In this document: piece by piece, positions 1-64,000 of the stretch | Position numbering within the stretch: position 1 is the stretch's first letter | Layout of the letters: every line of letters starts with the position of its first letter | Assembly: GCA_009838765.1 (NCBI GenBank) | Contig: VXQX01000017.1 | Span: 10,050 to 74,049 of the forward strand | Reading direction: 5' to 3' | Length of the DNA: 64,000 nucleotides | From: Gemmatimonadales bacterium | GTDB taxonomy: Bacteria > Gemmatimonadota > Gemmatimonadetes > Palauibacterales > Palauibacteraceae | Position numbers and translations under genes: made by a program | The notes under the pieces: generated by a model | Databases searched by the model: none | The model's input: the letters and a program-made list of their open reading frames with translations, nothing else | Told to the model about the DNA's origin: nothing

Positions 1-101
1 GTCGTTTTGTGCGGGGGGGTGGGGGGCGGGGGTGGGGGGGGGGCCGGGGGGGGGGGCTCGTCTTTTGGTGTTGCGGGGTCGGGGGGGGGGGGGGGGGGGG
101 G
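1..101. other. Poly-G low-complexity contig end
   Basis: This stretch is almost all G runs interrupted by a few T and C bases, ending in about 20 consecutive G. It carries no credible coding sequence: read on the minus strand it would add a polyproline tail inside a VWA domain, where a conserved fold is expected. It is most simply a sequencing or assembly artefact at a contig end. Confidence 0.75.
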
Positions 102-732
102 CCGTCGCCTCCTCCGGCGAGATGCCGCCGCTGTTGTTGTCTCCATCGGTGAGCAGGACGACGATTCGGGATTCGGGCTCCAGGTCGCGGAGCCGGTTCG
201 CCGCCGTGGCCAGCGCCACGCCGATGGCCGTTCCATCCCGAAGCTGCCCGGCCTCGAGCCGCTCCACGGCACTCTCCACCACGGCGTGGTCCAGGGTCCC
301 GGGGACCATCGTGAGGGCCTCCCCCGCGAAGGCGACGAGACCGATCCAGTCCGACTCCCGTCCCTCCACGAAGCGGATGACCTCCCGCTTGGCGACCTCG
401 ATGCGGTTATCCGGACGAAAGTCCTCCGCCAGCATCGAACTCGATATATCGACCGCCAGCATGATCGCCACGCCCTCACGCTCCGATTCGACGCGCTCCC
501 AGACCCGCACGGGGTTGACGAGCGTGATGATGACGAGCGCGAGCGCGAGGGAGCGAAGGGCGGCGGGAAACCACCACCAGAACCGCCCCCGACCCCGGCC
601 GCGAGAGCTCGCAAGGCGGGCGATGTCCGGATACGGGAGACGGATCCTCCCCGAGCCCATGAGGGCCCAGCCAAGCGGCAGCAGGACCAGAAGAAGGAGG
701 AACGGCCATCCGGGGAGCGCGAATTCGCTCAC
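102..732 (-). CDS. BatA-like von Willebrand factor A domain membrane protein (partial)
   Basis: This is the 5' part of a VWA protein of the aerotolerance (Bat) type; its 3' end is lost in the poly-G contig end. About 210 residues are readable. An N-terminal membrane segment (about residues 10-24) and a second one (about 57-73) precede the VWA domain, whose metal-binding DxSxS motif (DISSS) lies near residue 95 and whose TDGDN motif comes just before the break. The start is a GTG that overlaps the stop of the upstream gene by four bases. In this family the VWA domain sits in the periplasm and works with a MoxR ATPase; the partners lie directly upstream. The exact role (envelope stress, metal insertion or complex assembly) cannot be told from sequence. 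Confidence 0.8.
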
Positions 733-1691
733 GCGCCGCCTCCGATCCCGCTGGGACCGGCCCCGCCAGCGCCATCCCCAGCGGCGCCTTCCCCGGCGGC
801 ACCCGTCTCGCCTGATTCATCGGCCGGAAGCGACTCCGCCATGTCGGCGCGCACGAACGCCTCGCCGACCTCCACATCGCCGAGCGGATCTTCCCACTGC
901 GTCCGCAGGCGCGCGAAACGGGCCAGGATCGAGTGGCGCAGAGCGGCGACGAGCCCCGCATCGGAACCTCCGAGCCCGAAGAGTTCCTTCGACGGCGCCC
1001 ACCCGCGCGTCACGTTCGCGTAGCGCCGAAGCGTCTCCTCGTAGCCGTCGTAGAACCGGTCGCCGCTCACCTGCTGACGAACCCATCCTTCGCGGAGGCG
1101 CGCGAGGTCGCGAAGCGCGAGATCGCCGGGGCCGAGGGGGACATCGGCGGCGGTCGCGGCGGCGCGGCCGCGGCCCCAGGTCCACCAGGCGAGCCCGGCA
1201 AGCGCCGCGGCGAGCAGGATCGGCCACCAGGGCAGGCCCCGCAGGCTCAGGAGGGGCCGGGCCTCCCTCAACTCGAGCGGGTCACCGGATGCGGGCAGCA
1301 CGCTCACGACGGGGACCGCGGGCGGCTGCAGCCGACGGACCACGCCGCCCGCGGCCGCCAGTTCCACCTCCACCGGCGGGATGACGAGCGTATCCGCGCG
1401 CCAGGCGCGCATCGTGTACTCCGCTTCCCAGCGCCGACCCTCGTCAACGGATCGGATCTGCACCGGCCCCGTCTGCTCGATCGACTCCGGCCCGTCGATG
1501 AGCGCGGGAAAGCGAACCTCTCCGGCTCTCTCCTGCCCGACGACGAGGCGGACGGTGAACGCCTCGCCAACCCGCACGGACTCCGGCAGCACCGTCGCCT
1601 CGAGGTCGACAGCGGACTGGGCCGCCAGACCCGGGGCGAGTCCCAACCCCGCACAGAGAGCCGCCCGGACCGGCCATCGCGACCTCCTCAC
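729..1691 (-). CDS. BatD/DUF4381-like membrane protein
   Basis: This 320-residue protein sits between the DUF58 and VWA genes of a MoxR operon. It has an Arg-rich start and signal sequence (about residues 1-24, ending near LAAQS), an Ig-like periplasmic region resembling BatD/oxygen-tolerance proteins, one transmembrane segment (about residues 177-195, WWPILLAAALAGLAWW), and a cytoplasmic helical tail of the DUF4381 type. A GTG start at 1691 is chosen because it overlaps the DUF58 stop by four bases and gives a clean signal peptide; the open frame extends further upstream but only as a shadow of the DUF58 gene. It probably presents substrates or partners to the VWA proteins, by analogy. Family placement rests on architecture and context. 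Confidence 0.75.
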   Translation of the reverse strand: MRRSRWPVRAALCAGLGLAPGLAAQSAVDLEATVLPESVRVGEAFTVRLVVGQERAGEVRFPALIDGPESIEQTGPVQIRSVDEGRRWEAEYTMRAWRADTLVIPPVEVELAAAGGVVRRLQPPAVPVVSVLPASGDPLELREARPLLSLRGLPWWPILLAAALAGLAWWTWGRGRAAATAADVPLGPGDLALRDLARLREGWVRQQVSGDRFYDGYEETLRRYANVTRGWAPSKELFGLGGSDAGLVAALRHSILARFARLRTQWEDPLGDVEVGEAFVRADMAESLPADESGETGAAGEGAAGDGAGGAGPSGIGGGA

Positions 1692-2616
1692 CGGAGCCTC
1701 CGCCGGCCGCGAGCGGCGAAGAAGCCGGCGAGCCGGGACTCGTAGGGGGTGTCGGTACCCAGCCGCATGAGGTCGATGTGGCAGTGCGCGCACAGCCGCT
1801 CCAGCGCCCGGGCCCCCGCAGTCGAGCGCTCCACGAGCCGCTGCCGAACCGCCGCATCTCCGAGGTCGACCACGGCGCGGTCCCCCGTTTCGGGATTCAC
1901 GACCTCTACCCAGCCCGATGCCGGAATCGTCGTTTCCGCGGGGTCGTCGACCGCGAGCGCGACCACGTCGTGGCGGCCGGAAAGCCCAAGCAGCGGGCGA
2001 GCCAGGTCGCCGGCGCCCACGAAGTCCGAGATCACGAACACGAGGGAGCGGACGGTGAGCATGCGCGCCGCCGTGGCGAGAGCGAGATCGAGGTCCGTCC
2101 CCTTCCCCTCCGGCCGGACGGACACCAGTTCGTGCAGCAGACGGAGGTTCCGGTTGCGGCCACGAGCCGGCCGTGCGTAGTGCTCGATCCGGTCGCTGAA
2201 GAGCAGCATGCCCACCGGATCTCCGGCGCGCATCGCCGCGAGCGCGAGGGTGCTCGCCACCTCCGCGACGAGATCGCGCTTCAGCGATCGCCGCGTACCG
2301 AACTCGTTCGATGCGGATACGTCGACGACGAGTAGGACGGCAAGCTCCCGTTCCTCCACGAAGCGCTTCACGTAGGGGCGCCGCATGCGGGCGGTCACCT
2401 TCCAGTCGATCGCCTGGAACGGGTCGCCCGGCTGATACTCGCGGACCTCGGAGAACTCGATGCCGTGCCCGCGGAAGAGCGACGGATAGGGGCCCAGGGC
2501 CGGGTTGTCCATGAACCTTCGGCTCTTCAGCTCCAACCGGCGCACCTCCTTCGACGCGGAGGTGGAGTCGGCCGTCGGCACCGGTCGCCGGGGGCGCCAT
2601 AGAAAGTCGGGCAGCC

Positions 2617-2620
<4 letters not shown>
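1688..2620 (-). CDS. DUF58 domain protein
   Basis: A 310-residue DUF58 protein. The diagnostic segment comes near residues 57-80 (SEVREYQPGDPFQAIDWKVT), followed by a VWA-like fold beginning with LVVDVSAS. DUF58 proteins accompany MoxR AAA+ ATPases and are thought to act as cytosolic or membrane-associated adaptors. The GTG start overlaps the moxR stop by four bases, and the 3' end overlaps the BatD-like gene in the same way, so translation of the set is coupled. No transmembrane segment is obvious, unlike many DUF58 proteins that carry two N-terminal ones. Confidence 0.9.
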
Positions 2621-3639
<1,019 letters not shown>

Positions 3640-3688
3640 GCGTTCTCTCGCTGTGGCGGTGATGTTCGGTCTGTCAGCCGCCCGATGT

Positions 3689-4429
3689 TCACTCCGTAAC
3701 CGCCCGGGAGCAAGCGGGACCCGCCGCCCGCCGGAGCGCCGCCCGCTCCTTCGGAGACAACTCTCGGGCCGCTCCCGCTGCGAGCGCGCCCAGTCGAACC
3801 GGCCCGAACGAGGTCCTGCGAAGTCTCCGCAGCGTGACGCCGAGCGAGGCGAGCATGCGCCGGATCTCCCGATTTCTTCCTTCGGCCAGGACGATCTCGA
3901 CGGTGGGGGTCGACGCATGCGGAGGCGTAATCCAGCCCGCGCGGCGGGCGCGCGCGGGTCCGTCTTCGAGCGCCACGCCCGCCTGCAGCCGGTCCGGAAG
4001 CTCCGCCGCCACGGGCCCGCGGAGGCTCGCGTGGTACACGCGCTCGATGCCGGTCCCGGGGTGCAGGAGCCGATGTACGACATCCCCTTCATTCGACAGG
4101 AGAAGGAGCCCCTCGCTCATGAAATCGAGCCGGCCGACGTGAGGCAGGTGGCGCACATCGGCGGGGAGCAGATCGTAGATGATCGGTCGACGGCGGGGGT
4201 CGTGCCGGGTGCAGGCGTACCCCGGCGGTTTGTTGAGCGCCAACCAGAGCAGAGGCTTCAAGCGGACGCGGCGGCCGTCCACGTCGACGCGCTCGGCGTC
4301 CGGATCCACCGTCACGCCGAGCTTCGTCACGACTTCGCCGTTCACGCGGACGCGGCCGGCGGCGATGAGTGCTTCGCTCGCGCGCCGGGAAGCGACGCCG
4401 GCCCGGGCAAGGTATTTCTGCAGTCGCAT
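3689..4429 (-). CDS. rluB: 23S rRNA pseudouridine synthase, RluB/RsuA family
   Basis: Isomerises a uridine of 23S rRNA to pseudouridine (position 2605 in the E. coli RluB case). The 246-residue protein has an N-terminal S4 RNA-binding domain (QKYLARAGVASRR) and the catalytic motif GRLDFMSEG with the Asp at residue 102. The ATG at 4429 lies five bases after the scpB stop, and the S4 domain begins at residue 3, so the much longer open frame upstream is a shadow of scpB. scpA-scpB-rluB is a conserved bacterial gene order. RsuA (16S) specificity cannot be excluded from sequence alone, but the neighbourhood favours RluB. Confidence 0.92.
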   Translation of the reverse strand: MRLQKYLARAGVASRRASEALIAAGRVRVNGEVVTKLGVTVDPDAERVDVDGRRVRLKPLLWLALNKPPGYACTRHDPRRRPIIYDLLPADVRHLPHVGRLDFMSEGLLLLSNEGDVVHRLLHPGTGIERVYHASLRGPVAAELPDRLQAGVALEDGPARARRAGWITPPHASTPTVEIVLAEGRNREIRRMLASLGVTLRRLRRTSFGPVRLGALAAGAARELSPKERAALRRAAGPACSRAVTE

Positions 4430-4434
4430 CGGCC

Positions 4435-5016
4435 TCAGTCCGCGGCGGGCTCTTCCCGCGGCGCCACGTCGTCGGCGGACGCCTCCGGTTCGACGCGAGC
4501 GAGCGCCACCGACAGATCCTCCGGCGCGGGGAGATCGTCCAGCGACTGCAGGGCGAAGTGATCCAGGAAACGAGGCGTGGTCCCGTAGAGGAGGGGCCGC
4601 CCGAGCCCCTCTCCCCGCCCCACGACTTCGATCAGTTCCCAGTCCTGGAGCGTTCGCAGCACCGAGGTGGACGCCACACCCCGGATCTCTTCCACCTCGA
4701 TCCGCCCGATCGGCTGCCGGTACGCGATGATCGCCAGCGTCTCGAGCGCGGCCCGGGAAAGGGTCGGCGGTCGCGGCACCGAGTCGAACCGCTCGAGGTA
4801 CGGCACGAATTCCGGGCGCGTGAGGATCTGGAACCCGTCCCCGAGCTGATAGACCTGGAAGGCTCGTCCGTCGGTGTCGTAGTGCTCGCGTAACGCGGCG
4901 AGCGCTTCGCGGACCCGCCGCACATCGAGCGCGTCGTCGGCCCGGGCCAGTTCGCGGGCGGTGAGCGGCGTCTGACTCGCGAACAACGCGGCTTCCACGA
5001 TCTGCTCCGGGCTCAC
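4435..5016 (-). CDS. scpB: Segregation and condensation protein B
   Basis: A 193-residue ScpB: tandem winged-helix domains, with the family signature TLAIIAYRQPIGRIEVEEIR in the middle and a GRGEGLGRPLLYGTT strand near the C-terminus. ScpB dimers bind the kleisin ScpA and regulate the SMC ATPase in chromosome condensation. The GTG start at 5016 overlaps the scpA stop by four bases and places the conserved N-terminal helix (VEAALFASQTPLT) at residue 7. The acidic tail after about residue 165 is not conserved. Confidence 0.92.
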   Translation of the reverse strand: MSPEQIVEAALFASQTPLTARELARADDALDVRRVREALAALREHYDTDGRAFQVYQLGDGFQILTRPEFVPYLERFDSVPRPPTLSRAALETLAIIAYRQPIGRIEVEEIRGVASTSVLRTLQDWELIEVVGRGEGLGRPLLYGTTPRFLDHFALQSLDDLPAPEDLSVALARVEPEASADDVAPREEPAAD

Positions 5017-5789
5017 TCGACCCCCTCTCCCCCGCCGTCCCGCGAGCGGCGTCCGAACAGCCAGATCGCACCGAACCGCTTCACCTGCTCCAGCCTCACG
5101 AACTGTTGCCTGGCAAGTTCCAGGCAGGCGAGCAGCGCGGCCACGACGTGCGGGCGCTCCCGCCACGAGTCGAACAGCCGGTTGAACGGCACTCGCCGCT
5201 GCTCGCCCAGCAAACGCCGGATGACGGCGATCTTGTCTTCAACCGGGACGATGCGGATGGGGGCGACGTGCGTCGTGACGGGATCGGGGCCCCGGATATC
5301 GCCGAGGACCGCGAGGAAATCGTCGAATGTCGTCGAGAGTTCCTGACCATCGGCCTCGGGCGGAGGTCGCGGTGGCAGGAAGCCCTTCGACATGTGTCGC
5401 CGCCGTTCCAGTTCGGCCGCGCCCAGCGTCCTCGCGATCTCCTGAAACAGCTCGTACTCCAGCAGCCGCCGCACGAGTTCGGCTCGCGGATCATCTTCCC
5501 ATTCCGCATCGCTGCGCCCCGGCAGGAGGAGTTGGGCCTTGATATGGACCAGCGTCGCGGCCAGTTCCAGGAACTCACCGGCGCGATCGAGCTCCAGACG
5601 GTCGATGTCGTCGGTCAGGGCCTCCTGGAACTGCCGCGTGATGGTGGAGATCGGGATGTCGAAGATATCGATGTCCTGCGACCGAATGAGGTGCAGGAGA
5701 AGATCCAGGGGGCCCTGAAAGCGGTCGAGTTCAACGAGAAACGGCTGCGCCGTCCGCTGGCTCGGAAGTCGGTTGGGCACCGCCGTCAA
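5013..5789 (-). CDS. scpA: Segregation and condensation protein A (kleisin)
   Basis: The kleisin subunit bridging the two SMC heads. The hallmark FQGPLDLLLHLIRSQDIDIF is near the N-terminus, followed by the helix FLELAATLVHIKAQLLLP and a C-terminal winged helix that binds the SMC cap. The start is uncertain: a TTG at 5789 with GGGGAGG four bases upstream gives 258 residues, typical of ScpA; an ATG at 5864 would add 25 non-conserved residues. I prefer the TTG. It heads a run of same-strand genes (scpB, rluB, moxR and on), so its 239-base upstream region, shared with divergent rpsT, should hold the promoter. Confidence 0.9.
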   Translation of the reverse strand: MTAVPNRLPSQRTAQPFLVELDRFQGPLDLLLHLIRSQDIDIFDIPISTITRQFQEALTDDIDRLELDRAGEFLELAATLVHIKAQLLLPGRSDAEWEDDPRAELVRRLLEYELFQEIARTLGAAELERRRHMSKGFLPPRPPPEADGQELSTTFDDFLAVLGDIRGPDPVTTHVAPIRIVPVEDKIAVIRRLLGEQRRVPFNRLFDSWRERPHVVAALLACLELARQQFVRLEQVKRFGAIWLFGRRSRDGGGEGVE

Positions 5790-6028
5790 GGAACCTCCCC
5801 GCACGCTCGGGCCGGCGGAAACGGAAGGCCGCCAGCCGGTAGGCACCCAATGTAGCACGGGCATACCCGCGGCGAGTACCCCCGACGACCCACGCCGGCC
5901 GACGCGCCGGGTTGGAGGTATCCGCCAGGTCTGGTATGTTCTTTTGTTGAATTTCGGACGGATGAGGGGGTCGGCCCGCGGCCCCCCGCCAACCGCCGCA
6001 CGTTTGAAGCAAAAAAAGAAGGAACGGA

Positions 6029-6283
6029 ATGCCGAATAACGAGAGTCAGAAGAAGCGCCTGCGCCAGTCGCGTGCGAGGCGGCTCCGGAACCGCCGGGTG
6101 CGGTCCGAGCTCCGGACCCGGACCAAGCACCTTCTCGCGACGGAATCGACGGAGGAGGCGACCCCGGCACTCTCCGAACTGTATCGGGTTCTCGACCGGG
6201 CGACCCGTCGAAACGTCATCAAGGCGAACGCCGCGGCTCGCCAGAAGGCGCGTGCGGCGCGGCACGTCAACAGTTTGAGCTAG
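6029..6283 (+). CDS. rpsT: 30S ribosomal protein S20
   Basis: An 84-residue, Arg/Lys-rich helical protein of normal S20 length that binds 16S rRNA early in 30S assembly. The N-terminus (MPNNESQKKRLRQSRARRLR) and the C-terminal KANAAARQKARAARHVN match the family. A GAAGGA Shine-Dalgarno sits six bases before the ATG, after an A-rich stretch. It stands alone, divergent from scpA and convergent with pyrC, as S20 often does; I see no clear sigma-70 promoter in the 239-base upstream gap. Confidence 0.95.
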   Translation: MPNNESQKKRLRQSRARRLRNRRVRSELRTRTKHLLATESTEEATPALSELYRVLDRATRRNVIKANAAARQKARAARHVNSLS

Positions 6284-6355
6284 CAGTCAGGCGACCGATT
6301 CGCCGCTCTCGGCGGTGACGCGGATTCTTGCCACGGCCCGCCAGCGAATCGGGCG

Positions 6356-7660
6356 TCAGCCACCCGCCTCGTAGCGGGTCTCTCCACCGACAACCGTGCG
6401 CTTCACGCGTCCCGTCACTTCCCACTCGCTGAACGGCGTGTTCCGACTCTTCGAGCGGAAGTTCGCGGGGTCGATCGTCCACACCTCCTCGGGATCGAAG
6501 AGGACGAGATCCGCACGACTGCCGGGGCGCAGCGTGCCCCCCTCGATCCCCATCAGCCGGGCCGGCGCCGTGGACATCCGCTCGATGAGGTCGAAGAGCG
6601 CGAGGTCCCCCGGCGTCACGAGTTCGCCGATGCACACGGCGAGCGCGGTCTCGAGACCGACGATGCCGAAGGGCGCATCGTCGAACTCGCGTTCCTTCTC
6701 CTCGTAGTGGTGCGGCGCGTGGTCCGTCGCCACGCACTCCAGCACGCCGTCGATGAGCCCCTGCCGGACCGCCAGGCGATCCGCCTCGGACCGGAGCGGC
6801 GGGTTCATCTTGGCTTCGGTGCGGTAACCGCGCACGGCCTCCTCCGTCAGCGCGATGTGGTGGGGCGAAGCCTCGCCGCTCACCCGCACTCCGCGCTCGC
6901 GCGCCAGGCGAATGAGTTCGACCGCCTCGCGGGTGGAGACGTGCTGGACGTGTACGTGCCCGCCCGTGAGTTCGGCCAGGTAGATATCCCGCGCCACGAC
7001 CGTGGCCTCCGAGGCGTTCGGGATCCCGCGCAGGCCGAGCGCGGTCGCCACGGCGCCTTCGTTCATGACCCCTCCGGCGGAGAGCGCCGTGTCCTCCGCA
7101 TGCTGCAGGACGGGGATCCCGAAGGACTGCGTGTACTCGAGCAGGCGCCGCATGAGCGCCGGATCGTGGATCGGGTGTCCATCGTCCGTGACCGCGACGG
7201 CGCCCGCCTCGACCAGGCCGCCGATCTCGGTCATCTGCCTGCCGGCGAGGCCGAGGGAGGCGGCCGCCACGGGACTCACGCGCGCGCCGCCCTCCCCCTT
7301 CCGGGCCCAGCGCCGCGCCTCTTCCCGCACGAAGCCGACCGCGGCGGGGTCGTCGAGCGGCGGATCCGTGTTCGGCATCGCCCAGATCGTCGTGAAGCCG
7401 CCGGCCGCCGCCGACCGGGCGCCCGTGCGGATCGTCTCCTTGTGCTCGGCCCCCGGTTCCCTGAGGTGGACGTGCACGTCGATCAACCCCGGGGCGACGA
7501 CGAGTCCGCGCGCGTCGATCCGGGGGATCCCCTCCGGCCCCGCGACGCCCCGCGCGATGGTCTCGATGCGCCCATCCCGCACGAGCACATCCCGCACCCC
7601 ATCCATCCCCGTGGAGGGATCGATCACCCGACCTCCGGCGAGAAGGAGCGACTCGCTCAC
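6356..7660 (-). CDS. pyrC: Dihydroorotase (class I, PyrC)
   Basis: Third step of pyrimidine synthesis, cyclising N-carbamoyl-aspartate to dihydroorotate. The 434-residue class I enzyme has the metal motif [10 protein letters not shown] (near residue 60), MPNTDPP, the later ligands in QHAEDT and [10 protein letters not shown], and the DHAPH motif with its catalytic Asp. The GTG start at 7660 overlaps the pyrB stop by four bases and has the beta-strand [15 protein letters not shown] directly after it. Class I dihydroorotase paired with PyrB can form a noncatalytic-scaffold complex in some bacteria; here all catalytic residues look intact, so it should be active itself. Confidence 0.95.
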
Positions 7661-8631
7661 GTTCTCGCCGCCTTGGCATCTTCGGCCAGCTCCGGGCGTC
7701 CGCCCGCGAGCAGATAGAGGACGGCCATCCGCACGGCGACCCCGTTCGTCACCTGCGGCAAGATCACCGAGCGCGGCCCATCCGCCACGTCGGAGTCGAT
7801 CTCGACGCCCCGATTCATGGGCCCGGGGTGGAGGACGATCATCCCGTCGCCAGCGTGACCGAGGCGCTCCGAACTGACGCCGAACACGCGGTTGTACTCG
7901 CGGAGCGAGGGGACGTAGCCGCCTTCCATCCGCTCCAGCTGAAGCCGCAGCACGTAGAGCACATCGCACCACTCGATCGCCTCCTCGATCGAGTGCAGCC
8001 GTCGCACGCCCAACTCCTCGATCCCGGCCGGGATCAGGGTGCGAGGCCCGCATACCGCGACCTCCGCCCCGCACTTCAGAAGGCCCCAGATGTTCGAACG
8101 CGCGACGCGCGAGTGGAGGATGTCGCCGACGATGCAGACGCGCCGGCCCGCGATGGCCCCGAACCGGTCCCGGATCGTCAACAGGTCGAGGAGGGCCTGC
8201 GTCGGATGCTCGTGCTGACCATCGCCGGCGTTGATGACGTTGGAGGGAATCCGGTCCGCGAGGAACTTCGCCGCTCCCGACGATCCGTGCCGCACGACGA
8301 CCATGTGAATCCTCATCGCCTCGAGGTTGCGCGCCGTGTCGACGAGCGTCTCGCCCTTCTGCACGGACGAGCCCACGGAGGAGATGTTCACCGTATCGGC
8401 GGAGAGCCGCTTCTCGGCGAACTCGAAGCTGATGCGGGTCCGGGTGGAGGGTTCGAGGAAGAGGTTGACGATGGTCTGCCCGCGGAGGACCGGCACCTTC
8501 TTGATCTTCCGCTCGCTGATCTCCTTGAAGGGCTCCGCAGTATCGAGAATCGCCTCGATCTGCTCCCCCGTGAGGGATTCGAGTCCGATGAGATCCTTTC
8601 CGAGACCGAGTTCCCGGCCCTGCGCCGTCAT
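7657..8631 (-). CDS. pyrB: Aspartate carbamoyltransferase catalytic subunit
   Basis: Condenses carbamoyl phosphate with aspartate. The 324-residue chain carries the carbamoyl-phosphate loop [17 protein letters not shown], the HPTQALLDL motif and the aspartate-site HPGPMNRG. No regulatory pyrI gene follows. Length is normal. Four-base overlaps join it to pyrR upstream (ATGA) and pyrC downstream (GTGA), so the three proteins are probably made from one message under PyrR or transcriptional control. Confidence 0.96.
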
Positions 8632-9179
8632 GCCCCGGCCTCGGGAACAGCGCGGAGGGCGACGATATCGACACCCCAGCCGCCGTCGATGTCCGCGACG
8701 CGCACCGCCACGTCCTGGTTGGGTCCGACCTCGATCACACGGCCCACGTAGTCGGGCTGGATCGGGAGCTGGCGGCCTCCACGATCCACGAGGACGCAGA
8801 GCTGGATCCGGCGGGCGCGCCCGAAATCCGACAGCTCCTGGAGCGCGGCCCGGATCGTTCGTCCCGTGTGGAGCACGTCGTCCACGATGACGATATCGGC
8901 GTCTTCGATGGTCTCCGGAATCCGGGTCATCCCGACCGTGGGGAGCGCGCCGATCTGCCCGAAATCGTCACGATAGAGGGTGATGTCGAGCGAACCGATG
9001 GGGATCGGGCCGCGCGTCGGCTCGAGGTGGCGACCGATCTCGGCGGCGATCGAATCGCCGCGGCGGTGGATGCCGATGAGGATGAGGCGGGCCTCGGGCT
9101 CGATCGCCCGGTCAAGCTGCGCGGAAAGCTCGGCAAGGAGCCCTCGGGCAGCGGCCTCGTCGAGAACGTTGTGCGTCAG
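8628..9179 (-). CDS. pyrR: PyrR bifunctional regulator/uracil phosphoribosyltransferase, likely CTG start
   Basis: In its best-known form PyrR binds pyr mRNA attenuators in response to UMP and has weak UPRTase activity. The sequence is clear: DITLYRDD, the PRPP loop [12 protein letters not shown], and [11 protein letters not shown]. The start is odd. No ATG, GTG or TTG is in frame between the protein N-terminus and sequence antisense to the divergent antiporter gene. A CTG at 9179 gives 183 residues and places the conserved VLDE at residue 5, close to its position (about residue 8) in Bacillus PyrR. The Shine-Dalgarno is weak. I see no anti-antiterminator hairpin in the short upstream gap, so the regulatory role is unproven here. 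Confidence 0.85.
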
Positions 9180-9296
9180 TGTCGTGTCGGCTTCGCTCGA
9201 TCCGTGGCGGGCGGCTGGCTGCTTGGGCGGCCCCGGTCGGGCGGGAGTATAGCGACTCGCGTTGACCCTCGCGAGACGGCCCCGGTAGGTTCGGGC

Positions 9297-11258
9297 ATGC
9301 GCATGCGACCCGATGTCTTCCGGCGCGCCGGACGGTGGCTTCTGCTGCCGGCGGTCGTCCTGCCCGCGTCCCTTCCCGGCGCGGCCTCGGCTCAGGACGG
9401 CCCCTCGCTCGCCGTGGAGGGACCCGCCGTCGTCCTCACCGGCGTTCCCTTCTCCCTTACGCTCCATACGGAGGACGGGGAGAACGCCCGCTATCGCGTG
9501 ACATCCGCCGCGGGACGCGAACTCGCCGCCGGCGCCCTGCCCCTCCGCTCGGAGACGGCCGTGGGTGGGCTGCGGGCCGGGGCGGGGGACCTCCCGCTGA
9601 CCGTGGAGATGGAGTCCGACCAGGGACCGGCGCGCGCGAGCGTGGATCCGCCGCGGTTCCCGGGCTGGATCAGCCTGCTGCCGCCGCTCATCGCGATCGC
9701 CCTCGCGCTCATCTTCCGCCACGTCGTCGTGTCGCTCTTCTTCGGAATCTGGCTGGGCGGGTTCTTCATCGCCGGCCTCGACCCGCTGGCGGGGCTCGGG
9801 CGGACGGTGGACACGTTCATCGTGCCTTCCCTGGCCGATCGCGACAACGCCTCGATCCTCATGTTCTCGGCGCTCCTGAGCGCCATGGTGGGGGTGATCT
9901 CGCGCTCGGGAGGCACACGCGGAATCGTCGAAGCCGTGCGGCCGCTGGCCACCACGCCGCGCCGCGCGCAGCTCGCCACCTTCTTCGCGGGCGTCGGCAT
10001 CTTCTTCGACGACTACGCGAACACCCTCATCGTCGGAAACACCTTCCGCCCCGTCACGGACAAGCTGAAGGTGTCGCGGGAGAAGCTGGCCTACCTCGTG
10101 GATTCGACGGCCGCCCCCGTCGTCACGATCGCCTTCGTATCGACCTGGGTGGGCTTCGAGATCTCGCTGATCCGCGACGGACTTCGTATCGCCGCCGAGC
10201 AGACCGCGGACCCCGCGCTGGCCGGGGCGCTCGCCTCCGCCAGCCCCTTCACCGTATTCCTGAGCAGCATTCCTTACCTCTTCTATCCCATCCTCGCCCT
10301 GTTCATGGTGGCCGCGGTCATCGTTTCGCAGCGGGATTTCGGCCCCATGCACGGAGCGGAGATGCGGGCGCGCACCGGCGGCGGCGTCTTTCGGCCGGGC
10401 TCCCAGCTCATGGTGAACTCCGAGGAGACCGGTCTCGACGCTCCGGAGGGCGTGCCTCTGCGCTGGTACAATGCCGCGATCCCCGTGTTGACGGTCGTCG
10501 CCACGGTCCTTCTGGGGCTGTACTTCGACGGCCGCGGCGCCGTGGGGCCGGCCTCGCTCTGGGACACGTTCGGCGCGGCGGATCCGTTCAAGGCGATCCT
10601 GTGGGGTTCGCTCGCCGGCTGCCTGGTCGCCATCGCGCTGGCCACGACCCAGCGCATCCTGTCGCTGAGCCAGGCGCTCGACGGCTGGCTCGCCGGGATC
10701 CGGGCCATGACGATGGGGTTCGTGATCCTCACCCTGGCGTGGTCGCTCGGTGAGGTGACGAGTCAGCTCGCAACCGCCCAGTACCTGACCCAGGTCCTCG
10801 AAGGCAGCCTCGCGCCGGAACTCATCCCGGTCATCACCTTCGTGACCGCCGCGGTCGTCAGCTTCTGCACCGGCACGTCATGGGCCACGATGACCATCCT
10901 GCTGCCGCTCGTGGTCCCGCTCGTCGTCGCGCTCGGCGGCGCGGCCGGTTTCGAGGCCGGAGGCGGCGAGCTGCTCGTGAGTTCGATCAGTTCGGTCCTC
11001 GCCGGTTCCATCTTCGGGGACCATTGCTCGCCCATCTCCGACACGACGGTGCTCAGTTCGATGGCGTCGGCGTGCGACCACATGGACCATGTGCGGACGC
11101 AACTGCCCTACGCGCTCGTCGTGGCTGCGGCGGCAATGCTCTTCGGCCACGTGGGGACGTCGTACGGACTGTCGCCCTGGATCGCGCACCTGCTCGGCGT
11201 CGGCGTGGTCATCGGGGTGCTGCGCTTCGTGGGGAGGCCCGTTCCCGCGGGAACGTGA
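9297..11258 (+). CDS. NhaC-family Na+/H+ antiporter with periplasmic N-terminal domain
   Basis: A 653-residue inner-membrane antiporter. The membrane domain begins near residue 122 (WISLLPPLIAIALALIFRHV) and carries NhaC-family motifs: FFDDYANTLIVG, SFCTGTSWATMTILLPL and GSIFGDHCSPISDTT. Unusually, it is preceded by a signal peptide (about residues 1-32, ending AASAQDG) and a roughly 85-residue beta-rich domain, so the N-terminus should lie outside the membrane. Either of two ATGs (9297 or 9303) may start it. Exchange of sodium for protons is the family role; some members move organic acids, so the substrate is inferred. It is divergent from pyrR, about 115 bases away. Confidence 0.88.
   Translation: MRMRPDVFRRAGRWLLLPAVVLPASLPGAASAQDGPSLAVEGPAVVLTGVPFSLTLHTEDGENARYRVTSAAGRELAAGALPLRSETAVGGLRAGAGDLPLTVEMESDQGPARASVDPPRFPGWISLLPPLIAIALALIFRHVVVSLFFGIWLGGFFIAGLDPLAGLGRTVDTFIVPSLADRDNASILMFSALLSAMVGVISRSGGTRGIVEAVRPLATTPRRAQLATFFAGVGIFFDDYANTLIVGNTFRPVTDKLKVSREKLAYLVDSTAAPVVTIAFVSTWVGFEISLIRDGLRIAAEQTADPALAGALASASPFTVFLSSIPYLFYPILALFMVAAVIVSQRDFGPMHGAEMRARTGGGVFRPGSQLMVNSEETGLDAPEGVPLRWYNAAIPVLTVVATVLLGLYFDGRGAVGPASLWDTFGAADPFKAILWGSLAGCLVAIALATTQRILSLSQALDGWLAGIRAMTMGFVILTLAWSLGEVTSQLATAQYLTQVLEGSLAPELIPVITFVTAAVVSFCTGTSWATMTILLPLVVPLVVALGGAAGFEAGGGELLVSSISSVLAGSIFGDHCSPISDTTVLSSMASACDHMDHVRTQLPYALVVAAAAMLFGHVGTSYGLSPWIAHLLGVGVVIGVLRFVGRPVPAGT
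11240..11255. repeat. 16-bp perfect palindrome, copy 1
   Basis: CGTTCCCGCGGGAACG, a perfect 8+8 palindrome, forms the last codons of the NhaC-type gene. The identical 16 bases recur just after hemE at 21642-21657. It is not followed by a T tract, so it is not a typical intrinsic terminator. Confidence 0.6.
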
Positions 11259-11345
11259 CCGCGCCGCCGTCTCGCGCCTGCCCGGATCATCCCGGGACCG
11301 CGCGTGGTTCTCCCGAGGCCGCGCGTGATTTTCGTGACACGGAAG

Positions 11346-11361
11346 TGAGAATCGATTATCA
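11346..11361. promoter_or_regulatory. Fur/Zur-like operator upstream of MerC-like gene
   Basis: TGAGAATCGATTATCA has seven-base arms that are inverted repeats with one mismatch around a two-base centre, close to the classic Fur core TGATAAT-N-ATTATCA. It lies about 75 bases before the MerC-like start in an AT-rich patch of otherwise GC-rich DNA. Whether Fur, Zur or another metalloregulator binds is inference. Confidence 0.45.
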
Positions 11362-11392
11362 TTACGCCCTCGGCGTTCACGCTCTGCTCTCT

Positions 11393-11429
11393 TCGCTCCC
11401 GGCGTTGACTCTCGCTCCCGGCGTTGACT
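11393..11429. repeat. Two 18-bp tandem direct repeats
   Basis: TCGCTCCCGGCGTTGACT occurs twice, at 11393-11410 and 11412-11429, with a 19-base period, immediately before the MerC-like start codon. A partial third copy (CCTCGGCGTT) lies near 11378. They occupy the leader and crowd the usual Shine-Dalgarno position, so they could reflect slippage or a binding site. Confidence 0.55.
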
Positions 11430-11436
11430 CGGAATC

Positions 11437-11880
11437 ATGAAGACCCCTATTGCAACTTTTGCCGCCATCCCGCCCGGCGGGTATCTGGTCTCCGGATCGC
11501 GCCTGGCGGGGTGCGCCGCGGCCTGGTGTGGCGTGCATTGTGCAATGACACCGATTCTCGTCGCGGTGGCGCCCGCGCTCGCCCTCTCCGAAGGCGTGGA
11601 ACGAGCGTTTCTGGTCGGGACCGTCGTTCTCGGGGCAGTCATGCTCTTCCTGGGCCCAGCCGGCAGGAACGCGGCGGTGATCCTTGCCTTTGCGGGAGGG
11701 GCCGCGTTCTGGGCTACCTCGCTCGCCGGCTGGCTCGAGCCGCTGCCCGAGACTGCGACGTCGACCGCCGGCAGCCTCGTCCTCGCGGGTGCTCTTCTGC
11801 AGGGTGCCCGTATCTGCCAGGCCGACGCGAACGCGTGCGCGGTGTGCGACGACGACGAGCCCGCGGCCCCGCGAGGCTGA
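11437..11880 (+). CDS. MerC-like small membrane protein
   Basis: A 147-residue integral membrane protein with about four hydrophobic segments. The N-terminal motif CAAAWCGVHCAMTP matches the MerC family, where paired cysteines in the first membrane helix bind mercury or another soft metal. The C-terminus is Cys-rich (CQADANACAVCDDDE), as in many MerC-like proteins found outside mer operons. No merR, merA or merT is nearby, so mercury resistance should not be assumed; with a Fur/Zur-like palindrome upstream, a role in metal handling is plausible. No good Shine-Dalgarno precedes the ATG. It ends one base from convergent tadA. Confidence 0.72.
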   Translation: MKTPIATFAAIPPGGYLVSGSRLAGCAAAWCGVHCAMTPILVAVAPALALSEGVERAFLVGTVVLGAVMLFLGPAGRNAAVILAFAGGAAFWATSLAGWLEPLPETATSTAGSLVLAGALLQGARICQADANACAVCDDDEPAAPRG

Positions 11881-11881
11881 G

Positions 11882-12349
11882 CTAGCGCCGCTGGCGGAAG
11901 AAGTCCCGCAGGAGACGCGCGGATTCGTCGGCGAACACGCCGCTCACGAGTTCCACCCGATGGTTCAGCCGCGGGTGGCAGACGAGATTCTCGACCGACC
12001 CGCACATCCCGGCCTTCGGGTCGGCGGCCCCGAACACCACGGTGCGGACGCGCGCGAGGACCGCGGCACCGGCGCACATCGCGCACGGCTCGAGCGTCGC
12101 GTACAGGGTGTGTCCCTCGAGGCGCCAGTCCCCCAGGCGGGCGGCGGCGGCGCGCAACGCCAGAACCTCCGCGTGGGACGTAGGGTCGGCGTCGGCGCGC
12201 GTGCGGTTGTGCGCCTCCGCGACGATCCCGCCCTCGGGGTCCGTGACGAGGGCGCCGACAGGCACCTCTCCGCGCTCACCCCCGAGGGCCGCGAGTTCGA
12301 GCGCCCGCCGCATCGGCGCCTCGTGCTCGGCCGGCCACGTCGAGTTCAC
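11882..12349 (-). CDS. tadA: tRNA(adenine-34) deaminase TadA
   Basis: Deaminates the wobble adenosine of tRNA-Arg(ACG) to inosine. The 155-residue protein has the zinc motifs HAE (His59, catalytic Glu61) and PCAMC (Cys89, Cys92) in the expected order, and FGAADPKAG typical of TadA rather than other cytidine/deoxycytidylate deaminases. It starts with GTG overlapping the gltX stop by four bases, so two tRNA-related genes are coupled. Confidence 0.93.
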   Translation of the reverse strand: MNSTWPAEHEAPMRRALELAALGGERGEVPVGALVTDPEGGIVAEAHNRTRADADPTSHAEVLALRAAAARLGDWRLEGHTLYATLEPCAMCAGAAVLARVRTVVFGAADPKAGMCGSVENLVCHPRLNHRVELVSGVFADESARLLRDFFRQRR

Positions 12350-13821
12350 GCCGTCATCACCCGGGCATCGAGAAAACGCACCGCCGCGCCAATCCGGGTC
12401 AGGGTCCGCTCCCGCCCCATCGCCTCGAGGACGTCGAAGATGCCGGGGCTCACGCCCTGGCCCATGAGGGCGACGCGGAGGGGGTTGATGATCCGCCCCG
12501 CGCCGACCTCGAGTTCCGCCGCGAGACCCCGCACCTCGGACTCCAGTGTCTCCACGTCGCGGAAGACCGCCTCGCCGGCGAGACGCTCCTCCAGGCGCCG
12601 CAGATGGAACGCCGTCTCCTCCGGGCGCTTCCAGAAACGCTTCACCGCGTCTCCGTCGTAGGCGACGCTCGCAGCGAAGAAGGGAGACACCTGCCGCGCA
12701 AGGGCGGGAAGCGTTCGGGGGCGACCCTTCACGAGATCGATGATCCGCGCCAGACGCTCCGGCGAGGCTTCGAGTCCGGGGTGGTCGCCCGCCGGATCCC
12801 CCCCCTCCTCATGCGCCTCCCGGCCGAGAATCCCGACCACCGCCGCAGCCAGGTCGGCCGCCGGAGCGTCGGCGATGTGGCGCCCGTTCAGCCAGCCGAG
12901 CTTTTCCAGGTCGAACACCGCGCTCTTCTTCAGCACGCGACCGATGGAAAACGCCTCGATCAGGCCTCCGGCATCGAACACCTCCCGGTCATCCCCCGGC
13001 GACCAGCCGAGGAGGGCGAGGAAGTTCACCATCCCCTCGGGCAGGTACCCGTCGTCGCGATACGCGAGCACCGACAGCGCGCCATGGCGCTTCGAGAGCC
13101 GCTTGCCGTCCGGCCCGAGGATCAGCGGCACGTGCCCGAAGACGGGGAGCGGTCGGCCGAGGGCCCGGTAGAGGAGGATCTGCTTCGGCGTGTTCGAGAG
13201 GTGGTCGTCCCCGCGGATCACGTGCGTAATCCCGGCCTCCGCATCATCGGAGACCACGGCGAGATTGTAGACGGGTGTCTCGTCGGAGCGAAGGACGATG
13301 AAGTCGTCGATCGAACCGGTGGGGAACGACATCGGCCCGTGGATCATGTCCTCCCACTCGATCGCCTCCTCCGGCACCCGTACACGGAGCGCGAACGGCT
13401 CCCCGGCGTCGGCCCGCGCCCGCGAAACCGAGGGATCCAGGCGGCCGCAACGGCCATCGTACCCGTACCCCGACCCGGCCCGCTTCGCCTCCTCGCGGCG
13501 CGCCGTCAGTTCCTCTGCCGTGCAGAAACACCGGTAGGCGGCGCCCTGCCGGAGCAGGTTCAGGGCATCGCGGCGGTGCCGCTCGACGCCGTCCGCCTGG
13601 AAGACCGGCCCCTCGTCCACGTCCAGCCCCAGCCATGCGAGTCCCTCCAGGATGGCCCGCGTGTGCTCGGGGCGGGAACGCGCCCGGTCCGTGTCCTCCA
13701 CGCGCAGGAGGAATGTCCCGCCCGCGCGGCGGGCATACAGCCAGTTGAACAGCGCCGTGCGCGCGCCGCCCACGTGCAGGAAACCGGTGGGACTGGGGGC
13801 GAACCGCACCCGTACCGTCAA
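12346..13821 (-). CDS. gltX: Glutamyl-tRNA synthetase
   Basis: Charges tRNA-Glu (possibly tRNA-Gln too if the organism uses the amidotransferase route). The 491-residue class I enzyme begins VRFAPSPTGFLHVGGART with the HIGH-like HVGG, and has the KLSKR-type motif GKRLSKRHG near the middle. A TTG start at 13821, six bases after a GAGGAG, puts the Rossmann strand at the N-terminus; the upstream ATG at 13932 would overlap the divergent thiolase start and add 37 non-conserved residues. Near residue 350 a short acidic, Gly-rich insertion (EEGGDPAGDHPG) is not conserved. Confidence 0.94.
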   Translation of the reverse strand: MTVRVRFAPSPTGFLHVGGARTALFNWLYARRAGGTFLLRVEDTDRARSRPEHTRAILEGLAWLGLDVDEGPVFQADGVERHRRDALNLLRQGAAYRCFCTAEELTARREEAKRAGSGYGYDGRCGRLDPSVSRARADAGEPFALRVRVPEEAIEWEDMIHGPMSFPTGSIDDFIVLRSDETPVYNLAVVSDDAEAGITHVIRGDDHLSNTPKQILLYRALGRPLPVFGHVPLILGPDGKRLSKRHGALSVLAYRDDGYLPEGMVNFLALLGWSPGDDREVFDAGGLIEAFSIGRVLKKSAVFDLEKLGWLNGRHIADAPAADLAAAVVGILGREAHEEGGDPAGDHPGLEASPERLARIIDLVKGRPRTLPALARQVSPFFAASVAYDGDAVKRFWKRPEETAFHLRRLEERLAGEAVFRDVETLESEVRGLAAELEVGAGRIINPLRVALMGQGVSPGIFDVLEAMGRERTLTRIGAAVRFLDARVMTA

Positions 13822-13925
13822 TCTGCGCTCCTCTTCCTCGGAGAAACCGCCGAACTCTCCGCGCCCTGCGCGCCGAAGCCCGGGCAGGCCGTGGATCGTT
13901 CCATCTTGGATGGACGACCGATAGG

Positions 13926-15224
13926 ATGCCACGCATGAGCTCCGGATCCGCTTTCGTCCTGCCCGGCCTCCGCAGTCCGTTCGCGAAGATCGACCGGGAA
14001 CTGTCGCGCTTCAACGGTCTGGCGCTTTCCGCCCCGGTGATCCAGCAGACAGTCGCGGGCGACGGGGGCCCGGGCCGGGACGCGGCAGGCAGGATCGACC
14101 TCTTCCTGTGGGGCGCGGTCATCCCCTCGCTCACGGTGAGCAACTGGGGCCGGGAAGTCTGGTTCGAGGCGGGACTCGACGCGAGCGTCCCGGCTCAGGG
14201 GATCGTTCAGGCGTGCGCCACTTCGCTCGCCGCCGCCACTCACGGCGCGGGCCAGATTGCGGCAGGGCGGGCCGATCTCGTGCTCTGCGGCGGCGTGGAG
14301 TCGATGAGCCACACGCAGATCGGACTCTCGCCGGGACTCAGCCGCACCATCCGGCGCGCCGGGAGCGCGGGCAGCCCGCCGCGCATGGCGCGGACGCTGG
14401 CGGGGATTCGTCCCCGCGACCTTCGCATCTCGGCCCCCGCGGTGAAGGAGCGCACGACGGGAAAGACGATGGGACGGCACGCCGAGGAGATGGCCCGTGA
14501 ATGGGACATCTCGCGTGAGGCCCAGGACCGCTTTGCGCTCGCGAGTCACGAAGGCGCCACCCGGGATGAGGGAGCCTTCTTCCGGCCACTGCTTGTCACG
14601 CCCGGCACCTTCCCGATCGACCGCGACACCCTCCCGCGCCCCGGCACGTCGCTGGAGAAGCTCGCGGGCCTCCGCCCCGCCTTCTCCCGCTCCGGGGGGA
14701 CGCTCACGGCGGGTAACTCGACCCCGCTCACGGACGGCGCCGCCGCGTGCTGGGTCGCGTCCGCGGCCGGGCTCTCCCTGCTCCCCGACTCCCTCCCCCG
14801 GGCGCGCCTGCTGGACTGGCGGCAGGCCGCGATCGACCCGGACCGGGAGGGGCTCCTCATCGCCCCGGCCCTCGCGATCGCCGAACTGCTGCACCGCCAT
14901 GGACTGACGCTCGAGGACATCGGGCTGTGGGAGTTCCACGAGGCGTTCGCAGCGCAGGTCCTGTGCACGATCGCGGCGCTCGAAGATCCGGAGTGGCTCG
15001 CCGCGCGCTCCTCCGCGAAGGACGGTCTCGGCTCTTTCCCGCGCGACCGGATCAACCCCAACGGCGGCAGCGTCGCGCTCGGACACCCCTTCGGCGCCAC
15101 CGGAGCGCGCATCCTCTGCCAGGCGGTACTCGAACTCGCGGGGCACCCCGCAGGCACCCGCGCGATCGTCAGCGTGTGCGCCGCGGGCGGCCTCGGCCAC
15201 GTGGCGCTGCTCGAGGCGGTTTAG
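13926..15224 (+). CDS. FadI-like acetyl-CoA C-acyltransferase (thiolase)
   Basis: A 432-residue thiolase: cleaves 3-ketoacyl-CoA with CoA, or runs in reverse. The nucleophile is Cys97 in QACATSLAA, which resembles FadI (ACATS) more than FadA/AtoB (CASG). His comes in EFHEAFAAQ, then NPNGGSVALGHPFGATGAR and the second Cys in SVCAAGGLGH. A hydratase/dehydrogenase FadJ partner is not adjacent, so pathway assignment (beta-oxidation) is inferred. A second ATG at 13935 is an equally possible start. The last 56 bases overlap convergent ctaA. Confidence 0.85.
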   Translation: MPRMSSGSAFVLPGLRSPFAKIDRELSRFNGLALSAPVIQQTVAGDGGPGRDAAGRIDLFLWGAVIPSLTVSNWGREVWFEAGLDASVPAQGIVQACATSLAAATHGAGQIAAGRADLVLCGGVESMSHTQIGLSPGLSRTIRRAGSAGSPPRMARTLAGIRPRDLRISAPAVKERTTGKTMGRHAEEMAREWDISREAQDRFALASHEGATRDEGAFFRPLLVTPGTFPIDRDTLPRPGTSLEKLAGLRPAFSRSGGTLTAGNSTPLTDGAAACWVASAAGLSLLPDSLPRARLLDWRQAAIDPDREGLLIAPALAIAELLHRHGLTLEDIGLWEFHEAFAAQVLCTIAALEDPEWLAARSSAKDGLGSFPRDRINPNGGSVALGHPFGATGARILCQAVLELAGHPAGTRAIVSVCAAGGLGHVALLEAV

Positions 15225-16296
15225 CGCCGAGTTCGAAGGTCACGCCCAGGAGCGCGGTGAAGAGGACGAGCGCGTTCGCCTGGTGGAGCGCCGCCAGCGA
15301 GATGGGGACGAAGAGCAGCAGCGTCGCGACCCCGAGCGCGGCCTGCGCCCATGCCGCCGCGAAGCCCGCGTGCGCCCACGTTCGTGCGGGCGCCGGAGCG
15401 CGGCGAGCGCAGGCCCACCAGTGCGCCGTGACGCCCGCGAGCAGTACGATGGCGAGGATGCGGTGGTTGAACTGCGCCGTCGTCCGGTCCTCGAAGGGGC
15501 TCAGCCACCAGGGGGTCGCCCCGAAGAGGTCGGGGGGAATCCAGCCGTTCCCCATTTTCGGGAACGTGTTGTAGATGAGCCCCGCGTCCAGGCCCGCGAC
15601 GAAGCCCCCTGACAGCAGGGTGAGCGCGGCGAGCCCGAGCACGACGGCCGACCCCCGTCGAAGGCCGGCGCCCCGCCCGGATCCCGGGTCGCCGTCTCCC
15701 GCCCCGCCTCCCACGCCGTCTCCCACGCCGGGGCGCAGCAACGAGAGCGCGGTCCACAGCGTGAGGGCGTAGACGAGGACGGCGAGCGCGAGGTGCGCGG
15801 TCAGCCGGTAGGGGCTCACGCGAGGGATGTCGACGAGTCCGCTCCGCACCATCCACCAGCCGAGCAGCCCCTGCGCGCCACCCAGCGCGAACAGGAGCAG
15901 AAGGCGGGGGATAAGGGATCGGGGAATCATCCGCCGCAGGAGGAAGACCGCGAAGGGGATGATGAAGACGAGGCCGATCACGCGCCCCAGCATCCGGTGC
16001 GCGTACTCGAACCAGAAGATGCGCTTGAACTCGGCCAGCGACATCCCGCGGTTCACGAGTCGGTATTCCGGCGAGTCCCGATAAGCGGCGAACTCGCGCT
16101 CCCACTCCTCGGCGCTCAACGGGGGAACGACGCCGCTCACCGGCTCCCAGTCGACCATCGAGAGGCCTGATCCGGTCAGGCGGGTCACGCCTCCGACGAC
16201 GAGGGTCGCCGCGACGAGCGCGCAGCCGAGGAGGAGCCAGGCCGCGATGATCCGGGCGTGGCGCCGCGATTCGCTCTGGAGAGGAGGCGATGGCAT
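15169..16296 (-). CDS. ctaA: Heme A synthase (COX15/CtaA type 2)
   Basis: Oxidises the C8 methyl of heme O to the formyl of heme A for aa3-type cytochrome oxidase. The 375-residue protein has eight predicted membrane helices in two halves. Conserved histidines lie in WFEYAHRMLGR, RLTAHLALA, QFNHRILAI and LHQANAL; TRLTGSGLSMVDWEPVSG and FKRIFWFEYAHR identify the type 2 (mitochondrial/alphaproteobacterial) class lacking the disulfide pair. A Gly/Asp-rich loop near residue 200 is an insertion. The ATG at 16296 gives a short n-region before helix 1. Heme supply genes hemE, hemY and hemH lie 4-8 kb away. Confidence 0.92.
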   Translation of the reverse strand: MPSPPLQSESRRHARIIAAWLLLGCALVAATLVVGGVTRLTGSGLSMVDWEPVSGVVPPLSAEEWEREFAAYRDSPEYRLVNRGMSLAEFKRIFWFEYAHRMLGRVIGLVFIIPFAVFLLRRMIPRSLIPRLLLLFALGGAQGLLGWWMVRSGLVDIPRVSPYRLTAHLALAVLVYALTLWTALSLLRPGVGDGVGGGAGDGDPGSGRGAGLRRGSAVVLGLAALTLLSGGFVAGLDAGLIYNTFPKMGNGWIPPDLFGATPWWLSPFEDRTTAQFNHRILAIVLLAGVTAHWWACARRAPAPARTWAHAGFAAAWAQAALGVATLLLFVPISLAALHQANALVLFTALLGVTFELGAKPPRAAPRGRGRPRRTR

Positions 16297-16408
16297 GAGG
16301 GGTTCCGGGGTGCGTTTGCGCCGGTTTCGCGATCCGTGCGAACTTCGGTCCCTCCCGGAGTCACCGGGGCGCGGAAGATAGACGGGGACGGTGGAGAGGC
16401 CAAGCGCG

Positions 16409-18163
16409 ATGTCGGACTCCGGAGCACGCATTTCGATGTTCGCCCTCCGGCGGCTCGCCCCCAGACTGCGGGCCCACAGGCCGGCGCTCGTCGGGGCCGG
16501 GATCTGCCTGCTCTTCAGCACCGCGATCGGGCTCGCCTTCCCCCTCATCGTCCGCTACCTGATGGACGCGGCCTTCGGCGAGGGGGACCCCGCCCTCCTG
16601 GGTGCGATCGCCCTGGGACTGCTGGGACTCTTCGCCCTCCAGGGCGTGTTCAACTTCGGAGAGACGTACTGGCTGGGGGCGACGGGCGAGCGGGTCGTAA
16701 CGCAATTGCGCGACGAACTCTTCTCCAGGCTGGTCGGACTCTCGCCAGGCTTCCACGCGGGCCGCACGAGCGGCGAACTCACGTCGAGGCTGGCCTCCGA
16801 CTGCTCGACGCTCCAGCAGATCATGGGGCACCAGATCGCCGAGCTCGTGCGGCAGGTGCTCTTCCTCGTCGGCGCGGCGATCCTGCTCACGCTGCTTCAC
16901 TGGCAGCTGATGCTGACGACGCTGACCGTCGCCCCCGTGGTCGTCCTCGCCGGCTTCGCGCTCGGCCGCCTCCTGCGGCGGCGGAGCACAGAGGTGCAGG
17001 ACCGTCTCGCCGCCGCGCACGCGGTCGCGGACGAGGCTTTCGGCCAGATCGAGGTCGTGCAGGGATTCGTGCGGGAGGAGTGGGAAGCGGCCCGCTACCG
17101 GGCCGGCATCGCCGCGGCCCTCGAGGCGGCGCTCTCGCGGGCGGTGGTGCGGGCGGTCCTCTTCGGCGTGCTCACGGTGGTCGCCTTCGGCGGCATCGTG
17201 GCCGTCCTGTGGCAGGGCGGGCGGCTCGTGCTCGCGGCCCAGATCACGGCCGGACAGCTGGTGTCGTTCCTCCTCTACGCCTTCTCCGTGGCGGCGGCGA
17301 TCATGGCGCTCGCGTCGCTGTGGGGCAGCTACCAGGAGGCACAGGGCGCCGCGCGCCGGGTGTTCGACCTCCTCGACATGGACAGCGAGATCACGGACCC
17401 CGAAACCCCGGAATCCCTCGCGGGAGCGGGACCGCCGGAGATCGCCTTCGAGGGCGTCTCGTTCCGCTACGGCGAGGACGAACCGTGGGCCCTGGAGGGG
17501 ATCGACGTGACGGTCGCCCCGGGCGAGGTGGTCGCCCTCGTCGGGCCGAGCGGCGCCGGAAAGACGACCTTCGCGTCGCTCATCCCTCGCTTCTGGGATG
17601 CGACCGAGGGACGCGTGCGCGTGCGCGGGACCGACGTACGGGCCTGCGGCGTGGCGGAGCTGCGATCGCAGGTCGGCATCGTGCCGCAGGACCACCCGCT
17701 CTTCGCCGGCACGATCGCGGAGAACATCGCCTACGGACGGGCGGGGGCGGACCGTCCGGCGATCGAGGCGGCGGCGGAGGCGGCACACGCGCGCGAGTTC
17801 ATCGAGCGGCTTCCGGACGGCTACGACACGCGGGTCGGCGAGCGGGGAGTCCGGCTCTCCGGCGGGCAGCGTCAGCGGATCGCGATCGCCCGTGTCCTCC
17901 TCAAGGAACCGGAGATCCTCATTCTGGACGAGGCGACGAGCGGCCTGGACGCCGAGAGCGAGGCGCTGGTCGAAGAGGCGCTACAACTCGCCTCCGCCGG
18001 GCGGACCACCGTCATCATCGCCCACCGCCTGCGCACGGTGCGGCGCGCCGACCGGCTCTTCGTCCTGGATCGGGGACGGCTCGCGGACAGCGGTCCGCAT
18101 GACGCCCTCATCGATCGCTGCGAACTCTACGCCCGCCTCTACGAGGGCCAGCAACTCGCCTAG
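16409..18163 (+). CDS. ABC exporter half-transporter (MsbA/BmrA type)
   Basis: A 584-residue membrane-ATPase fusion. Six membrane helices occupy about residues 10-310. The ATPase domain has Walker A GPSGAGKT (about 378), Q-loop GIVPQD, signature LSGGQRQRIAIAR (about 482), Walker B ILILDEATS and H-loop IIAHR. Single-gene half-transporters of this kind homodimerise and export lipids, drugs or peptides; substrate cannot be read. A GTG at 16391 would add six residues; the ATG is preferred. It is divergent from ctaA with a short shared promoter region. Confidence 0.9.
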   Translation: MSDSGARISMFALRRLAPRLRAHRPALVGAGICLLFSTAIGLAFPLIVRYLMDAAFGEGDPALLGAIALGLLGLFALQGVFNFGETYWLGATGERVVTQLRDELFSRLVGLSPGFHAGRTSGELTSRLASDCSTLQQIMGHQIAELVRQVLFLVGAAILLTLLHWQLMLTTLTVAPVVVLAGFALGRLLRRRSTEVQDRLAAAHAVADEAFGQIEVVQGFVREEWEAARYRAGIAAALEAALSRAVVRAVLFGVLTVVAFGGIVAVLWQGGRLVLAAQITAGQLVSFLLYAFSVAAAIMALASLWGSYQEAQGAARRVFDLLDMDSEITDPETPESLAGAGPPEIAFEGVSFRYGEDEPWALEGIDVTVAPGEVVALVGPSGAGKTTFASLIPRFWDATEGRVRVRGTDVRACGVAELRSQVGIVPQDHPLFAGTIAENIAYGRAGADRPAIEAAAEAAHAREFIERLPDGYDTRVGERGVRLSGGQRQRIAIARVLLKEPEILILDEATSGLDAESEALVEEALQLASAGRTTVIIAHRLRTVRRADRLFVLDRGRLADSGPHDALIDRCELYARLYEGQQLA

Positions 18164-18206
18164 CCGCACGTGACGCGCTGTACGCAGCACGCCGGCACCG
18201 GGGCCG

Positions 18207-18782
18207 TCAGGGGAGGAGGGCTTCGATCTCGGCTGTCAGGGATGCGGCGGTCTGGGGGCCGAGGAGTTCCTTTCGGATCCAGCCCTCCGGATCCACCATC
18301 ACCGTCGTCGGGAAGCCGACGGCCCCGAAGGTGGCGACGGCGTCATCCATCCCGATCATCCAGTTGGGGTATTCGACGCCGAAATCCTCGAGGAAGTCAC
18401 GGATCTCATCGACGTCGCCGGAATCGACGGCGAGTCCCAGGATGACGACCGGCCGGCCGTCGTAGATGCGGGCCAACTCCACGAGCTCCGGCAACTCATC
18501 GCGGCACGGGAGGCACCAGGTGCCCCACAGGTTCGCGACGACCACGTTGCCCCGCAGGTCTTCAAAGCCGGCCTCGCCGCCGTCCAGGGTGCGAAACGCG
18601 TCGCCGGGCGCGGGCTTGGCCCCCGAGGGCACCCCATCCGGGGCACCGCTCGCGGCCGGGTCGCGATCCGCCGAGCCGCCAGCCGCTGCGGACGCATCGT
18701 CGCCCGGGGCGCACCCGAGCCCGATCAGCGCCACGAGGGCGCCGACACTCGACGCGCACGCCATCCGTTCAGCTCTCATCAT
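18207..18782 (-). CDS. TlpA/ResA-like thioredoxin lipoprotein
   Basis: A 191-residue lipoprotein. The signal (two Arg, hydrophobic stretch, ALIGLGC lipobox with Cys at about residue 24) predicts lipid anchoring at the periplasmic face. After a Gly/Ala/Asp-rich linker a thioredoxin fold carries the active site WCLPC and the cis-proline loop GFPTT. TlpA/ResA proteins reduce disulfides for cytochrome c or oxidase maturation; ctaA and heme genes nearby are suggestive only. The start overlaps the amidohydrolase end by 14 bases. Confidence 0.85.
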   Translation of the reverse strand: MMRAERMACASSVGALVALIGLGCAPGDDASAAAGGSADRDPAASGAPDGVPSGAKPAPGDAFRTLDGGEAGFEDLRGNVVVANLWGTWCLPCRDELPELVELARIYDGRPVVILGLAVDSGDVDEIRDFLEDFGVEYPNWMIGMDDAVATFGAVGFPTTVMVDPEGWIRKELLGPQTAASLTAEIEALLP

Positions 18783-20490
18783 CCGCCTCCGGCGTGAGGA
18801 CGGCGCCGGGCAGTGCCCACGTCAAGTCGCCGTCGTCGACCACAAAAGTGCCGCCCACCAGCACGTAGTCCACACCCGACGGGTACTGGTGCGGCTCGAA
18901 GAAGGTCGCGTTGTCCTGGAGTTCGCCCAGGTCCAGCACCGCGATGTCCGCCACCAGCCCTTCCCGGATGAGACCCCGGTCGCGGAGCCCCATGACCTGC
19001 GCCGGGAGACTTGTCATCGAGCGCACCGCGCTCTCCGCGGACAAGATGCCGAGATCCATCGCGTAGCGCTTGATCTTGCGGGGGAAGGTGCCGTAGAAGC
19101 GCGCGTGCACCGGCCCGTCGCCCGGGAGGGCGATGCCGGCATCGGACGCTGTCACGAGCCACGGATGGGCCGAAAACTCCTCGACATCGATCTCGGAGAG
19201 GGAGAACCCGCGCACGCGCGCCCCGCCGGGCCGCGCTCGGTCGCCCTCCAATTGCAGCCGGATCGCAACTTCGACAGGGAACGCATCCCACTCGGCCGCC
19301 AGCTCCGCCACCGTCCTGCCCACCAGCATCTCGTCGGGGTGGTCCATGATGACGAGGTTCTCGGGCCCGCCGCGGCGGCTGATCTCGTGCGCGATGTCGA
19401 GGCGGACGCGTTCACCGCGCTGGGGATCGGAAAGCACGTACGTCAGGACGGCGGCGTAGTCGACCGCTTCCTGTCCGGCCGGACGCGCGCCCGGTCCGCC
19501 GCCGGGGAAGATCCAGCGGGGGAGGAGCACGGTGTTCCCGTCGCTCCCGGTCGTGTTGTAGGGGTACTGGTCGGCGAAGATCGGGACTCCGCGCGCGCGG
19601 GCCCGTTCTATGAGGTCCACGAGGGCACGTCCTGCGCCCCAGAAGTCCGCGCCCCGGGCCTTGATGTGGGTCGCTACGGTCGTCACGCCCGTGCGCTCCG
19701 CGACTTCGATATCCTCGAGGATGGTCTGGATCATGGTGGGAGGACCGGGGTCGTCCTGGCTCGGCCAGAACCACATCGGCGTCATGCCGGAACTGCGTTC
19801 GTGCACGATGTAGATCCCGCCGCTCCGGCCCGCCGCCTCGACGAGCGGAAAGAGTTCGGATGTCTCGCTCCAGATCCCCGGCACGTACTCGAGCCCGGCG
19901 CTGAGGCCGTAGGCGCCCTCGGCCATCCCCTGCTCCACCAGCTCCGTCATGCGCTCGACCTCGGCCGGGGTCGACGGACGCATGAAGTCGTTGCCGAGCG
20001 CCATGCGGCGGATCGTGTTGTGCCCGACCATGAGTGCCGCGTTGGGCCCGTGCCCGCGGGACTCGAGCCGCCCGCGCTGGTCCGCGATCGGCCACGGCCC
20101 CCCGCCGTCCTGGTTGATGACGACGGTGGTGATGCCCTGACTCACGAGGTTGGGAGCGGCCCGGCGGCGCGCGCCTTCGCTTCCCGAGTCTCCCTCCGCG
20201 TCGAGTCCCTGGTCCGCGTGCGAATGAATGTCGATGAATCCGGGGACGACGTACCGGCCAGCGAGTTCGATCACGCGGTCGGCGGCGGCGCCGGCCAGAT
20301 CCCCGACCCGGGCGATGCGCCCGCCGCGGATCCCCACGTCGGCGCGGAACCATGGATTTCCCGTGCCATCCAGGACGCGGCCGCCGCGCAGCAGGATATC
20401 GAAGGCCGGTTCCTGAGCGGCCGCGGTCGCAACATGCGGGAATCCGAGGACGGCGGCGAAAAGGAGCGCCCGAAGGAGTCTGCGGTTCAT
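18769..20490 (-). CDS. Secreted N-acyl-D-amino-acid deacylase-type amidohydrolase
   Basis: A 573-residue metal hydrolase with a cleaved signal peptide (ending VATAAAQEP). Motifs of the D-aminoacylase/dihydroorotase-like class are present: DIHSHAD with two metal-binding His, VGHNTIR, THIKARG, and the C-terminal SDAGIALPGDG followed by HARFYGTFPRK. Family members hydrolyse N-acyl-D-amino acids or similar amides; the exact substrate is open. The ATG at 20490 follows an AGGGGA Shine-Dalgarno; the open frame upstream is spurious. It is divergent from hemE and translationally overlaps the TlpA-like gene. Confidence 0.87.
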   Translation of the reverse strand: MNRRLLRALLFAAVLGFPHVATAAAQEPAFDILLRGGRVLDGTGNPWFRADVGIRGGRIARVGDLAGAAADRVIELAGRYVVPGFIDIHSHADQGLDAEGDSGSEGARRRAAPNLVSQGITTVVINQDGGGPWPIADQRGRLESRGHGPNAALMVGHNTIRRMALGNDFMRPSTPAEVERMTELVEQGMAEGAYGLSAGLEYVPGIWSETSELFPLVEAAGRSGGIYIVHERSSGMTPMWFWPSQDDPGPPTMIQTILEDIEVAERTGVTTVATHIKARGADFWGAGRALVDLIERARARGVPIFADQYPYNTTGSDGNTVLLPRWIFPGGGPGARPAGQEAVDYAAVLTYVLSDPQRGERVRLDIAHEISRRGGPENLVIMDHPDEMLVGRTVAELAAEWDAFPVEVAIRLQLEGDRARPGGARVRGFSLSEIDVEEFSAHPWLVTASDAGIALPGDGPVHARFYGTFPRKIKRYAMDLGILSAESAVRSMTSLPAQVMGLRDRGLIREGLVADIAVLDLGELQDNATFFEPHQYPSGVDYVLVGGTFVVDDGDLTWALPGAVLTPEADDES

Positions 20491-20615
20491 GATCGCTTCC
20501 CCTGTGAGAGATCCGAAGTCGTGGCCGCACGTGGACTGCAAGCTACGAAAGGTCCCGCGCGGGTCCAACGGTGCGGTTTGGCGCACCGCAGGCGACGGGG
20601 TAAGATCGGCGGGTC

Positions 20616-21638
20616 ATGAACGATCTCCTGCTGCGCGCCCTCGCGCGCCAACCCGTGGAGCGGACGCCGGTGTGGTTCATGCGCCAGGCGGGACGCTCAC
20701 TTCCCGCCTATCGCGACCTCCGCCGGGAGCGCGCGTTCCTCGAACTCGTGCGCGACCCGGAGGCGGCCGCCCGCGTCACGCGACTCCCGCTCGAGTACTT
20801 CGACGTGGACGCCCTCGTCCTCTTCATGGACCTCTCGACGCCGTTCGAGGCCGCCGGGATCGAGATCGAGCTGCGGGCAGGCGTCGGGCCGGTTCCCCTG
20901 CCCCCCTGGGGCGGACTCGCCGACGTGGAACGCCTGCGCCCCTTCGAGCCGCGCGAGCGCCTCGCCTTCGTGCTCGAGGCGATCCGTCTCCTCGCCGCGG
21001 ACGAGGCGCGTCCCATCATCGGCTTCGTGGGGGCCCCCTTCACGCTGTGCTCATACCTCGCGCGCGGCACGCGCGACAGCCGGCTCGCCCAGCTGCGGGC
21101 CTTCATGCTCCGGTCACCGGCGCTCTGGGACCGGCTCGCGGGGTTCTGGGCCGATCACCTCGCGGAGTTCGCGATCGCTCAGTACGAGGCCGGGGCCGGC
21201 GCGATCCAGGTGTTCGATTCCTGGTGCAGCGTCCTCGATCCTCACTCGTACCGGACGCGTGTGCTTCCCTACTCGCGCCGTCTGCTGGAGCGGCTCCGCG
21301 AGGAGGGAGTTCCCACCGTGCACTATGGCGCCACGCACGCCGCGGTGGCGGAGGCGGGAGGCGACGCGATCGGCGTCGACTGGCGCACGCCGCTCGACGA
21401 GGCGTGGGACGTCATCGGCCCGGAGCGGGCGATCCAGGGGAATCTCGATCCGGCCTGCATCCTGGCGGGCGAGGAGGCGGCACGCGCGGGGACGCGCGAA
21501 GTCCTGCGGCGGGCCGGCGGGCGTCCCGGCCACATCTTCAACCTGGGGCACGGCCTGCACCCGGAGTCCGACCCGGAGGTGATCGGCGCCGTTGTCGACG
21601 AGGTGCGGCGCTGGAGGGCACCGGGCGAGAACCGCTGA
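20616..21638 (+). CDS. hemE: Uroporphyrinogen decarboxylase
   Basis: Decarboxylates the four acetate side chains of uroporphyrinogen III to give coproporphyrinogen III. The 340-residue cytosolic protein carries the signature MRQAGRSLPAYR (residues 22-33), the active-site Asp in LVLFMDLSTPFEA, GFVGAPFTL, and the C-terminal FNLGHGLHPE. Length is normal. It is convergent with hemY; hemH follows 1.4 kb on. Confidence 0.96.
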   Translation: MNDLLLRALARQPVERTPVWFMRQAGRSLPAYRDLRRERAFLELVRDPEAAARVTRLPLEYFDVDALVLFMDLSTPFEAAGIEIELRAGVGPVPLPPWGGLADVERLRPFEPRERLAFVLEAIRLLAADEARPIIGFVGAPFTLCSYLARGTRDSRLAQLRAFMLRSPALWDRLAGFWADHLAEFAIAQYEAGAGAIQVFDSWCSVLDPHSYRTRVLPYSRRLLERLREEGVPTVHYGATHAAVAEAGGDAIGVDWRTPLDEAWDVIGPERAIQGNLDPACILAGEEAARAGTREVLRRAGGRPGHIFNLGHGLHPESDPEVIGAVVDEVRRWRAPGENR

Positions 21639-21641
21639 GGA

Positions 21642-21657
21642 CGTTCCCGCGGGAACG
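21642..21657. repeat. 16-bp perfect palindrome, copy 2
   Basis: Same CGTTCCCGCGGGAACG as at 11240-11255, here four bases after the hemE stop in the 37-base gap to convergent hemY. The position between converging genes would suit a bidirectional transcription signal, but no T tract follows. Confidence 0.6.
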
Positions 21658-21675
21658 CTGGCGGCCGGAGCGCGG

Positions 21676-22941
21676 CTATGCGCGCGCGGCGAGACGCTCC
21701 GCTACCGACTCGGCTTCGGCGACGCGGCTCGATATGCCGAGCCGTCCGGTGTAGCCGGCGGCGAGCGTGATGCCGGGAGGAAGGTCGAGCCCGTCCAGCG
21801 CCGCCCACGAGCCGTCATATGCCGGGAGCCGCGGTCGGGCCGAACGGATTGCCGTCGCCGCCGCCCCATGGATCGCCTCGTACTCGCTGGCCGCGGTCCG
21901 CTCGAGTCGGGCCGCGTCCCAGGCGGAAACGCCGGGATCGAGACCGCCGCCCAGATAGGCCGTACAGAGGCCGTCGCGCCCGAACAGCGAGGCGTTCCAC
22001 GTCACACCGCGCGTACGCCACCGTTCTCCCAGGGCGACCTGGAAGCCGAACCCCTCCGGCGCCCGCTCGACCTGAAGCGGCACTACGGCCACGCGGTGAT
22101 ACCGCAGTCCGGCCAGGCGGTCGGCCGCAGCGGGTGCGATGGTCCTCAGGAGATCCGCCGCGGCGCGCGCCGGCGTCGCGATCACCACATGGTCCACGGA
22201 CTCGGAGTCCGGCCGGCGGCCCCCGTGGGCGACCTCGAACCGCCGGCGCGAGCGCCGCAACTCGTGGACCGGCGCCGCGACCCGGATCCGGTCCGCGTGT
22301 CGGCGCGCGATGGCGTTCGGCAGCGCGGCCATGCCCGCGCGAAAGGTGAACGCCGGTGGCGACGCGGCCGGCTGCCAGCGGCTCGCCGCGGCGAGGAGGC
22401 TGCGCTTCACACCGAGCGGGCCGAGCAGCATGGGAAGGACGCGTGCTGCCGGCATCGTCTCCGGGTCGGATCCGAAGGTCGCGGAGATGAGGGGACCGAA
22501 CAGCCGCTCGTACGCCTCACTCCCGGCCTTGCGTCGAAAGTAGCGCGCCACGGACTCCCGCGGCCGAATCCCTCTGGTGAGCGGTTCGAGGGCGGCGCGG
22601 GCGCGCCCCGCCGGCGAGAGCAGGTCCCCCGTCAGGAGCCCGCGCGGCCGGTGCGGCACGACCCGCAGGCGGCCGCGGGCCCAGACGAACAGCCGCGACC
22701 CGGGCCGCGCCTCCAGCACCTCCCCTCGAAGCTCGAGTTCATCGACAAGCCGCCGCACCGGAGGCGAGAGGCGCGTCCGCTGGGGGCCGAGTTCGACGAC
22801 CCGGCCGTCGTCGCGGCTGGTACGGATGACCCCCCCGACGTCATCCGCTCCCTCGAACAGGATCGAGTCGACGCCACGCCGCGCCAGGGCGTGCGTGAGC
22901 GCCAGCCCCGTGATCCCTCCGCCGATGATTCCGACCCGCAT
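21676..22941 (-). CDS. hemY: Oxygen-dependent protoporphyrinogen oxidase (HemY type)
   Basis: A 421-residue FAD enzyme that oxidises protoporphyrinogen (or coproporphyrinogen) to the porphyrin. The N-terminal dinucleotide fold MRVGIIGGGITGLALTHAL is followed by GADDVGGVIRT; the C-terminal FAD-contact motif is AGYTGRLGISSRVAEA. The start at 22941 follows GGAGGGGGAAGG; longer open frame upstream runs into the divergent hemH promoter. The partner HemH makes protoheme, so the protoporphyrin route is likely. Classical and coproheme-type oxidases cannot be separated by eye. Confidence 0.88.
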   Translation of the reverse strand: MRVGIIGGGITGLALTHALARRGVDSILFEGADDVGGVIRTSRDDGRVVELGPQRTRLSPPVRRLVDELELRGEVLEARPGSRLFVWARGRLRVVPHRPRGLLTGDLLSPAGRARAALEPLTRGIRPRESVARYFRRKAGSEAYERLFGPLISATFGSDPETMPAARVLPMLLGPLGVKRSLLAAASRWQPAASPPAFTFRAGMAALPNAIARRHADRIRVAAPVHELRRSRRRFEVAHGGRRPDSESVDHVVIATPARAAADLLRTIAPAAADRLAGLRYHRVAVVPLQVERAPEGFGFQVALGERWRTRGVTWNASLFGRDGLCTAYLGGGLDPGVSAWDAARLERTAASEYEAIHGAAATAIRSARPRLPAYDGSWAALDGLDLPPGITLAAGYTGRLGISSRVAEAESVAERLAARA

Positions 22942-23071
22942 GCCTTCCCCCTCCGGCTGCCTCGCCGCTCGAAGGGGGCAAGGCGCTTCCGCGGCGCCAC
23001 ACCTGGAGGCGGCAACGTCCCGAACCCTTCCGGCGCGGGCAAGCCGGGGACGGCGCCGATAGGTTCGGGCG

Positions 23072-24136
23072 ATGGCGAACTCCCAACCCCGACCCGCCGT
23101 CCTCCTCTTGAACTTCGGTGAACCGACAGGCACGGACCCGAGCGCCGTCGCCCGCTTTCTGGAGCGGATCTTCCTCGCCAACGCGCGGCTGGAGCCGCAC
23201 ATGGACGCGGCGGCGGCCCGTGCACGGAGCCGCGAACTCGCGCGGCGGCGGACGCCCGGCTTGATCGAGGTCTACGAGACGATCGGCGGCTCACCGCTCC
23301 ACGCGCAGGCGCAGGCGCAGGCGAAGGCGCTCGACCGGGCGCTGAGGGCCCGCGGCCACCCGGTGCGCGTGACCGTGGGGATGCAGTTCACCGAGCCGTC
23401 GATCGAGGAGGCGCTGCGCCGCCTGCGTGAGACAGGCGCCGAGGCCGTCGTTGCCCTACCCGTGTACCCGCTTTGCGGCCCCTCGACCACCGTTGCGGCG
23501 CTGGACGAGGTCGAGGAAGCGCTCGAGCGAATCGGATGGCGCCCGGAGGTGCGCGGCGTGACCGGGTGGCATCGCCATCCCCGCTACGCACGCCTTCGCG
23601 CCGACGCGATCCGCCGCGCGGCCGGGGAGGCGGGCTGGAGCGTGACGGACGCGGAGGTCCGCCTCGTGTTCAGCGCCCACGGCACCCCGCTGCGGTACAT
23701 CGAAGCGGGCAGCCGCTACGTGGAATACGTCGAAGAGTGGTGCGCGACCCAGGCGCGCGCGCTGGACCTCGACATGTGGACGCTCGGCTACCAGAACCAC
23801 ACGAACCGAGGGATCGAATGGACTCCGCCGGACATCGAGACGGCGCTGGAGCGCCTCCGGGGCGTGGGAAGAGTCCTCGTCGACCCCGTCAGCTTCATGC
23901 ACGAGCAGTCCGAGACGCTGATGGAGCTGGATGTGGACCTCGCCCGGCACGCCGACGCACTCGGCCTCGAGTTTCGCCGCGTCGGTGTGCCGCACGACGA
24001 TGGAGCGTTCGCCGAGGTGCTGGCCGACCTCGCGCTGGCGGCGCTGGGCCTCGACGTTCCAGCCCTGCCTCCCGGGACCTCGTGCCGGTGCCGCCCGGGA
24101 ACCGAAGTCTGCTTCAACGGCGAGCCGCTCGCCTGA
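23072..24136 (+). CDS. hemH: Ferrochelatase with C-terminal Cys cluster
   Basis: Inserts ferrous iron into protoporphyrin IX. The 354-residue enzyme has the family start LLLNFGEPTGT, the catalytic His in VFSAHGTPL, and the C-terminal DPVSFMHEQSETLMELD. A Cys at 135 (YPLCGPSTT) and three at the extreme C-terminus (338, 340, 347 in SCRCRPGTEVCFNG) resemble the ligand sets of [2Fe-2S] ferrochelatases, although the C-terminal spacing (CxC-x6-C) is the mirror of the C-x6-CxC I recall for mycobacteria. Cluster binding is inference. It is divergent from hemY. Confidence 0.93.
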   Translation: MANSQPRPAVLLLNFGEPTGTDPSAVARFLERIFLANARLEPHMDAAAARARSRELARRRTPGLIEVYETIGGSPLHAQAQAQAKALDRALRARGHPVRVTVGMQFTEPSIEEALRRLRETGAEAVVALPVYPLCGPSTTVAALDEVEEALERIGWRPEVRGVTGWHRHPRYARLRADAIRRAAGEAGWSVTDAEVRLVFSAHGTPLRYIEAGSRYVEYVEEWCATQARALDLDMWTLGYQNHTNRGIEWTPPDIETALERLRGVGRVLVDPVSFMHEQSETLMELDVDLARHADALGLEFRRVGVPHDDGAFAEVLADLALAALGLDVPALPPGTSCRCRPGTEVCFNGEPLA

Positions 24137-24178
24137 CCTTCGCGTGCCTGGCAGCCCGTGGCAAAGCCTCCGCTGCGG

Positions 24179-24775
24179 TCAGCCTTCCGGGCTTGCGGTC
24201 AGGTCTTCGAGCACTCGGCCGCCGACGCTGTCCACCTGCCCGCGGATCACGCACGCCAGCATGTCGGCGGCTTCGCGCAGCATCGACGCCGGTTCCCGCC
24301 GGTCGCCCTCGAAACGCACGACCTCGCCGAGGAAGATCCCGACCAGTTGAGTGGACCCGGAGTCGTCGCCGCCCGATTTGATCGCATCGTCGTACGCCGC
24401 TCCCGGTACGCTGGCCCTCCACGGTTCATCCCGCTCGGATCCGCCCCGCGACGCCCGGTCCATCGGCACGAGCGCGAGCAGGCTGCCCTCCATGCCGGGC
24501 CCGCCCTTCCGGACGTTCAGCGCGAGCGCGACCGGCCGGTCGAAGAGATCCATCTCGAGGAAGTGCTGCACGCTGTCGCGGGGGATCGCGCAGCGCCCGA
24601 TCGGCTTGTCTTCGTGAAAGGTCCCGATGCAGATACTGCCCCGGGGCGTCAGGTCGTGCTCGATCGGCCGGACATCGAGCTTGAGGGGGGTGGCAGTGCC
24701 GACGAGGACGTGTTCGCGGCGCTTTTCGGCTTCGGGCGACGGGGGGAGCATGTCTCCGAAGAACAGTGTCGTCAT
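24179..24775 (-). CDS. Protein of unknown function
   Basis: I do not recognise this 198-residue protein. It looks cytosolic: no signal peptide or membrane segment. The first 120 residues are strand-rich with conserved-looking patches (GSICIGTFHEDKPIGRCAIP; GPGMEGSLLALVPMD), followed by a low-complexity Gly/Ser/Asp stretch and a C-terminal helix (MLREAADMLACVIRG). The ATG at 24775 has GGGAGG eight bases upstream. It lies between hemH (convergent, 42 bases) and a divergent leucine-dehydrogenase-like gene, so its context gives no function. Confidence 0.65.
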   Translation of the reverse strand: MTTLFFGDMLPPSPEAEKRREHVLVGTATPLKLDVRPIEHDLTPRGSICIGTFHEDKPIGRCAIPRDSVQHFLEMDLFDRPVALALNVRKGGPGMEGSLLALVPMDRASRGGSERDEPWRASVPGAAYDDAIKSGGDDSGSTQLVGIFLGEVVRFEGDRREPASMLREAADMLACVIRGQVDSVGGRVLEDLTASPEG

Positions 24776-24930
24776 CCCATCGCCTCCCGGTCGGTCGCCG
24801 CCGTGTTACCTCGCTAGCACCGATACGCGATCGCGCCCCGCATGTTCCCAATGTCGCCCGGGCGGGCAGCGCGCGATAGTCTCACCGCGCTCGCGCACCC
24901 GGCAGCCCACGAATCGAATACGGAGAGGGT

Positions 24931-25977
24931 ATGACCCGCGGCTTTCTCGAGGTCATGGAGGCGTGGGACGGCGAATCCGTCGTCACCGCGTTCGACTCCG
25001 CTACCGGGGCCTGGATCTTCGTGGCCCTGCACGATACGCGGCTGGGTCCGGCCGCCGGAGGCACCCGGATGGCGTCGTATCCGGCGCCCGTGGACGGTCT
25101 GATCGACGCCATGCGTCTCGCCGAGGGCATGACCTGGAAGTGGGCGGGCGTGGGCGTTCGGTTCGGCGGCGGCAAGGCGGTCATCGCCATCCCGAACGAC
25201 CTGGGCCACGAAGCCCGCGCGGGCCTGATCGATCGATACGCGGCGCGTCTCGTCTCGCTGCGCGGCGCCTTCCAGACCGGCGTCGACATGGGCACGACCC
25301 CGGAGGACATGGCCCGCATCGGCGCCATTTCCGGGTACGCCGTCGGCCTCGTGGACGGGAAGCCGGGAGACCCGGGGCCGTACACCGCACGTGGTGTCTT
25401 CGCCGGGATCCGGGCCGCCCTCGAGCACCGGTTCGGCGAGGCAAATTTCGGCGCCCGCTCCGTACTCGTGCAGGGGCTCGGAGATGTCGGCCTCCCCCTG
25501 GCCGGGATGCTGGCCGAGGCCGGGGCGACCCTCCACCTGACGGATCTGCGCGAGGAGGCCGCAAGGCGGGCGCAGACACGCTTTGGGGGGACGGTCATCC
25601 CCGCTGACGACATGTGGGAGGTAGAGGCGGACGTGTACGCGCCCTGCGCCGTCGGGGCGACCCTCAATCCAGACACGATCCCCCGCCTGCGGTGTGGGAT
25701 CGTCGCCGGTTCCGCGAACAACCAGCTTCTTTCGGAGGCCGACGCGGACAGGCTGCGCGCGCGCGGGATCCTCTACGCTCCCGATTACGTGATCAACGCC
25801 GGCGGGGCGGTCGCCTTCGCCGCCATCCACCGGGGCGAGCGCGACGAGACCCGGCTCCGGGCCCGCGTCGACGAGATCGGGGCATCACTGCGAGAGCTGT
25901 TTGAGGAGGCGGCCGCCGCCGGAGAATCGCCGCTTCACGCGGCCCGCCGGCGAGCCCGACGGTTCCTCGATACGTAG
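24931..25977 (+). CDS. Leucine/valine dehydrogenase-like amino acid dehydrogenase
   Basis: A 348-residue Glu/Leu/Phe/Val dehydrogenase of the branched-chain type: reversibly deaminates leucine (or valine/phenylalanine) with NAD+. Lys70 (MTWKWAG) and Lys82 (FGGGKAVI) have the same 12-residue spacing as the substrate and catalytic lysines of Bacillus leucine dehydrogenase. The Rossmann motif GLGDVG is near residue 182 and GSANNQL, VINAGG follow as in the family. An AGAGGGT Shine-Dalgarno precedes the ATG. Substrate preference is inferred from the short (about 350) length class. Confidence 0.88.
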   Translation: MTRGFLEVMEAWDGESVVTAFDSATGAWIFVALHDTRLGPAAGGTRMASYPAPVDGLIDAMRLAEGMTWKWAGVGVRFGGGKAVIAIPNDLGHEARAGLIDRYAARLVSLRGAFQTGVDMGTTPEDMARIGAISGYAVGLVDGKPGDPGPYTARGVFAGIRAALEHRFGEANFGARSVLVQGLGDVGLPLAGMLAEAGATLHLTDLREEAARRAQTRFGGTVIPADDMWEVEADVYAPCAVGATLNPDTIPRLRCGIVAGSANNQLLSEADADRLRARGILYAPDYVINAGGAVAFAAIHRGERDETRLRARVDEIGASLRELFEEAAAAGESPLHAARRRARRFLDT

Positions 25978-25991
25978 GCCAACCGCTGAGG

Positions 25992-27132
25992 CTAACCGCC
26001 GGACGAGGCTTCGATCAGATCGTACATGCGCACGAACTCGATGCCCAGTTCGTCGCTCCAAACGCCTAGCACGTAATCGCGTCCGATGTCGTACGGACGG
26101 AAGCCCTGTGGTAGAACGACGATACCTCCGAAATCTCCACGAATCGACGGATCAGTTACGATCCAGCGCGTTGGAGCACCTTCAGCGATTGCCGAATCGT
26201 AGACCTCCCTCCAGACCTTACCGCCCTCTTGCAGCGCGAGCGCCTTGAAAGGTGGAAGAGTCATGGGCACCGATACGGAGGCTACGAACTCTTCGTACCG
26301 ATCTCGCCATGTGCGGCGCTCGGTTCGGCGGGAAAACCGGGTGACCCGTTCGTTCTTCGATTGGCCCCAAAGCAATCGATTTGTCGCGCGCGGCAATTGT
26401 AACCGTACGAAGGAAGGGCGCCGACACGGTCTCTCCACCGACGCGTATGCTCTCACCCCCCGTACCTACTCGCATCTGATAGAGGTTTTCGCTCCCCGGT
26501 GTCCGCCGTCCAAACGGAACGGCTCGGCCAGCGGTGTCGACTAGCAACGGCTGCACGACCGGTGCTCGGTACGTAAGCACACTGCTGGGATAATCTCCGT
26601 AGTGTGCTTCAACGCCCTCTCCCTTAATCTCCTCGAGACCCACCAAGGTTCCGTTCGCAAGAAACCCGTATAGGTGGACCCTTCGTCCCGCTGCTTGGAA
26701 CTCCCGCGACACATCGTACGTCCGCACGAGCCGTCGATCAGGGGAGAATAACGTCACACGCCCCAGCAGGAGGTCCAACGCCGCCAACCCGCCATCTTCA
26801 AGTTCCGCGACGCGGTACAAGCGCCTGAACTCGCCCGGTCCGTCACCCGCACGGCCAAGTGACGCCACGTAAGCGCCCCGCGAATCGAAGAACTTCAGGG
26901 TCCGTGCTCCCCCATCCGCCACAAGAATCCCACCGTCTCTCAGGCGAATCACATCGGTTATCCTGAAGAGGACGGAGTCGTCACCATCAATGGATCCGAT
27001 CTGGAGCCGTGGCTCTTCGGAGACGCGATATGCGAACGGCAACTCCTGAGCCACACCAGTCCCCGCCACCGCGCGTGGAAGGCCGACATGGAGGGCAACT
27101 ACCAAACCGGTCAGGAGTGTTTGCAATCGCAT
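25992..27132 (-). pseudogene. Six-bladed beta-propeller secreted protein, frameshifted
   Basis: Two overlapping reading frames together encode one propeller protein of about 380 residues. Frame one starts at the ATG at 27132 with a signal peptide and blades such as VLFRITDVIRLRDGGILVAD and ASLGRAGDGPGEFRRLYRV. Frame two supplies the usual family end (YEEFVAS, GGIVVLPQGFRPYDIGRDYV, LGVWSDELGIEFVRMYDL). The frames switch near 26350-26365, where IALGPIEE gives way to NERVTRFSRR; some residues may also be missing. It is either a recent pseudogene or a sequencing error. Base composition from about 26000 to 27250 is visibly less GC-rich than the flanks, suggesting acquired DNA. Confidence 0.72.
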
Positions 27133-27339
27133 GCAGCATTGCCCCGTCTTCGTGATCCGATTCGGCTGACCGCAGAACGCTACTGGACGCAGATACAAGA
27201 AGAATACCCGAGATCACCATCCAAGCCGCAACGATATGGTTCGAGCTAACGTCGCGTCACATGGCACACAAGAATAGGGCGGTGATCTTCCGCCACCCTC
27301 CGGGATGGGCTTCCATCCAAGCCATCATGTAATCCACAC

Positions 27340-28014
27340 TTAGCGGCGGGAGGCGATGCGGTCCAGCGGCTTCTTCGTGATGTCCGGGACGAGCGCGTCG
27401 TCTGCGGGATAGCCCACGACGAGCAGCAGGAAGGGCCGCTCGTTGCGGGGGCGGTCGAGGACCTCGTTCAGGAAGCCCATGGGGCTCGGGGTGTGGGTGA
27501 GGGTAGCGAGTCCCGCGTGGTGTAGCGCCGTGATGAGGATCCCGGTGGCGATGCCGACGGACTCCGTCACGTAGTAGTTCTTGAGCTTCTCCCCGCCGCG
27601 CATTTCGTAGCTTTCCGCGAAGATCGCGATGAGGACGGGCGCCGTCTCCAGGAAGGGTTTGTGCTCGTCCGTTCCGAGGTGGGCGAGCGCCTCGAGCCAC
27701 GCGGCCGGCGCGCGATGCTCGTAGAAGTCCCGCTCCTCCTTCTCCGCTTCCACGCGGATCCGGCGCTTCACCTCGGGGTCGCGCACCACGACGAAGTGCC
27801 ACGGTTGCCGGTTCGCGCCGTTGGGGGCCGTTCCCGCCGCCTCGATGCAGGCGTCGATGACCTGAGGGGGGACGGGCTCATCGGAGTATTCGCGGACCGT
27901 CCGGCGCCGTCGCACCTCGTCGCGGAAGGCCCGCGCGCGACGCACCATCTCCTCCTCCGCGCGCCGCGTGAACGTCGCCAGCGGAACGGGACGGTACGTT
28001 CCGCTGTCCGTCAT
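27340..28014 (-). CDS. Iodotyrosine deiodinase-like flavoprotein (nitroreductase superfamily)
   Basis: A 224-residue FMN protein of the nitroreductase fold, closest by eye to iodotyrosine deiodinase (IYD) rather than to nitroreductases. Shared features: [46 protein letters not shown], and the ending [12 protein letters not shown]. The residues that bind the substrate zwitterion in mammalian IYD (human Glu157, Tyr161, Lys182) correspond to Glu94, Tyr98 and Lys119 here with identical spacing of 4 and 21. IYD reductively dehalogenates halotyrosines; bacterial homologues exist. Substrate in this organism is inference. It ends a long same-strand gene run. Confidence 0.82.
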
Positions 28015-28065
28015 CGGATCGGCCCGAGTGTCATGGAATCAAACGCGGGACTCAAGGGTCAACGC

Positions 28066-29490
28066 TCAGCGGACGCCGACGAGGCCCCGCGTCGCCTGAA
28101 TCAGCTCCCGGGAATCGTACCCCACGCCGTCCTTGAACACCCAGCGGACGGCCCGAATTGCGCTCGGATCGCTCCCGGGGTCGCCGTTCAGCACGATGAG
28201 ATCGGCGAGCTTCCCGGCCTCCACGGTGCCGAGTTCGTCATCGACACCGAGGATCTTCGCGCCGTTGGCGCTCACTACCTGCACGGCCTGCGCCGGCGTG
28301 AGCCCGGCCTCGAGCAGAAGCTCGAAGTTCCGCTGATTCCCGAAGCCGGGGAGCGCACCGCCGTTGCCCGTGGGATCGACGCCCGAGGCGAGCAGCCCGC
28401 CGGCGTCGACGAACGCCTTCTCGAAGCGCAGTTCGTTCCGGAAGTTCTCGGGATCGGGTCCCATCTCCTGGATGCGCCCGCGCTCGTCCAGGTAGGCTTC
28501 CCGGAGGTCCGGAGCCATCAACTCGAGCGTCCGCTCGTCCACGACATCGCGATCCGGGAAGAACGCCTCGTAGACCGAGAGCGTGGCGGTGAGCCCCACT
28601 CCGGCCTCCACCATCGCCTCGATCGTCTCCCGCGCGATGGGTCCCGTGGGGTCCGAGCCGCCGGCCCGCTGCATGATGTTGCCGGGACAGCGGTCCGGCT
28701 CCTTCTCCGGCACGAAATCGGACGCCGTGAGCATCCCGTGCTCGAGGTTGTCGATCCCGAGCGCGACGGCCTCCTGGAAACTCACCGAGCACAGGTGCCC
28801 GGTGACGCGGAGACCCAGGCGGTGCGCCTCCTCGATCGCCGCCCCGAGTTCGGCGCTCCCGATCGACGTGTACGCCTTCACCCACGTCGCCCCCTCCTCC
28901 GCCCAGTACTCGACGAAGCGCCGCGCCTGTTCGGGGGAAGTCATGCGGGCCTGGTGCGGCGAGCCCGTCGAGCCGGTGATGTACGGCGCCGTGATGTGGA
29001 TGCGGGGGCCGGGCGAATCGCCGCGGTCGATCGCGTCCTTCAGGTGGACGTCCGCGTAGGGAGTGAAGCTCCCGGTCGTGCGGATCGTCGTGACGCCGGA
29101 GCCGAGGTAGAGCCGCGGCGCGCTGAAGCCGAGCTGCACGCGCCGTCCGCCCACGGAGGTGTAGAACAGGTGGTCGTGCATGCCGACCATCCCGGGGATC
29201 ACGGTGTGGCCGCCCAGGTCGTGGCGATCAGCGTCCTCCGGCACGTCGACGGACGAGGCGGGGCCCACGGCGGCGATCCGCCCGTCGCGCAGCAGCACGG
29301 TCTGGTCCTCGAGGACCGGGCCGCCGGTGCCGTCGATCACGCGCACGTGTTCGAGCGCCACGGTCGGCCCCTGCACGGCGACATAGGCGCGGGTTTCCTC
29401 GGACAGCCGACCGTAGTTCTGCGCGACCACGGGGTCGGCAAGCACGGCCGCGATGGCCGCGAAGGCGACGAGAACTCTGGATATCTTCAT
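28066..29490 (-). CDS. Secreted amidohydrolase (imidazolonepropionase-like), paralogue 1
   Basis: A 474-residue metal-dependent hydrolase with a signal peptide (ending PVVAQNY). Metal ligands of the amidohydrolase superfamily appear in GMHDHLFY, the Lys in WVKAYTS, His in RVTGHLC and NLEHG, and Asp in ASGVDPTGNGG; the composite-domain ending KLADLIVLNGDP is typical. Substrate is unknown. It is about half identical by eye to the next gene upstream and lies 61 bases after it, so a tandem duplication is likely. Confidence 0.85.
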   Translation of the reverse strand: MKISRVLVAFAAIAAVLADPVVAQNYGRLSEETRAYVAVQGPTVALEHVRVIDGTGGPVLEDQTVLLRDGRIAAVGPASSVDVPEDADRHDLGGHTVIPGMVGMHDHLFYTSVGGRRVQLGFSAPRLYLGSGVTTIRTTGSFTPYADVHLKDAIDRGDSPGPRIHITAPYITGSTGSPHQARMTSPEQARRFVEYWAEEGATWVKAYTSIGSAELGAAIEEAHRLGLRVTGHLCSVSFQEAVALGIDNLEHGMLTASDFVPEKEPDRCPGNIMQRAGGSDPTGPIARETIEAMVEAGVGLTATLSVYEAFFPDRDVVDERTLELMAPDLREAYLDERGRIQEMGPDPENFRNELRFEKAFVDAGGLLASGVDPTGNGGALPGFGNQRNFELLLEAGLTPAQAVQVVSANGAKILGVDDELGTVEAGKLADLIVLNGDPGSDPSAIRAVRWVFKDGVGYDSRELIQATRGLVGVR

Positions 29491-29551
29491 TCCTTCATTC
29501 CTCCCTCGACGGATCCCTTCCCGGCGGGTCCCATTTCATCGGATCCCCCGG

Positions 29552-30988
29552 TCACCGAATCCCCACCATCCCCTTCACGGAGTCGATAAGCTTCTCCGAG
29601 TCGTAGCCCACGCCATCTTTGAACACGACGGTCACGTTCCGGATGATCGCGGAGTCCGACTCGAGATCGCCTTCAAGCACGACGAGATCCGCGAGCTTTC
29701 CGGTCTCGATCGTTCCAAGCTCATCGTCCACGCCCATGATGCGGGCGCCGTTCGCGCTCACTATCCGGACGACGGTGGAAGCGTCGAAACCCGCTTCGAT
29801 GAGAAGTTCATAGTTGCGCTGGTCTCCGAAGCCCGCGATGGCGCCCCCGATCCCCGTCGGGTCCACGCCCGCCGCGAGCACGCCCCCGGCCTCGACGAAG
29901 CCGCGTTCGAACGCCATGTGCTTCTGGAGGTGCGCCTCCGTCATCGGCCAATCCGGGTTCGCCTCGATCGCGTCCACGGTCTCCAGGTAATCCTCCCGCA
30001 CCTCGGGCGCCATCGCCTCGAGCGTCCGCTCGTCGAGGACGGCCCGCCCCTTCGTCATGGGTTCGATCACGGCCATCGTCGAGGTCATCCCCACATCGTT
30101 CTCGACCATCGAGAGGATCAGCGACCGGGCGATCTCGCCCGTCGGATCCCCTTCCTCGCCGACGGTGACCATCGAGTTGGGCGGACACTCGTCGGGCTCC
30201 TTGCGCGGATCGAAGTCCGTCGCCGTCCCGAAGCCATGCTCGATGTTGTCCATCCCCATATCCACGGCTTCCTGGAAGGTGATCGAACAGATGTGCCCCG
30301 TGACCCTGAGGCCCTGCGCGTGCGCCTCCTCGATGACGGCGGCGAGTTCGGCGCGCCGGATCGTCGTGTACGCCTTGATCCAGGAGGCGCCCTCCCCGGC
30401 CCAGTAACGGACGAAGCGGCGCGCCTCTTCGGGCGAGTTCACCTGCGCCATGTCCCCCAGGGCCGGGTTGGGCCCCGTGACGTATGGCGCGGTGACGTGC
30501 ATGCGCGGTCCCGGCGCCAGCCCGCGCTCGATGTTCGACTTGACGTTGAGGTCCGCGTAGGGCGAGACGCTGCCCGTCGTGCGGATCGTCGTGACCCCCG
30601 CCGCGAGATAGAGTCGCGGGGAGGAGATGTTGCCCTGGGCCATCCGGCCCCCGGCCCCCATGAAGAACATGTGGTTGTGGAGTCCGATCATGCCCGGAAT
30701 CACGGTGTGTCCCGGGAGATCACGGACCTCGGCGCCCGGCGGGATCTCCACCGCGCCCGCCGGACCCACCGCGGCGATCCGGTTCCCCTCGATCACAACG
30801 GTCTGGTTCGTCCGGGCGCCGGCCCCGGTCCCGTCGATGACCTTGACGCCGGTGAGGGCGACCGCCGGGCCGGCGATGGAGACGAATTCGGAGGTCGCGT
30901 CGCCGAGTTCGGCCGCCGACTGGGCGGGCAGGTGAGCCGGAGCGAGAAGGGCCCCGAGCGCGGCGGGGGCCGCGATGAACTTTCTCAT
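29552..30988 (-). CDS. Secreted amidohydrolase, paralogue 2
   Basis: A 478-residue paralogue of the downstream gene with the same order of motifs: GLHNHMFF, WIKAYTT, RVTGHIC, NIEHG, AAGVDPTGIGG and KLADLVVLEGD. A signal peptide ends near LPAQSAA. The ATG at 30988 has AGGAG six bases upstream; the longer open frame is a shadow of the multicopper oxidase gene. The first His pair is HNH rather than HDH, which keeps both metal-binding His. Together the two genes may serve related substrates such as acylated amino acids or dipeptides; this is inference. Confidence 0.85.
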   Translation of the reverse strand: MRKFIAAPAALGALLAPAHLPAQSAAELGDATSEFVSIAGPAVALTGVKVIDGTGAGARTNQTVVIEGNRIAAVGPAGAVEIPPGAEVRDLPGHTVIPGMIGLHNHMFFMGAGGRMAQGNISSPRLYLAAGVTTIRTTGSVSPYADLNVKSNIERGLAPGPRMHVTAPYVTGPNPALGDMAQVNSPEEARRFVRYWAGEGASWIKAYTTIRRAELAAVIEEAHAQGLRVTGHICSITFQEAVDMGMDNIEHGFGTATDFDPRKEPDECPPNSMVTVGEEGDPTGEIARSLILSMVENDVGMTSTMAVIEPMTKGRAVLDERTLEAMAPEVREDYLETVDAIEANPDWPMTEAHLQKHMAFERGFVEAGGVLAAGVDPTGIGGAIAGFGDQRNYELLIEAGFDASTVVRIVSANGARIMGVDDELGTIETGKLADLVVLEGDLESDSAIIRNVTVVFKDGVGYDSEKLIDSVKGMVGIR

Positions 30989-31034
30989 GGGAAACTCCTG
31001 TGTTGAGCCGTGCAGGACCCGCAAACGTACCGCG

Positions 31035-33272
31035 TTACGGTTCCACCGTGAACACCATCTGCATGCCCGCCTCGAGGTGCTCGGCGATGTGGCAGTGCAG
31101 CATCCAGCGGCCGGGGTTCGAGAGTTCGAGCAGGAGGTCGACCGAACCGCCCACGGGGACGACCACCATGTCCTTCCAGGCGAGGTTGTCGTGCGCCACA
31201 CCGTTCGTGGCGAGGACGAGGAAGCGCTGGCCGTGGATGTGGATCGGATGCTGCATCTGGTGCAGCGTCTCGCGGCGGCTCCGGATCCTCAGCTTGACCA
31301 CGTCGCCCACGCGGAAGTTCCAGCGAATCGCCTCGTTCTCGAGCCCCGTGGAGGGTTCGCGCAGCGTCCACGACACGTTTTCAGGCGTCGAGATCAGGTT
31401 CATCATCGGCATCGTTCCCGACCACTCGACCGGGTGAAAGTACGCCGAGTCCACCTGCATGAGACGCTCGACGACGAGCGGGAGGCCGCGCGTCGACATG
31501 TCGAGTTCCAGCGTGAGGTCCACCGGCCGGTCGAAGAGGGGGCGATACGGCGCGATCTCGTCGCGCGCGCGCCGGTTCTCCCGCAGCGCCTCGAAGGCCG
31601 CGCTCAGATCCGGCGTCGCGTCGGCCGCGCCGACGCGAACGACGCCCAGCGTGTCCTGCTCCGGGAAGAAGCTGCCGCCGATGTGGTCGATCCCCTGCAC
31701 CCGGTTCAGGAAGGGGTAGCTCCCGCTCTCGGGGAAGGCGACGTGCACGATGTAGCGCTCCGCAGGCGCGATGATCACGCTCTCGATCCATTCCTCCCGC
31801 TCGAAGTTGCCCACGTCGGCGCCCACAAGCTTCATGGGCGCTCCGCCGAAGGAGACGTTGAACGTCCGCGTATTGGAGGCGTTGGTGAAATGGAAACGGA
31901 CGACCGAACCGCGCTCCACGTCCAGCGCGTAGCCGGGCTCCCCGTTCACGAGCATGGTGTTGCCGAAGCGACCCATGAGCGCGTGCGTGGCGCGCTCGAG
32001 ACCGAAGGGGACGACCCCGTGTTCGCCCACGAGCAGGTCGTCGAGCATCACGACCTCTTCGCGGTGGACGGAGCTGAAGTAATCGGGATCTTCAGACCGG
32101 ACCATGAGGTTGCCGGCCAGCCCCAGGTCCTGCTGGACGTCCTCGCGGTGGTGCGGGTGATACCAGTAGAGGCCGGGGTCGGGGAAATACACCGTGTAGC
32201 GGAAGCTCTCGCCGGGGGCCACGACATCCTGCGTCAGGCCCGGGACGCCGTCGAAGCGGTTGTCGAGCCGCAGTCCGTGCCAGTGGATCGCGGTCGGCCA
32301 GTCGATCCGGTTCGTAAAGTCGATGGTGACCGTCGCGTCCTCGGGAACCCAGAGGAGGGGCCCGGGGATCTGTCCGTTGAAGCCGTAGCCGAGGATTTCG
32401 CGGCTCCCGATGCGGCGGCGCACGTAGACGGCGTCCAGGGCGAGCGAATCGCCGTCGGCGAGTTCGAACACCTCGCGTGGGCGGGCGTCGACGATCTCAC
32501 CCTCCCATCCGTCTCCCGGCAACCAGGGTTGCACATCCGGCCGAAGCTCCATGAGCGACGGGAGCATCATGACCCCTTCGGGCATCGGCACGCCGCCCCA
32601 CGCGTCGTCCATCGCCATCCCGCCGGGAGGGGTCCGCGAGGCGCCGAGCGCGAACTCGAGGAAGTCGGCCGGCTGCATGCGGCTGGAAGGCGATTGGGCC
32701 CGCAACACATAGGGACCCGCCGGCTCCGCGCCCGCTTCCTCGGCCGCTCCGGGTTCCGCCCCGGATTCCGCCCCGGATTCCGCCGTGACCAGGATGAGGA
32801 ACTTGTTGAACGCGACCTGCCCCGCCTCGACGCGGCCGCGCGCCGGGACTTCCCCGAGCCGCTCGATGGGCCAAAGCACCTGGGTCGACGCCCAGGCGAC
32901 GTAGCGGTCGTACGGACCGAGCGTGGACGGGGCCGGAAGGTCCGTCGAGATCACCGCGTCGTAGAGGAGCCGCCCGTCCGGCGTCACCCCCATGGGGAAT
33001 GGCCCCGGGGGGCGCCGCAACTCCACCGTACCGGTCGCATCCGGGACGCGGGGCGTCGGGAACAGGGCCATGCAGTACAGGTCGGGACTCGCCGCGCTCT
33101 CCTGTTCCGCGCCGGGCGCGCAGGGAGAGGCCTCCTCTGACGGCGACATTCCCGGGGGTGCCGAACCCGACCACAGCCAGAGCGCTCCGCCCAGCGCCCC
33201 GGCGGCGCCCAGCGCCGCAGCGGCCGCCGCGATGGCGCCGCGCTCCGACGACCGGCGGGCCCCGGGGGTCAA
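31035..33272 (-). CDS. Multicopper oxidase with long N-terminal extension
   Basis: A 745-residue laccase-type oxidase. All four copper motifs are present: HWHG, WYHPHH, HPIHIHG and HCHIAEHLEAGM (the last with the type 1 Cys, His and axial Met). An N-terminal membrane anchor or signal (residues 13-33, Ala/Gly-rich) is followed by about 220 residues before the first cupredoxin domain, longer than in typical laccases and containing an Ala/Glu/Gly-rich linker. The TTG start at 33272 overlaps the SDR stop by four bases. Possible roles are phenol, metal (Cu/Mn/Fe) or bilirubin oxidation; sequence does not decide. Confidence 0.88.
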   Translation of the reverse strand: MTPGARRSSERGAIAAAAAALGAAGALGGALWLWSGSAPPGMSPSEEASPCAPGAEQESAASPDLYCMALFPTPRVPDATGTVELRRPPGPFPMGVTPDGRLLYDAVISTDLPAPSTLGPYDRYVAWASTQVLWPIERLGEVPARGRVEAGQVAFNKFLILVTAESGAESGAEPGAAEEAGAEPAGPYVLRAQSPSSRMQPADFLEFALGASRTPPGGMAMDDAWGGVPMPEGVMMLPSLMELRPDVQPWLPGDGWEGEIVDARPREVFELADGDSLALDAVYVRRRIGSREILGYGFNGQIPGPLLWVPEDATVTIDFTNRIDWPTAIHWHGLRLDNRFDGVPGLTQDVVAPGESFRYTVYFPDPGLYWYHPHHREDVQQDLGLAGNLMVRSEDPDYFSSVHREEVVMLDDLLVGEHGVVPFGLERATHALMGRFGNTMLVNGEPGYALDVERGSVVRFHFTNASNTRTFNVSFGGAPMKLVGADVGNFEREEWIESVIIAPAERYIVHVAFPESGSYPFLNRVQGIDHIGGSFFPEQDTLGVVRVGAADATPDLSAAFEALRENRRARDEIAPYRPLFDRPVDLTLELDMSTRGLPLVVERLMQVDSAYFHPVEWSGTMPMMNLISTPENVSWTLREPSTGLENEAIRWNFRVGDVVKLRIRSRRETLHQMQHPIHIHGQRFLVLATNGVAHDNLAWKDMVVVPVGGSVDLLLELSNPGRWMLHCHIAEHLEAGMQMVFTVEP

Positions 33273-34060
33273 TGGAGGGCCCGCGTGCGGCCCCCGTCGA
33301 CGGCGATCGAAACGCCCGTCACGTAGCTGGCGCGCTCGGAGGCGAGGAACGCCACGACCGCGGCGAACTCGCGCGGGTCGCCGAGACGTCCGGCGGGGAT
33401 TGCGGCGTGCCACCCCGCTTCCACTTCCTCCATCGAGATCCCCCCGGCTTCGGCGCGCACGGCGGCCAGTTGCTCGAGCCTCGCAGTGCGCGTGAAGCCC
33501 GGGAGCACATTGTTCACGGTAACGCCGTACGCGGCGACCTCGTTCGAGAGCGACTTCGCGAAGCCCGTCACGGCGGCCCTCACGCTGTTGGAGAGGATCA
33601 GATCAGCTTCCGGTTCCTTCGCGGCAACTGAAGTGATGTTCAGGATCCGCCCCCAGCCGCGCTCCTTCATACCGGGCAGGACGGCGCGGGTGAGATCGAG
33701 TGCGCTCTCCAGGTTGAGCCGTACGGCCGCCTTCCAGGCCGCCCGGTCGTGGTCCTCGAACGTTCCGGCCGGTGGCCCGCCCGCGTTGTTCACGAGGATG
33801 TCGACGCGCCCGAAGCGGGACATCGCCGCCTTCACGAGGCTGGACACCTCCGCGGGATCCGACAGATCGGTCGGGATTCCGACGACGTCGCCGGGCCCGC
33901 GTGCGTCGGCGGAGGCCGCGGCCGTCGCGAGCGCCGCCTCCCCGCGCGCGCACATCAACAGGTGCGCCCCTTCCGCCGCCAGCTCGTCCGCCACGGCCCG
34001 GCCGAGACCCTTGGAGGAGGCGGCGACCAGGGCGACGCGGCCCGCAATCCCGAGGTCCAT
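33269..34060 (-). CDS. Short-chain dehydrogenase/reductase
   Basis: A 263-residue SDR. The cofactor motif is ASSKGLGRAVA (a TGxxxGxG variant with Ser for Thr-Gly), then NNAGGPP near residue 88. The catalytic region is atypical: Ser in NITSVA is kept, but where Tyr-x3-Lys is expected the sequence reads NSVRAAVTGFAKSL, with Tyr replaced by Val or Asn, as in the FabG-like subgroup related to BA2847 or YohF. NAD(P) binding is likely; catalysis by the usual triad is doubtful. The start overlaps the cupin stop by one base (TGATG). Confidence 0.83.
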   Translation of the reverse strand: MDLGIAGRVALVAASSKGLGRAVADELAAEGAHLLMCARGEAALATAAASADARGPGDVVGIPTDLSDPAEVSSLVKAAMSRFGRVDILVNNAGGPPAGTFEDHDRAAWKAAVRLNLESALDLTRAVLPGMKERGWGRILNITSVAAKEPEADLILSNSVRAAVTGFAKSLSNEVAAYGVTVNNVLPGFTRTARLEQLAAVRAEAGGISMEEVEAGWHAAIPAGRLGDPREFAAVVAFLASERASYVTGVSIAVDGGRTRALH

Positions 34061-34440
34061 CAGTCCTCCGTGTCGTGAAAGTAGGAGTCCGTCCCATCGA
34101 GCCAGTCCGTGCGGGGAGGGCAAAAGATGTCGAGATCCAGCGTCTTTTCGAGCGCGATAGCCTTGTGCGGGACGCGGGAGGGAATATGGAGGATCTCGCC
34201 CGCCCGTACGACGACCTCGTCGCGCCCGTCTTCGCCCAGCCAGAAGTGCAGCGCGCCCTCGAGGATGTATGTGAACTGCTCGTTTTCGTGCGAGTGCGTG
34301 GGAACGACCGCGCCCTCCTCGAGCAGGACCTGCGCGATCATGGCCCGGTCTCCCGTAACCATGCGCCGGCCCAACTGCCCGGTCACGCGCTCCCATGGCA
34401 ATTCCTCCCAGCGGAAGTGCCGGGGCTTCGCTTCGCTCAT
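34060..34440 (-). CDS. Small cupin-domain protein
   Basis: A single-domain cupin of 126 residues. Motif 1 is THSHENEQFTYILEG and motif 2 is AGEILHIPSRVPHKA, which supply the usual His-His-Glu-His metal ligands. An AGGAGG precedes the ATG by seven bases. Such small cupins act as dioxygenases, isomerases or sensors; being one base from an SDR suggests a shared small-molecule pathway, but no substrate can be named. Confidence 0.85.
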   Translation of the reverse strand: MSEAKPRHFRWEELPWERVTGQLGRRMVTGDRAMIAQVLLEEGAVVPTHSHENEQFTYILEGALHFWLGEDGRDEVVVRAGEILHIPSRVPHKAIALEKTLDLDIFCPPRTDWLDGTDSYFHDTED

Positions 34441-34512
34441 GACGTTTCCTCCTTGCGGGTTGGCTCCCGGACTCCGAGACCGGGCCTGTTCGGGGGACGG
34501 ACGATGTGCCGC

Positions 34513-35427
34513 CTACCGATTCCCGGCAAGCGTCCAGGCCACGCCTGCGCGCACATTCCAGTCGCCGCTCATTTCGGTGGTTCCGTGGCCGAACCCGCCA
34601 TCGACGGACACCGGTCCCCGTCTCCACTCCACGGTGGCCCGGAGTTCGCCGAGGTCGCCCGTGCCCGGCGGCGACACGCTTCTTGTGCTCGACCGCCCGC
34701 AGGCCCCGACGGAGAGCCGCCAGCCGGGGGCCGCGTCCCACAGCGCCTCGAACGCGTAGGCGAACGCGTCGTTCTGCTCGAAAGGCTCGATCGGGACTTC
34801 CAGGATGCCGACCCCGAGCCAGCCCGTGGCGCGCCAGCGAGCCGAGCCCCATGAGAAGAGGGCCGCGATCGTGATGTCCGTCGTGTTGAGTCCGATCCCC
34901 CGAATTTCGTCGGAGTTCGGGAGCTTGACGCCCAGATGTCCGCCCGCCGAGAAGCCCGTGGCTCCGCCGATGGGCGCGAACGACACAGCGAGTTCGAAGT
35001 CGCCCACGTCGCGGGAGGCGCCATCGGCGAGGGAAGGGTCGAGATCGATGGAAGAGACCGAATCGCGCCTCTCGATGGAGAGCCTCTTCCGCGCCGCCCC
35101 CTTCAGTTCGAACACGACGCGCGGCCCGATCGCCCAGGCGGCGTGCAGGTCGGGAAAGGCGGTCAAGTCCCCTCCCAGCCCGGCGAGCGGGAAGTCTGCG
35201 TTCTCCGTACGCGAGACGCCGACGCCGAGCAGAGCCTCGCCGGACCGAGCGCCTCCCACGGGCTGCACGAGGGCGTCGCGCTTCAGTTGCCCCTGCGCCG
35301 GAATCGCCACCGCCACGGCGACGGCGCCGGCGAGAACGCACGAGAGCCCGACGCGCGAACGCCGGGCTCCCGGGGACTGCGGCGAAGGGGACCGCCGGCG
35401 CGGCGCCGGCCGGTCGCCGGGGCTCAG
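34513..35427 (-). CDS. Beta-barrel-like envelope protein, likely CTG start
   Basis: A protein of about 304 residues, probably exported. Its body is a series of alternating strands with Gly/Trp/Arg patterns and ends in a Trp-containing strand (RAGVAWTLAGNR), as outer-membrane barrels do. The nearest standard start, GTG at 35316, would cut through an obvious signal peptide (RRSRVGLSCVLAGAVAVAV, then AIPAQG). No ATG, GTG or TTG lies further upstream in frame, but a CTG at 35427 overlaps the preceding stop as CTGA, the same four-base coupling used by neighbours. I therefore extend it to the CTG. Function unknown. Confidence 0.62.
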   Translation of the reverse strand: MSPGDRPAPRRRSPSPQSPGARRSRVGLSCVLAGAVAVAVAIPAQGQLKRDALVQPVGGARSGEALLGVGVSRTENADFPLAGLGGDLTAFPDLHAAWAIGPRVVFELKGAARKRLSIERRDSVSSIDLDPSLADGASRDVGDFELAVSFAPIGGATGFSAGGHLGVKLPNSDEIRGIGLNTTDITIAALFSWGSARWRATGWLGVGILEVPIEPFEQNDAFAYAFEALWDAAPGWRLSVGACGRSSTRSVSPPGTGDLGELRATVEWRRGPVSVDGGFGHGTTEMSGDWNVRAGVAWTLAGNR

Positions 35428-36101
35428 CTTCGAGCCGCCTGCATGACGTCGTTCACATAGCCGTCCAGTCGCGCCATGACCTCGATCGTCTCGGCCTGCG
35501 TCTCGGCCTTGGCCAGCTCTCTCACCAGACTGAGAAGCAGCCCGCGGACGGCGGCCGCGTCGCCGCCTCCCATCGCCGGGGCCGCGGCGACCGCGGGCGC
35601 GGACGGCGGTGCTGCGGCCGGCGCGGGCTCCGCCACCACCGGCGCGGCGCGGCGCGGAGCCGGAGCGGCGCGTCGCGGAGCCTCCGCGGCGGCCAGACGA
35701 CGCTTGATCTGCAGCGGGTACTTTGCATGGAACTGTCGGGGCGACAGCTCGGCGACCGAAGCGTCGATCTCACAGGCGCCCGAAAACAACTCCGCGTTCG
35801 TGACCTCGGGGTTTCTCTTGAGCACGCGCTTCACGTACGCCAGCACCGCATCCGCATCTCCCTTCCGGGCACGCGGTCGCTGCGCCGCTTTCGGCCTGAC
35901 CGGCGCCCGAACGGCGCGCCCCGAGCTGTGCCCCGCCAGACGGCGCTTGACCTGCAGCGGGTACTTCGCGTGGAACTGCCTCGGATTCAGCTTCCCGATG
36001 GTCTTGTCTATGAGCTTCGCCCCTTCGAAGAGCGTCGCGTTCGAGACCCCGGGGTCCTTTGTCAACTCAAGTTCTATGAATTCCATCACGTTCTTGTTCA
36101 T
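35424..36101 (-). CDS. Duplicated-domain protein with two PRQFHAKYPLQ(V/I)KRRL repeats
   Basis: A 225-residue, probably cytosolic protein I cannot assign. Two copies of a helical unit of about 45 residues (roughly 8-55 and 75-122) share the pattern V(S/T)NA-LF-GA, then L(N/S)PRQFHAKYPLQ(V/I)KRRLA. A basic linker joins them; an Ala/Pro-rich linker leads to a C-terminal helix (about 185-222) that could oligomerise. The shape and charge would suit nucleic-acid or chromatin-like binding, which is inference. GGAGGAGG lies five bases before the ATG. It heads a possible operon running to 27340. Confidence 0.72.
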   Translation of the reverse strand: MNKNVMEFIELELTKDPGVSNATLFEGAKLIDKTIGKLNPRQFHAKYPLQVKRRLAGHSSGRAVRAPVRPKAAQRPRARKGDADAVLAYVKRVLKRNPEVTNAELFSGACEIDASVAELSPRQFHAKYPLQIKRRLAAAEAPRRAAPAPRRAAPVVAEPAPAAAPPSAPAVAAAPAMGGGDAAAVRGLLLSLVRELAKAETQAETIEVMARLDGYVNDVMQAARS

Positions 36102-36273
36102 TATGCCTCCTCCTGCGGAGCGGTATGCCGGACGATAGATGTGCCCGGCGCGTGTTTCCGGCGTGGAATGAACCATAATCTCCCGCGGCGCACTGCGCGT
36201 CAACTGTAGGACCGACGATAGATGTACGGACCCCCGCTTTCTGCGGCCCCCGCGCGGGCATAGCTTCCCGCCC

Positions 36274-38964
36274 ATGCAACCTCGATCCATGACCGTCGCA
36301 ATCGCTGTCCTGGCGTCTTGCCTGCTCCCGGCATTCGCGCACGCGCAGGGGTCGCGCCTCCCGGGCGCGATCGAAGCGGGACTCATCCTCCGGCAGATCG
36401 ATGGGGTGAAGAGGGTCCTCGTCGTCGCGGCGCACCCGGACGACGAGGATACCGCCCTGTTGACCACGCTCGCGCGCGGATGGGGTGTCGAGGCCGCCTA
36501 CTTCTCGTTCACCCGAGGCGAGGGAGGCCAGAACCTCATCGGCACCGAGCTGGGCGAGGGACTCGGCATCATCCGCTCGGGCGAACTTCTCGCCGCACGT
36601 ACGGTCGACGGGGCGCAGCAGTTCTTTGGCCGCGCGTTCGACTTCGGCTACTCGAAGACGGCGGACGAGACCTTCTCGAAGTGGCCGCGCGAGCGCGTTC
36701 TCTCCGATCTGGTTTGGACCATCCGGCGCTTCCGCCCCCATGTGCTCATCTCGATGTGGAGCGGAACGGAGCGGGATGGGCACGGGCACCACCAGGTATC
36801 CGGTCTGCTCACGCGAGAGGCCTTCGACGCCGCCGGAGACGCGACGCGCTTCCCGGACCAGGTCGCGGCGGGCGCGGCGCCGTGGGCGCCGATGAAACTG
36901 TACCGCCGGCCCCTCTTCGAGCTGGGCGCCACCGCGATCGACATCGAGACGGGCGCCCTCGATCCCCTGCTCGGCCTCACGCACCACCAGGTCGCGATGG
37001 ACAGCCGCAGCCAGCACCGCTCGCAGGATTTCGGCACGGCCCTGCCGCTCGGTCCCCGGGCCACCCGGCTCTCGCTCGTTTCCTCGCGGGTCGGCGGCTC
37101 GCCGACGGATCCGCTGCTGGCCGGGGTCGACACGACGCTGGCCAGCCTGGCCGGAGATCTCGGCGAGACCGCGCGGGCGGATCTCCGTTCGTACCGGGCG
37201 GCGATCGGGCGCGCCCGCGGCTCGCTCAATGCGACGGGGCCGGAGCCCGCCCTGCCCTTCCTCGCCGAGGCGCTTCGCCGACTGGAGCGGCTCCGCACCG
37301 CCGCTCGCCCCGCGGGTGAGAGCGAGCTGCAGCGCGAACTCGACCGCCGCGCGCGACTGCTGATGCGGGCGATCCTCGCGGTGGCCGGGGTGCGAATCGA
37401 ACTGCGGGCGCGGGACGACGTCCTGGTCCCGGGACAGACCGTGCTCGTCGAGGCGCGCATCTCGAGCGGCGCCGGGGCCACGGTGGAGCTCGACCCGCCG
37501 GTCATCGAGGTGCCGCCCGGCTGGTCGGTGGAGGGTATTGGCCCGGACGTCGAGACAGAGCCCGACGATGCGGGTCCTTTCGCCCGTTTCTTCCGCCAGC
37601 CGGATGTCGTGCTCGACCCGTCGGCCCGGGCCCGAATCGAGCCGGGCCAACTCGGGCTGTGGCGCCATGCCGTCACGGCGCCCGCGGAAGCGCCGCCGGC
37701 CTCCCCGTGGTTCCTTGAACATCCGCGGGACGGCGACCTGTACCAATGGCCCGCGGCGCTAGACCTTCGCGCACTGCCGTTCCGGCCTCCGCCCCTTCTC
37801 GGCCGCGTGGCCGCGATCGTGTCGGCGGCGGGCGAACGGTTCGACATCGAGGTCGCCGATCCGGTCCGCCATCGGGCCGTGGATGGCGTTACGGGAGAAA
37901 GCTGGCGGCCGCTGCAGGTGGCGCCGCGCGTATCCGTCACGGCGACGGCGCCTACGCTGATCTGGCCCGGCGGCCGCCCGGGTTCACGCGTCATCGCCTT
38001 CCGGGTCTCGAGTTTCGCCCGGGACTCCACGGTCGGAGAGATCGGGCTCGACCTGCCGCCCGGATGGCGCGCGGCACCCGAGACGGCGGCGTTCGAACTC
38101 GCGGGAGAAGGAGCGGTTGAGACCGTCAGCTTCACGGTCGAGCCGGCGGCGGGAGAGACGGAGGGGGAGTTCTTCGCGCGGCCGCGGATCCGGATCGCCG
38201 GAACCGCGGTGCCCGCCACGCACGCGACCATGATCGACTATCCGCACATCGAGCCTCGGCTCCTGACCGGCGACGCGGCGGTGCGGATCGTGCGCTTCCC
38301 CGTTCGGGTCGCGAACCGGCGCATCGGATACGTGATGGGTTCCGGCGACGACGGACCCGAAGCCATCCGACAGCTCGGGCTCGACGTCGAACTCATCGAA
38401 CCGGGAGACTGGGAAGCCGGGAGGCTCGACCGGTTCGACACGATCGTACTCGGGATCCGGGCCTACGAGGTGCGCGAGGACTTGATCGCGGCCAACGCGG
38501 AGCTGCTCGCGTGGGCGGAGCGCGGCGGCACGGTCGTCGTCCAGTACAACCGCTACGAGTTCAACCAGGGGGCGTACGCACCGTACCCGATCGCGATCGG
38601 CCGCCCCGCGCCCCGCGTCACCGAGGAGGACGCGCCCGTTACACTCGCCGACCCGACTGCGCCGGTGCTCATGGAGCCCAACCGCCTCGGCCCGGGAGAT
38701 TTCGAAGGCTGGGTTCAGGAGCGCGGACTGTACTTCCCCGACGCGTGGGACGAGAGATACCAGGCCCCACTGGAGATGGCCGACACGGGAGAACCGCCGA
38801 GTCGCGGCGGCCTGCTCGCCGCCCCGGTGGGTCGCGGACTCTACATTCACACGTCGCTCTCCTTCTTCCGGCAGTTGCGCGCCGGCGTGCCGGGCGCCTT
38901 TCGTCTATGGGCCAACCTGCTCTCTCTCGATGGGAGCCGCTGGCGCGAGATCGCCGCTCCGTGA
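36274..38964 (+). CDS. Secreted PIG-L (LmbE-like) deacetylase with large C-terminal region
   Basis: An 896-residue exported protein (signal ending AFAHAQGS). Residues about 45-230 form the PIG-L/LmbE N-deacetylase domain with the zinc motif AHPDDEDT and the downstream HGHHQ. The rest has beta-sandwich-like domains (VPPGWSVEG, LPPGWRAAPE suggest NPCBM/NEW3-like folds) and a C-terminal alpha/beta part (GIRAYEVREDLIAANAELL) resembling ThuA/glutamine-amidotransferase-like folds. Family enzymes remove N-acetyl groups from sugar conjugates; substrate here is unknown. Its stop overlaps a small membrane-protein gene as GTGA. Confidence 0.82.
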   Translation: MQPRSMTVAIAVLASCLLPAFAHAQGSRLPGAIEAGLILRQIDGVKRVLVVAAHPDDEDTALLTTLARGWGVEAAYFSFTRGEGGQNLIGTELGEGLGIIRSGELLAARTVDGAQQFFGRAFDFGYSKTADETFSKWPRERVLSDLVWTIRRFRPHVLISMWSGTERDGHGHHQVSGLLTREAFDAAGDATRFPDQVAAGAAPWAPMKLYRRPLFELGATAIDIETGALDPLLGLTHHQVAMDSRSQHRSQDFGTALPLGPRATRLSLVSSRVGGSPTDPLLAGVDTTLASLAGDLGETARADLRSYRAAIGRARGSLNATGPEPALPFLAEALRRLERLRTAARPAGESELQRELDRRARLLMRAILAVAGVRIELRARDDVLVPGQTVLVEARISSGAGATVELDPPVIEVPPGWSVEGIGPDVETEPDDAGPFARFFRQPDVVLDPSARARIEPGQLGLWRHAVTAPAEAPPASPWFLEHPRDGDLYQWPAALDLRALPFRPPPLLGRVAAIVSAAGERFDIEVADPVRHRAVDGVTGESWRPLQVAPRVSVTATAPTLIWPGGRPGSRVIAFRVSSFARDSTVGEIGLDLPPGWRAAPETAAFELAGEGAVETVSFTVEPAAGETEGEFFARPRIRIAGTAVPATHATMIDYPHIEPRLLTGDAAVRIVRFPVRVANRRIGYVMGSGDDGPEAIRQLGLDVELIEPGDWEAGRLDRFDTIVLGIRAYEVREDLIAANAELLAWAERGGTVVVQYNRYEFNQGAYAPYPIAIGRPAPRVTEEDAPVTLADPTAPVLMEPNRLGPGDFEGWVQERGLYFPDAWDERYQAPLEMADTGEPPSRGGLLAAPVGRGLYIHTSLSFFRQLRAGVPGAFRLWANLLSLDGSRWREIAAP

Positions 38965-39107
38965 CGGAGCGACGGGACGAGACGGAAGGCCGGATCGGAC
39001 CCTTCCGCAGCTGGCGCGCCCTGTACGTGTCGGTGATCGTCTATACGGCCGGACTCATCCTCCTCCTCTATATGGTCACCCGTCTGCTCGACTTCGGCGT
39101 GCCGTGA
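38961..39107 (+). CDS. 48-residue single-pass membrane protein
   Basis: A short gene starting at GTG 38961 inside the PIG-L stop (GTGA overlap). The product has a charged N-terminal tail (TERRDETEGRIGPFRSWR), one membrane helix (ALYVSVIVYTAGLILLLYMV) and a short C-tail. It ends 20 bases before the symporter start, so it is likely an accessory subunit or regulator of that transporter, or a linker between the PIG-L and transport functions. No homologue is recognised; the coupling and clean hydrophobic helix are the support. Confidence 0.6.
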   Translation: MTERRDETEGRIGPFRSWRALYVSVIVYTAGLILLLYMVTRLLDFGVP

Positions 39108-39126
39108 GCGGCCTCCAGGGAGTCGC

Positions 39127-40830
39127 GTGAGCGGCCTCGACTGGATCGTCTTTGCGGTCTATTTCGGCGCCGTCGTCGCCTTCGCCTGGCGACAGAGCCG
39201 GAAGAACCGCGGCGTCGAGGGGTTCTTTCTCGCCAACCGCCGGCTGGGCTGGGGCGCCATCGGCCTCTCCGTCATGGCGACGCAGGCGAGCGCGATCACG
39301 TATATCGGTACGACCGGACAGGCCTTCGACGACGGCATGGAGTTCGTCCAGTTCTACCTGGGCCAGCCGATCGCCATGGTCATTCTCTGCGTGGTCTTCG
39401 TTCCCTTCTTCTATCGCTCGAAAGTGTTCACCGCCTACGAGTACCTCGAACGCCGCTTCGACCCCCGAACCCGGTCGCTGACGAGTTTTCTCTTTCTCGT
39501 GTCGCGCGGACTCTCCGCAGGGATCGTCCTCTACGCCCCGGCCATCGTCCTCTCCGTCATCATGGGCTGGGACGAGCGCGTGACGATTCTCGTCATGGGC
39601 CTGATCACCGTGGCCTATACGATCATGGGAGGCATCACGGCCGTCATCTGGACGGACGTGCTGCAGATGATTGTCATGTTCGCCGGCATCGGGATCGCGA
39701 TCGCCGTGCTGTTCGCGACGCTGCCGGAGGGGGTGGGCGTCGGCGATGTGGCGTACATCGGCGGGATCCACGAGATGTGGCGCAGCATTGACCTCTCCTG
39801 GGACCCCACGAATCGCTACACGCTCTGGTCGGGACTCATCGGAGGGCTCTTTCTCGCCCTGGGCTACTTCGGGACCGACCAGAGCCAGGTGCAGCGCTAT
39901 CTGACGGCAAGCTCGCTCCGCCAGAGCCGCCTTTCGCTCATCTTCAACGCCTTCGTCAAAGTCCCGATGCAGATCTTCATCCTCGCCATCGGCGTCCTCC
40001 TCTATGTCTTCTATCACTTCGAGCGTCCCCCGCTCGTCTTCAATTCGGCGGAAGCCGCCATGGTCGCGGAAAGTCCCCGCGCCGGAGACTTCGCCGCGCT
40101 GGAGGCCGAGCACGAACGCACGCACGAACTGCGCCGGGAGAGCACGCTCGCGGTGCTGGAAGCGCGCCGCACCGGCGAGGATCCCGGGGCGATGCAGCGG
40201 CGGATCGCCGGGTATGATGACGAACTGGCGCAGTTGAGGCAGGCGTCGAAATCGCTCGTGTCCGAGGTGCGCGGGTCTTCGTCGAACGATGTGAACTACG
40301 TCTTCCCGTCCTATCTCATTTCCTATGTCCCCGCCGGCATCCTGGGACTGCTGATCGCCGTCATCTTCGCGGCCGCGATGTCCTCGCTGGACTCCGAACT
40401 CACGGCCCTGTCGAGCGCGACGGTGATTGACTTCTATCGGAGGTACGTGAAACCGGAGGGGACGGACGCCCACTATCTGCTCGTCTCGCGGCTCGCCACG
40501 CTGGGGTGGGGCGGGTTCGCCGTGCTCTTCGCGCTCTACGCAGGCCAGTTGGGGTCGCTCGTCGAAGCAGTCAACGAAGTCGGCTCGATCTTCTACGGGG
40601 CGCTCCTCGGTGTCTTCCTCCTCGCCTTCCTGGTGAAGCGGGCAACCGCGGCGGGCGCCTTCTACGGCCTGATCTCCGCCATGCTCGCCGTGCTCGCCGT
40701 GTCGCGCTTCACGGAGATCGCGTGGCTGTGGTACAACGTCGTCGGAACCCTGGCGGTTCTTGCCGTCGGCCTCGCCCTGCGCAGGCGGGAGCCGCAGGGG
40801 CCCGGAGGGTCCGCCGCCACCGCGGGTTGA
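39127..40830 (+). CDS. Sodium:solute symporter (SSS family)
   Basis: A 567-residue SSS transporter with about 13 membrane helices; FLANRRLGWGAIGLSVMATQASAITYIG and GYFGTDQSQVQRYLTA are family hallmarks. A hydrophilic, coiled-coil-like insertion (about residues 315-388, rich in Glu/Arg/Leu) interrupts the membrane domain, which is unusual. GTG start with AGGGAG five bases upstream. With the PIG-L deacetylase and the small membrane protein it may import a sugar or amino sugar released outside; that is inference from context. Confidence 0.88.
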   Translation: MSGLDWIVFAVYFGAVVAFAWRQSRKNRGVEGFFLANRRLGWGAIGLSVMATQASAITYIGTTGQAFDDGMEFVQFYLGQPIAMVILCVVFVPFFYRSKVFTAYEYLERRFDPRTRSLTSFLFLVSRGLSAGIVLYAPAIVLSVIMGWDERVTILVMGLITVAYTIMGGITAVIWTDVLQMIVMFAGIGIAIAVLFATLPEGVGVGDVAYIGGIHEMWRSIDLSWDPTNRYTLWSGLIGGLFLALGYFGTDQSQVQRYLTASSLRQSRLSLIFNAFVKVPMQIFILAIGVLLYVFYHFERPPLVFNSAEAAMVAESPRAGDFAALEAEHERTHELRRESTLAVLEARRTGEDPGAMQRRIAGYDDELAQLRQASKSLVSEVRGSSSNDVNYVFPSYLISYVPAGILGLLIAVIFAAAMSSLDSELTALSSATVIDFYRRYVKPEGTDAHYLLVSRLATLGWGGFAVLFALYAGQLGSLVEAVNEVGSIFYGALLGVFLLAFLVKRATAAGAFYGLISAMLAVLAVSRFTEIAWLWYNVVGTLAVLAVGLALRRREPQGPGGSAATAG

Positions 40831-40965
40831 GGGGCTTCGGGGCGGGGACGATACGCGGTACGGTTTTCAGCGGACGGCGCGGGCGGTAGAGTCTCCGCTC
40901 GGAAAAGCGCCATATGCAACCCCCGGATTCCTTTCGGGGGACGGCCCTCATCGAACCTCATCGGG

Positions 40966-42642
40966 ATGATACGGATGCTCACGGACGTACAGATCGCCGA
41001 GGCCGCGACGCCCCGGCCCATCGGGGAGATCGGGGAGAAGATCGGGCTGGGGCTCGATGAACTCGTGCCCTACGGCCACTTCAAGGCGAAAGTTGGCCCG
41101 GAGTCCATCTTCGCGCGTGAGCCCGGAGCGGGCCGGCTCGTCCTCGTCACCGGCATCACTCCGACGGCGGCGGGCGAGGGCAAGACGACCGTCTCCGTGG
41201 GGCTCGCCGACGGACTGCGCCGCGTGGGAGCGAACTCGGTGCTCTGCATTCGCGAGCCGAGCCTGGGCCCGGTGTTCGGCGTCAAGGGCGGCGCCGCCGG
41301 CGGAGGGTACTCGCAGGTGATCCCGATGGCGGACATCAACCTCCACTTCACGGGGGACCTGCACGCGATCACGTCGGCGCACGCGCTCCTCTCGGCCGCA
41401 CTGGACAACCACCTGCAGCAGGGGAACCGGCTCGGGATCGACCCGCGCCAGATCACCTGGCGGCGCGCCGTCGACATGAACGACCGGGCGCTCAGGAACA
41501 TCGTCGTCGGGCTCGGAGGCCGGATCAACGGAGTGCCGCGCGAGGATGGGTTCATGATCACAGCCGCCTCGGAGGTGATGGCGATCTTCTGCCTCGCCGC
41601 CAGCCTCGAGGACCTGGAGGAGCGGCTGAGCAGCATCATCGTGGGATACGACTACGGCGGGGAGCCCGTGCGGGCGCGCGAACTGAACGTGGCGGGCGCC
41701 ATGACCCTGCTGCTGCGGGAGGCGATCGGACCGAACCTCGTTCAGACGCTGGAGGGCACGCCGGCCTTCGTCCACGGCGGACCCTTCGCGAACATCGCGC
41801 ACGGCTGCAATTCCCTCATGGCGACGCGGGCCGGGCTGGCCTTCGGCGATGTCGTGATCACGGAGGCGGGCTTCGGGTCGGACCTCGGCGCCGAGAAGTT
41901 CTTCGACATCAAGTGCCGGACGGGAGGGCTGAACCCGGAAGCCACCGTGCTCGTGGCCACGATCCGCGCCCTCAAGCTGCACGGCGGGGGCGACCGCACG
42001 GCGCTCTCGGCCCCGGAGCCCGACGCGGTCCGCGGCGGGCTCGCGAATCTGGGCGCGCACGTCGAGAACATCCGCGGCTTCGGGATCGAGCCCGTGGTGG
42101 CGATCAACGTGTTCGCGACGGACTCCGACGAGGAGATCGCCGCGGTGGCCGAGGCGTGCGAGGATCTGGGCGCACCCTGGGCCCGCTCCGATGGCCACGC
42201 GCTGGGTGGCGCCGGCTGCGAGGATCTGGCCCGCGCAGTGCTGGCGGCGCTCGACGAGGGGGCGGCCGCCTTCGCGCCGAAATACGATGCGGAGGCTTCG
42301 ATCCGGGACAAGATCGAGGCGATCGCGCGGAAGGTGTACGGAGCGGACGGCGTGGACTATGCGGCGCGCGCCTCGAAGGACATCCGCCAACTCGAGACGG
42401 CCGGGCTCGGGGATACGCCCGTCTGCATCGCGAAGACGCCGAACAGTCTGAGCGACGACCCGGCGCGCCTGGGGCGGCCGACCGGCTTCCGCATCACGGT
42501 TCAGGACGTGCGTCCCTCGGCGGGGGCGGGCTTCGTCGTGGCCAGGGCGGGGACCGTCATGACGATGCCGGGGCTCCCGCGCGTGCCCGCCGCGGAGGGG
42601 ATCCGGATCGTCGAGGACGGGAGCGTGGTCGGGCTCTTCTGA
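40966..42642 (+). CDS. fhs: Formate-tetrahydrofolate ligase
   Basis: Makes 10-formyl-tetrahydrofolate from formate, THF and ATP for one-carbon metabolism. The 558-residue protein has the P-loop TPTAAGEGKTT, EPSLGPVFGVKGGAAGGGYSQV split across two conserved blocks, NLHFTGDLHAI, and the C-terminal GTVMTMPGLPRVPAA. Length is normal. Two possible starts (40966 or 40975) differ by three residues. pgi follows after 21 bases. Confidence 0.95.
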   Translation: MIRMLTDVQIAEAATPRPIGEIGEKIGLGLDELVPYGHFKAKVGPESIFAREPGAGRLVLVTGITPTAAGEGKTTVSVGLADGLRRVGANSVLCIREPSLGPVFGVKGGAAGGGYSQVIPMADINLHFTGDLHAITSAHALLSAALDNHLQQGNRLGIDPRQITWRRAVDMNDRALRNIVVGLGGRINGVPREDGFMITAASEVMAIFCLAASLEDLEERLSSIIVGYDYGGEPVRARELNVAGAMTLLLREAIGPNLVQTLEGTPAFVHGGPFANIAHGCNSLMATRAGLAFGDVVITEAGFGSDLGAEKFFDIKCRTGGLNPEATVLVATIRALKLHGGGDRTALSAPEPDAVRGGLANLGAHVENIRGFGIEPVVAINVFATDSDEEIAAVAEACEDLGAPWARSDGHALGGAGCEDLARAVLAALDEGAAAFAPKYDAEASIRDKIEAIARKVYGADGVDYAARASKDIRQLETAGLGDTPVCIAKTPNSLSDDPARLGRPTGFRITVQDVRPSAGAGFVVARAGTVMTMPGLPRVPAAEGIRIVEDGSVVGLF

Positions 42643-42663
42643 GCCGCCGGAGACCCCGAGACC

Positions 42664-44421
42664 ATGATCGAGATCGATCTTTCCGCCGGTCCCCACACGG
42701 AGGGCGTCGAGCGCCGGCTCCGGGAATGGGCCGCCGAGGACGCGGTGGCGCGGCTCTGGCGGCGGGATCCCACGCTGTGGAGCGCGGACCCGGACATCCC
42801 GGAACTCGCCGACCGGCTCGGTTGGCTGGACCTCCCGGAGACGTCTCCCGCCGCGCTCCGCCCGCTCGAGGAGCTGCGCGCGAGCGTGCCCTTCTGGTTC
42901 ACCGATCTCGTGCTGCTCGGCATGGGGGGGTCGAGCCTCGCGCCCGAAGTGATCGCGCGGACGATGCAGGGCGAGGGGCTGCCGCTCACGCTCGTCGATA
43001 CGACGCACCCGGGGGCGCTCCGCGACCTCGAGTGGCTGCGCCCGGCGAACACGATCTTCGTCGTCTCCAGCAAGTCGGGCACGACCGTCGAAACGCTCTC
43101 GCTCTTCCGCCACTTCTGGTCGCGGACCGCGGAGGTCGTGGAAGACCCCGGCGCGCACTTCATCGCGATCACGGACCCCGGCTCTCTCCTCGCCGAACTC
43201 GGCCGCGAGCGGGGATTCCGCGCCGTGTTCGAGGCGCCCCCCAAGGTCGGGGGCCGCTTCTCGGCCCTGAGCCCGTTCGGCTTGGCGCCGGCGGCGCTCG
43301 CGGGCGCCGATGTCGCGACACTCCTCCAGGAGGCGGCTGAGGCGGCGGATACCTGCAAGGACGAAGTCCACGACAACCCGGGCTTCCTCCTCGGGGCCGC
43401 GCTGGGGGAATTCGCGCTCGCGGGGCGCGACAAGGTCACCTTCATCGCGGCGTCCGACTGGGACGCGTTTCCGGACTGGGCGGAGCAGCTCCTCGCCGAG
43501 AGCACCGGCAAGGAGGGCCGGGGCATCGTCCCGGTCGTCGCCGAGCCCCCGCGGCCACCGGGCGACTATGGCGGGGACAGGGTATTCGTCGGCCTCCTCC
43601 TCGGCGGCGACGCCGCGCGCGAAGCGGAACAATGGGGAGAAGCCGATGAGACGCCGGACCTCGTCGACGCGCTCGAAGCGGCCGGCCACCCGACGTTGCG
43701 GATCCGGCTCGAGCGGCCCGAGGAACTCGGCGCGCTCTTCTTCGTCTGGGAGGTGGGCGTGGCCATGGCCGCAGCCGCACTCGGCATCCATCCCTTCAAC
43801 CAGCCGGACGTGCAGCTCGCCAAGCGCCTCGCGGGGCGGGCGATGGCGGCCGAGGGCGCGCCGGACGGAGGGCCGGCGGAGGCCGAGTCTGCGGAGGACG
43901 CGCAGCTCTCCGAAGCGGATGAGATCGACCTCGTCTGGGAGTTGCCGCAGTTCGGACACGCCCCGCCCCGAACGCCGGTGCCGCCGGATCCGGACGGCAT
44001 CCGAGAGCGGCTGGGAGACTTCCTGGCCGAGGTGGCCCCGACGGACTACGTCGCCGTGCAGGCGTTTCTTGCGGGCGGCGAGGAGGAGGAGGGGCTGCTC
44101 GGGACGTTGCGCGCGGCCCTCGCCCGAGCCACGGGCGCCGCGACCACGCTGGGCCATGGCCCCCGCTTCCTGCATTCGACCGGACAACTGCACAAGGGGG
44201 GGCCGGATAACGGCGCATTTCTGCAGCTGGTCGACGACGCCGGCGAGCACGTCCATGTCCCCGAGTCGGACTTCACCTTCCGCCAACTGATCCGGGCGCA
44301 GGCGCTGGGGGACCTCGCGGCCCTCGGCCAACGCGAACGCCGGGCGCTCCGCGTCCGCGTGGGCGGCCCCGAAGGCCTCGGCCTGCGCCGCCTGATCCAG
44401 CTCGTCGAGGAGTTCACGTAG
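42664..44421 (+). CDS. pgi: Glucose-6-phosphate isomerase, long form
   Basis: Interconverts glucose-6-phosphate and fructose-6-phosphate. Family motifs: LLGMGGSSLAPEV, SSKSGTTVETLSLFRHF, GGRFSALSPFGL, GIHPFNQPDVQLAK. The C-terminal 150 residues (acidic linker, then HSTGQLHKGGPDNGAFLQL) match the pgi half of transaldolase-pgi fusion enzymes; the transaldolase half is absent, so this is a free-standing version of about 585 residues. It is directly behind fhs and probably cotranscribed. Confidence 0.88.
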   Translation: MIEIDLSAGPHTEGVERRLREWAAEDAVARLWRRDPTLWSADPDIPELADRLGWLDLPETSPAALRPLEELRASVPFWFTDLVLLGMGGSSLAPEVIARTMQGEGLPLTLVDTTHPGALRDLEWLRPANTIFVVSSKSGTTVETLSLFRHFWSRTAEVVEDPGAHFIAITDPGSLLAELGRERGFRAVFEAPPKVGGRFSALSPFGLAPAALAGADVATLLQEAAEAADTCKDEVHDNPGFLLGAALGEFALAGRDKVTFIAASDWDAFPDWAEQLLAESTGKEGRGIVPVVAEPPRPPGDYGGDRVFVGLLLGGDAAREAEQWGEADETPDLVDALEAAGHPTLRIRLERPEELGALFFVWEVGVAMAAAALGIHPFNQPDVQLAKRLAGRAMAAEGAPDGGPAEAESAEDAQLSEADEIDLVWELPQFGHAPPRTPVPPDPDGIRERLGDFLAEVAPTDYVAVQAFLAGGEEEEGLLGTLRAALARATGAATTLGHGPRFLHSTGQLHKGGPDNGAFLQLVDDAGEHVHVPESDFTFRQLIRAQALGDLAALGQRERRALRVRVGGPEGLGLRRLIQLVEEFT

Positions 44422-44527
44422 CCCGACGCCCCCGATCCCCGAACAATGCCTTGTCAAGTGTATGGTTAGGCGTTAGGAACCTTAAGCGAGTCCCGGGCAA
44501 CGAGTACCCCGCACCCGGGAGGCAAGC

Positions 44528-45031
44528 ATGTCCAGCTTCAAGCTCTTCCCCTTCATCGCATCCGGCGCCTCACCAATCGGAGAAGTACTCGCGGTACTGG
44601 CGGCCCGCTCGGTCGTCTTCGGTGCAGGACGGTTGCGGCGAGGGGTGGCCGCAGGCCTCCTCCTCACGATGCTGACCCCATTCGTACCGATGGGACACGT
44701 CCACGCGGAGGAGGACGAGCACGAGGTCGGCGACGTGCCCGCGATCGAAGCGAAGGCGGCATCAGGCGTGAACGGAGCGGCGACCGCCCAAGGCGGCTGT
44801 CCCCCGTACATCTCGGGCGGCCCCCATAACCCCGCTAGTGGCGTCCGCACGTTTGGCGTTTGTGCGGACGTCCCGATGGACCCCTGGGGCTTCGTAACCT
44901 GCGAGGTCTGTTCCTGCTGGTACGAGATGCACGACGGCTCGACGATGAATTTTTCGACGAGCAGCGGTTGCAATTCGGCAATCAGAATTCAGGGTCCCGC
45001 TCCAGACCCCTGCTCGTTGAACCACTGTTGA
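44528..45031 (+). CDS. Secreted cysteine-rich protein of unknown function
   Basis: A 167-residue protein with an internal hydrophobic stretch (about residues 40-55, VAAGLLLTMLTPFVPMGHVHA) that looks like a signal with an unusually long n-region. The mature part is His/Glu-rich at first, then has eight Cys in the last 80 residues, including CEVCSCW and CSLNHC at the very end, so disulfides or metal binding are likely. Its stop overlaps the TTG start of the propeller lipoprotein gene (TTGA), implying joint synthesis. No family recognised. Confidence 0.6.
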   Translation: MSSFKLFPFIASGASPIGEVLAVLAARSVVFGAGRLRRGVAAGLLLTMLTPFVPMGHVHAEEDEHEVGDVPAIEAKAASGVNGAATAQGGCPPYISGGPHNPASGVRTFGVCADVPMDPWGFVTCEVCSCWYEMHDGSTMNFSTSSGCNSAIRIQGPAPDPCSLNHC

Positions 45032-46107
45032 GTGGCATCGGGGGAGCAGGCGCGTCGGTCGTCCGCCGGCGGCTCGCGCTCGTCGCGATGGCGGCGTTGA
45101 CGACTTGGGCGTGCGGCGATGGCGGCGCCGACCGCTCGCTTGATGTTGATTCGAGCACGCAGGTCGCGGTGAGGGAGCTGGTGCAGGAGCTGCCGCCCGC
45201 AGGCCTCCTTTCGGACGACATCTTTATCGAGTCGGCGCGCGGGTTCGATCTGTTCGGGGACACGGTCGCGGTTGCGGACCGCATGGCGGGGCGGGTCCAG
45301 TTGTTCCGCTCGTCGGGGGAGCATATCGCGACCTTGGGCGGCCCTCCGGGGCCGGGGGATCCCGAGATCCTCGAATCCCCGTGGCGCGTCCAGTTCGCGC
45401 CCGATGGCTCACTCTGGGTAGGCGATCCCGGGCGGGCAGCGCTCATACACTTTCCTTCCGGAGGCGGAGAGCCGCAGACGGCGCGGCTTCCGGGAGCGAC
45501 GATGGCGACCGCCGTTGGATTCGGGGTCGACCATGTCCTCGGCGCCATCGGGCTCAGCGCACAGCCGGGTTTTCTGCTTGCAGCGTACGGGTTGGCGGAT
45601 GGGCCCCTGAACATCCCGAACGAAGTTCCGCTTCCCGAGGAGTTGGCGTTTGGACCGGTCGACCGAATAAGCGCGCAGCATGTCGTGATGTCGGTTGGAC
45701 GGAAGGGCGAGGTGATCCTTCTCGACGGGGTGCGGACGATCCTGTGGCGAATCGAGCTGGAGTACGATCCGTCCAGGATTGTTCGCATCTCCCGCATCGC
45801 GGTACCCGAATGGCTGGTCGAGAGCACGCGCGCGGAGACGGAGCGGCGCGTCGCGGGCCGCCCCGGCGTCAGCGCGCCGGGGTTCAAGGAAATGCGGGCC
45901 GGCGAGCGGGGGGTGTGGCTCGTCCCGGCGATTGATCCGGTGGACGGGGTATTTCTGCCCTACGAGGAGGACGGCCGGGCCACCGTGCTGTGGCGCGACC
46001 CGCAGCGGCGCCAGGCGGCGTGGAGCAGCCGCATCCTGGACGACGGCACGGCCTGGCTGATGTTCCCGGGAAGTCTCATGCGGTTCACCGTCGCCGAAGA
46101 AGGTTGA
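45028..46107 (+). CDS. Beta-propeller lipoprotein (6-bladed, NHL-like)
   Basis: A 359-residue lipoprotein. The signal VVRRRLALVAMAALTTWAC gives the lipobox Cys near residue 29. The body repeats propeller blades such as GDTVAVADRMAGRVQLFRSS and FAPDGSLWVGDPGRAALIHF, the style common in Gemmatimonadota and Bacteroidetes six-bladed-propeller proteins. TTG 45028 is chosen as start because it overlaps the upstream stop by four bases; no ATG or GTG gives an intact signal. Likely a ligand-binding or structural periplasmic protein acting with the Cys-rich partner. Confidence 0.72.
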   Translation: MSGIGGAGASVVRRRLALVAMAALTTWACGDGGADRSLDVDSSTQVAVRELVQELPPAGLLSDDIFIESARGFDLFGDTVAVADRMAGRVQLFRSSGEHIATLGGPPGPGDPEILESPWRVQFAPDGSLWVGDPGRAALIHFPSGGGEPQTARLPGATMATAVGFGVDHVLGAIGLSAQPGFLLAAYGLADGPLNIPNEVPLPEELAFGPVDRISAQHVVMSVGRKGEVILLDGVRTILWRIELEYDPSRIVRISRIAVPEWLVESTRAETERRVAGRPGVSAPGFKEMRAGERGVWLVPAIDPVDGVFLPYEEDGRATVLWRDPQRRQAAWSSRILDDGTAWLMFPGSLMRFTVAEEG

Positions 46108-46110
46108 TTC

Positions 46111-46818
46111 TCATCTGATCGCGGGCGGGCGGAGGAGGTCGGTGCGGCCCTCGATGTCGAGGAGCGTGCGCTTGTAACGGAGTCCGCCGGTGTATCCCCC
46201 CAGCGTCCGGTCGGCCCGGACGACCCGGTGACACGGCACGATGATCGGTATCGGGTTCCGGCCGAGCGCGTTGCCCACCGCGCGCGACGCTTTCGGACGT
46301 CCGATGCGCCGGGCGATCTCCGTGTACGTCACCGTCTCGCCGAAATCGAGTCCGGAGGCGGCGTCCAGCACGGCGCGCTGGAAGTCGCCCAGTTCCGTGA
46401 GATCGACGAGGAGATCGAAGCGCGGGCGCCGGCGACCGAAGTACTCCGTCAGTTGCTCTTCCGCTGCGACGAGTCGGTCGGTATCGCACACCACCGGCGT
46501 CGACGGGTACCGGCGCTCGAGGCCGGCGACGAACGCATCGTCGCTCTCGTCCTGCCACGAAAGCGCGACCAGGCCGCCCGTACCCGCGGCGATGCGCATG
46601 GCGCCGAAGGGCGAACCGAAGCGGCGCCAGCGGATCGCCGGGCCGTCTCGGAGGCTCTCCGCCGAGAGATGCAGCAACCCGTATTCCACCGCGCGCTCCC
46701 GGCAGGCGGGGCACGCCGCCATGCGTTCGGCGAGCTCGGGAGCGGCATCCGCATCCGGGTCGCCCAGGACCCAGGCAAGTACGTCTTCTTCGCGACAGGT
46801 CGTGCAACGTCGGGTCAT
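46111..46818 (-). CDS. Zinc-finger anti-sigma-like domain fused to O6-methylguanine-DNA methyltransferase
   Basis: A 235-residue two-part protein. Residues about 140-225 are a complete Ogt/MGMT alkyltransferase with the acceptor Cys196 in PIIVPCHRVV followed by GGYTGGLRYKRTLL; residues about 60-138 are its usual N-terminal subdomain. Residues 1-45 (CTTC at 5-8, ACPAC with Cys36 and Cys39) look like the zinc-binding anti-sigma fold, with the usual His replaced and an extra N-terminal CxxC. There is no membrane segment. The ATG overlaps the stop of an ECF sigma gene (ATGA). Inference: a soluble anti-sigma factor that senses or responds to DNA alkylation. Confidence 0.82.
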   Translation of the reverse strand: MTRRCTTCREEDVLAWVLGDPDADAAPELAERMAACPACRERAVEYGLLHLSAESLRDGPAIRWRRFGSPFGAMRIAAGTGGLVALSWQDESDDAFVAGLERRYPSTPVVCDTDRLVAAEEQLTEYFGRRRPRFDLLVDLTELGDFQRAVLDAASGLDFGETVTYTEIARRIGRPKASRAVGNALGRNPIPIIVPCHRVVRADRTLGGYTGGLRYKRTLLDIEGRTDLLRPPAIR

Positions 46819-47357
46819 ATCGGCCCCTCCTCGCGCCACACCTCGGCGAGGTCGCGGCGCAGCTTCTTCATCCCGTGGTAGACGTTGGCTCTCGCGGCCT
46901 CGGGGGAGACATCCATCCGGCGCGCGATCGTCGGGTAGTCCAACTGCTCGATCCAGCGCAGCCAGACGGCGTCCCGCTGCCGCCGGGGGAGTTCCGCGAC
47001 ACCCTCCCGGACGCGCGCCGCGGCGGCTTCGGAGAGCCTACCCAGCGCCGCGTCGGCCGGGGGAAGGGGGCCCGGCTCCAGTTCGTCGGAGTGGGCCGCG
47101 AGCAAGTCCGAGCGCCGGCGGCGGGCGGACAGGTGGTCGAGAGCCCGCCGCGTCGCGACGCGGTACAGCCAGGCACGGATGTTGGCGCCGTCCACCCTCT
47201 CGGGCCGGGCACGGAGCGCCGTCACCCACAGGTCCTGCACGATGTCCCGGGCCTCATCCGCGCTACCCAGCATCGCAGCCACGTGGCGCTGCAATTCGGG
47301 GCCGTACCGCTCCGACCAGCTCCGCACCCGATGCGCCGACTCCGTCCCTGTGGTCAT
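46815..47357 (-). CDS. ECF-type RNA polymerase sigma factor
   Basis: A 180-residue sigma-70-family factor with only regions 2 and 4. Region 2 includes DEARDIVQDLWVTAL and NIRAWLYRVATRRALDHL; region 4 includes LPRRQRDAVWLRWIEQLDY and the helix-turn-helix TIARRMDVSPEAARANVYHG. It directs polymerase to specific promoters when released from an anti-sigma. Its stop overlaps the ZAS-Ogt gene by four bases, so the two should be made in equal amounts. The 209-base divergent gap upstream should hold its promoter; I could not pick out a convincing GGAAC/CGTC pair. Confidence 0.9.
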   Translation of the reverse strand: MTTGTESAHRVRSWSERYGPELQRHVAAMLGSADEARDIVQDLWVTALRARPERVDGANIRAWLYRVATRRALDHLSARRRRSDLLAAHSDELEPGPLPPADAALGRLSEAAAARVREGVAELPRRQRDAVWLRWIEQLDYPTIARRMDVSPEAARANVYHGMKKLRRDLAEVWREEGPI

Positions 47358-47566
47358 GCGCCCCGGCTCCGCCTTTCCCCGCTCGCCAACGCTCGTTCTC
47401 GTCCCTTAGAACGTATCGTCGCGGAAACCGTGAAAGCGGGACGCTCCTGAACTGGCCGCGCGAGCGCGTGAATCGTACCCTGTGAGCCCGCGGCTCGCCC
47501 GGGCCTGCAGAACACTGCGGCGGCCGGCGCGCCGTTGAACATCGAATCGGCAGAACCGAGGCTCTC

Positions 47567-48718
47567 TTGAAATCAGCACAGTTCGGACCCGTATCGTCCC
47601 CGACCTGCATCGCGGCCGCGCTCGCGACAGCCTTCGTCGCGACGGCCTGCGCCGGTAACGCCGGAGAGGAGACCGATGCCGCGACCAGCGGGAACGGCGG
47701 GGAGAATATCGCGGAGAACGCCGCCGTGAGCCGCGATCCGCTCCCGGACGAGCGGCGCTTCGCCAGCCTGACTCAACTCACCTTCGAGGGAGAGAACGCC
47801 GAGGCCTACTACTCGGCGGACGGAGAGCGGCTGATCTTCCAGCGCCGCCACGAGGGCGAGTACGAATGCGACCAGATCTTCACGATCGGCGTCGAGGGCG
47901 GCGACCCCAAGCTCGTTTCGACGGGGCTCGGCCGGACCACGTGCTCCTACTTCTTCCCGGACGATTCGCGGATCGTGTACAGTTCCACGCATCACGTGTC
48001 GCCCGAGTGCCCTCCGCCGCCCGACATGCGGCGTGGGTACGTGTGGCCGCTCCACGACTTCGACATCTACACGGCGAACCCGGACGGTTCCGACGTCCAG
48101 CCGATCTTCTCGAGTCCCGGCTACGACGCGGAGGCGACCCTCGCCCCGGACGGGTCGCGGATCGTCTTCACCTCCACGCGCAACGGAGATCTGGACATCT
48201 ACACGATGAATCCCGACGGCTCCGACGTCCGGCAGATAACGAACGAACTCGGATACGATGGCGGGCCCTTCTTCTCCCCGGATGGATCGAAGATCGTCTA
48301 CCGGGCGAGGTACCCGGAGAGCGAAGAGGAACTCGCGGACTACCAGGCGCTCCTGGCCGATGGTCTCGTCCGGCCGGGCGTGCTCGACATCTACGTGATG
48401 AATGTGGACGGCTCGAACCGGGTGCGTCTCACGGACAACGAGGCCGCGAACTTCGCCCCCTTCTTCCACCCGAGCGGCGAGAAGGTGATCTTCGCTTCGA
48501 ACCTGCACGAGGGCGATCCCCGCAGCCGCAATTTCGATCTCTTCCTCGTGAACCTGGACGGCACGGGCCTGGAGCAGGTGACGTTCAGCGACGAGTTCGA
48601 GAGCTTCCCGATGTTCAGCCCGGACGGCCGTCATCTCGTGTTCGGATCGAACCGGCACGGATCCCACCTGGGCAACACAAACATCTTCATCGCCGAGTGG
48701 ATCGACGACCTTCCCTAG
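47567..48718 (+). CDS. TolB-like PD40 beta-propeller lipoprotein
   Basis: A 383-residue lipoprotein (lipobox FVATAC) made of WD40-like PD40 blades: LAPDGSRIVFTSTRNGDLDIY, FFSPDGSKIVYRARY, MFSPDGRHLVFGSNRHG, each followed by a D-IY(T/V)MN-DG unit. Such propellers bind proteins or sugars in the periplasm. TTG start with GAGG six bases upstream. It is divergent from the sigma factor gene, so it may be a target of that sigma factor, which cannot be tested by eye. Confidence 0.82.
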   Translation: MKSAQFGPVSSPTCIAAALATAFVATACAGNAGEETDAATSGNGGENIAENAAVSRDPLPDERRFASLTQLTFEGENAEAYYSADGERLIFQRRHEGEYECDQIFTIGVEGGDPKLVSTGLGRTTCSYFFPDDSRIVYSSTHHVSPECPPPPDMRRGYVWPLHDFDIYTANPDGSDVQPIFSSPGYDAEATLAPDGSRIVFTSTRNGDLDIYTMNPDGSDVRQITNELGYDGGPFFSPDGSKIVYRARYPESEEELADYQALLADGLVRPGVLDIYVMNVDGSNRVRLTDNEAANFAPFFHPSGEKVIFASNLHEGDPRSRNFDLFLVNLDGTGLEQVTFSDEFESFPMFSPDGRHLVFGSNRHGSHLGNTNIFIAEWIDDLP

Positions 48719-48842
48719 CGGCGTTCCGTGGCAAGACCCGGTTCGGTGACCGACTTCGCCTGCGGACCGTCTAGTTTCTGAAGACAGTCCCGGCGGCGAA
48801 CCGGCCGCCCGGGGCGGGGATCGGAAGACACGGGAGCTTGGG

Positions 48843-51080
48843 ATGCGGTTCGCAAAGGCGAGAGGAAACTCCGGAGCGCCCCGGTGGTTGCGGGGCCGGC
48901 GGCGAGTGTGGGCGGTCGGGGTGGCGTGGGGCACCTCGTTCGTCGCGCCCCCGGTCTCCGCCCAGGAGGCGGAGACACCGATCGATTATGACGCCGCGGT
49001 CGCGCAAAGCGGGATCGACGGCAGCTACGGATACCTCCGGGCGCTGGACGGGTCAGCGACGCTCATTCAGGGGGACACCCGGGATCGCATCCAGCTCGCG
49101 GTGAACGAGCCCGTCCTCGTCGGCGACCGGATCTTCGTGTCCGGCGAATCCCGCATCGAGATTTCGCTCGCCGACGGGAACCTCGTCCGGATCGGGGATC
49201 GGACGGAGCTTCTCTTCCGCGCGCTCGCCAACTCAGCGGATGCGAGCGATCCCGCCTCCATCCTCGAAATCGCGCGCGGGTCGCTGCAGCTCGTGGTGGC
49301 CCCGAACCAACCGGGGGCCGAGTGGCCTTCCATCATCACGCCTAACGCGACGATCCGGCCGCGGGGAGCCGGTTCCTTCCTGATCGTCGTCGACGACGAG
49401 CGCCGGAGCGAGGTCGTCGTGCGCGAGGGGGTGGCGGAAGTCACGACGGAGATGGAACTCGCCGAGGTCCGCCGCGGGGAGAGCCTCTTCGTCGAGGGTG
49501 CGCGAGGGGACCGGCTCCGCTTCGCGGCGGCCCCCGGTCTCGATCGCCTGGAGGCGTGGGGCCAGGGGGTCGGCGACTACGCGTCCGGCGAGTACACCGC
49601 CCATTTGGATCCGGACCTCCACTACGCCGCCTCTTCGCTCCGCGGGCACGGATCGTGGGTACACGTCGATGCGGGGGTCGCCTGGCGTCCGCGAGTCTCA
49701 ACGGGCTGGGCTCCGTACCGGCACGGGCGCTGGCGACACACGCCCAGCGGAATGTTCTGGGTCTCGTACGAACCATGGGGATGGGTGCCCTACCACTACG
49801 GGTACTGGGACCTCGATCCCGGCTGGGGGTGGGTCTGGTTCCCGGGCCGGCGTTTCGCCGTCGCGCACGTCTACTGGTACTGGGGCCCGAGCTACGCGGG
49901 CTGGATTCCCTCGGGATACTACTGGCGCCACTACCGAAACCACTACGGGAGCAGCTGGGGCTTCCACTTCGGGGTCTACGGACACATCGGGGGCGGCTTC
50001 GGGCGCTATCGGCACTGGACATTCCTGCCGCACGGCCGGCTCGGACACCGGCGACAGCACTTCTACTCGGTCGGCGGTTCGGACTTCGGTCGCGGGCGGA
50101 AGGCGGTCGAGCGCGGCGTGCTGCTGACGGACTCCCGCCTGCTCGGGCGCGAGGCGCGGCGCCGACCCGCGCAGACGCTGGCGAGCCTGCGGCGCGCGGT
50201 CTCGCGGGACGGGAGAACGGCGGTCGATGCGGACGGCTTCATCGATCGCGGCGCGGGCTTGCCGCGGGAGGTCGAACGCGTCGTGCTGCGAGGGCGCGAT
50301 GGCCGGTCGGCCCGCCCGCGCGACGCGACCGCCGGGGCGCCGAGCGGTGCCTCGCGGACGGCCGGCTCACCGGCGGTCCGGGTGACCAGACGGTCGCCGG
50401 AGGCCGGTACGTTGCGGCCGGAGCGGTCCGGCGTGCCGAGGACGGCGCGGCCCGGTGTGCAGCGGGCGACGCAGCGATCCGGCGTGCAGCGCGCAACGCC
50501 GCCCGCATCGGGGACCGGCGCTCGCCCGGTGATCCGGCGTCCCACGGCGCGCGAGCGGGGTGTGCCCGACGACGCGAGACGACCGGCCGTGCGACCCGCG
50601 ACGCGGACGGGTTCCGGCGGCGTACAGCGCGCAGCCCCGCGGACCGGCGACGAGGGCGTTCGTCGGATCGTCCGTCCGCGGACGGCGCGGGAGTCGCCGC
50701 CCGTTCGGAGGACGGGCGGCGCGACGGCGCGGCCGACGGCAAGGTCGAATCCCGCGAGGCCGGCGGTGCGCTCCGTGCCGGCGAGGCCCCCCGTGCGACC
50801 CACCGCGGCGAGGCCGTCCCGGCCGGACGTTCGCCGCCCGCCGTCCACCACGAGACCCGTGACCCGGCCATCCGCCCCACGGTCATCGCGACCGGCGGCG
50901 CGGCCCCCCGGGCCATCGAGGTCGAGCGGCACTGTCAGCCGTTCGGGCGGCGCGTCCCGGTCCGGCGGGGCGGTCCGCCGATCCGGCGGCGGGTCCCGGT
51001 CCGGCGGCACCGTCCGCCGGTCCGGCGGCAGTTCGCGGTCGACCGGCGGCGCCCGCGCGCGAGGCCGGTCCGGAGGCTAG
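48843..51080 (+). CDS. FecR-domain protein with Trp/Tyr-rich region and Arg/Pro/Ser/Gly tail
   Basis: A 745-residue exported protein (signal ending PPVSAQEA). Residues about 65-200 form a FecR-like domain (GDRIFVSGESRIEISLADGNLVRIGD). Residues about 240-400 are exceptionally rich in Trp, Tyr, His and Gly (WGWVPYHYGYWDLDPGWGWVW), the DUF6600 pattern. The remaining 300 residues are basic low complexity with RPAVR, ARPT and RSGG repeats. It is likely a surface or envelope-associated protein; the tail could bind polyanions such as DNA or polysaccharide. The role is unknown. Base composition in the tail is extreme. Confidence 0.8.
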   Translation: MRFAKARGNSGAPRWLRGRRRVWAVGVAWGTSFVAPPVSAQEAETPIDYDAAVAQSGIDGSYGYLRALDGSATLIQGDTRDRIQLAVNEPVLVGDRIFVSGESRIEISLADGNLVRIGDRTELLFRALANSADASDPASILEIARGSLQLVVAPNQPGAEWPSIITPNATIRPRGAGSFLIVVDDERRSEVVVREGVAEVTTEMELAEVRRGESLFVEGARGDRLRFAAAPGLDRLEAWGQGVGDYASGEYTAHLDPDLHYAASSLRGHGSWVHVDAGVAWRPRVSTGWAPYRHGRWRHTPSGMFWVSYEPWGWVPYHYGYWDLDPGWGWVWFPGRRFAVAHVYWYWGPSYAGWIPSGYYWRHYRNHYGSSWGFHFGVYGHIGGGFGRYRHWTFLPHGRLGHRRQHFYSVGGSDFGRGRKAVERGVLLTDSRLLGREARRRPAQTLASLRRAVSRDGRTAVDADGFIDRGAGLPREVERVVLRGRDGRSARPRDATAGAPSGASRTAGSPAVRVTRRSPEAGTLRPERSGVPRTARPGVQRATQRSGVQRATPPASGTGARPVIRRPTARERGVPDDARRPAVRPATRTGSGGVQRAAPRTGDEGVRRIVRPRTARESPPVRRTGGATARPTARSNPARPAVRSVPARPPVRPTAARPSRPDVRRPPSTTRPVTRPSAPRSSRPAARPPGPSRSSGTVSRSGGASRSGGAVRRSGGGSRSGGTVRRSGGSSRSTGGARARGRSGG

Positions 51081-51101
51081 CAGCAGCCTGGGCGGCCGGG
51101 A

Positions 51102-51671
51102 TCAGGGATCCGGCCACAAGGCCGGGTCCCGCTCCATCTCAGGCTCCGGTTCTACACCGAGCGCCTCGACCATGCGCACGTAGTAGTTGAAGAAGCCGAC
51201 GACCTCCGTCGCGGTCAGGATCTGCGCGTCGGTCCAGCCGACCTCCCGCAGCCCGTCGATGTCCGGCCGAGCCGTGGAGGTCGGCTCGCGCGTGATCGCC
51301 ACCGCATAGTCCATCAGCCGGCGCGTCTTCGCGTCGAGCCCCGCCGTCCGATAGTCGATCCGGATCGCGCGGGCCAGGTCATCGTCCCCGGTCGCCTGAC
51401 GGAGATCCTCTCCGTGCGCCTCCGTTCAGTAGAAGCAGTCGAGTTCGCGCGAGGTCACGGTCGCGAGCATCTCCCGCACGTCCCTCCCCAGCGGTCCGGG
51501 CGCCAGCATCAGCGCCTCGTAGAGCCGGATCGAGGCACGCATGACGGGCGGGTTCAGACTCTGGATGCAGATCACGTTGAAGACGCGCCCCGCGCGGCGG
51601 ACGGCCTTCTCGTACTCGCGGGCGACGAGCCCCTCTGCTTCCTCGGGAGCTACCGTGTCGATATGCGGCAT
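51102..51671 (-). CDS. CMD/AhpD-family peroxidase-like selenoprotein (CxxU)
   Basis: A 190-codon gene read through one in-frame TGA at 51426-51428. Upstream residues 1-81 (starting MPHIDTVAPEEAEG) and downstream residues 83-189 (TEAHGEDLRQATGDDD to the end) are in the same frame and together match a full-length carboxymuconolactone decarboxylase/alkylhydroperoxidase-like protein. In that family the TGA position is the second Cys of the CxxC-x3-H redox motif; here the motif is Cys79-Phe-Tyr-Sec82 with the conserved TEAH after it. A hairpin with a GG loop follows at the right distance. AGGAGG precedes the ATG by four bases. Probable role: thiol-dependent peroxide or related reduction. Confidence 0.82.
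51399..51415 (-). promoter_or_regulatory. Bacterial SECIS-like hairpin
   Basis: On the minus strand, ten bases after the TGA codon, ACGGAGAGGATCTCCGT folds into a perfect six-base-pair stem with a five-base loop AGGAT containing GG. The loop guanines lie about 18 bases after the UGA, within the range for bacterial SECIS elements bound by SelB. It lies within the coding sequence, as bacterial SECIS elements do. Confidence 0.7.
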
Positions 51672-51731
51672 TTCGCCTCCTGAAGACGATGGGTCCGGCG
51701 CGGGAATCGGCTCATCGGCGCGACCGGCGCC

Positions 51732-52760
51732 TCAGCGGACGAGGAAGCCGTCCCGCCACGGGTCCTCCGGATCGACGAGGAACTCGTGGCGGCCCGTGAC
51801 CCAGGCCCGGCCGCCGATCTCCGGCACGACGGCCGCGTACCCGCCGACAGACGTCGTGTCCACGACGCGGCCGCTGAACCGGCCGCCGATGATGCTCTCG
51901 ACGATGATCTCCGCATCCCCGGAGTGCTCTCCGCGCGCGTGAAGGATGGCGAGGCGGCCGCTCACGGCGGTCCCGGTCGGACTGCGGTCGAGTTCCCCGT
52001 CCGCGAAGATGCAGACGTGCCGCGAGTGGTGTGCGGCGTCGACCGCCGCGCCCGTGAACACCGTGCCGTAGAGAAACCCGAGATCCGGATCATCCGGATG
52101 CGAGATTTCGCCGCGGGCGGACGAGGACACCGCACGCGTAATCCGGCGCCCCGCGTCGATGAGGTCGGCCGCGCCGCCGGGAGTGAGCGAGAGCCCGAGC
52201 GCGTCCGCATCGACGTAGGCGTAGAAGGCGCCGCCGAAGGCGAGGTCGTATGACACCGCCCCCAACCCCTCGACCTCCAGGGCCCGCCCCAGCGCGGGCG
52301 CGAAGGAAGGCACGTTGAGGAACCGGACCTCCCGCACGCGCTCGCCTTCGAGGATCGCGGTGGCGCGCACGAGCCCGGCGGGCGTGTCGATCGTCACCGA
52401 CCGCTCTCCGCCCGCCCCATCGATCCAGCCGGCTTCGACAGCGATCTTCGCCACGCCGATGATCCCGTGACCGCACATCGTCGAGTAACCTTCGTTGTGC
52501 ATGAACAGGACCGCGAAATCGGAACCGGGGCGCACGGGAGGCATCACGAGGCAACCATACATGTCCGCATGGCCCCGCGGTTCCCACATCAGCGCGCGGC
52601 GGAGTTTGTCATGGTCCGAACGGGCCACACGCCGGCGGGCGAGGACGGTGTCTCCCGCCAACTCCGGGAAGCCCGCCACGATGACCCGCAGCGGTTCTCC
52701 CTCCGTGTGGGCGTCGATCGTCTCGACGCGAAGCCAGTGTTCGGGCGCGGTCCAGGTCAT
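51732..52760 (-). CDS. Trans-3-hydroxy-L-proline dehydratase (proline racemase family)
   Basis: A 342-residue member of the proline racemase superfamily. The first catalytic residue is Cys96 in MCGHG. At the second site, where racemases and 4-hydroxyproline epimerases have Cys (SPCGT), this protein has Thr262 (DRSPTGTAVSGR). A Cys/Thr pair marks trans-3-hydroxy-L-proline dehydratases, which make pyrroline-2-carboxylate. That points to use of collagen-type hydroxyproline, in keeping with an animal-associated or detritus-feeding life. No reductase or further hydroxyproline gene is adjacent. It is 60 bases upstream of the CMD selenoprotein gene and may be cotranscribed with it. Confidence 0.87.
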   Translation of the reverse strand: MTWTAPEHWLRVETIDAHTEGEPLRVIVAGFPELAGDTVLARRRVARSDHDKLRRALMWEPRGHADMYGCLVMPPVRPGSDFAVLFMHNEGYSTMCGHGIIGVAKIAVEAGWIDGAGGERSVTIDTPAGLVRATAILEGERVREVRFLNVPSFAPALGRALEVEGLGAVSYDLAFGGAFYAYVDADALGLSLTPGGAADLIDAGRRITRAVSSSARGEISHPDDPDLGFLYGTVFTGAAVDAAHHSRHVCIFADGELDRSPTGTAVSGRLAILHARGEHSGDAEIIVESIIGGRFSGRVVDTTSVGGYAAVVPEIGGRAWVTGRHEFLVDPEDPWRDGFLVR

Positions 52761-52901
52761 GTGAACTCCTCGGTGTGACGGTGGCCCCCGGCGGCGGGAT
52801 CATCGTATGCTGGCGTCGCTGATCTTACGCCCCGTTGCCGAAGTCCGCTCCGGCGGGCGGCCCGCTGCGCCGCACGTCGGTCCTTTGCTCCAGGAGAAGG
52901 C

Positions 52902-53510
52902 ATGAGACCGAGGGCTGTGGCCGCCGAGGTCGTTGGTACGTTCGCGCTCACGCTGTCCGTATCGATCTCCGTCAACAACCCGGATTTTGCCATTCCGGCG
53001 CCGGCGATGGCGGGACTCACGCTGGGCGTGCTGGTTCACCTCCTCGGGCCCGTCTCCGGCTGTCTCCTCAACCCGGCGGTGACACTCTCCATCTGGTCGA
53101 TCGGCAGAATCGAGGCGAGGGACGCGATCTCGTTCATCCTGGCGCAGTTGGCGGGAGCCGGACTGGCCCTGGCTTTCGGAAACGTCCTGTTCGCCGACCG
53201 CATCCCGCTTCCCGTGGACACTTCCATCGGCACCGGCGTCGCGGAGATGCTGGGAGCCGCACTCCTCGCCTTCACGATCGCGGCCGTCTTCATGGGCCGG
53301 ATCCCGGTCCGGCTGACCGGCGCCGTCATCGGCGCATCCCTGGTCGTGGCGATCGCCTGGGCGGCGCACGGATCGAACGCGGTGCTAAACCCCGCGGTCG
53401 CCCTCGGGGTCGGGTCCCTCTCCCTCCCCTACGTCTGGGGCCCGGTCGTCGGCACCCTGATCGGCGCGCACCTGTCAAGACACGTATGCGATCCCGGCGA
53501 CACGCCGTAG
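52902..53510 (+). CDS. Divergent aquaporin (MIP family)
   Basis: A 202-residue membrane protein with six helices and two half-helix NPA motifs, SGCLLNPAVT (57-59) and VLNPAVALG (163-165), plus the internal repeat acidic residues AEVVGTF and AEMLGA. It is shorter than most aquaporins (about 230-280). The Arg that normally follows the second NPA and lines the selectivity filter is Val166, so water/glycerol selectivity is probably altered. GGAG lies nine bases before the ATG. It is divergent from the hydroxyproline dehydratase gene. Confidence 0.83.
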   Translation: MRPRAVAAEVVGTFALTLSVSISVNNPDFAIPAPAMAGLTLGVLVHLLGPVSGCLLNPAVTLSIWSIGRIEARDAISFILAQLAGAGLALAFGNVLFADRIPLPVDTSIGTGVAEMLGAALLAFTIAAVFMGRIPVRLTGAVIGASLVVAIAWAAHGSNAVLNPAVALGVGSLSLPYVWGPVVGTLIGAHLSRHVCDPGDTP

Positions 53511-53574
53511 GAACGAGATGTGGGCGCGCAATCCGAGGTGTGGGGCGGAGATCGTTGGAAGTCCCTGTAAAGCG

Positions 53575-53611
53575 TTAAGCCAATCGAAAATTGGATTTTG
53601 AATTGGCTTAA
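53575..53611. repeat. AT-rich inverted repeat with 10-bp arms
   Basis: TTAAGCCAAT (53575-53584) and ATTGGCTTAA (53602-53611) are perfect inverted arms around a 17-base AT-rich loop that itself holds another ATTGG. It lies in the 201-base gap between the convergent aquaporin and VOC genes, a marked AT-rich spot. It could be a terminator-like hairpin, an operator or the trace of an insertion; it resembles none of them clearly. The rest of the gap shows nothing recognisable. Confidence 0.55.
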
Positions 53612-53711
53612 GCCGATGCAGGCGTAGTGGAACTCCCATGATTGATCGAGATCGTGCGTCGCTGCTCGGGCGGTTGCGGTGTGACGGCCCTATCCTTCGA
53701 TCAGCGCGCAG

Positions 53712-54191
53712 TCAGTCGGAGAGGCCCTCGTCCGCGGGCGGATCCGGTGTCTCGTCCTCCGCGAGATCGCGGTAGAAGGTGAGTCCGTTCATGTCGAGGT
53801 CGTAAAAGGCGAATTCGCGCGTACCCCACGGGGTCCGCCGCAGAGCCGTGCGCTCGTGGAAGACCCCCAGGTTCCGGTATTCCTCGAACAGGTCCTCGAC
53901 CGCGGGCACGACGAAGCGGAGCATGGGCCGCTCGACTCCGGACCACTCCTCGGCGTCGTGCCACTGGAGGTGCAACTCGATCCCATCCCGTCTCACGCCG
54001 GCGTACCCCGGATCGCGCGTCGAATCGGCGAAGGCGAGTTCGAAGCCGAGCCGTCCGACGTAGAAGCCGATCGCCGCGGCGACGTCCCGCGAGGGAAGCA
54101 CGGGCTGCACCGCCTCGAGGCGGGCCGCCCGCTCCTCGGCGGCTATCGGTAGTTCTCCATCAGGGCGTCCAGCGCGTCGGCTCCCGGACAC
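53712..54191 (-). CDS. VOC-family (glyoxalase/bleomycin-resistance) protein
   Basis: A vicinal-oxygen-chelate fold protein; the paired beta-alpha-beta modules run from VQPVLPSRDVAAAIGFYVGRLG to TREFAFYDLDMNGLTFYRDL. The start is unclear: GTG 54191 overlaps the korB 3' end by 49 bases and gives 159 residues, while the fold itself begins about 25 residues later. A conserved Glu/His pair (GIELHLQWHD, FYDLD) could bind a metal. Possible roles include glyoxalase, dioxygenase or antibiotic binding; context with korAB does not decide. Confidence 0.75.
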   Translation of the reverse strand: MSGSRRAGRPDGELPIAAEERAARLEAVQPVLPSRDVAAAIGFYVGRLGFELAFADSTRDPGYAGVRRDGIELHLQWHDAEEWSGVERPMLRFVVPAVEDLFEEYRNLGVFHERTALRRTPWGTREFAFYDLDMNGLTFYRDLAEDETPDPPADEGLSD

Positions 54192-55216
54192 AGCTCCTCG
54201 AAGGGGAGGTTCCACAGCGGCCGGTCGACCGTCCCCAGCACGTCGTGCAAGTCCCTCGACTCCGGGTCCACGTAGAGGAGCCCGGTCGGAACCTCACCCG
54301 CGTTCTGCCGCTCGCGAAGATAGCCGTACACGGCGTCCCGGTCGGTCGCATCGTAATCGCCCTCCACCTGCCGGAAGCGGATCACGCTGCCATCGTGCAT
54401 CGGGACGTCGCGCACATCGGCGGATCTTATGTCGGCCGTGATCTCATCCGCCGGCGGGACGAAGTCCTTCGGGGCCACGAACGCGGCCTCGACCGCCTCG
54501 CGGAAGTGCTCGCGCGTGTAGGCGTAGCTCTTCGTCGACCCCACGTGGTCGTTGAAGGTCACGCAAGGCGAGATGACGTCGACGAGGGCGAGGCCCGGGT
54601 GCCGGATCCCCGCCTTGATGATCGGGACGAGCTGGTTCTTGTCGCCGGAGAAGCCGCGGGCCACGAAGGTCGCGCCGATCGAAAGTCCGAGCAGGGCGGG
54701 ATCGATGGGAGGCTGTTCGTTCGGCACGCCCCGCTTCGACTTCGAGCCCATGTCGGCCGAGGCCGAGAACTGGCCCTTCGTCAGGCCGTAGACCCCGTTG
54801 TTCTCGATGATATAGAGGAGATTGAGGTTGCGCCGCACCGCGTGGCACAGTTGCCCGAGTCCTATCGAGAGCGAGTCCCCGTCGCCGGAGACGCCGATGT
54901 AGACGAGGTCGCGGTTCGCGGCGTTCGCCCCGCTCGCCACCGACGGCATCCGCCCGTGCACGCTGTTGAAGCCGTGCGATTCGGACATGAAGTAGGCGGT
55001 CGTCTTGGACGAGCAGCCGATCCCGCTCATCTTCGCGGCCCGGTGCGTGGGGATCGCGAGTTCCCACGCCGCCTCGATCAGCGCCGCCGTGACGGAATCG
55101 TGGCCGCACCCCGCGCACAGCGTGGACATCACGCCCTCGTAGTCGCGGCGCGTGAGCCCCAGTTCGTTCTTGTCCAGACTCGGGTGGAAGACCCTCGGCT
55201 TGGCGATGTACGTCAT
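54143..55216 (-). CDS. korB: 2-oxoacid:ferredoxin oxidoreductase, beta subunit
   Basis: The thiamine-diphosphate-binding subunit of a 2-oxoglutarate (or pyruvate)-type ferredoxin oxidoreductase. Motifs: LCAGCGHDSVTAAL, SGIGCSSKT, and the TPP/Mg loop GVSGDGDSLSIGLGQ with NNGVYGLTKGQ. 357 residues is on the long side because of a C-terminal tail. Paired with a fused alpha/gamma subunit upstream (four-base overlap), it makes succinyl-CoA or acetyl-CoA while reducing ferredoxin. KorB versus PorB is judged by the two-subunit layout. Confidence 0.9.
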   Translation of the reverse strand: MTYIAKPRVFHPSLDKNELGLTRRDYEGVMSTLCAGCGHDSVTAALIEAAWELAIPTHRAAKMSGIGCSSKTTAYFMSESHGFNSVHGRMPSVASGANAANRDLVYIGVSGDGDSLSIGLGQLCHAVRRNLNLLYIIENNGVYGLTKGQFSASADMGSKSKRGVPNEQPPIDPALLGLSIGATFVARGFSGDKNQLVPIIKAGIRHPGLALVDVISPCVTFNDHVGSTKSYAYTREHFREAVEAAFVAPKDFVPPADEITADIRSADVRDVPMHDGSVIRFRQVEGDYDATDRDAVYGYLRERQNAGEVPTGLLYVDPESRDLHDVLGTVDRPLWNLPFEELCPGADALDALMENYR

Positions 55217-57054
55217 GCGCTCACCCCTTCGGCGGTCTCCGCCGCGAGGCCGAGACGATCCTTGACGCCCGCGATGACGTGGCGGGCACTCAGCGGGAGC
55301 CCTCCGTAGCGGAGGACCGAGGTCAGCCGTTCCTTCGAGGCCGGCGTCTCCAGCGTGAGGAGCGACTTCAACTGGGCGTCCCGGTTCTGTTCGATGACGA
55401 TGTTGAGGTCGTGGGCCTCGATGAAGCCCCCGACTTCGGGGGCGAAGGGGAACCCGCGGATCCGCATGTAGTCGAGCCGGATCCCGTCCTCCGCTTCCAT
55501 GCGCTCGATGGCCTCGCGCACCGCGCCGTCGCAGCCGCCCAGCGTGACGAGTCCGTATCGCGCGTCCGGCCGCGTGCGAATCTCGGGGCGAGGCACCGCC
55601 TCCGCCGCACGGTCGATCTTCTCGGCGATGCGGTCGACGACTTCCTGGTATTCGTCCGGGTCCTCCGTGTACTTGCCGTACTTCGTGTGGCCGGAGCCGC
55701 GCGTAAAGTAGGCCCCCTTCGGGTCTTCGCCCGGAATCGTCCGGTATGGAATCCCGTCCCGGTCCACGTCAAGGTAGCGATAGAAGGTCTCGATCTCCGC
55801 GAGCGCCTCGGCGTCGAGCACCTTCCCGCGATCCGGCCTGTACTCGTCGTCCCACCGGAAGCGGGGCACGACCCAGTCGTTCATCCCGATGTCGAGGTCG
55901 GAGAGCACGAAGACGGGCGTCTGGAAGCGTTCCGCAAGATCGAACGCCTGCACGCTGAACTCGAAGCACTCCGCCGGATCCTTCGGGTAGAGGCAGACGT
56001 GCTTCGTGTCCCCGTGGGAGGCGTAGGCGCAGAGGAGGATGTCGCCCTGCTGGGTGCGCGTCGGCATCCCGGTCGATGGGCCGACGCGCTCGACGTCGAA
56101 GAACACGCAGGGGACTTCGGCATAGTACGCGAGTCCAATGAACTCCGTCATGAGCGAGATCCCGGCCCCGCTCGTCGCCGTGAAGGCCCGGGCTCCGGCC
56201 CACCCCGCGCCGATCGTGATGCCCGCCGCCGCGAGTTCGTCCTCCGCCTGCAGGATCGCCGCCCTGCTCCGCCCGGTCTCCTCCTCGACGCGCAACCGCC
56301 GGCAATAGGCCGTGAAGGCGTCAACGAGCGAGGTCGAGGGCGTAATCGGATACCAGGCCGCGACCGTCGCGCCCGCATAGACGCAGCCGAGCGCCGCCGC
56401 CGTGTTGCCATCGATCAGAATCGACTCACGGGTGGCATCCATGCCCTCGAGCCGGATCGGCAGGGGACATTCGAAGTTCTCGGCCGCGTAGTCGTAGCCG
56501 AGCCGGATCGCCTCGAAGTTCGCTTCGAGGAGGTGACGCTTCTGCTCGCCGAAGGTCTCCTCGAGCAGTCCGCGGATCACCGCCATGTCGATGTCGAGGA
56601 GGGCGGCAAGGGCGCCCGTGTAGGCGATGTTCTTCATCAGGATGCGCGTGCGGCCGCCGTCGAACGCCTTCACGCACATCTCGGCCAGCGGGACGCCGAG
56701 GAAGATCACCTCCTCGCGCCGCAGCGTGTCCGCCATGGGCCAGCTCGAGTCGTACAGCAGCCAGCCGCCGGGGACGAGTTCCTCGATGTCCCGGGCGTAG
56801 GTCTCCGGATTCATCGCCACGATGAGGTCGAAGTCCGGCGTGCGCGCGACGTGGCCCGACCCGTTCACGCGGATCTCGTACCAGGTGGGGAGGCCCTGGA
56901 TGTTCGAGGGGAAGACGTTCTTCCCCGACACCGGGACCCCCATCCGGAAGATCGACTGCATGATGAGACCGTTGGCGCTCGCGGAGCCGGTGCCGTTCAC
57001 GGTGCCGATCTTGAGCGCGAAGTCGTTCACGCGGTCCGTCTTCATGCCGCCCAT
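55213..57054 (-). CDS. korA: 2-oxoacid:ferredoxin oxidoreductase, fused gamma-alpha subunit
   Basis: A 613-residue fusion. Residues about 10-190 are the gamma domain (GTGSASANGLIMQSIFRMG); from about 205 the alpha/pyrimidine-binding domain follows (AALGCVYAGATVAAWYPITP, EDELAAAGITIGAGWAGARA). This gamma-alpha order is typical of KorA/OorA-type two-subunit enzymes. The ATG at 57054 or 57045 lies just after the flavoprotein stop. It works with KorB; together with the upstream NAD(P)H-linked flavoprotein it can exchange electrons between ferredoxin and pyridine nucleotide. Confidence 0.91.
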   Translation of the reverse strand: MGGMKTDRVNDFALKIGTVNGTGSASANGLIMQSIFRMGVPVSGKNVFPSNIQGLPTWYEIRVNGSGHVARTPDFDLIVAMNPETYARDIEELVPGGWLLYDSSWPMADTLRREEVIFLGVPLAEMCVKAFDGGRTRILMKNIAYTGALAALLDIDMAVIRGLLEETFGEQKRHLLEANFEAIRLGYDYAAENFECPLPIRLEGMDATRESILIDGNTAAALGCVYAGATVAAWYPITPSTSLVDAFTAYCRRLRVEEETGRSRAAILQAEDELAAAGITIGAGWAGARAFTATSGAGISLMTEFIGLAYYAEVPCVFFDVERVGPSTGMPTRTQQGDILLCAYASHGDTKHVCLYPKDPAECFEFSVQAFDLAERFQTPVFVLSDLDIGMNDWVVPRFRWDDEYRPDRGKVLDAEALAEIETFYRYLDVDRDGIPYRTIPGEDPKGAYFTRGSGHTKYGKYTEDPDEYQEVVDRIAEKIDRAAEAVPRPEIRTRPDARYGLVTLGGCDGAVREAIERMEAEDGIRLDYMRIRGFPFAPEVGGFIEAHDLNIVIEQNRDAQLKSLLTLETPASKERLTSVLRYGGLPLSARHVIAGVKDRLGLAAETAEGVSA

Positions 57055-57058
57055 GCCG

Positions 57059-58897
57059 TCAGGGAGTCACCGACATGAAGCCGCCCGGCGACATCTCCTC
57101 GATTCCCATTCCGGAGTAGGGATGCTCCGCGTCCTGTCCGGCGTACGGCTTGAGCAGGTCGAAGGTCCGCATGTCCCAGGCCGCCGTCGGACAGCGCTCC
57201 GCGCACAGCCCGCAGTGGATGCAGAGGTCCTCGTCCTTCACCATGACGCGGGAGGTCTGCGGCAGCGGCTCGGAGACGTAGATGTCCTGCTCCGCGTTCT
57301 CGGCGGGCGCGGTGAGCCGCGTGCGGAGTTCCGCCTCTGCCCCGTTGTGGGTGATCGTGAGGCAGCTGAGGGGACAGATGTCGATGCAGGCGTCGCACTC
57401 GATGCACAGGCTCCCCGTGAAGTGCGTCTGAAGGTCGCAGTTCAGGCAGCGCTCGACCTCGGTCAGCGTCTGCTCGAGGTCGAATCCCTCCTCGACTTCC
57501 GTCTCGATGCTCCTGAGTCGCTCCTCCAGTCGGACATGCCGCATCTTGCGCCGGGGCGCATACTCGTAGTCGTTCGAGTAGCTCCACTCGTGGAGCCCCA
57601 TCTTGGCGCTCACGAGGTTCATGTGCTCGGGCGGACGCTTCCGGATGTCCTCGCCGCTGCAGTAGGCGTGGATGGAGATCGCCGCCTGGTGCCCGTGCTC
57701 GGCCGCCCAGATGATGTTCTCGGGGCCCCACGCCGCGTCGCCGCCGAAGAAGACGCCTTCGCGCGTCGACATGAACGTCGTGCGGTCGACGACAGCTTCT
57801 CGCCACTTGTTGAATTCGATCCCCGCATCGTCCTCGATCCAGGGGAAGGCGGTCTCCTGCCCGATGGCGAGGATGACGGCCTCCGCCGGAAAAAACGCCT
57901 CGTCGAGCTTCGTGGACACGAGGCGCCCGTCATCGTTCTCGTGCCATTCGACGATGTCGAAGTTCATCCCCTTGAGGACGCCGTCCTCGATGACGAACTC
58001 CGTGGGCGAGTGGTTCTCGACGATGTCGACGAGTTCCTCTTCCGCGTCCTCGAGTTCCCAGGGGGAGGCCTTGAAGTACGGCTTCGACTTGCGGGCCATG
58101 ACCTTGACGTTCGTGCCGCCGATCCGCTTCGAGGTGCGGCAGCAGTCCATCGCGGTGTTCCCGACGCCGATGACGAGGACGTTCTCCTCGATCGCGTTCG
58201 TGTGCCCGAACGCGACGGATTCGAGCCAGTCGATGCCGATGTAGATGTGGTCGGTGTCGTACCGGCCCGGCAGGCGAAGTTCCTTGCCGCGCGGGGCGCC
58301 GGAGCCGACGAAGACGGCGTCGAAGTCCTGCTCCAGCAGCCACTTCATGCTCTCGACGGGCGCGTTGTAGCGGATGTCGACGCCCATGTCGAGGATGTAG
58401 TCGATCTCCTCCCACAGCACTTCCGGGGGCAGGCGGAACTGCGGAATGTTCGTCCACATGAGACCGCCGGGGCGGTCGTTCTTCTCGAAGATCGTGACCT
58501 CGTAGCCGAGCGGCATGAGGTCTCGGGCGACGGTCAGCGACGCCGGGCCCGCGCCCACGCAGGCGATCCGCTTCCCGTTCTTCTGCTTCGGGATGTCGGG
58601 GAAGCGGGGCGTGATGTCGCCCCTGAGGTCGGCGGCGACGCGCTTGAGGCGGCAGATCGCGACCGGCTTCTCCTCGACCCGTACGCGCCGGCACGCGGGC
58701 TCGCAGGGGCGGTCGCACGTCCGGCCGAGGATGCCCGGAAAGACGTTCGACTCCCAGTTGAGCATGTAGGCGTCGTCGTACCGTTCCTGCGCGATGAGGC
58801 GGATGTAACCCGGTACGTTGGTGTGAGCCGGGCAGGCCCACTGGCAATCCACGACTTTGTGGTAGTAGTCGGGATTCCCGACGTTTGTTGGCTCCAC
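57059..58897 (-). CDS. GltD-like NAD(P)H flavoprotein with ferredoxin domains
   Basis: A 612-residue oxidoreductase. The N-terminus carries Fe-S cysteines (CQWACPAHTNVPGYI, GRTCDRPCEPACRR); two dinucleotide folds follow (CVGAGPASLTVARDL for FAD and VIGVGNTAMDCCR for NAD(P)). The C-terminus has two 4Fe-4S motifs (CIECDACIDICPLSC and CIHCGLCAERCPTAAW). It resembles the electron-input subunit of glutamate synthase and of ferredoxin-NADP oxidoreductases found beside KorAB. The gene order flavoprotein-korA-korB suggests NAD(P)H reoxidises or supplies ferredoxin for 2-oxoacid oxidation or, in reverse, carboxylation. Confidence 0.89.
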   Translation of the reverse strand: MEPTNVGNPDYYHKVVDCQWACPAHTNVPGYIRLIAQERYDDAYMLNWESNVFPGILGRTCDRPCEPACRRVRVEEKPVAICRLKRVAADLRGDITPRFPDIPKQKNGKRIACVGAGPASLTVARDLMPLGYEVTIFEKNDRPGGLMWTNIPQFRLPPEVLWEEIDYILDMGVDIRYNAPVESMKWLLEQDFDAVFVGSGAPRGKELRLPGRYDTDHIYIGIDWLESVAFGHTNAIEENVLVIGVGNTAMDCCRTSKRIGGTNVKVMARKSKPYFKASPWELEDAEEELVDIVENHSPTEFVIEDGVLKGMNFDIVEWHENDDGRLVSTKLDEAFFPAEAVILAIGQETAFPWIEDDAGIEFNKWREAVVDRTTFMSTREGVFFGGDAAWGPENIIWAAEHGHQAAISIHAYCSGEDIRKRPPEHMNLVSAKMGLHEWSYSNDYEYAPRRKMRHVRLEERLRSIETEVEEGFDLEQTLTEVERCLNCDLQTHFTGSLCIECDACIDICPLSCLTITHNGAEAELRTRLTAPAENAEQDIYVSEPLPQTSRVMVKDEDLCIHCGLCAERCPTAAWDMRTFDLLKPYAGQDAEHPYSGMGIEEMSPGGFMSVTP

Positions 58898-59068
58898 CGT
58901 TTCTCCTCGGGCTTACCCCGCCCGACAGGCGCTCCGTTCCCCGGCCCGTGAGTCGCTTGGAGACATAACCGCCCGCAATCGTAGGGGACGAGGGGGATTG
59001 TCGCCAGTTTCCCGAACCGCGGCGGCCGGATCGTTGCTGCGACGCCCGGGGCCGCGGAAGTTGAGCCG

Positions 59069-60313
59069 ATGAAAAAACAGCCCGTGCATACGGTGGCCGG
59101 AGGGGCCCATCTCTTCCGGCGCGACACGGCGACCAAGCTTGGAAGGATCGCCGGGCGCTACCTGGACCGATACGCGCCGGACCCCGCCATTCTGCGGGAG
59201 GCCCTCGGGGCCCGCCTTCCGTCGGGGACCGCGGAAGCCGTGCACCGGCGGGTGCGCGCCAAGCTCGAACGGGAGCCGGTCGAGTGCTTTCTGATCGATT
59301 TCGAGGATGGGTTCGGGGCCCGGTCCGAGGCGGAGGAAGATGAGGCGGCGGCGACGGCGGCGGAGGAGGTGGCGGCGGGAGTCGCCGCCGACAGTCTCCC
59401 GCCATCGCTCGGAATCCGCATCAAGTCGCTGGACGAGGTCACCGGCGGACGGGCGTTGCGCACGCTTGAACTCTTCCTCGCGGCGTTCGCGGGCGCCCGG
59501 TGCGAGCTGCCGGACGGATTCACGGTGCTTCTTCCCAAGATCGTCGCGGCCGGGCAGGTGGAACGGCTCTCGGAAGCCCTGACTCGGCTCGAGAGGACGC
59601 TCAGCCTGCCGGAAGAGCGAGTTGCGATCGACCTCATGATCGAGACGCCGCAGTCGCTCGTGGCGCCGGACGGACGGATCGCCGTGCCCGAGCTGGTCGC
59701 GGCGGCGGATGGACGGTGCCGCACGGTGCATCTCGGAGCGTACGACCTCACGGGCGCCGTGGCGGTCACGGCGGAGGATCAGACGCTGGGGCACCCGCTG
59801 TGCGACGTGGCGAGGCAGCTTCTGCAGCTCTCGCTCGCCGGGAGCGGCGTCCGGCTTTCGGACGGGGCGACGAACGTGCTGCCCGTCGAACCGCATCGCG
59901 GCCTCACGGCGCTCTCGCCGGCCGAGCAGGCGGAGAACATGGCGGTCGTGCACCGCGCATGGCGCCTGCACTACGCCGATGTCCGGCGATCTCTGAGCCA
60001 GGGGTTCTACCAGAGCTGGGACCTCCACCCGGCGCAGCTCGTCTCCCGCTATGCGGCCGTCTTCTCCTTCTTCCTGGAGGGTCTGGACGCGGCGGCGAGC
60101 CGGCTCGACCGTTTCGTGAGCGCAGCGGGACAGGCCATCCTCACGGGGTCCGTGTTCGACGATGAAGCCTCGGGCCAGGGTCTCCTGAACTTCTTTCTGC
60201 GGGGGCTCGCGAGCGGCGCCCTGACGGCGGAGGAGGCGGCGCGCTCGGGTCTCAGCGCGGCGGAGCTCGAATCCCGGTCGTTCCGCGCGATCCTCGAGCG
60301 GCGCCGCGGCTGA
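59069..60313 (+). CDS. CitE/HpcH aldolase-like protein (DUF6986 type)
   Basis: A 414-residue TIM-barrel protein of the HpcH/HpaI-CitE aldolase superfamily. Seen: VECFLIDFEDGFG with the acidic residues that hold the metal, VAIDLMIETPQSLV, and VHLGAYDLTGAVAV. The C-terminal half (helical, LHYADVRRSLSQGFYQSWDLHP) fits the DUF6986 subfamily, which is longer than citrate lyase beta subunit (about 290). Likely cleaves or forms a carbon-carbon bond next to a CoA thioester or pyruvate; substrate unknown. No citDFG genes are nearby. Confidence 0.8.
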   Translation: MKKQPVHTVAGGAHLFRRDTATKLGRIAGRYLDRYAPDPAILREALGARLPSGTAEAVHRRVRAKLEREPVECFLIDFEDGFGARSEAEEDEAAATAAEEVAAGVAADSLPPSLGIRIKSLDEVTGGRALRTLELFLAAFAGARCELPDGFTVLLPKIVAAGQVERLSEALTRLERTLSLPEERVAIDLMIETPQSLVAPDGRIAVPELVAAADGRCRTVHLGAYDLTGAVAVTAEDQTLGHPLCDVARQLLQLSLAGSGVRLSDGATNVLPVEPHRGLTALSPAEQAENMAVVHRAWRLHYADVRRSLSQGFYQSWDLHPAQLVSRYAAVFSFFLEGLDAAASRLDRFVSAAGQAILTGSVFDDEASGQGLLNFFLRGLASGALTAEEAARSGLSAAELESRSFRAILERRRG

Positions 60314-60340
60314 TCGCGGCCTGGATCGACCGCGCCGGAA

Positions 60341-61591
60341 TCAGTCGGAGAGGCGCACCGAGCGAACGCGGACGCCGCCTCCCTCGCCGGGGATCGTCCA
60401 CGCGAACAGGACTTCGTCCCCCGTCCGCACCATGCGCGGGAACCCGCTCGAGCGTTCGCCGGCGGTCTCGGAGATCAGAAGCGGCGTCCCGAGCGACCCA
60501 TCCGGATCGACCCGTCGGGCGAGGACACGCGGTGCGTCGTCGGAAGCCTCCAACCATACCGCCACGGCCGAGCCGTCGTCGAGTCGTTCGATGTCGACGC
60601 GGCCCAGCGGCAACCCCTCATCGACCCGGATCCGCGGGCCGAAGGTGGCGCCGCCGTCTTCCGAGAACGAGACGTACACCTGCGGAGTGCCGTCGACGCC
60701 CGTGTACCAGGCGGAGGCCAGCGCCCCTTCGCCGCCGCTCAACTGCGGGCCGTTCACGGGACAGCCGGGGATGACCCAGCCGTCGGTCGACAGTGGAGCG
60801 GGCGCGGTCCAGCGCTCCCCCGCCCCGCGAACCACGGCGATGTCGCGGACCTCGGACTCGCTCCGGTCGCGGTAGGCGGCGACCAGTCCATCCCCGACCC
60901 GGGCCAGCGCGGTCTGGCAGCACTCGCACGTCCGGTCGTCGAGCAGCACTTCGGGGCCCAGCCGGCCATCCGGCGCGAGCGTCCGGAAGCGGACGGACAT
61001 CGCACCCCGCACCACGCCGCTACCCGCGGCCACGTGCTCGCCCCCACCGGCGGCGCCCGCCATCGCTCGGGCGTCGAGCCAGGTCAGCGCCGCACCGTCC
61101 CGCCACGGGACCATCGACACGAAGCCGTGCTCGGTCGGCGACCGGTCATCGTGCGCCCGGAACGGCTCCGACCACGTCGCGCCATCATCGGAAGAGAGCG
61201 CCAGCAGCACATGGTAGGCGTACGGCGCGTCGGCGACCTTCTCCAACCAGTGAACGGCGAGCGTCCCGTCCCGCATCTCCACCGAGGACGGAAAGTCGGC
61301 CCAGTTCACGAACATGTCCTCCGACGCCCACACGGTCCGCGGCTCGGACCAGCCGCCCTCCCCGCGAATCGCCAGGCGCAACGCGGGGACACCCTCTTCG
61401 GGCTCGATCCACGTCAAGATCGCGCGGCCCTCCGCGCCGACCGCGAGTTGGGGTTCGCCGCTCGGAAACGGCCGCTCGAACTCGACATCTCCCGGCTGCA
61501 GCGACACCTGCCGTTCCGCCTCGCCGGCGCACGCGCTGAGGAGTGCGCCGAGGGCGAGCGCACGAACCGGCCGGCCGGGACGCGTCCTCAT
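60341..61591 (-). CDS. BNR/sialidase-like beta-propeller lipoprotein
   Basis: A 416-residue lipoprotein (lipobox ALLSAC near residue 20). The body contains Asp-box-type repeats SSDDGATWSEP and SEDGGATFGP, as in sialidase/BNR propellers, and a Cys-rich CECCQTAL loop seen in this protein group. No sialidase catalytic Arg triad is identifiable, so glycosidase activity is not claimed. Its start meets the permease stop at 61591, so it is probably cotranscribed with the NCS2 permease upstream. Confidence 0.78.
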   Translation of the reverse strand: MRTRPGRPVRALALGALLSACAGEAERQVSLQPGDVEFERPFPSGEPQLAVGAEGRAILTWIEPEEGVPALRLAIRGEGGWSEPRTVWASEDMFVNWADFPSSVEMRDGTLAVHWLEKVADAPYAYHVLLALSSDDGATWSEPFRAHDDRSPTEHGFVSMVPWRDGAALTWLDARAMAGAAGGGEHVAAGSGVVRGAMSVRFRTLAPDGRLGPEVLLDDRTCECCQTALARVGDGLVAAYRDRSESEVRDIAVVRGAGERWTAPAPLSTDGWVIPGCPVNGPQLSGGEGALASAWYTGVDGTPQVYVSFSEDGGATFGPRIRVDEGLPLGRVDIERLDDGSAVAVWLEASDDAPRVLARRVDPDGSLGTPLLISETAGERSSGFPRMVRTGDEVLFAWTIPGEGGGVRVRSVRLSD

Positions 61592-63360
61592 CAGAAGTCG
61601 CCGGCCACTTGAGGGGCGGACTCCACGCGGATCGTGAGGATGTCGATGTCGTGGTACTGCTGGTGGCGGATGGACGAAGCATAGTGCCGCAGCAGCCGAA
61701 GCGGAGTCTCGGCTTCGACGGGGACCCCCGCTGCCGCTTCGCTGAGCATCGCCAACTGATCCTCGACGTTCTTCTCATCCGTCGTCGCGATGAACTCGAG
61801 ATCCGCGGCGGGGCCATCGCTGCTCGCGATCAGCAGGAGGCTTCGCGCGTCATCGGCTTCGGCTTCGGCCTCCTGGCGGCCGAGGATCAGCATCGTCTCT
61901 TCACCCACCGCGCGCAGACGCGTCTCCATCTTCTCGTCCCAGCCTCTGCGCGCCGCGAACTTCACCAGGAAGGCGTCGACTTCCGACCACGTGTCGTCCG
62001 ACAACCGGGTCTTCAGTCGGGCCCGACGGCCTCCCGTGACCTCCGAGAAGATGGTGAGCAGGATCACCGTGAGACCGCCGACCGTCATGCCGTTGCCGAG
62101 GAACTCCTCCCACGCCCCTGTGATCTGCTCCGGGTAGATCCAGTCGAACTGGAAGACGATGCCCAGCCAGAACGCGACGCCGACGACGAGGCCGTTGCGA
62201 TAGTCCAGCCCCTCCTGGAGCAGGATCTTCATGCCGAAGACGAAGATCAGCGCCACGACGACGATGAAATAGGCCGCCACGACGGGGCCGGGGATCACGA
62301 TGATGAGGGCGAGCAGCTTCGGCAGGAAGGCGAACGCCGCGAAGACGACGCCAACGCAGATCCCGATGGCGCGAGAGGTGACGCCCGTGAGTTCGGCGAC
62401 GGCGATGCCCACGCCGTAGGTCGTATTGGGGACGGTCCCCGCCAGACCGGACAGGAGGTTGCCGGCGCCGTCGGCCGCGATCGCGCCCTGGATGGAGCGA
62501 AAGTCGATCGCGCGCGGCCTGCGCCAGGAGACCCGCTGAATCGCGATCGCGTCGCCAAGCGTGTCCATGGCGCTCACGAGCGTCACCATGAGGAAAGACG
62601 GGAGCAGGGCCCAGAACTCGGGGCGGAAGCTCAGATCGAGACCGGGGTACGCCAGGTCCGGGAGGCCGATCCAGTTGGCTTCGTAGACGGTGGACAGGTC
62701 GTAGATCCCGAATCCCAGGCCGGCGACGAGCGACCCGGCGACGATCCCGAGGGCCGGGGCCCACAGCCGGAGCGCGCCGGAGAACCGAAGCGGGACGAGG
62801 ACCGTGACCGCCAGCGTCACGCCGGCCACGACCGGACCGGCGCCGGCCGGGGCTCCGGCCGGGACTTCGGCGAGCTTCCGCAGGATCATCGGAGTGAGCG
62901 TCACCGGGATCAGGATCAGCACGGTGCCCGCCACGGTGGGCGTGAAGACCCGGCGCAGGAGCGCCATCCTGGACGCGAGAAGGAACTGGACCAGCGAGGA
63001 AGCGATGATCAGCACCGCGAGCATGCCCGGCCCGCCCTGCTCGATGGCGGTGACGCTCACCGCGATGAAGGCGCTCGTACTCCCCATGACGAGCACGTAG
63101 CCGGCGCCGATCCGTCCCACTCTGCGCGCCTGGATCGCCGTCGTGACGCCGCTGATCACGAGCGCCGCGAACACCGCCCACGACAGGTATTCGGCGCTGC
63201 CGCCCGCCACCGTGATCATGACCGTCGGCGTGAGCACGATGCTGGCGAGACAGATGAGCGCGTACTGGACGCCGAGCCCGGCGGCCATGGGGAGCGGGGG
63301 ACGCTCGTCGGGCTCGAAGCGCACGTCCTGGCGGGCGAGCCCGGAGCCGGAACCCGCCAT
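61591..63360 (-). CDS. NCS2 nucleobase permease with C-terminal cytosolic domain
   Basis: A 589-residue transporter. The first 430 residues are an NCS2-type membrane domain (about 12-14 helices; LPSFLMVTLVSAMDTLGDAIA and GLAGTVPNTTYG are the family motifs containing the substrate-binding Glu/Asp and Asn region). The last 140 residues (from LSDDTWSEVDAFLVKFAARRGW) form a soluble alpha/beta domain resembling anti-sigma-type histidine-kinase-like folds (LRAVGEETMLILG), which is not usual for nucleobase permeases. Substrate (uracil, xanthine, or urate) is inferred. Its start shares a base with the decarboxylase stop. Confidence 0.82.
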   Translation of the reverse strand: MAGSGSGLARQDVRFEPDERPPLPMAAGLGVQYALICLASIVLTPTVMITVAGGSAEYLSWAVFAALVISGVTTAIQARRVGRIGAGYVLVMGSTSAFIAVSVTAIEQGGPGMLAVLIIASSLVQFLLASRMALLRRVFTPTVAGTVLILIPVTLTPMILRKLAEVPAGAPAGAGPVVAGVTLAVTVLVPLRFSGALRLWAPALGIVAGSLVAGLGFGIYDLSTVYEANWIGLPDLAYPGLDLSFRPEFWALLPSFLMVTLVSAMDTLGDAIAIQRVSWRRPRAIDFRSIQGAIAADGAGNLLSGLAGTVPNTTYGVGIAVAELTGVTSRAIGICVGVVFAAFAFLPKLLALIIVIPGPVVAAYFIVVVALIFVFGMKILLQEGLDYRNGLVVGVAFWLGIVFQFDWIYPEQITGAWEEFLGNGMTVGGLTVILLTIFSEVTGGRRARLKTRLSDDTWSEVDAFLVKFAARRGWDEKMETRLRAVGEETMLILGRQEAEAEADDARSLLLIASSDGPAADLEFIATTDEKNVEDQLAMLSEAAAGVPVEAETPLRLLRHYASSIRHQQYHDIDILTIRVESAPQVAGDF

Positions 63361-64000
63361 CAGCCGCCGCCTCCCCCGGCGAGCGCTTGGGCGGGCGCCG
63401 CGGAGCGCCAGCGCTCGGGGTGGGCCTCGAGGCGCTCCACGGCCTCCGCGAGCACCTGGAGCGCCAGGTCGATGGTGTCGAGGTGCGTCCGGAAGGCGAG
63501 CGCCGCCATCCGCAGCCAGAACGTCCCGTCGATCGTCGTCGAGGAGAGGAAGATCCTCCCATCGCGATGCGTTTCTTCCACGAGAGCCTGGTTGAAGGCG
63601 TTCGCGTTACCCGACTCTGGCACCCAGCGGTAGGTCACGACCGAGAGTTGAGGCTCCGGACCCACTTCGAATCCGAGCGCCCCGATCTCGCCGTGGAAGT
63701 AACGCGCCAGTTCGAGCTTCTCCTCGAGACAGGCCCGAAAGGGGGCTTCTCCGTACAGGAGGAGCGGCAGCCAGACCCGAAGCCCGCGAAAGTGCTTCGT
63801 GAGTTCGGGGGATACGGCGGCGGGCGAACGACCTCCCCACTCGGACTCGACGGTGTCCTGCAGGTAGCTCGCGTAGTACGCGTGAGCGTCCTGGAGAGCC
63901 TCCCCGTCTCGGATGAGCACGGCGCCGGTGCCATACGGCAGGAACATTCCCTTATGCGGATCGAGCACGAGCGAGTCCGCCCGCTCCATCCCGGCGAGCA
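63360..64000 (-). CDS. PLP-dependent amino-acid decarboxylase (group II), partial
   Basis: The C-terminal about 213 residues of a pyridoxal-phosphate decarboxylase; the gene runs off the window. The PLP-binding Lys is in LVLDPHKGMFLPYGTGAVL, followed by YASYLQD and GLRVWLPLLLYGEAPF and ending in a small-domain helix. The motif places it with aromatic-L-amino-acid (or related tyrosine/DOPA) decarboxylases rather than glutamate decarboxylase. The stop overlaps the permease start by one base (TGATG), so transport and decarboxylation may be linked. Confidence 0.85.
   Translation of the reverse strand, partial: LAGMERADSLVLDPHKGMFLPYGTGAVLIRDGEALQDAHAYYASYLQDTVESEWGGRSPAAVSPELTKHFRGLRVWLPLLLYGEAPFRACLEEKLELARYFHGEIGALGFEVGPEPQLSVVTYRWVPESGNANAFNQALVEETHRDGRIFLSSTTIDGTFWLRMAALAFRTHLDTIDLALQVLAEAVERLEAHPERWRSAAPAQALAGGGGG

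Follow-up and report, generated by a model that had tools for sequence, protein, structure and literature searches.

Does the in-frame TGA of an AhpD-like gene in a Gemmatimonadales bacterium end the protein, or is it decoded as selenocysteine (Sec)? The gene lies on the minus strand of the 64,000-nucleotide stretch of DNA analysed here (the window). When re-read, its frame runs from ATG through 81 codons ending in Asp-Cys-Phe-Tyr to the TGA, and continues through 107 open codons (TEAHGEDLRQ...) to a second TGA at 51104–51102, which is the true stop, in agreement with the initial annotation. That annotation had proposed that UGA at codon 82 is decoded as Sec. The Sec machinery of the genome, the pattern at codon 82 among relatives, its tracking with selA, and the dN/dS ratios all favor this proposal, which we consider very probable on such comparative evidence (probability of about 0.96).

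In a profile search that took the TGA as Cys, the protein scored 125.7 bits against TIGR01926 (cut-off, 81.8; model positions 4–178 of 178) and 42 bits against Pfam CMD (cut-off, 23). When the two halves were matched separately, the 5′ half (37.5 bits) covered positions 4–81 and the 3′ half (69.1 bits) positions 85–178 of TIGR01926. As the initial annotation had supposed, the two halves, which match adjacent parts of one model, thus belong to a single TIGR01926/CMD (AhpD-like) protein, one that standard gene calling would truncate or split. The site was also recovered by a six-frame scan of the entire window, blind to its location, for TGA codons with native codon usage on both flanks; the TGA at 51428–51426 was at the top of just two candidates. 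The other candidate, TGA at 42640–42642, was rejected as an ordinary stop between two intact genes sharing one frame, and is not a Sec site. The upstream one of the two genes parted by this TGA (42642 and 42664) resembles formate-tetrahydrofolate ligase by eye. The features of the locus are compiled below.

Coordinates of the features at the AhpD-like locus, in positions of the window
Feature	Position	Strand	Remarks
AhpD-like (TIGR01926, CMD fold) selenoprotein gene, predicted	51102..51671	minus	189 aa, predicted Sec at residue 82
In-frame UGA, second redox residue of C79-F-Y-U82	51426..51428	minus	Putatively read as Sec
SECIS-like hairpin ACGGAGA-GGA-TCTCCGT	51399..51415	minus	7 pairs; GG-containing loop; start 10 nt past the UGA
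Shine-Dalgarno sequence AGGAGG	51676..51681	minus	4 nt before the ATG, seen in the sequence
Proline racemase / trans-3-hydroxyproline dehydratase-like gene (PF05544)	51732..52760	minus	60 bp upstream of the AhpD-like gene

Homologues with Cys or Sec at residue 82 were looked for in a class sample of 295 genomes, 129 of which contain a homologue at E ≤ 1e-20. Codon 82 was read in 79 loci, a number that includes duplicates (eight loci of one search repeat congeners of another), and 71 distinct proteins entered the tree. It is TGA in 68 loci and a Cys codon (TGC/TGT) in the remaining 11; neither another amino acid nor TAA or TAG occurs at this position, which places the TGA, as claimed at the outset, on the second Cys of the CxxC motif. 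Apart from L095, which has a second TGA, none of the sequences contains an internal stop other than this TGA. The 11 Cys forms cluster in the tree (support, 100/96) and are nested among Sec forms, the midpoint rooting being for drawing only. The TGA form also tracks the Sec machinery: selA was found in 96 of 100 TGA-form genomes versus 1 of the 10 whose forms all carry Cys, among the genomes whose matches were listed (Fisher p = 1.5e-9, a value that overstates the number of independent events because the sampled genomes share kinship). Since the four TGA-form genomes in which selA was not found (G257, G172, G206, and G076) are all fragmented MAGs of 82–90% completeness, its absence from them is likely a matter of missing data. 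The nearest named relatives are Ca. Palauibacter species, accompanied by unnamed Gemmatimonadetes MAGs, and on the basis of these relatives the bacterium is assigned to the genus Ca. Palauibacter; the group of Ca. Palauibacter has been described as a new order (PMC10469786). In a Chloroflexota relative (L060; 33% identity), this codon is likewise TGA (CHYU), and hence the Sec form also occurs outside Gemmatimonadota.

The genome (3.6 Mb in 96 contigs, ~95% complete) was subjected to targeted searches for selA, selB, selC, and selD, which the initial annotation had expected outside the window, and all four were found there. selA scored 490.6 bits, and selB (370.5 bits; contig C64) is located ~5 kb from selC, the tRNA-Sec gene (79.7 bits), whose UCA anticodon was confirmed by ARAGORN. 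selD (369.7 bits) is on the same contig as the AhpD-like gene, ~2 kb to the left of the window. With its own in-frame TGA in a GAGUACK motif, this selD (L101:6923-7849, minus strand; contig C43) appears to encode a selenoprotein as well. Use of Sec is therefore very probable in Ca. Palauibacter, a genus of marine sponge- and coral-associated Gemmatimonadota, and widespread in the class, where selA was found in 219 of the 295 sampled genomes.

A perfect 6-bp hairpin with a GG loop had been described as beginning 10 bases past the TGA, at a distance matching bacterial SECIS elements. The starting point and the GG in the loop were reproduced, whereas the stem was found to comprise 7 pairs closed by a GGA loop. 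Compared with shuffled sequences, the single-sequence fold gave a z-score of −2.5 over 43 nt and −0.4 over 61 nt; because these values are moderate and weak, respectively, evidence from the alignment was used. Across 22 distinct relatives, 94.2% of the hairpin cells are paired, against 33–49% with the partner slid by 1–3 columns, although the former percentage is biased upward, as the 22 were picked for pairing better at the 10-nt position than at an alternative one. Changes on both sides occur in 7 cells, at two pairs (A-U to C-G, and G-C to C-G), and the covariation score of the hairpin was reached by none of 500 shuffles. In the loop, G18 is invariant and G19 nearly so. Part of the conservation is owed to the protein (H-G-x-x-L-R), and thus the comparison with Cys homologues matters; these form just 1–4 of the 7 pairs. 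Synonymous change is 0.03 for codons 83–91 versus 0.16 overall (p = 0.003 in a comparison with codons matched for degeneracy), and the lowest synonymous variability of the gene falls in nine-codon windows starting at codons 82–85, coinciding with the hairpin site. In the published description of bacterial SECIS elements, a stem-loop closely follows the UGA and its small apical loop contains G (PMC1088965); the hairpin of the AhpD-like gene fits this description. The covariation among relatives and the weak pairing in Cys homologues bear out the original SECIS placement. An Rfam scan of the window gave no match.

Two readings that dispense with selenium have to be weighed against decoding as Sec. 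An ordinary AhpD-like gene with Cys could have acquired the TGA through a nonsense mutation or a sequencing error, as TGC and TGA differ by a single base. However, 13 other congeneric genomes retain the TGA, as do same-class families at 35–50% identity. Furthermore, degradation of the half downstream of the TGA, the outcome anticipated for a pseudogene, is not what was found: among 14 congeners compared pairwise, mean dN/dS is 0.193 before the TGA and 0.208 after it, these near-equal values indicating that both halves are under the same constraint. The conserved TGA and the purifying selection on the 3′ half refute the pseudogene or sequencing error, to which we assign next to no probability. 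Passage through the UGA of this gene could also be explained by a genome-wide reassignment of UGA (to Trp, Gly, or Cys) or by suppressor read-through, but UGA serves as an ordinary stop at the AhpD-like gene's own end, in the racemase gene, and in the gene ending at 42642, and no further internal TGA emerged from the codon-usage scan of the window. Reassignment or suppression would moreover leave aside the presence of the Sec machinery and the tracking of the TGA form with selA, and is extremely improbable.

If the UGA is decoded as Sec, the process would follow the bacterial components found here. Sec would be made on tRNA-Sec(UCA) by SelA and SelD, and SelB would bind the hairpin 10 nt downstream of the UGA and bring the tRNA to the ribosome, yielding a full-length AhpD-like thiol/selenol oxidoreductase. 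Glu67, Cys79, Tyr81, residue 82 (Sec/Cys), and His86 are invariant in the 79 sequences and constitute the AhpD signature (E67-x11-C79-x-Y81-U82-x3-H86). They match the five proton-relay positions known as Glu118, Cys130, His132, Cys133, and His137 in Mycobacterium tuberculosis AhpD, and as Glu36, Cys48, Tyr50, Cys51, and His55 in Pseudomonas aeruginosa PA0269 (PMC3141380). The E-x11-C-x-[H/Y]-C/U-x3-H relay is thus common to the three proteins, with Tyr81 as in PA0269 (PMC3141380), and the difference is that Sec stands here for the second Cys. Solved homologues are 2pfx, 2oyo, 3c1l, and 6k40 (E 1e-24), of which 2pfx and 2oyo are titled 'uncharacterized peroxidase-related' proteins and 6k40 'AhpD'; the closest structures represent the longer 2oyo/2pfx type. 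Judging from the AhpD signature, it is most likely that the selenolate of U82 attacks a peroxide (or a similar oxidised substrate) to form a selenenic acid, which C79 would resolve into an Se–S bridge; a cellular dithiol may then re-reduce the bridge. Such peroxidase-type chemistry is less certain than the decoding of the UGA as Sec, since the CMD fold also hosts non-peroxidase enzymes.

The protein might accordingly be a selenoprotein without being a peroxidase, namely a Sec oxidoreductase of the CMD fold with a different substrate, and perhaps tied to the neighboring enzyme of the hydroxyproline/proline racemase family. The best NCBIfam match of the latter gene is trans-3-hydroxy-L-proline dehydratase, below the model cut-off. 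The order of the racemase and AhpD-like genes is kept, at the 60-bp distance, in the 13 nearest congeneric genomes (its own included), and TIGR01926 is named merely 'peroxidase-related', both of which speak for a non-peroxidase function. On the other hand, the full AhpD relay signature is present, and within the flanks examined the pairing was not seen in a homologue of 70% identity (L035) or in more distant relatives, which makes the link to the racemase local. We therefore regard a non-peroxidase function as rather unlikely, and peroxide reduction by U82 with resolution by C79 as the preferred reading. From the gene order, the racemase gene is a probable operon partner of the AhpD-like gene, and a functional link between the two proteins is possible.

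AhpD-like selenoproteins with a CxxU motif are known from environmental sequences, with 27 sequences (COG2128) from the Sargasso Sea (PMC1088965) and 299 sequences of 'AhpD-like 1' in the GOS data (PMC2398784). Like the protein described here, they belong to an AhpD-like family, have Sec as the second residue of CxxU, and carry a SECIS-like hairpin past the UGA; the sole difference is in lineage (Ca. Palauibacter, and the wider Gemmatimonadota). 'AhpD-like protein, TIGR01926, CxxU' is an entry in the table of a review from 2026 (PMC13188914), and the protein here passes the same model. Because AhpD-like CxxU selenoproteins in TIGR01926 are already published, the gene adds a further example of a described family, a conclusion that is well supported; in the open literature searched, we found no published description of a Ca. 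Palauibacter or Gemmatimonadota case. Membership in NF041238 (AhpD-related CFYUT (seleno)protein) was considered for the local CFYUT motif, which the protein shares together with a related domain, and was rejected, as the score of 42.5 bits falls short of the cut-off (175); the NF041238 model has 357 positions and a different N-terminal part.

With Sec and Cys forms that track selA, the class offers a clean natural set for studies of Sec/Cys exchange and SECIS turnover. As to the latter, a sister group of homologues (L036–L073) has a different conserved stem, GACCTC/GAGGTC, starting 18 nt past the TGA. The hairpin may have moved within the AhpD-like family, between the 10-nt GG-loop group, to which the present gene belongs, and the 18-nt sister group, with one SelB serving both, a proposal that we put forward tentatively and at slightly less than even odds. 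Two genomes each contain one paralogue of either hairpin kind (G035, with L064 and L069; G042, with L051 and L098), and a single SelB in these genomes would have to recognize hairpins of two kinds, which differ in their distance from the UGA.
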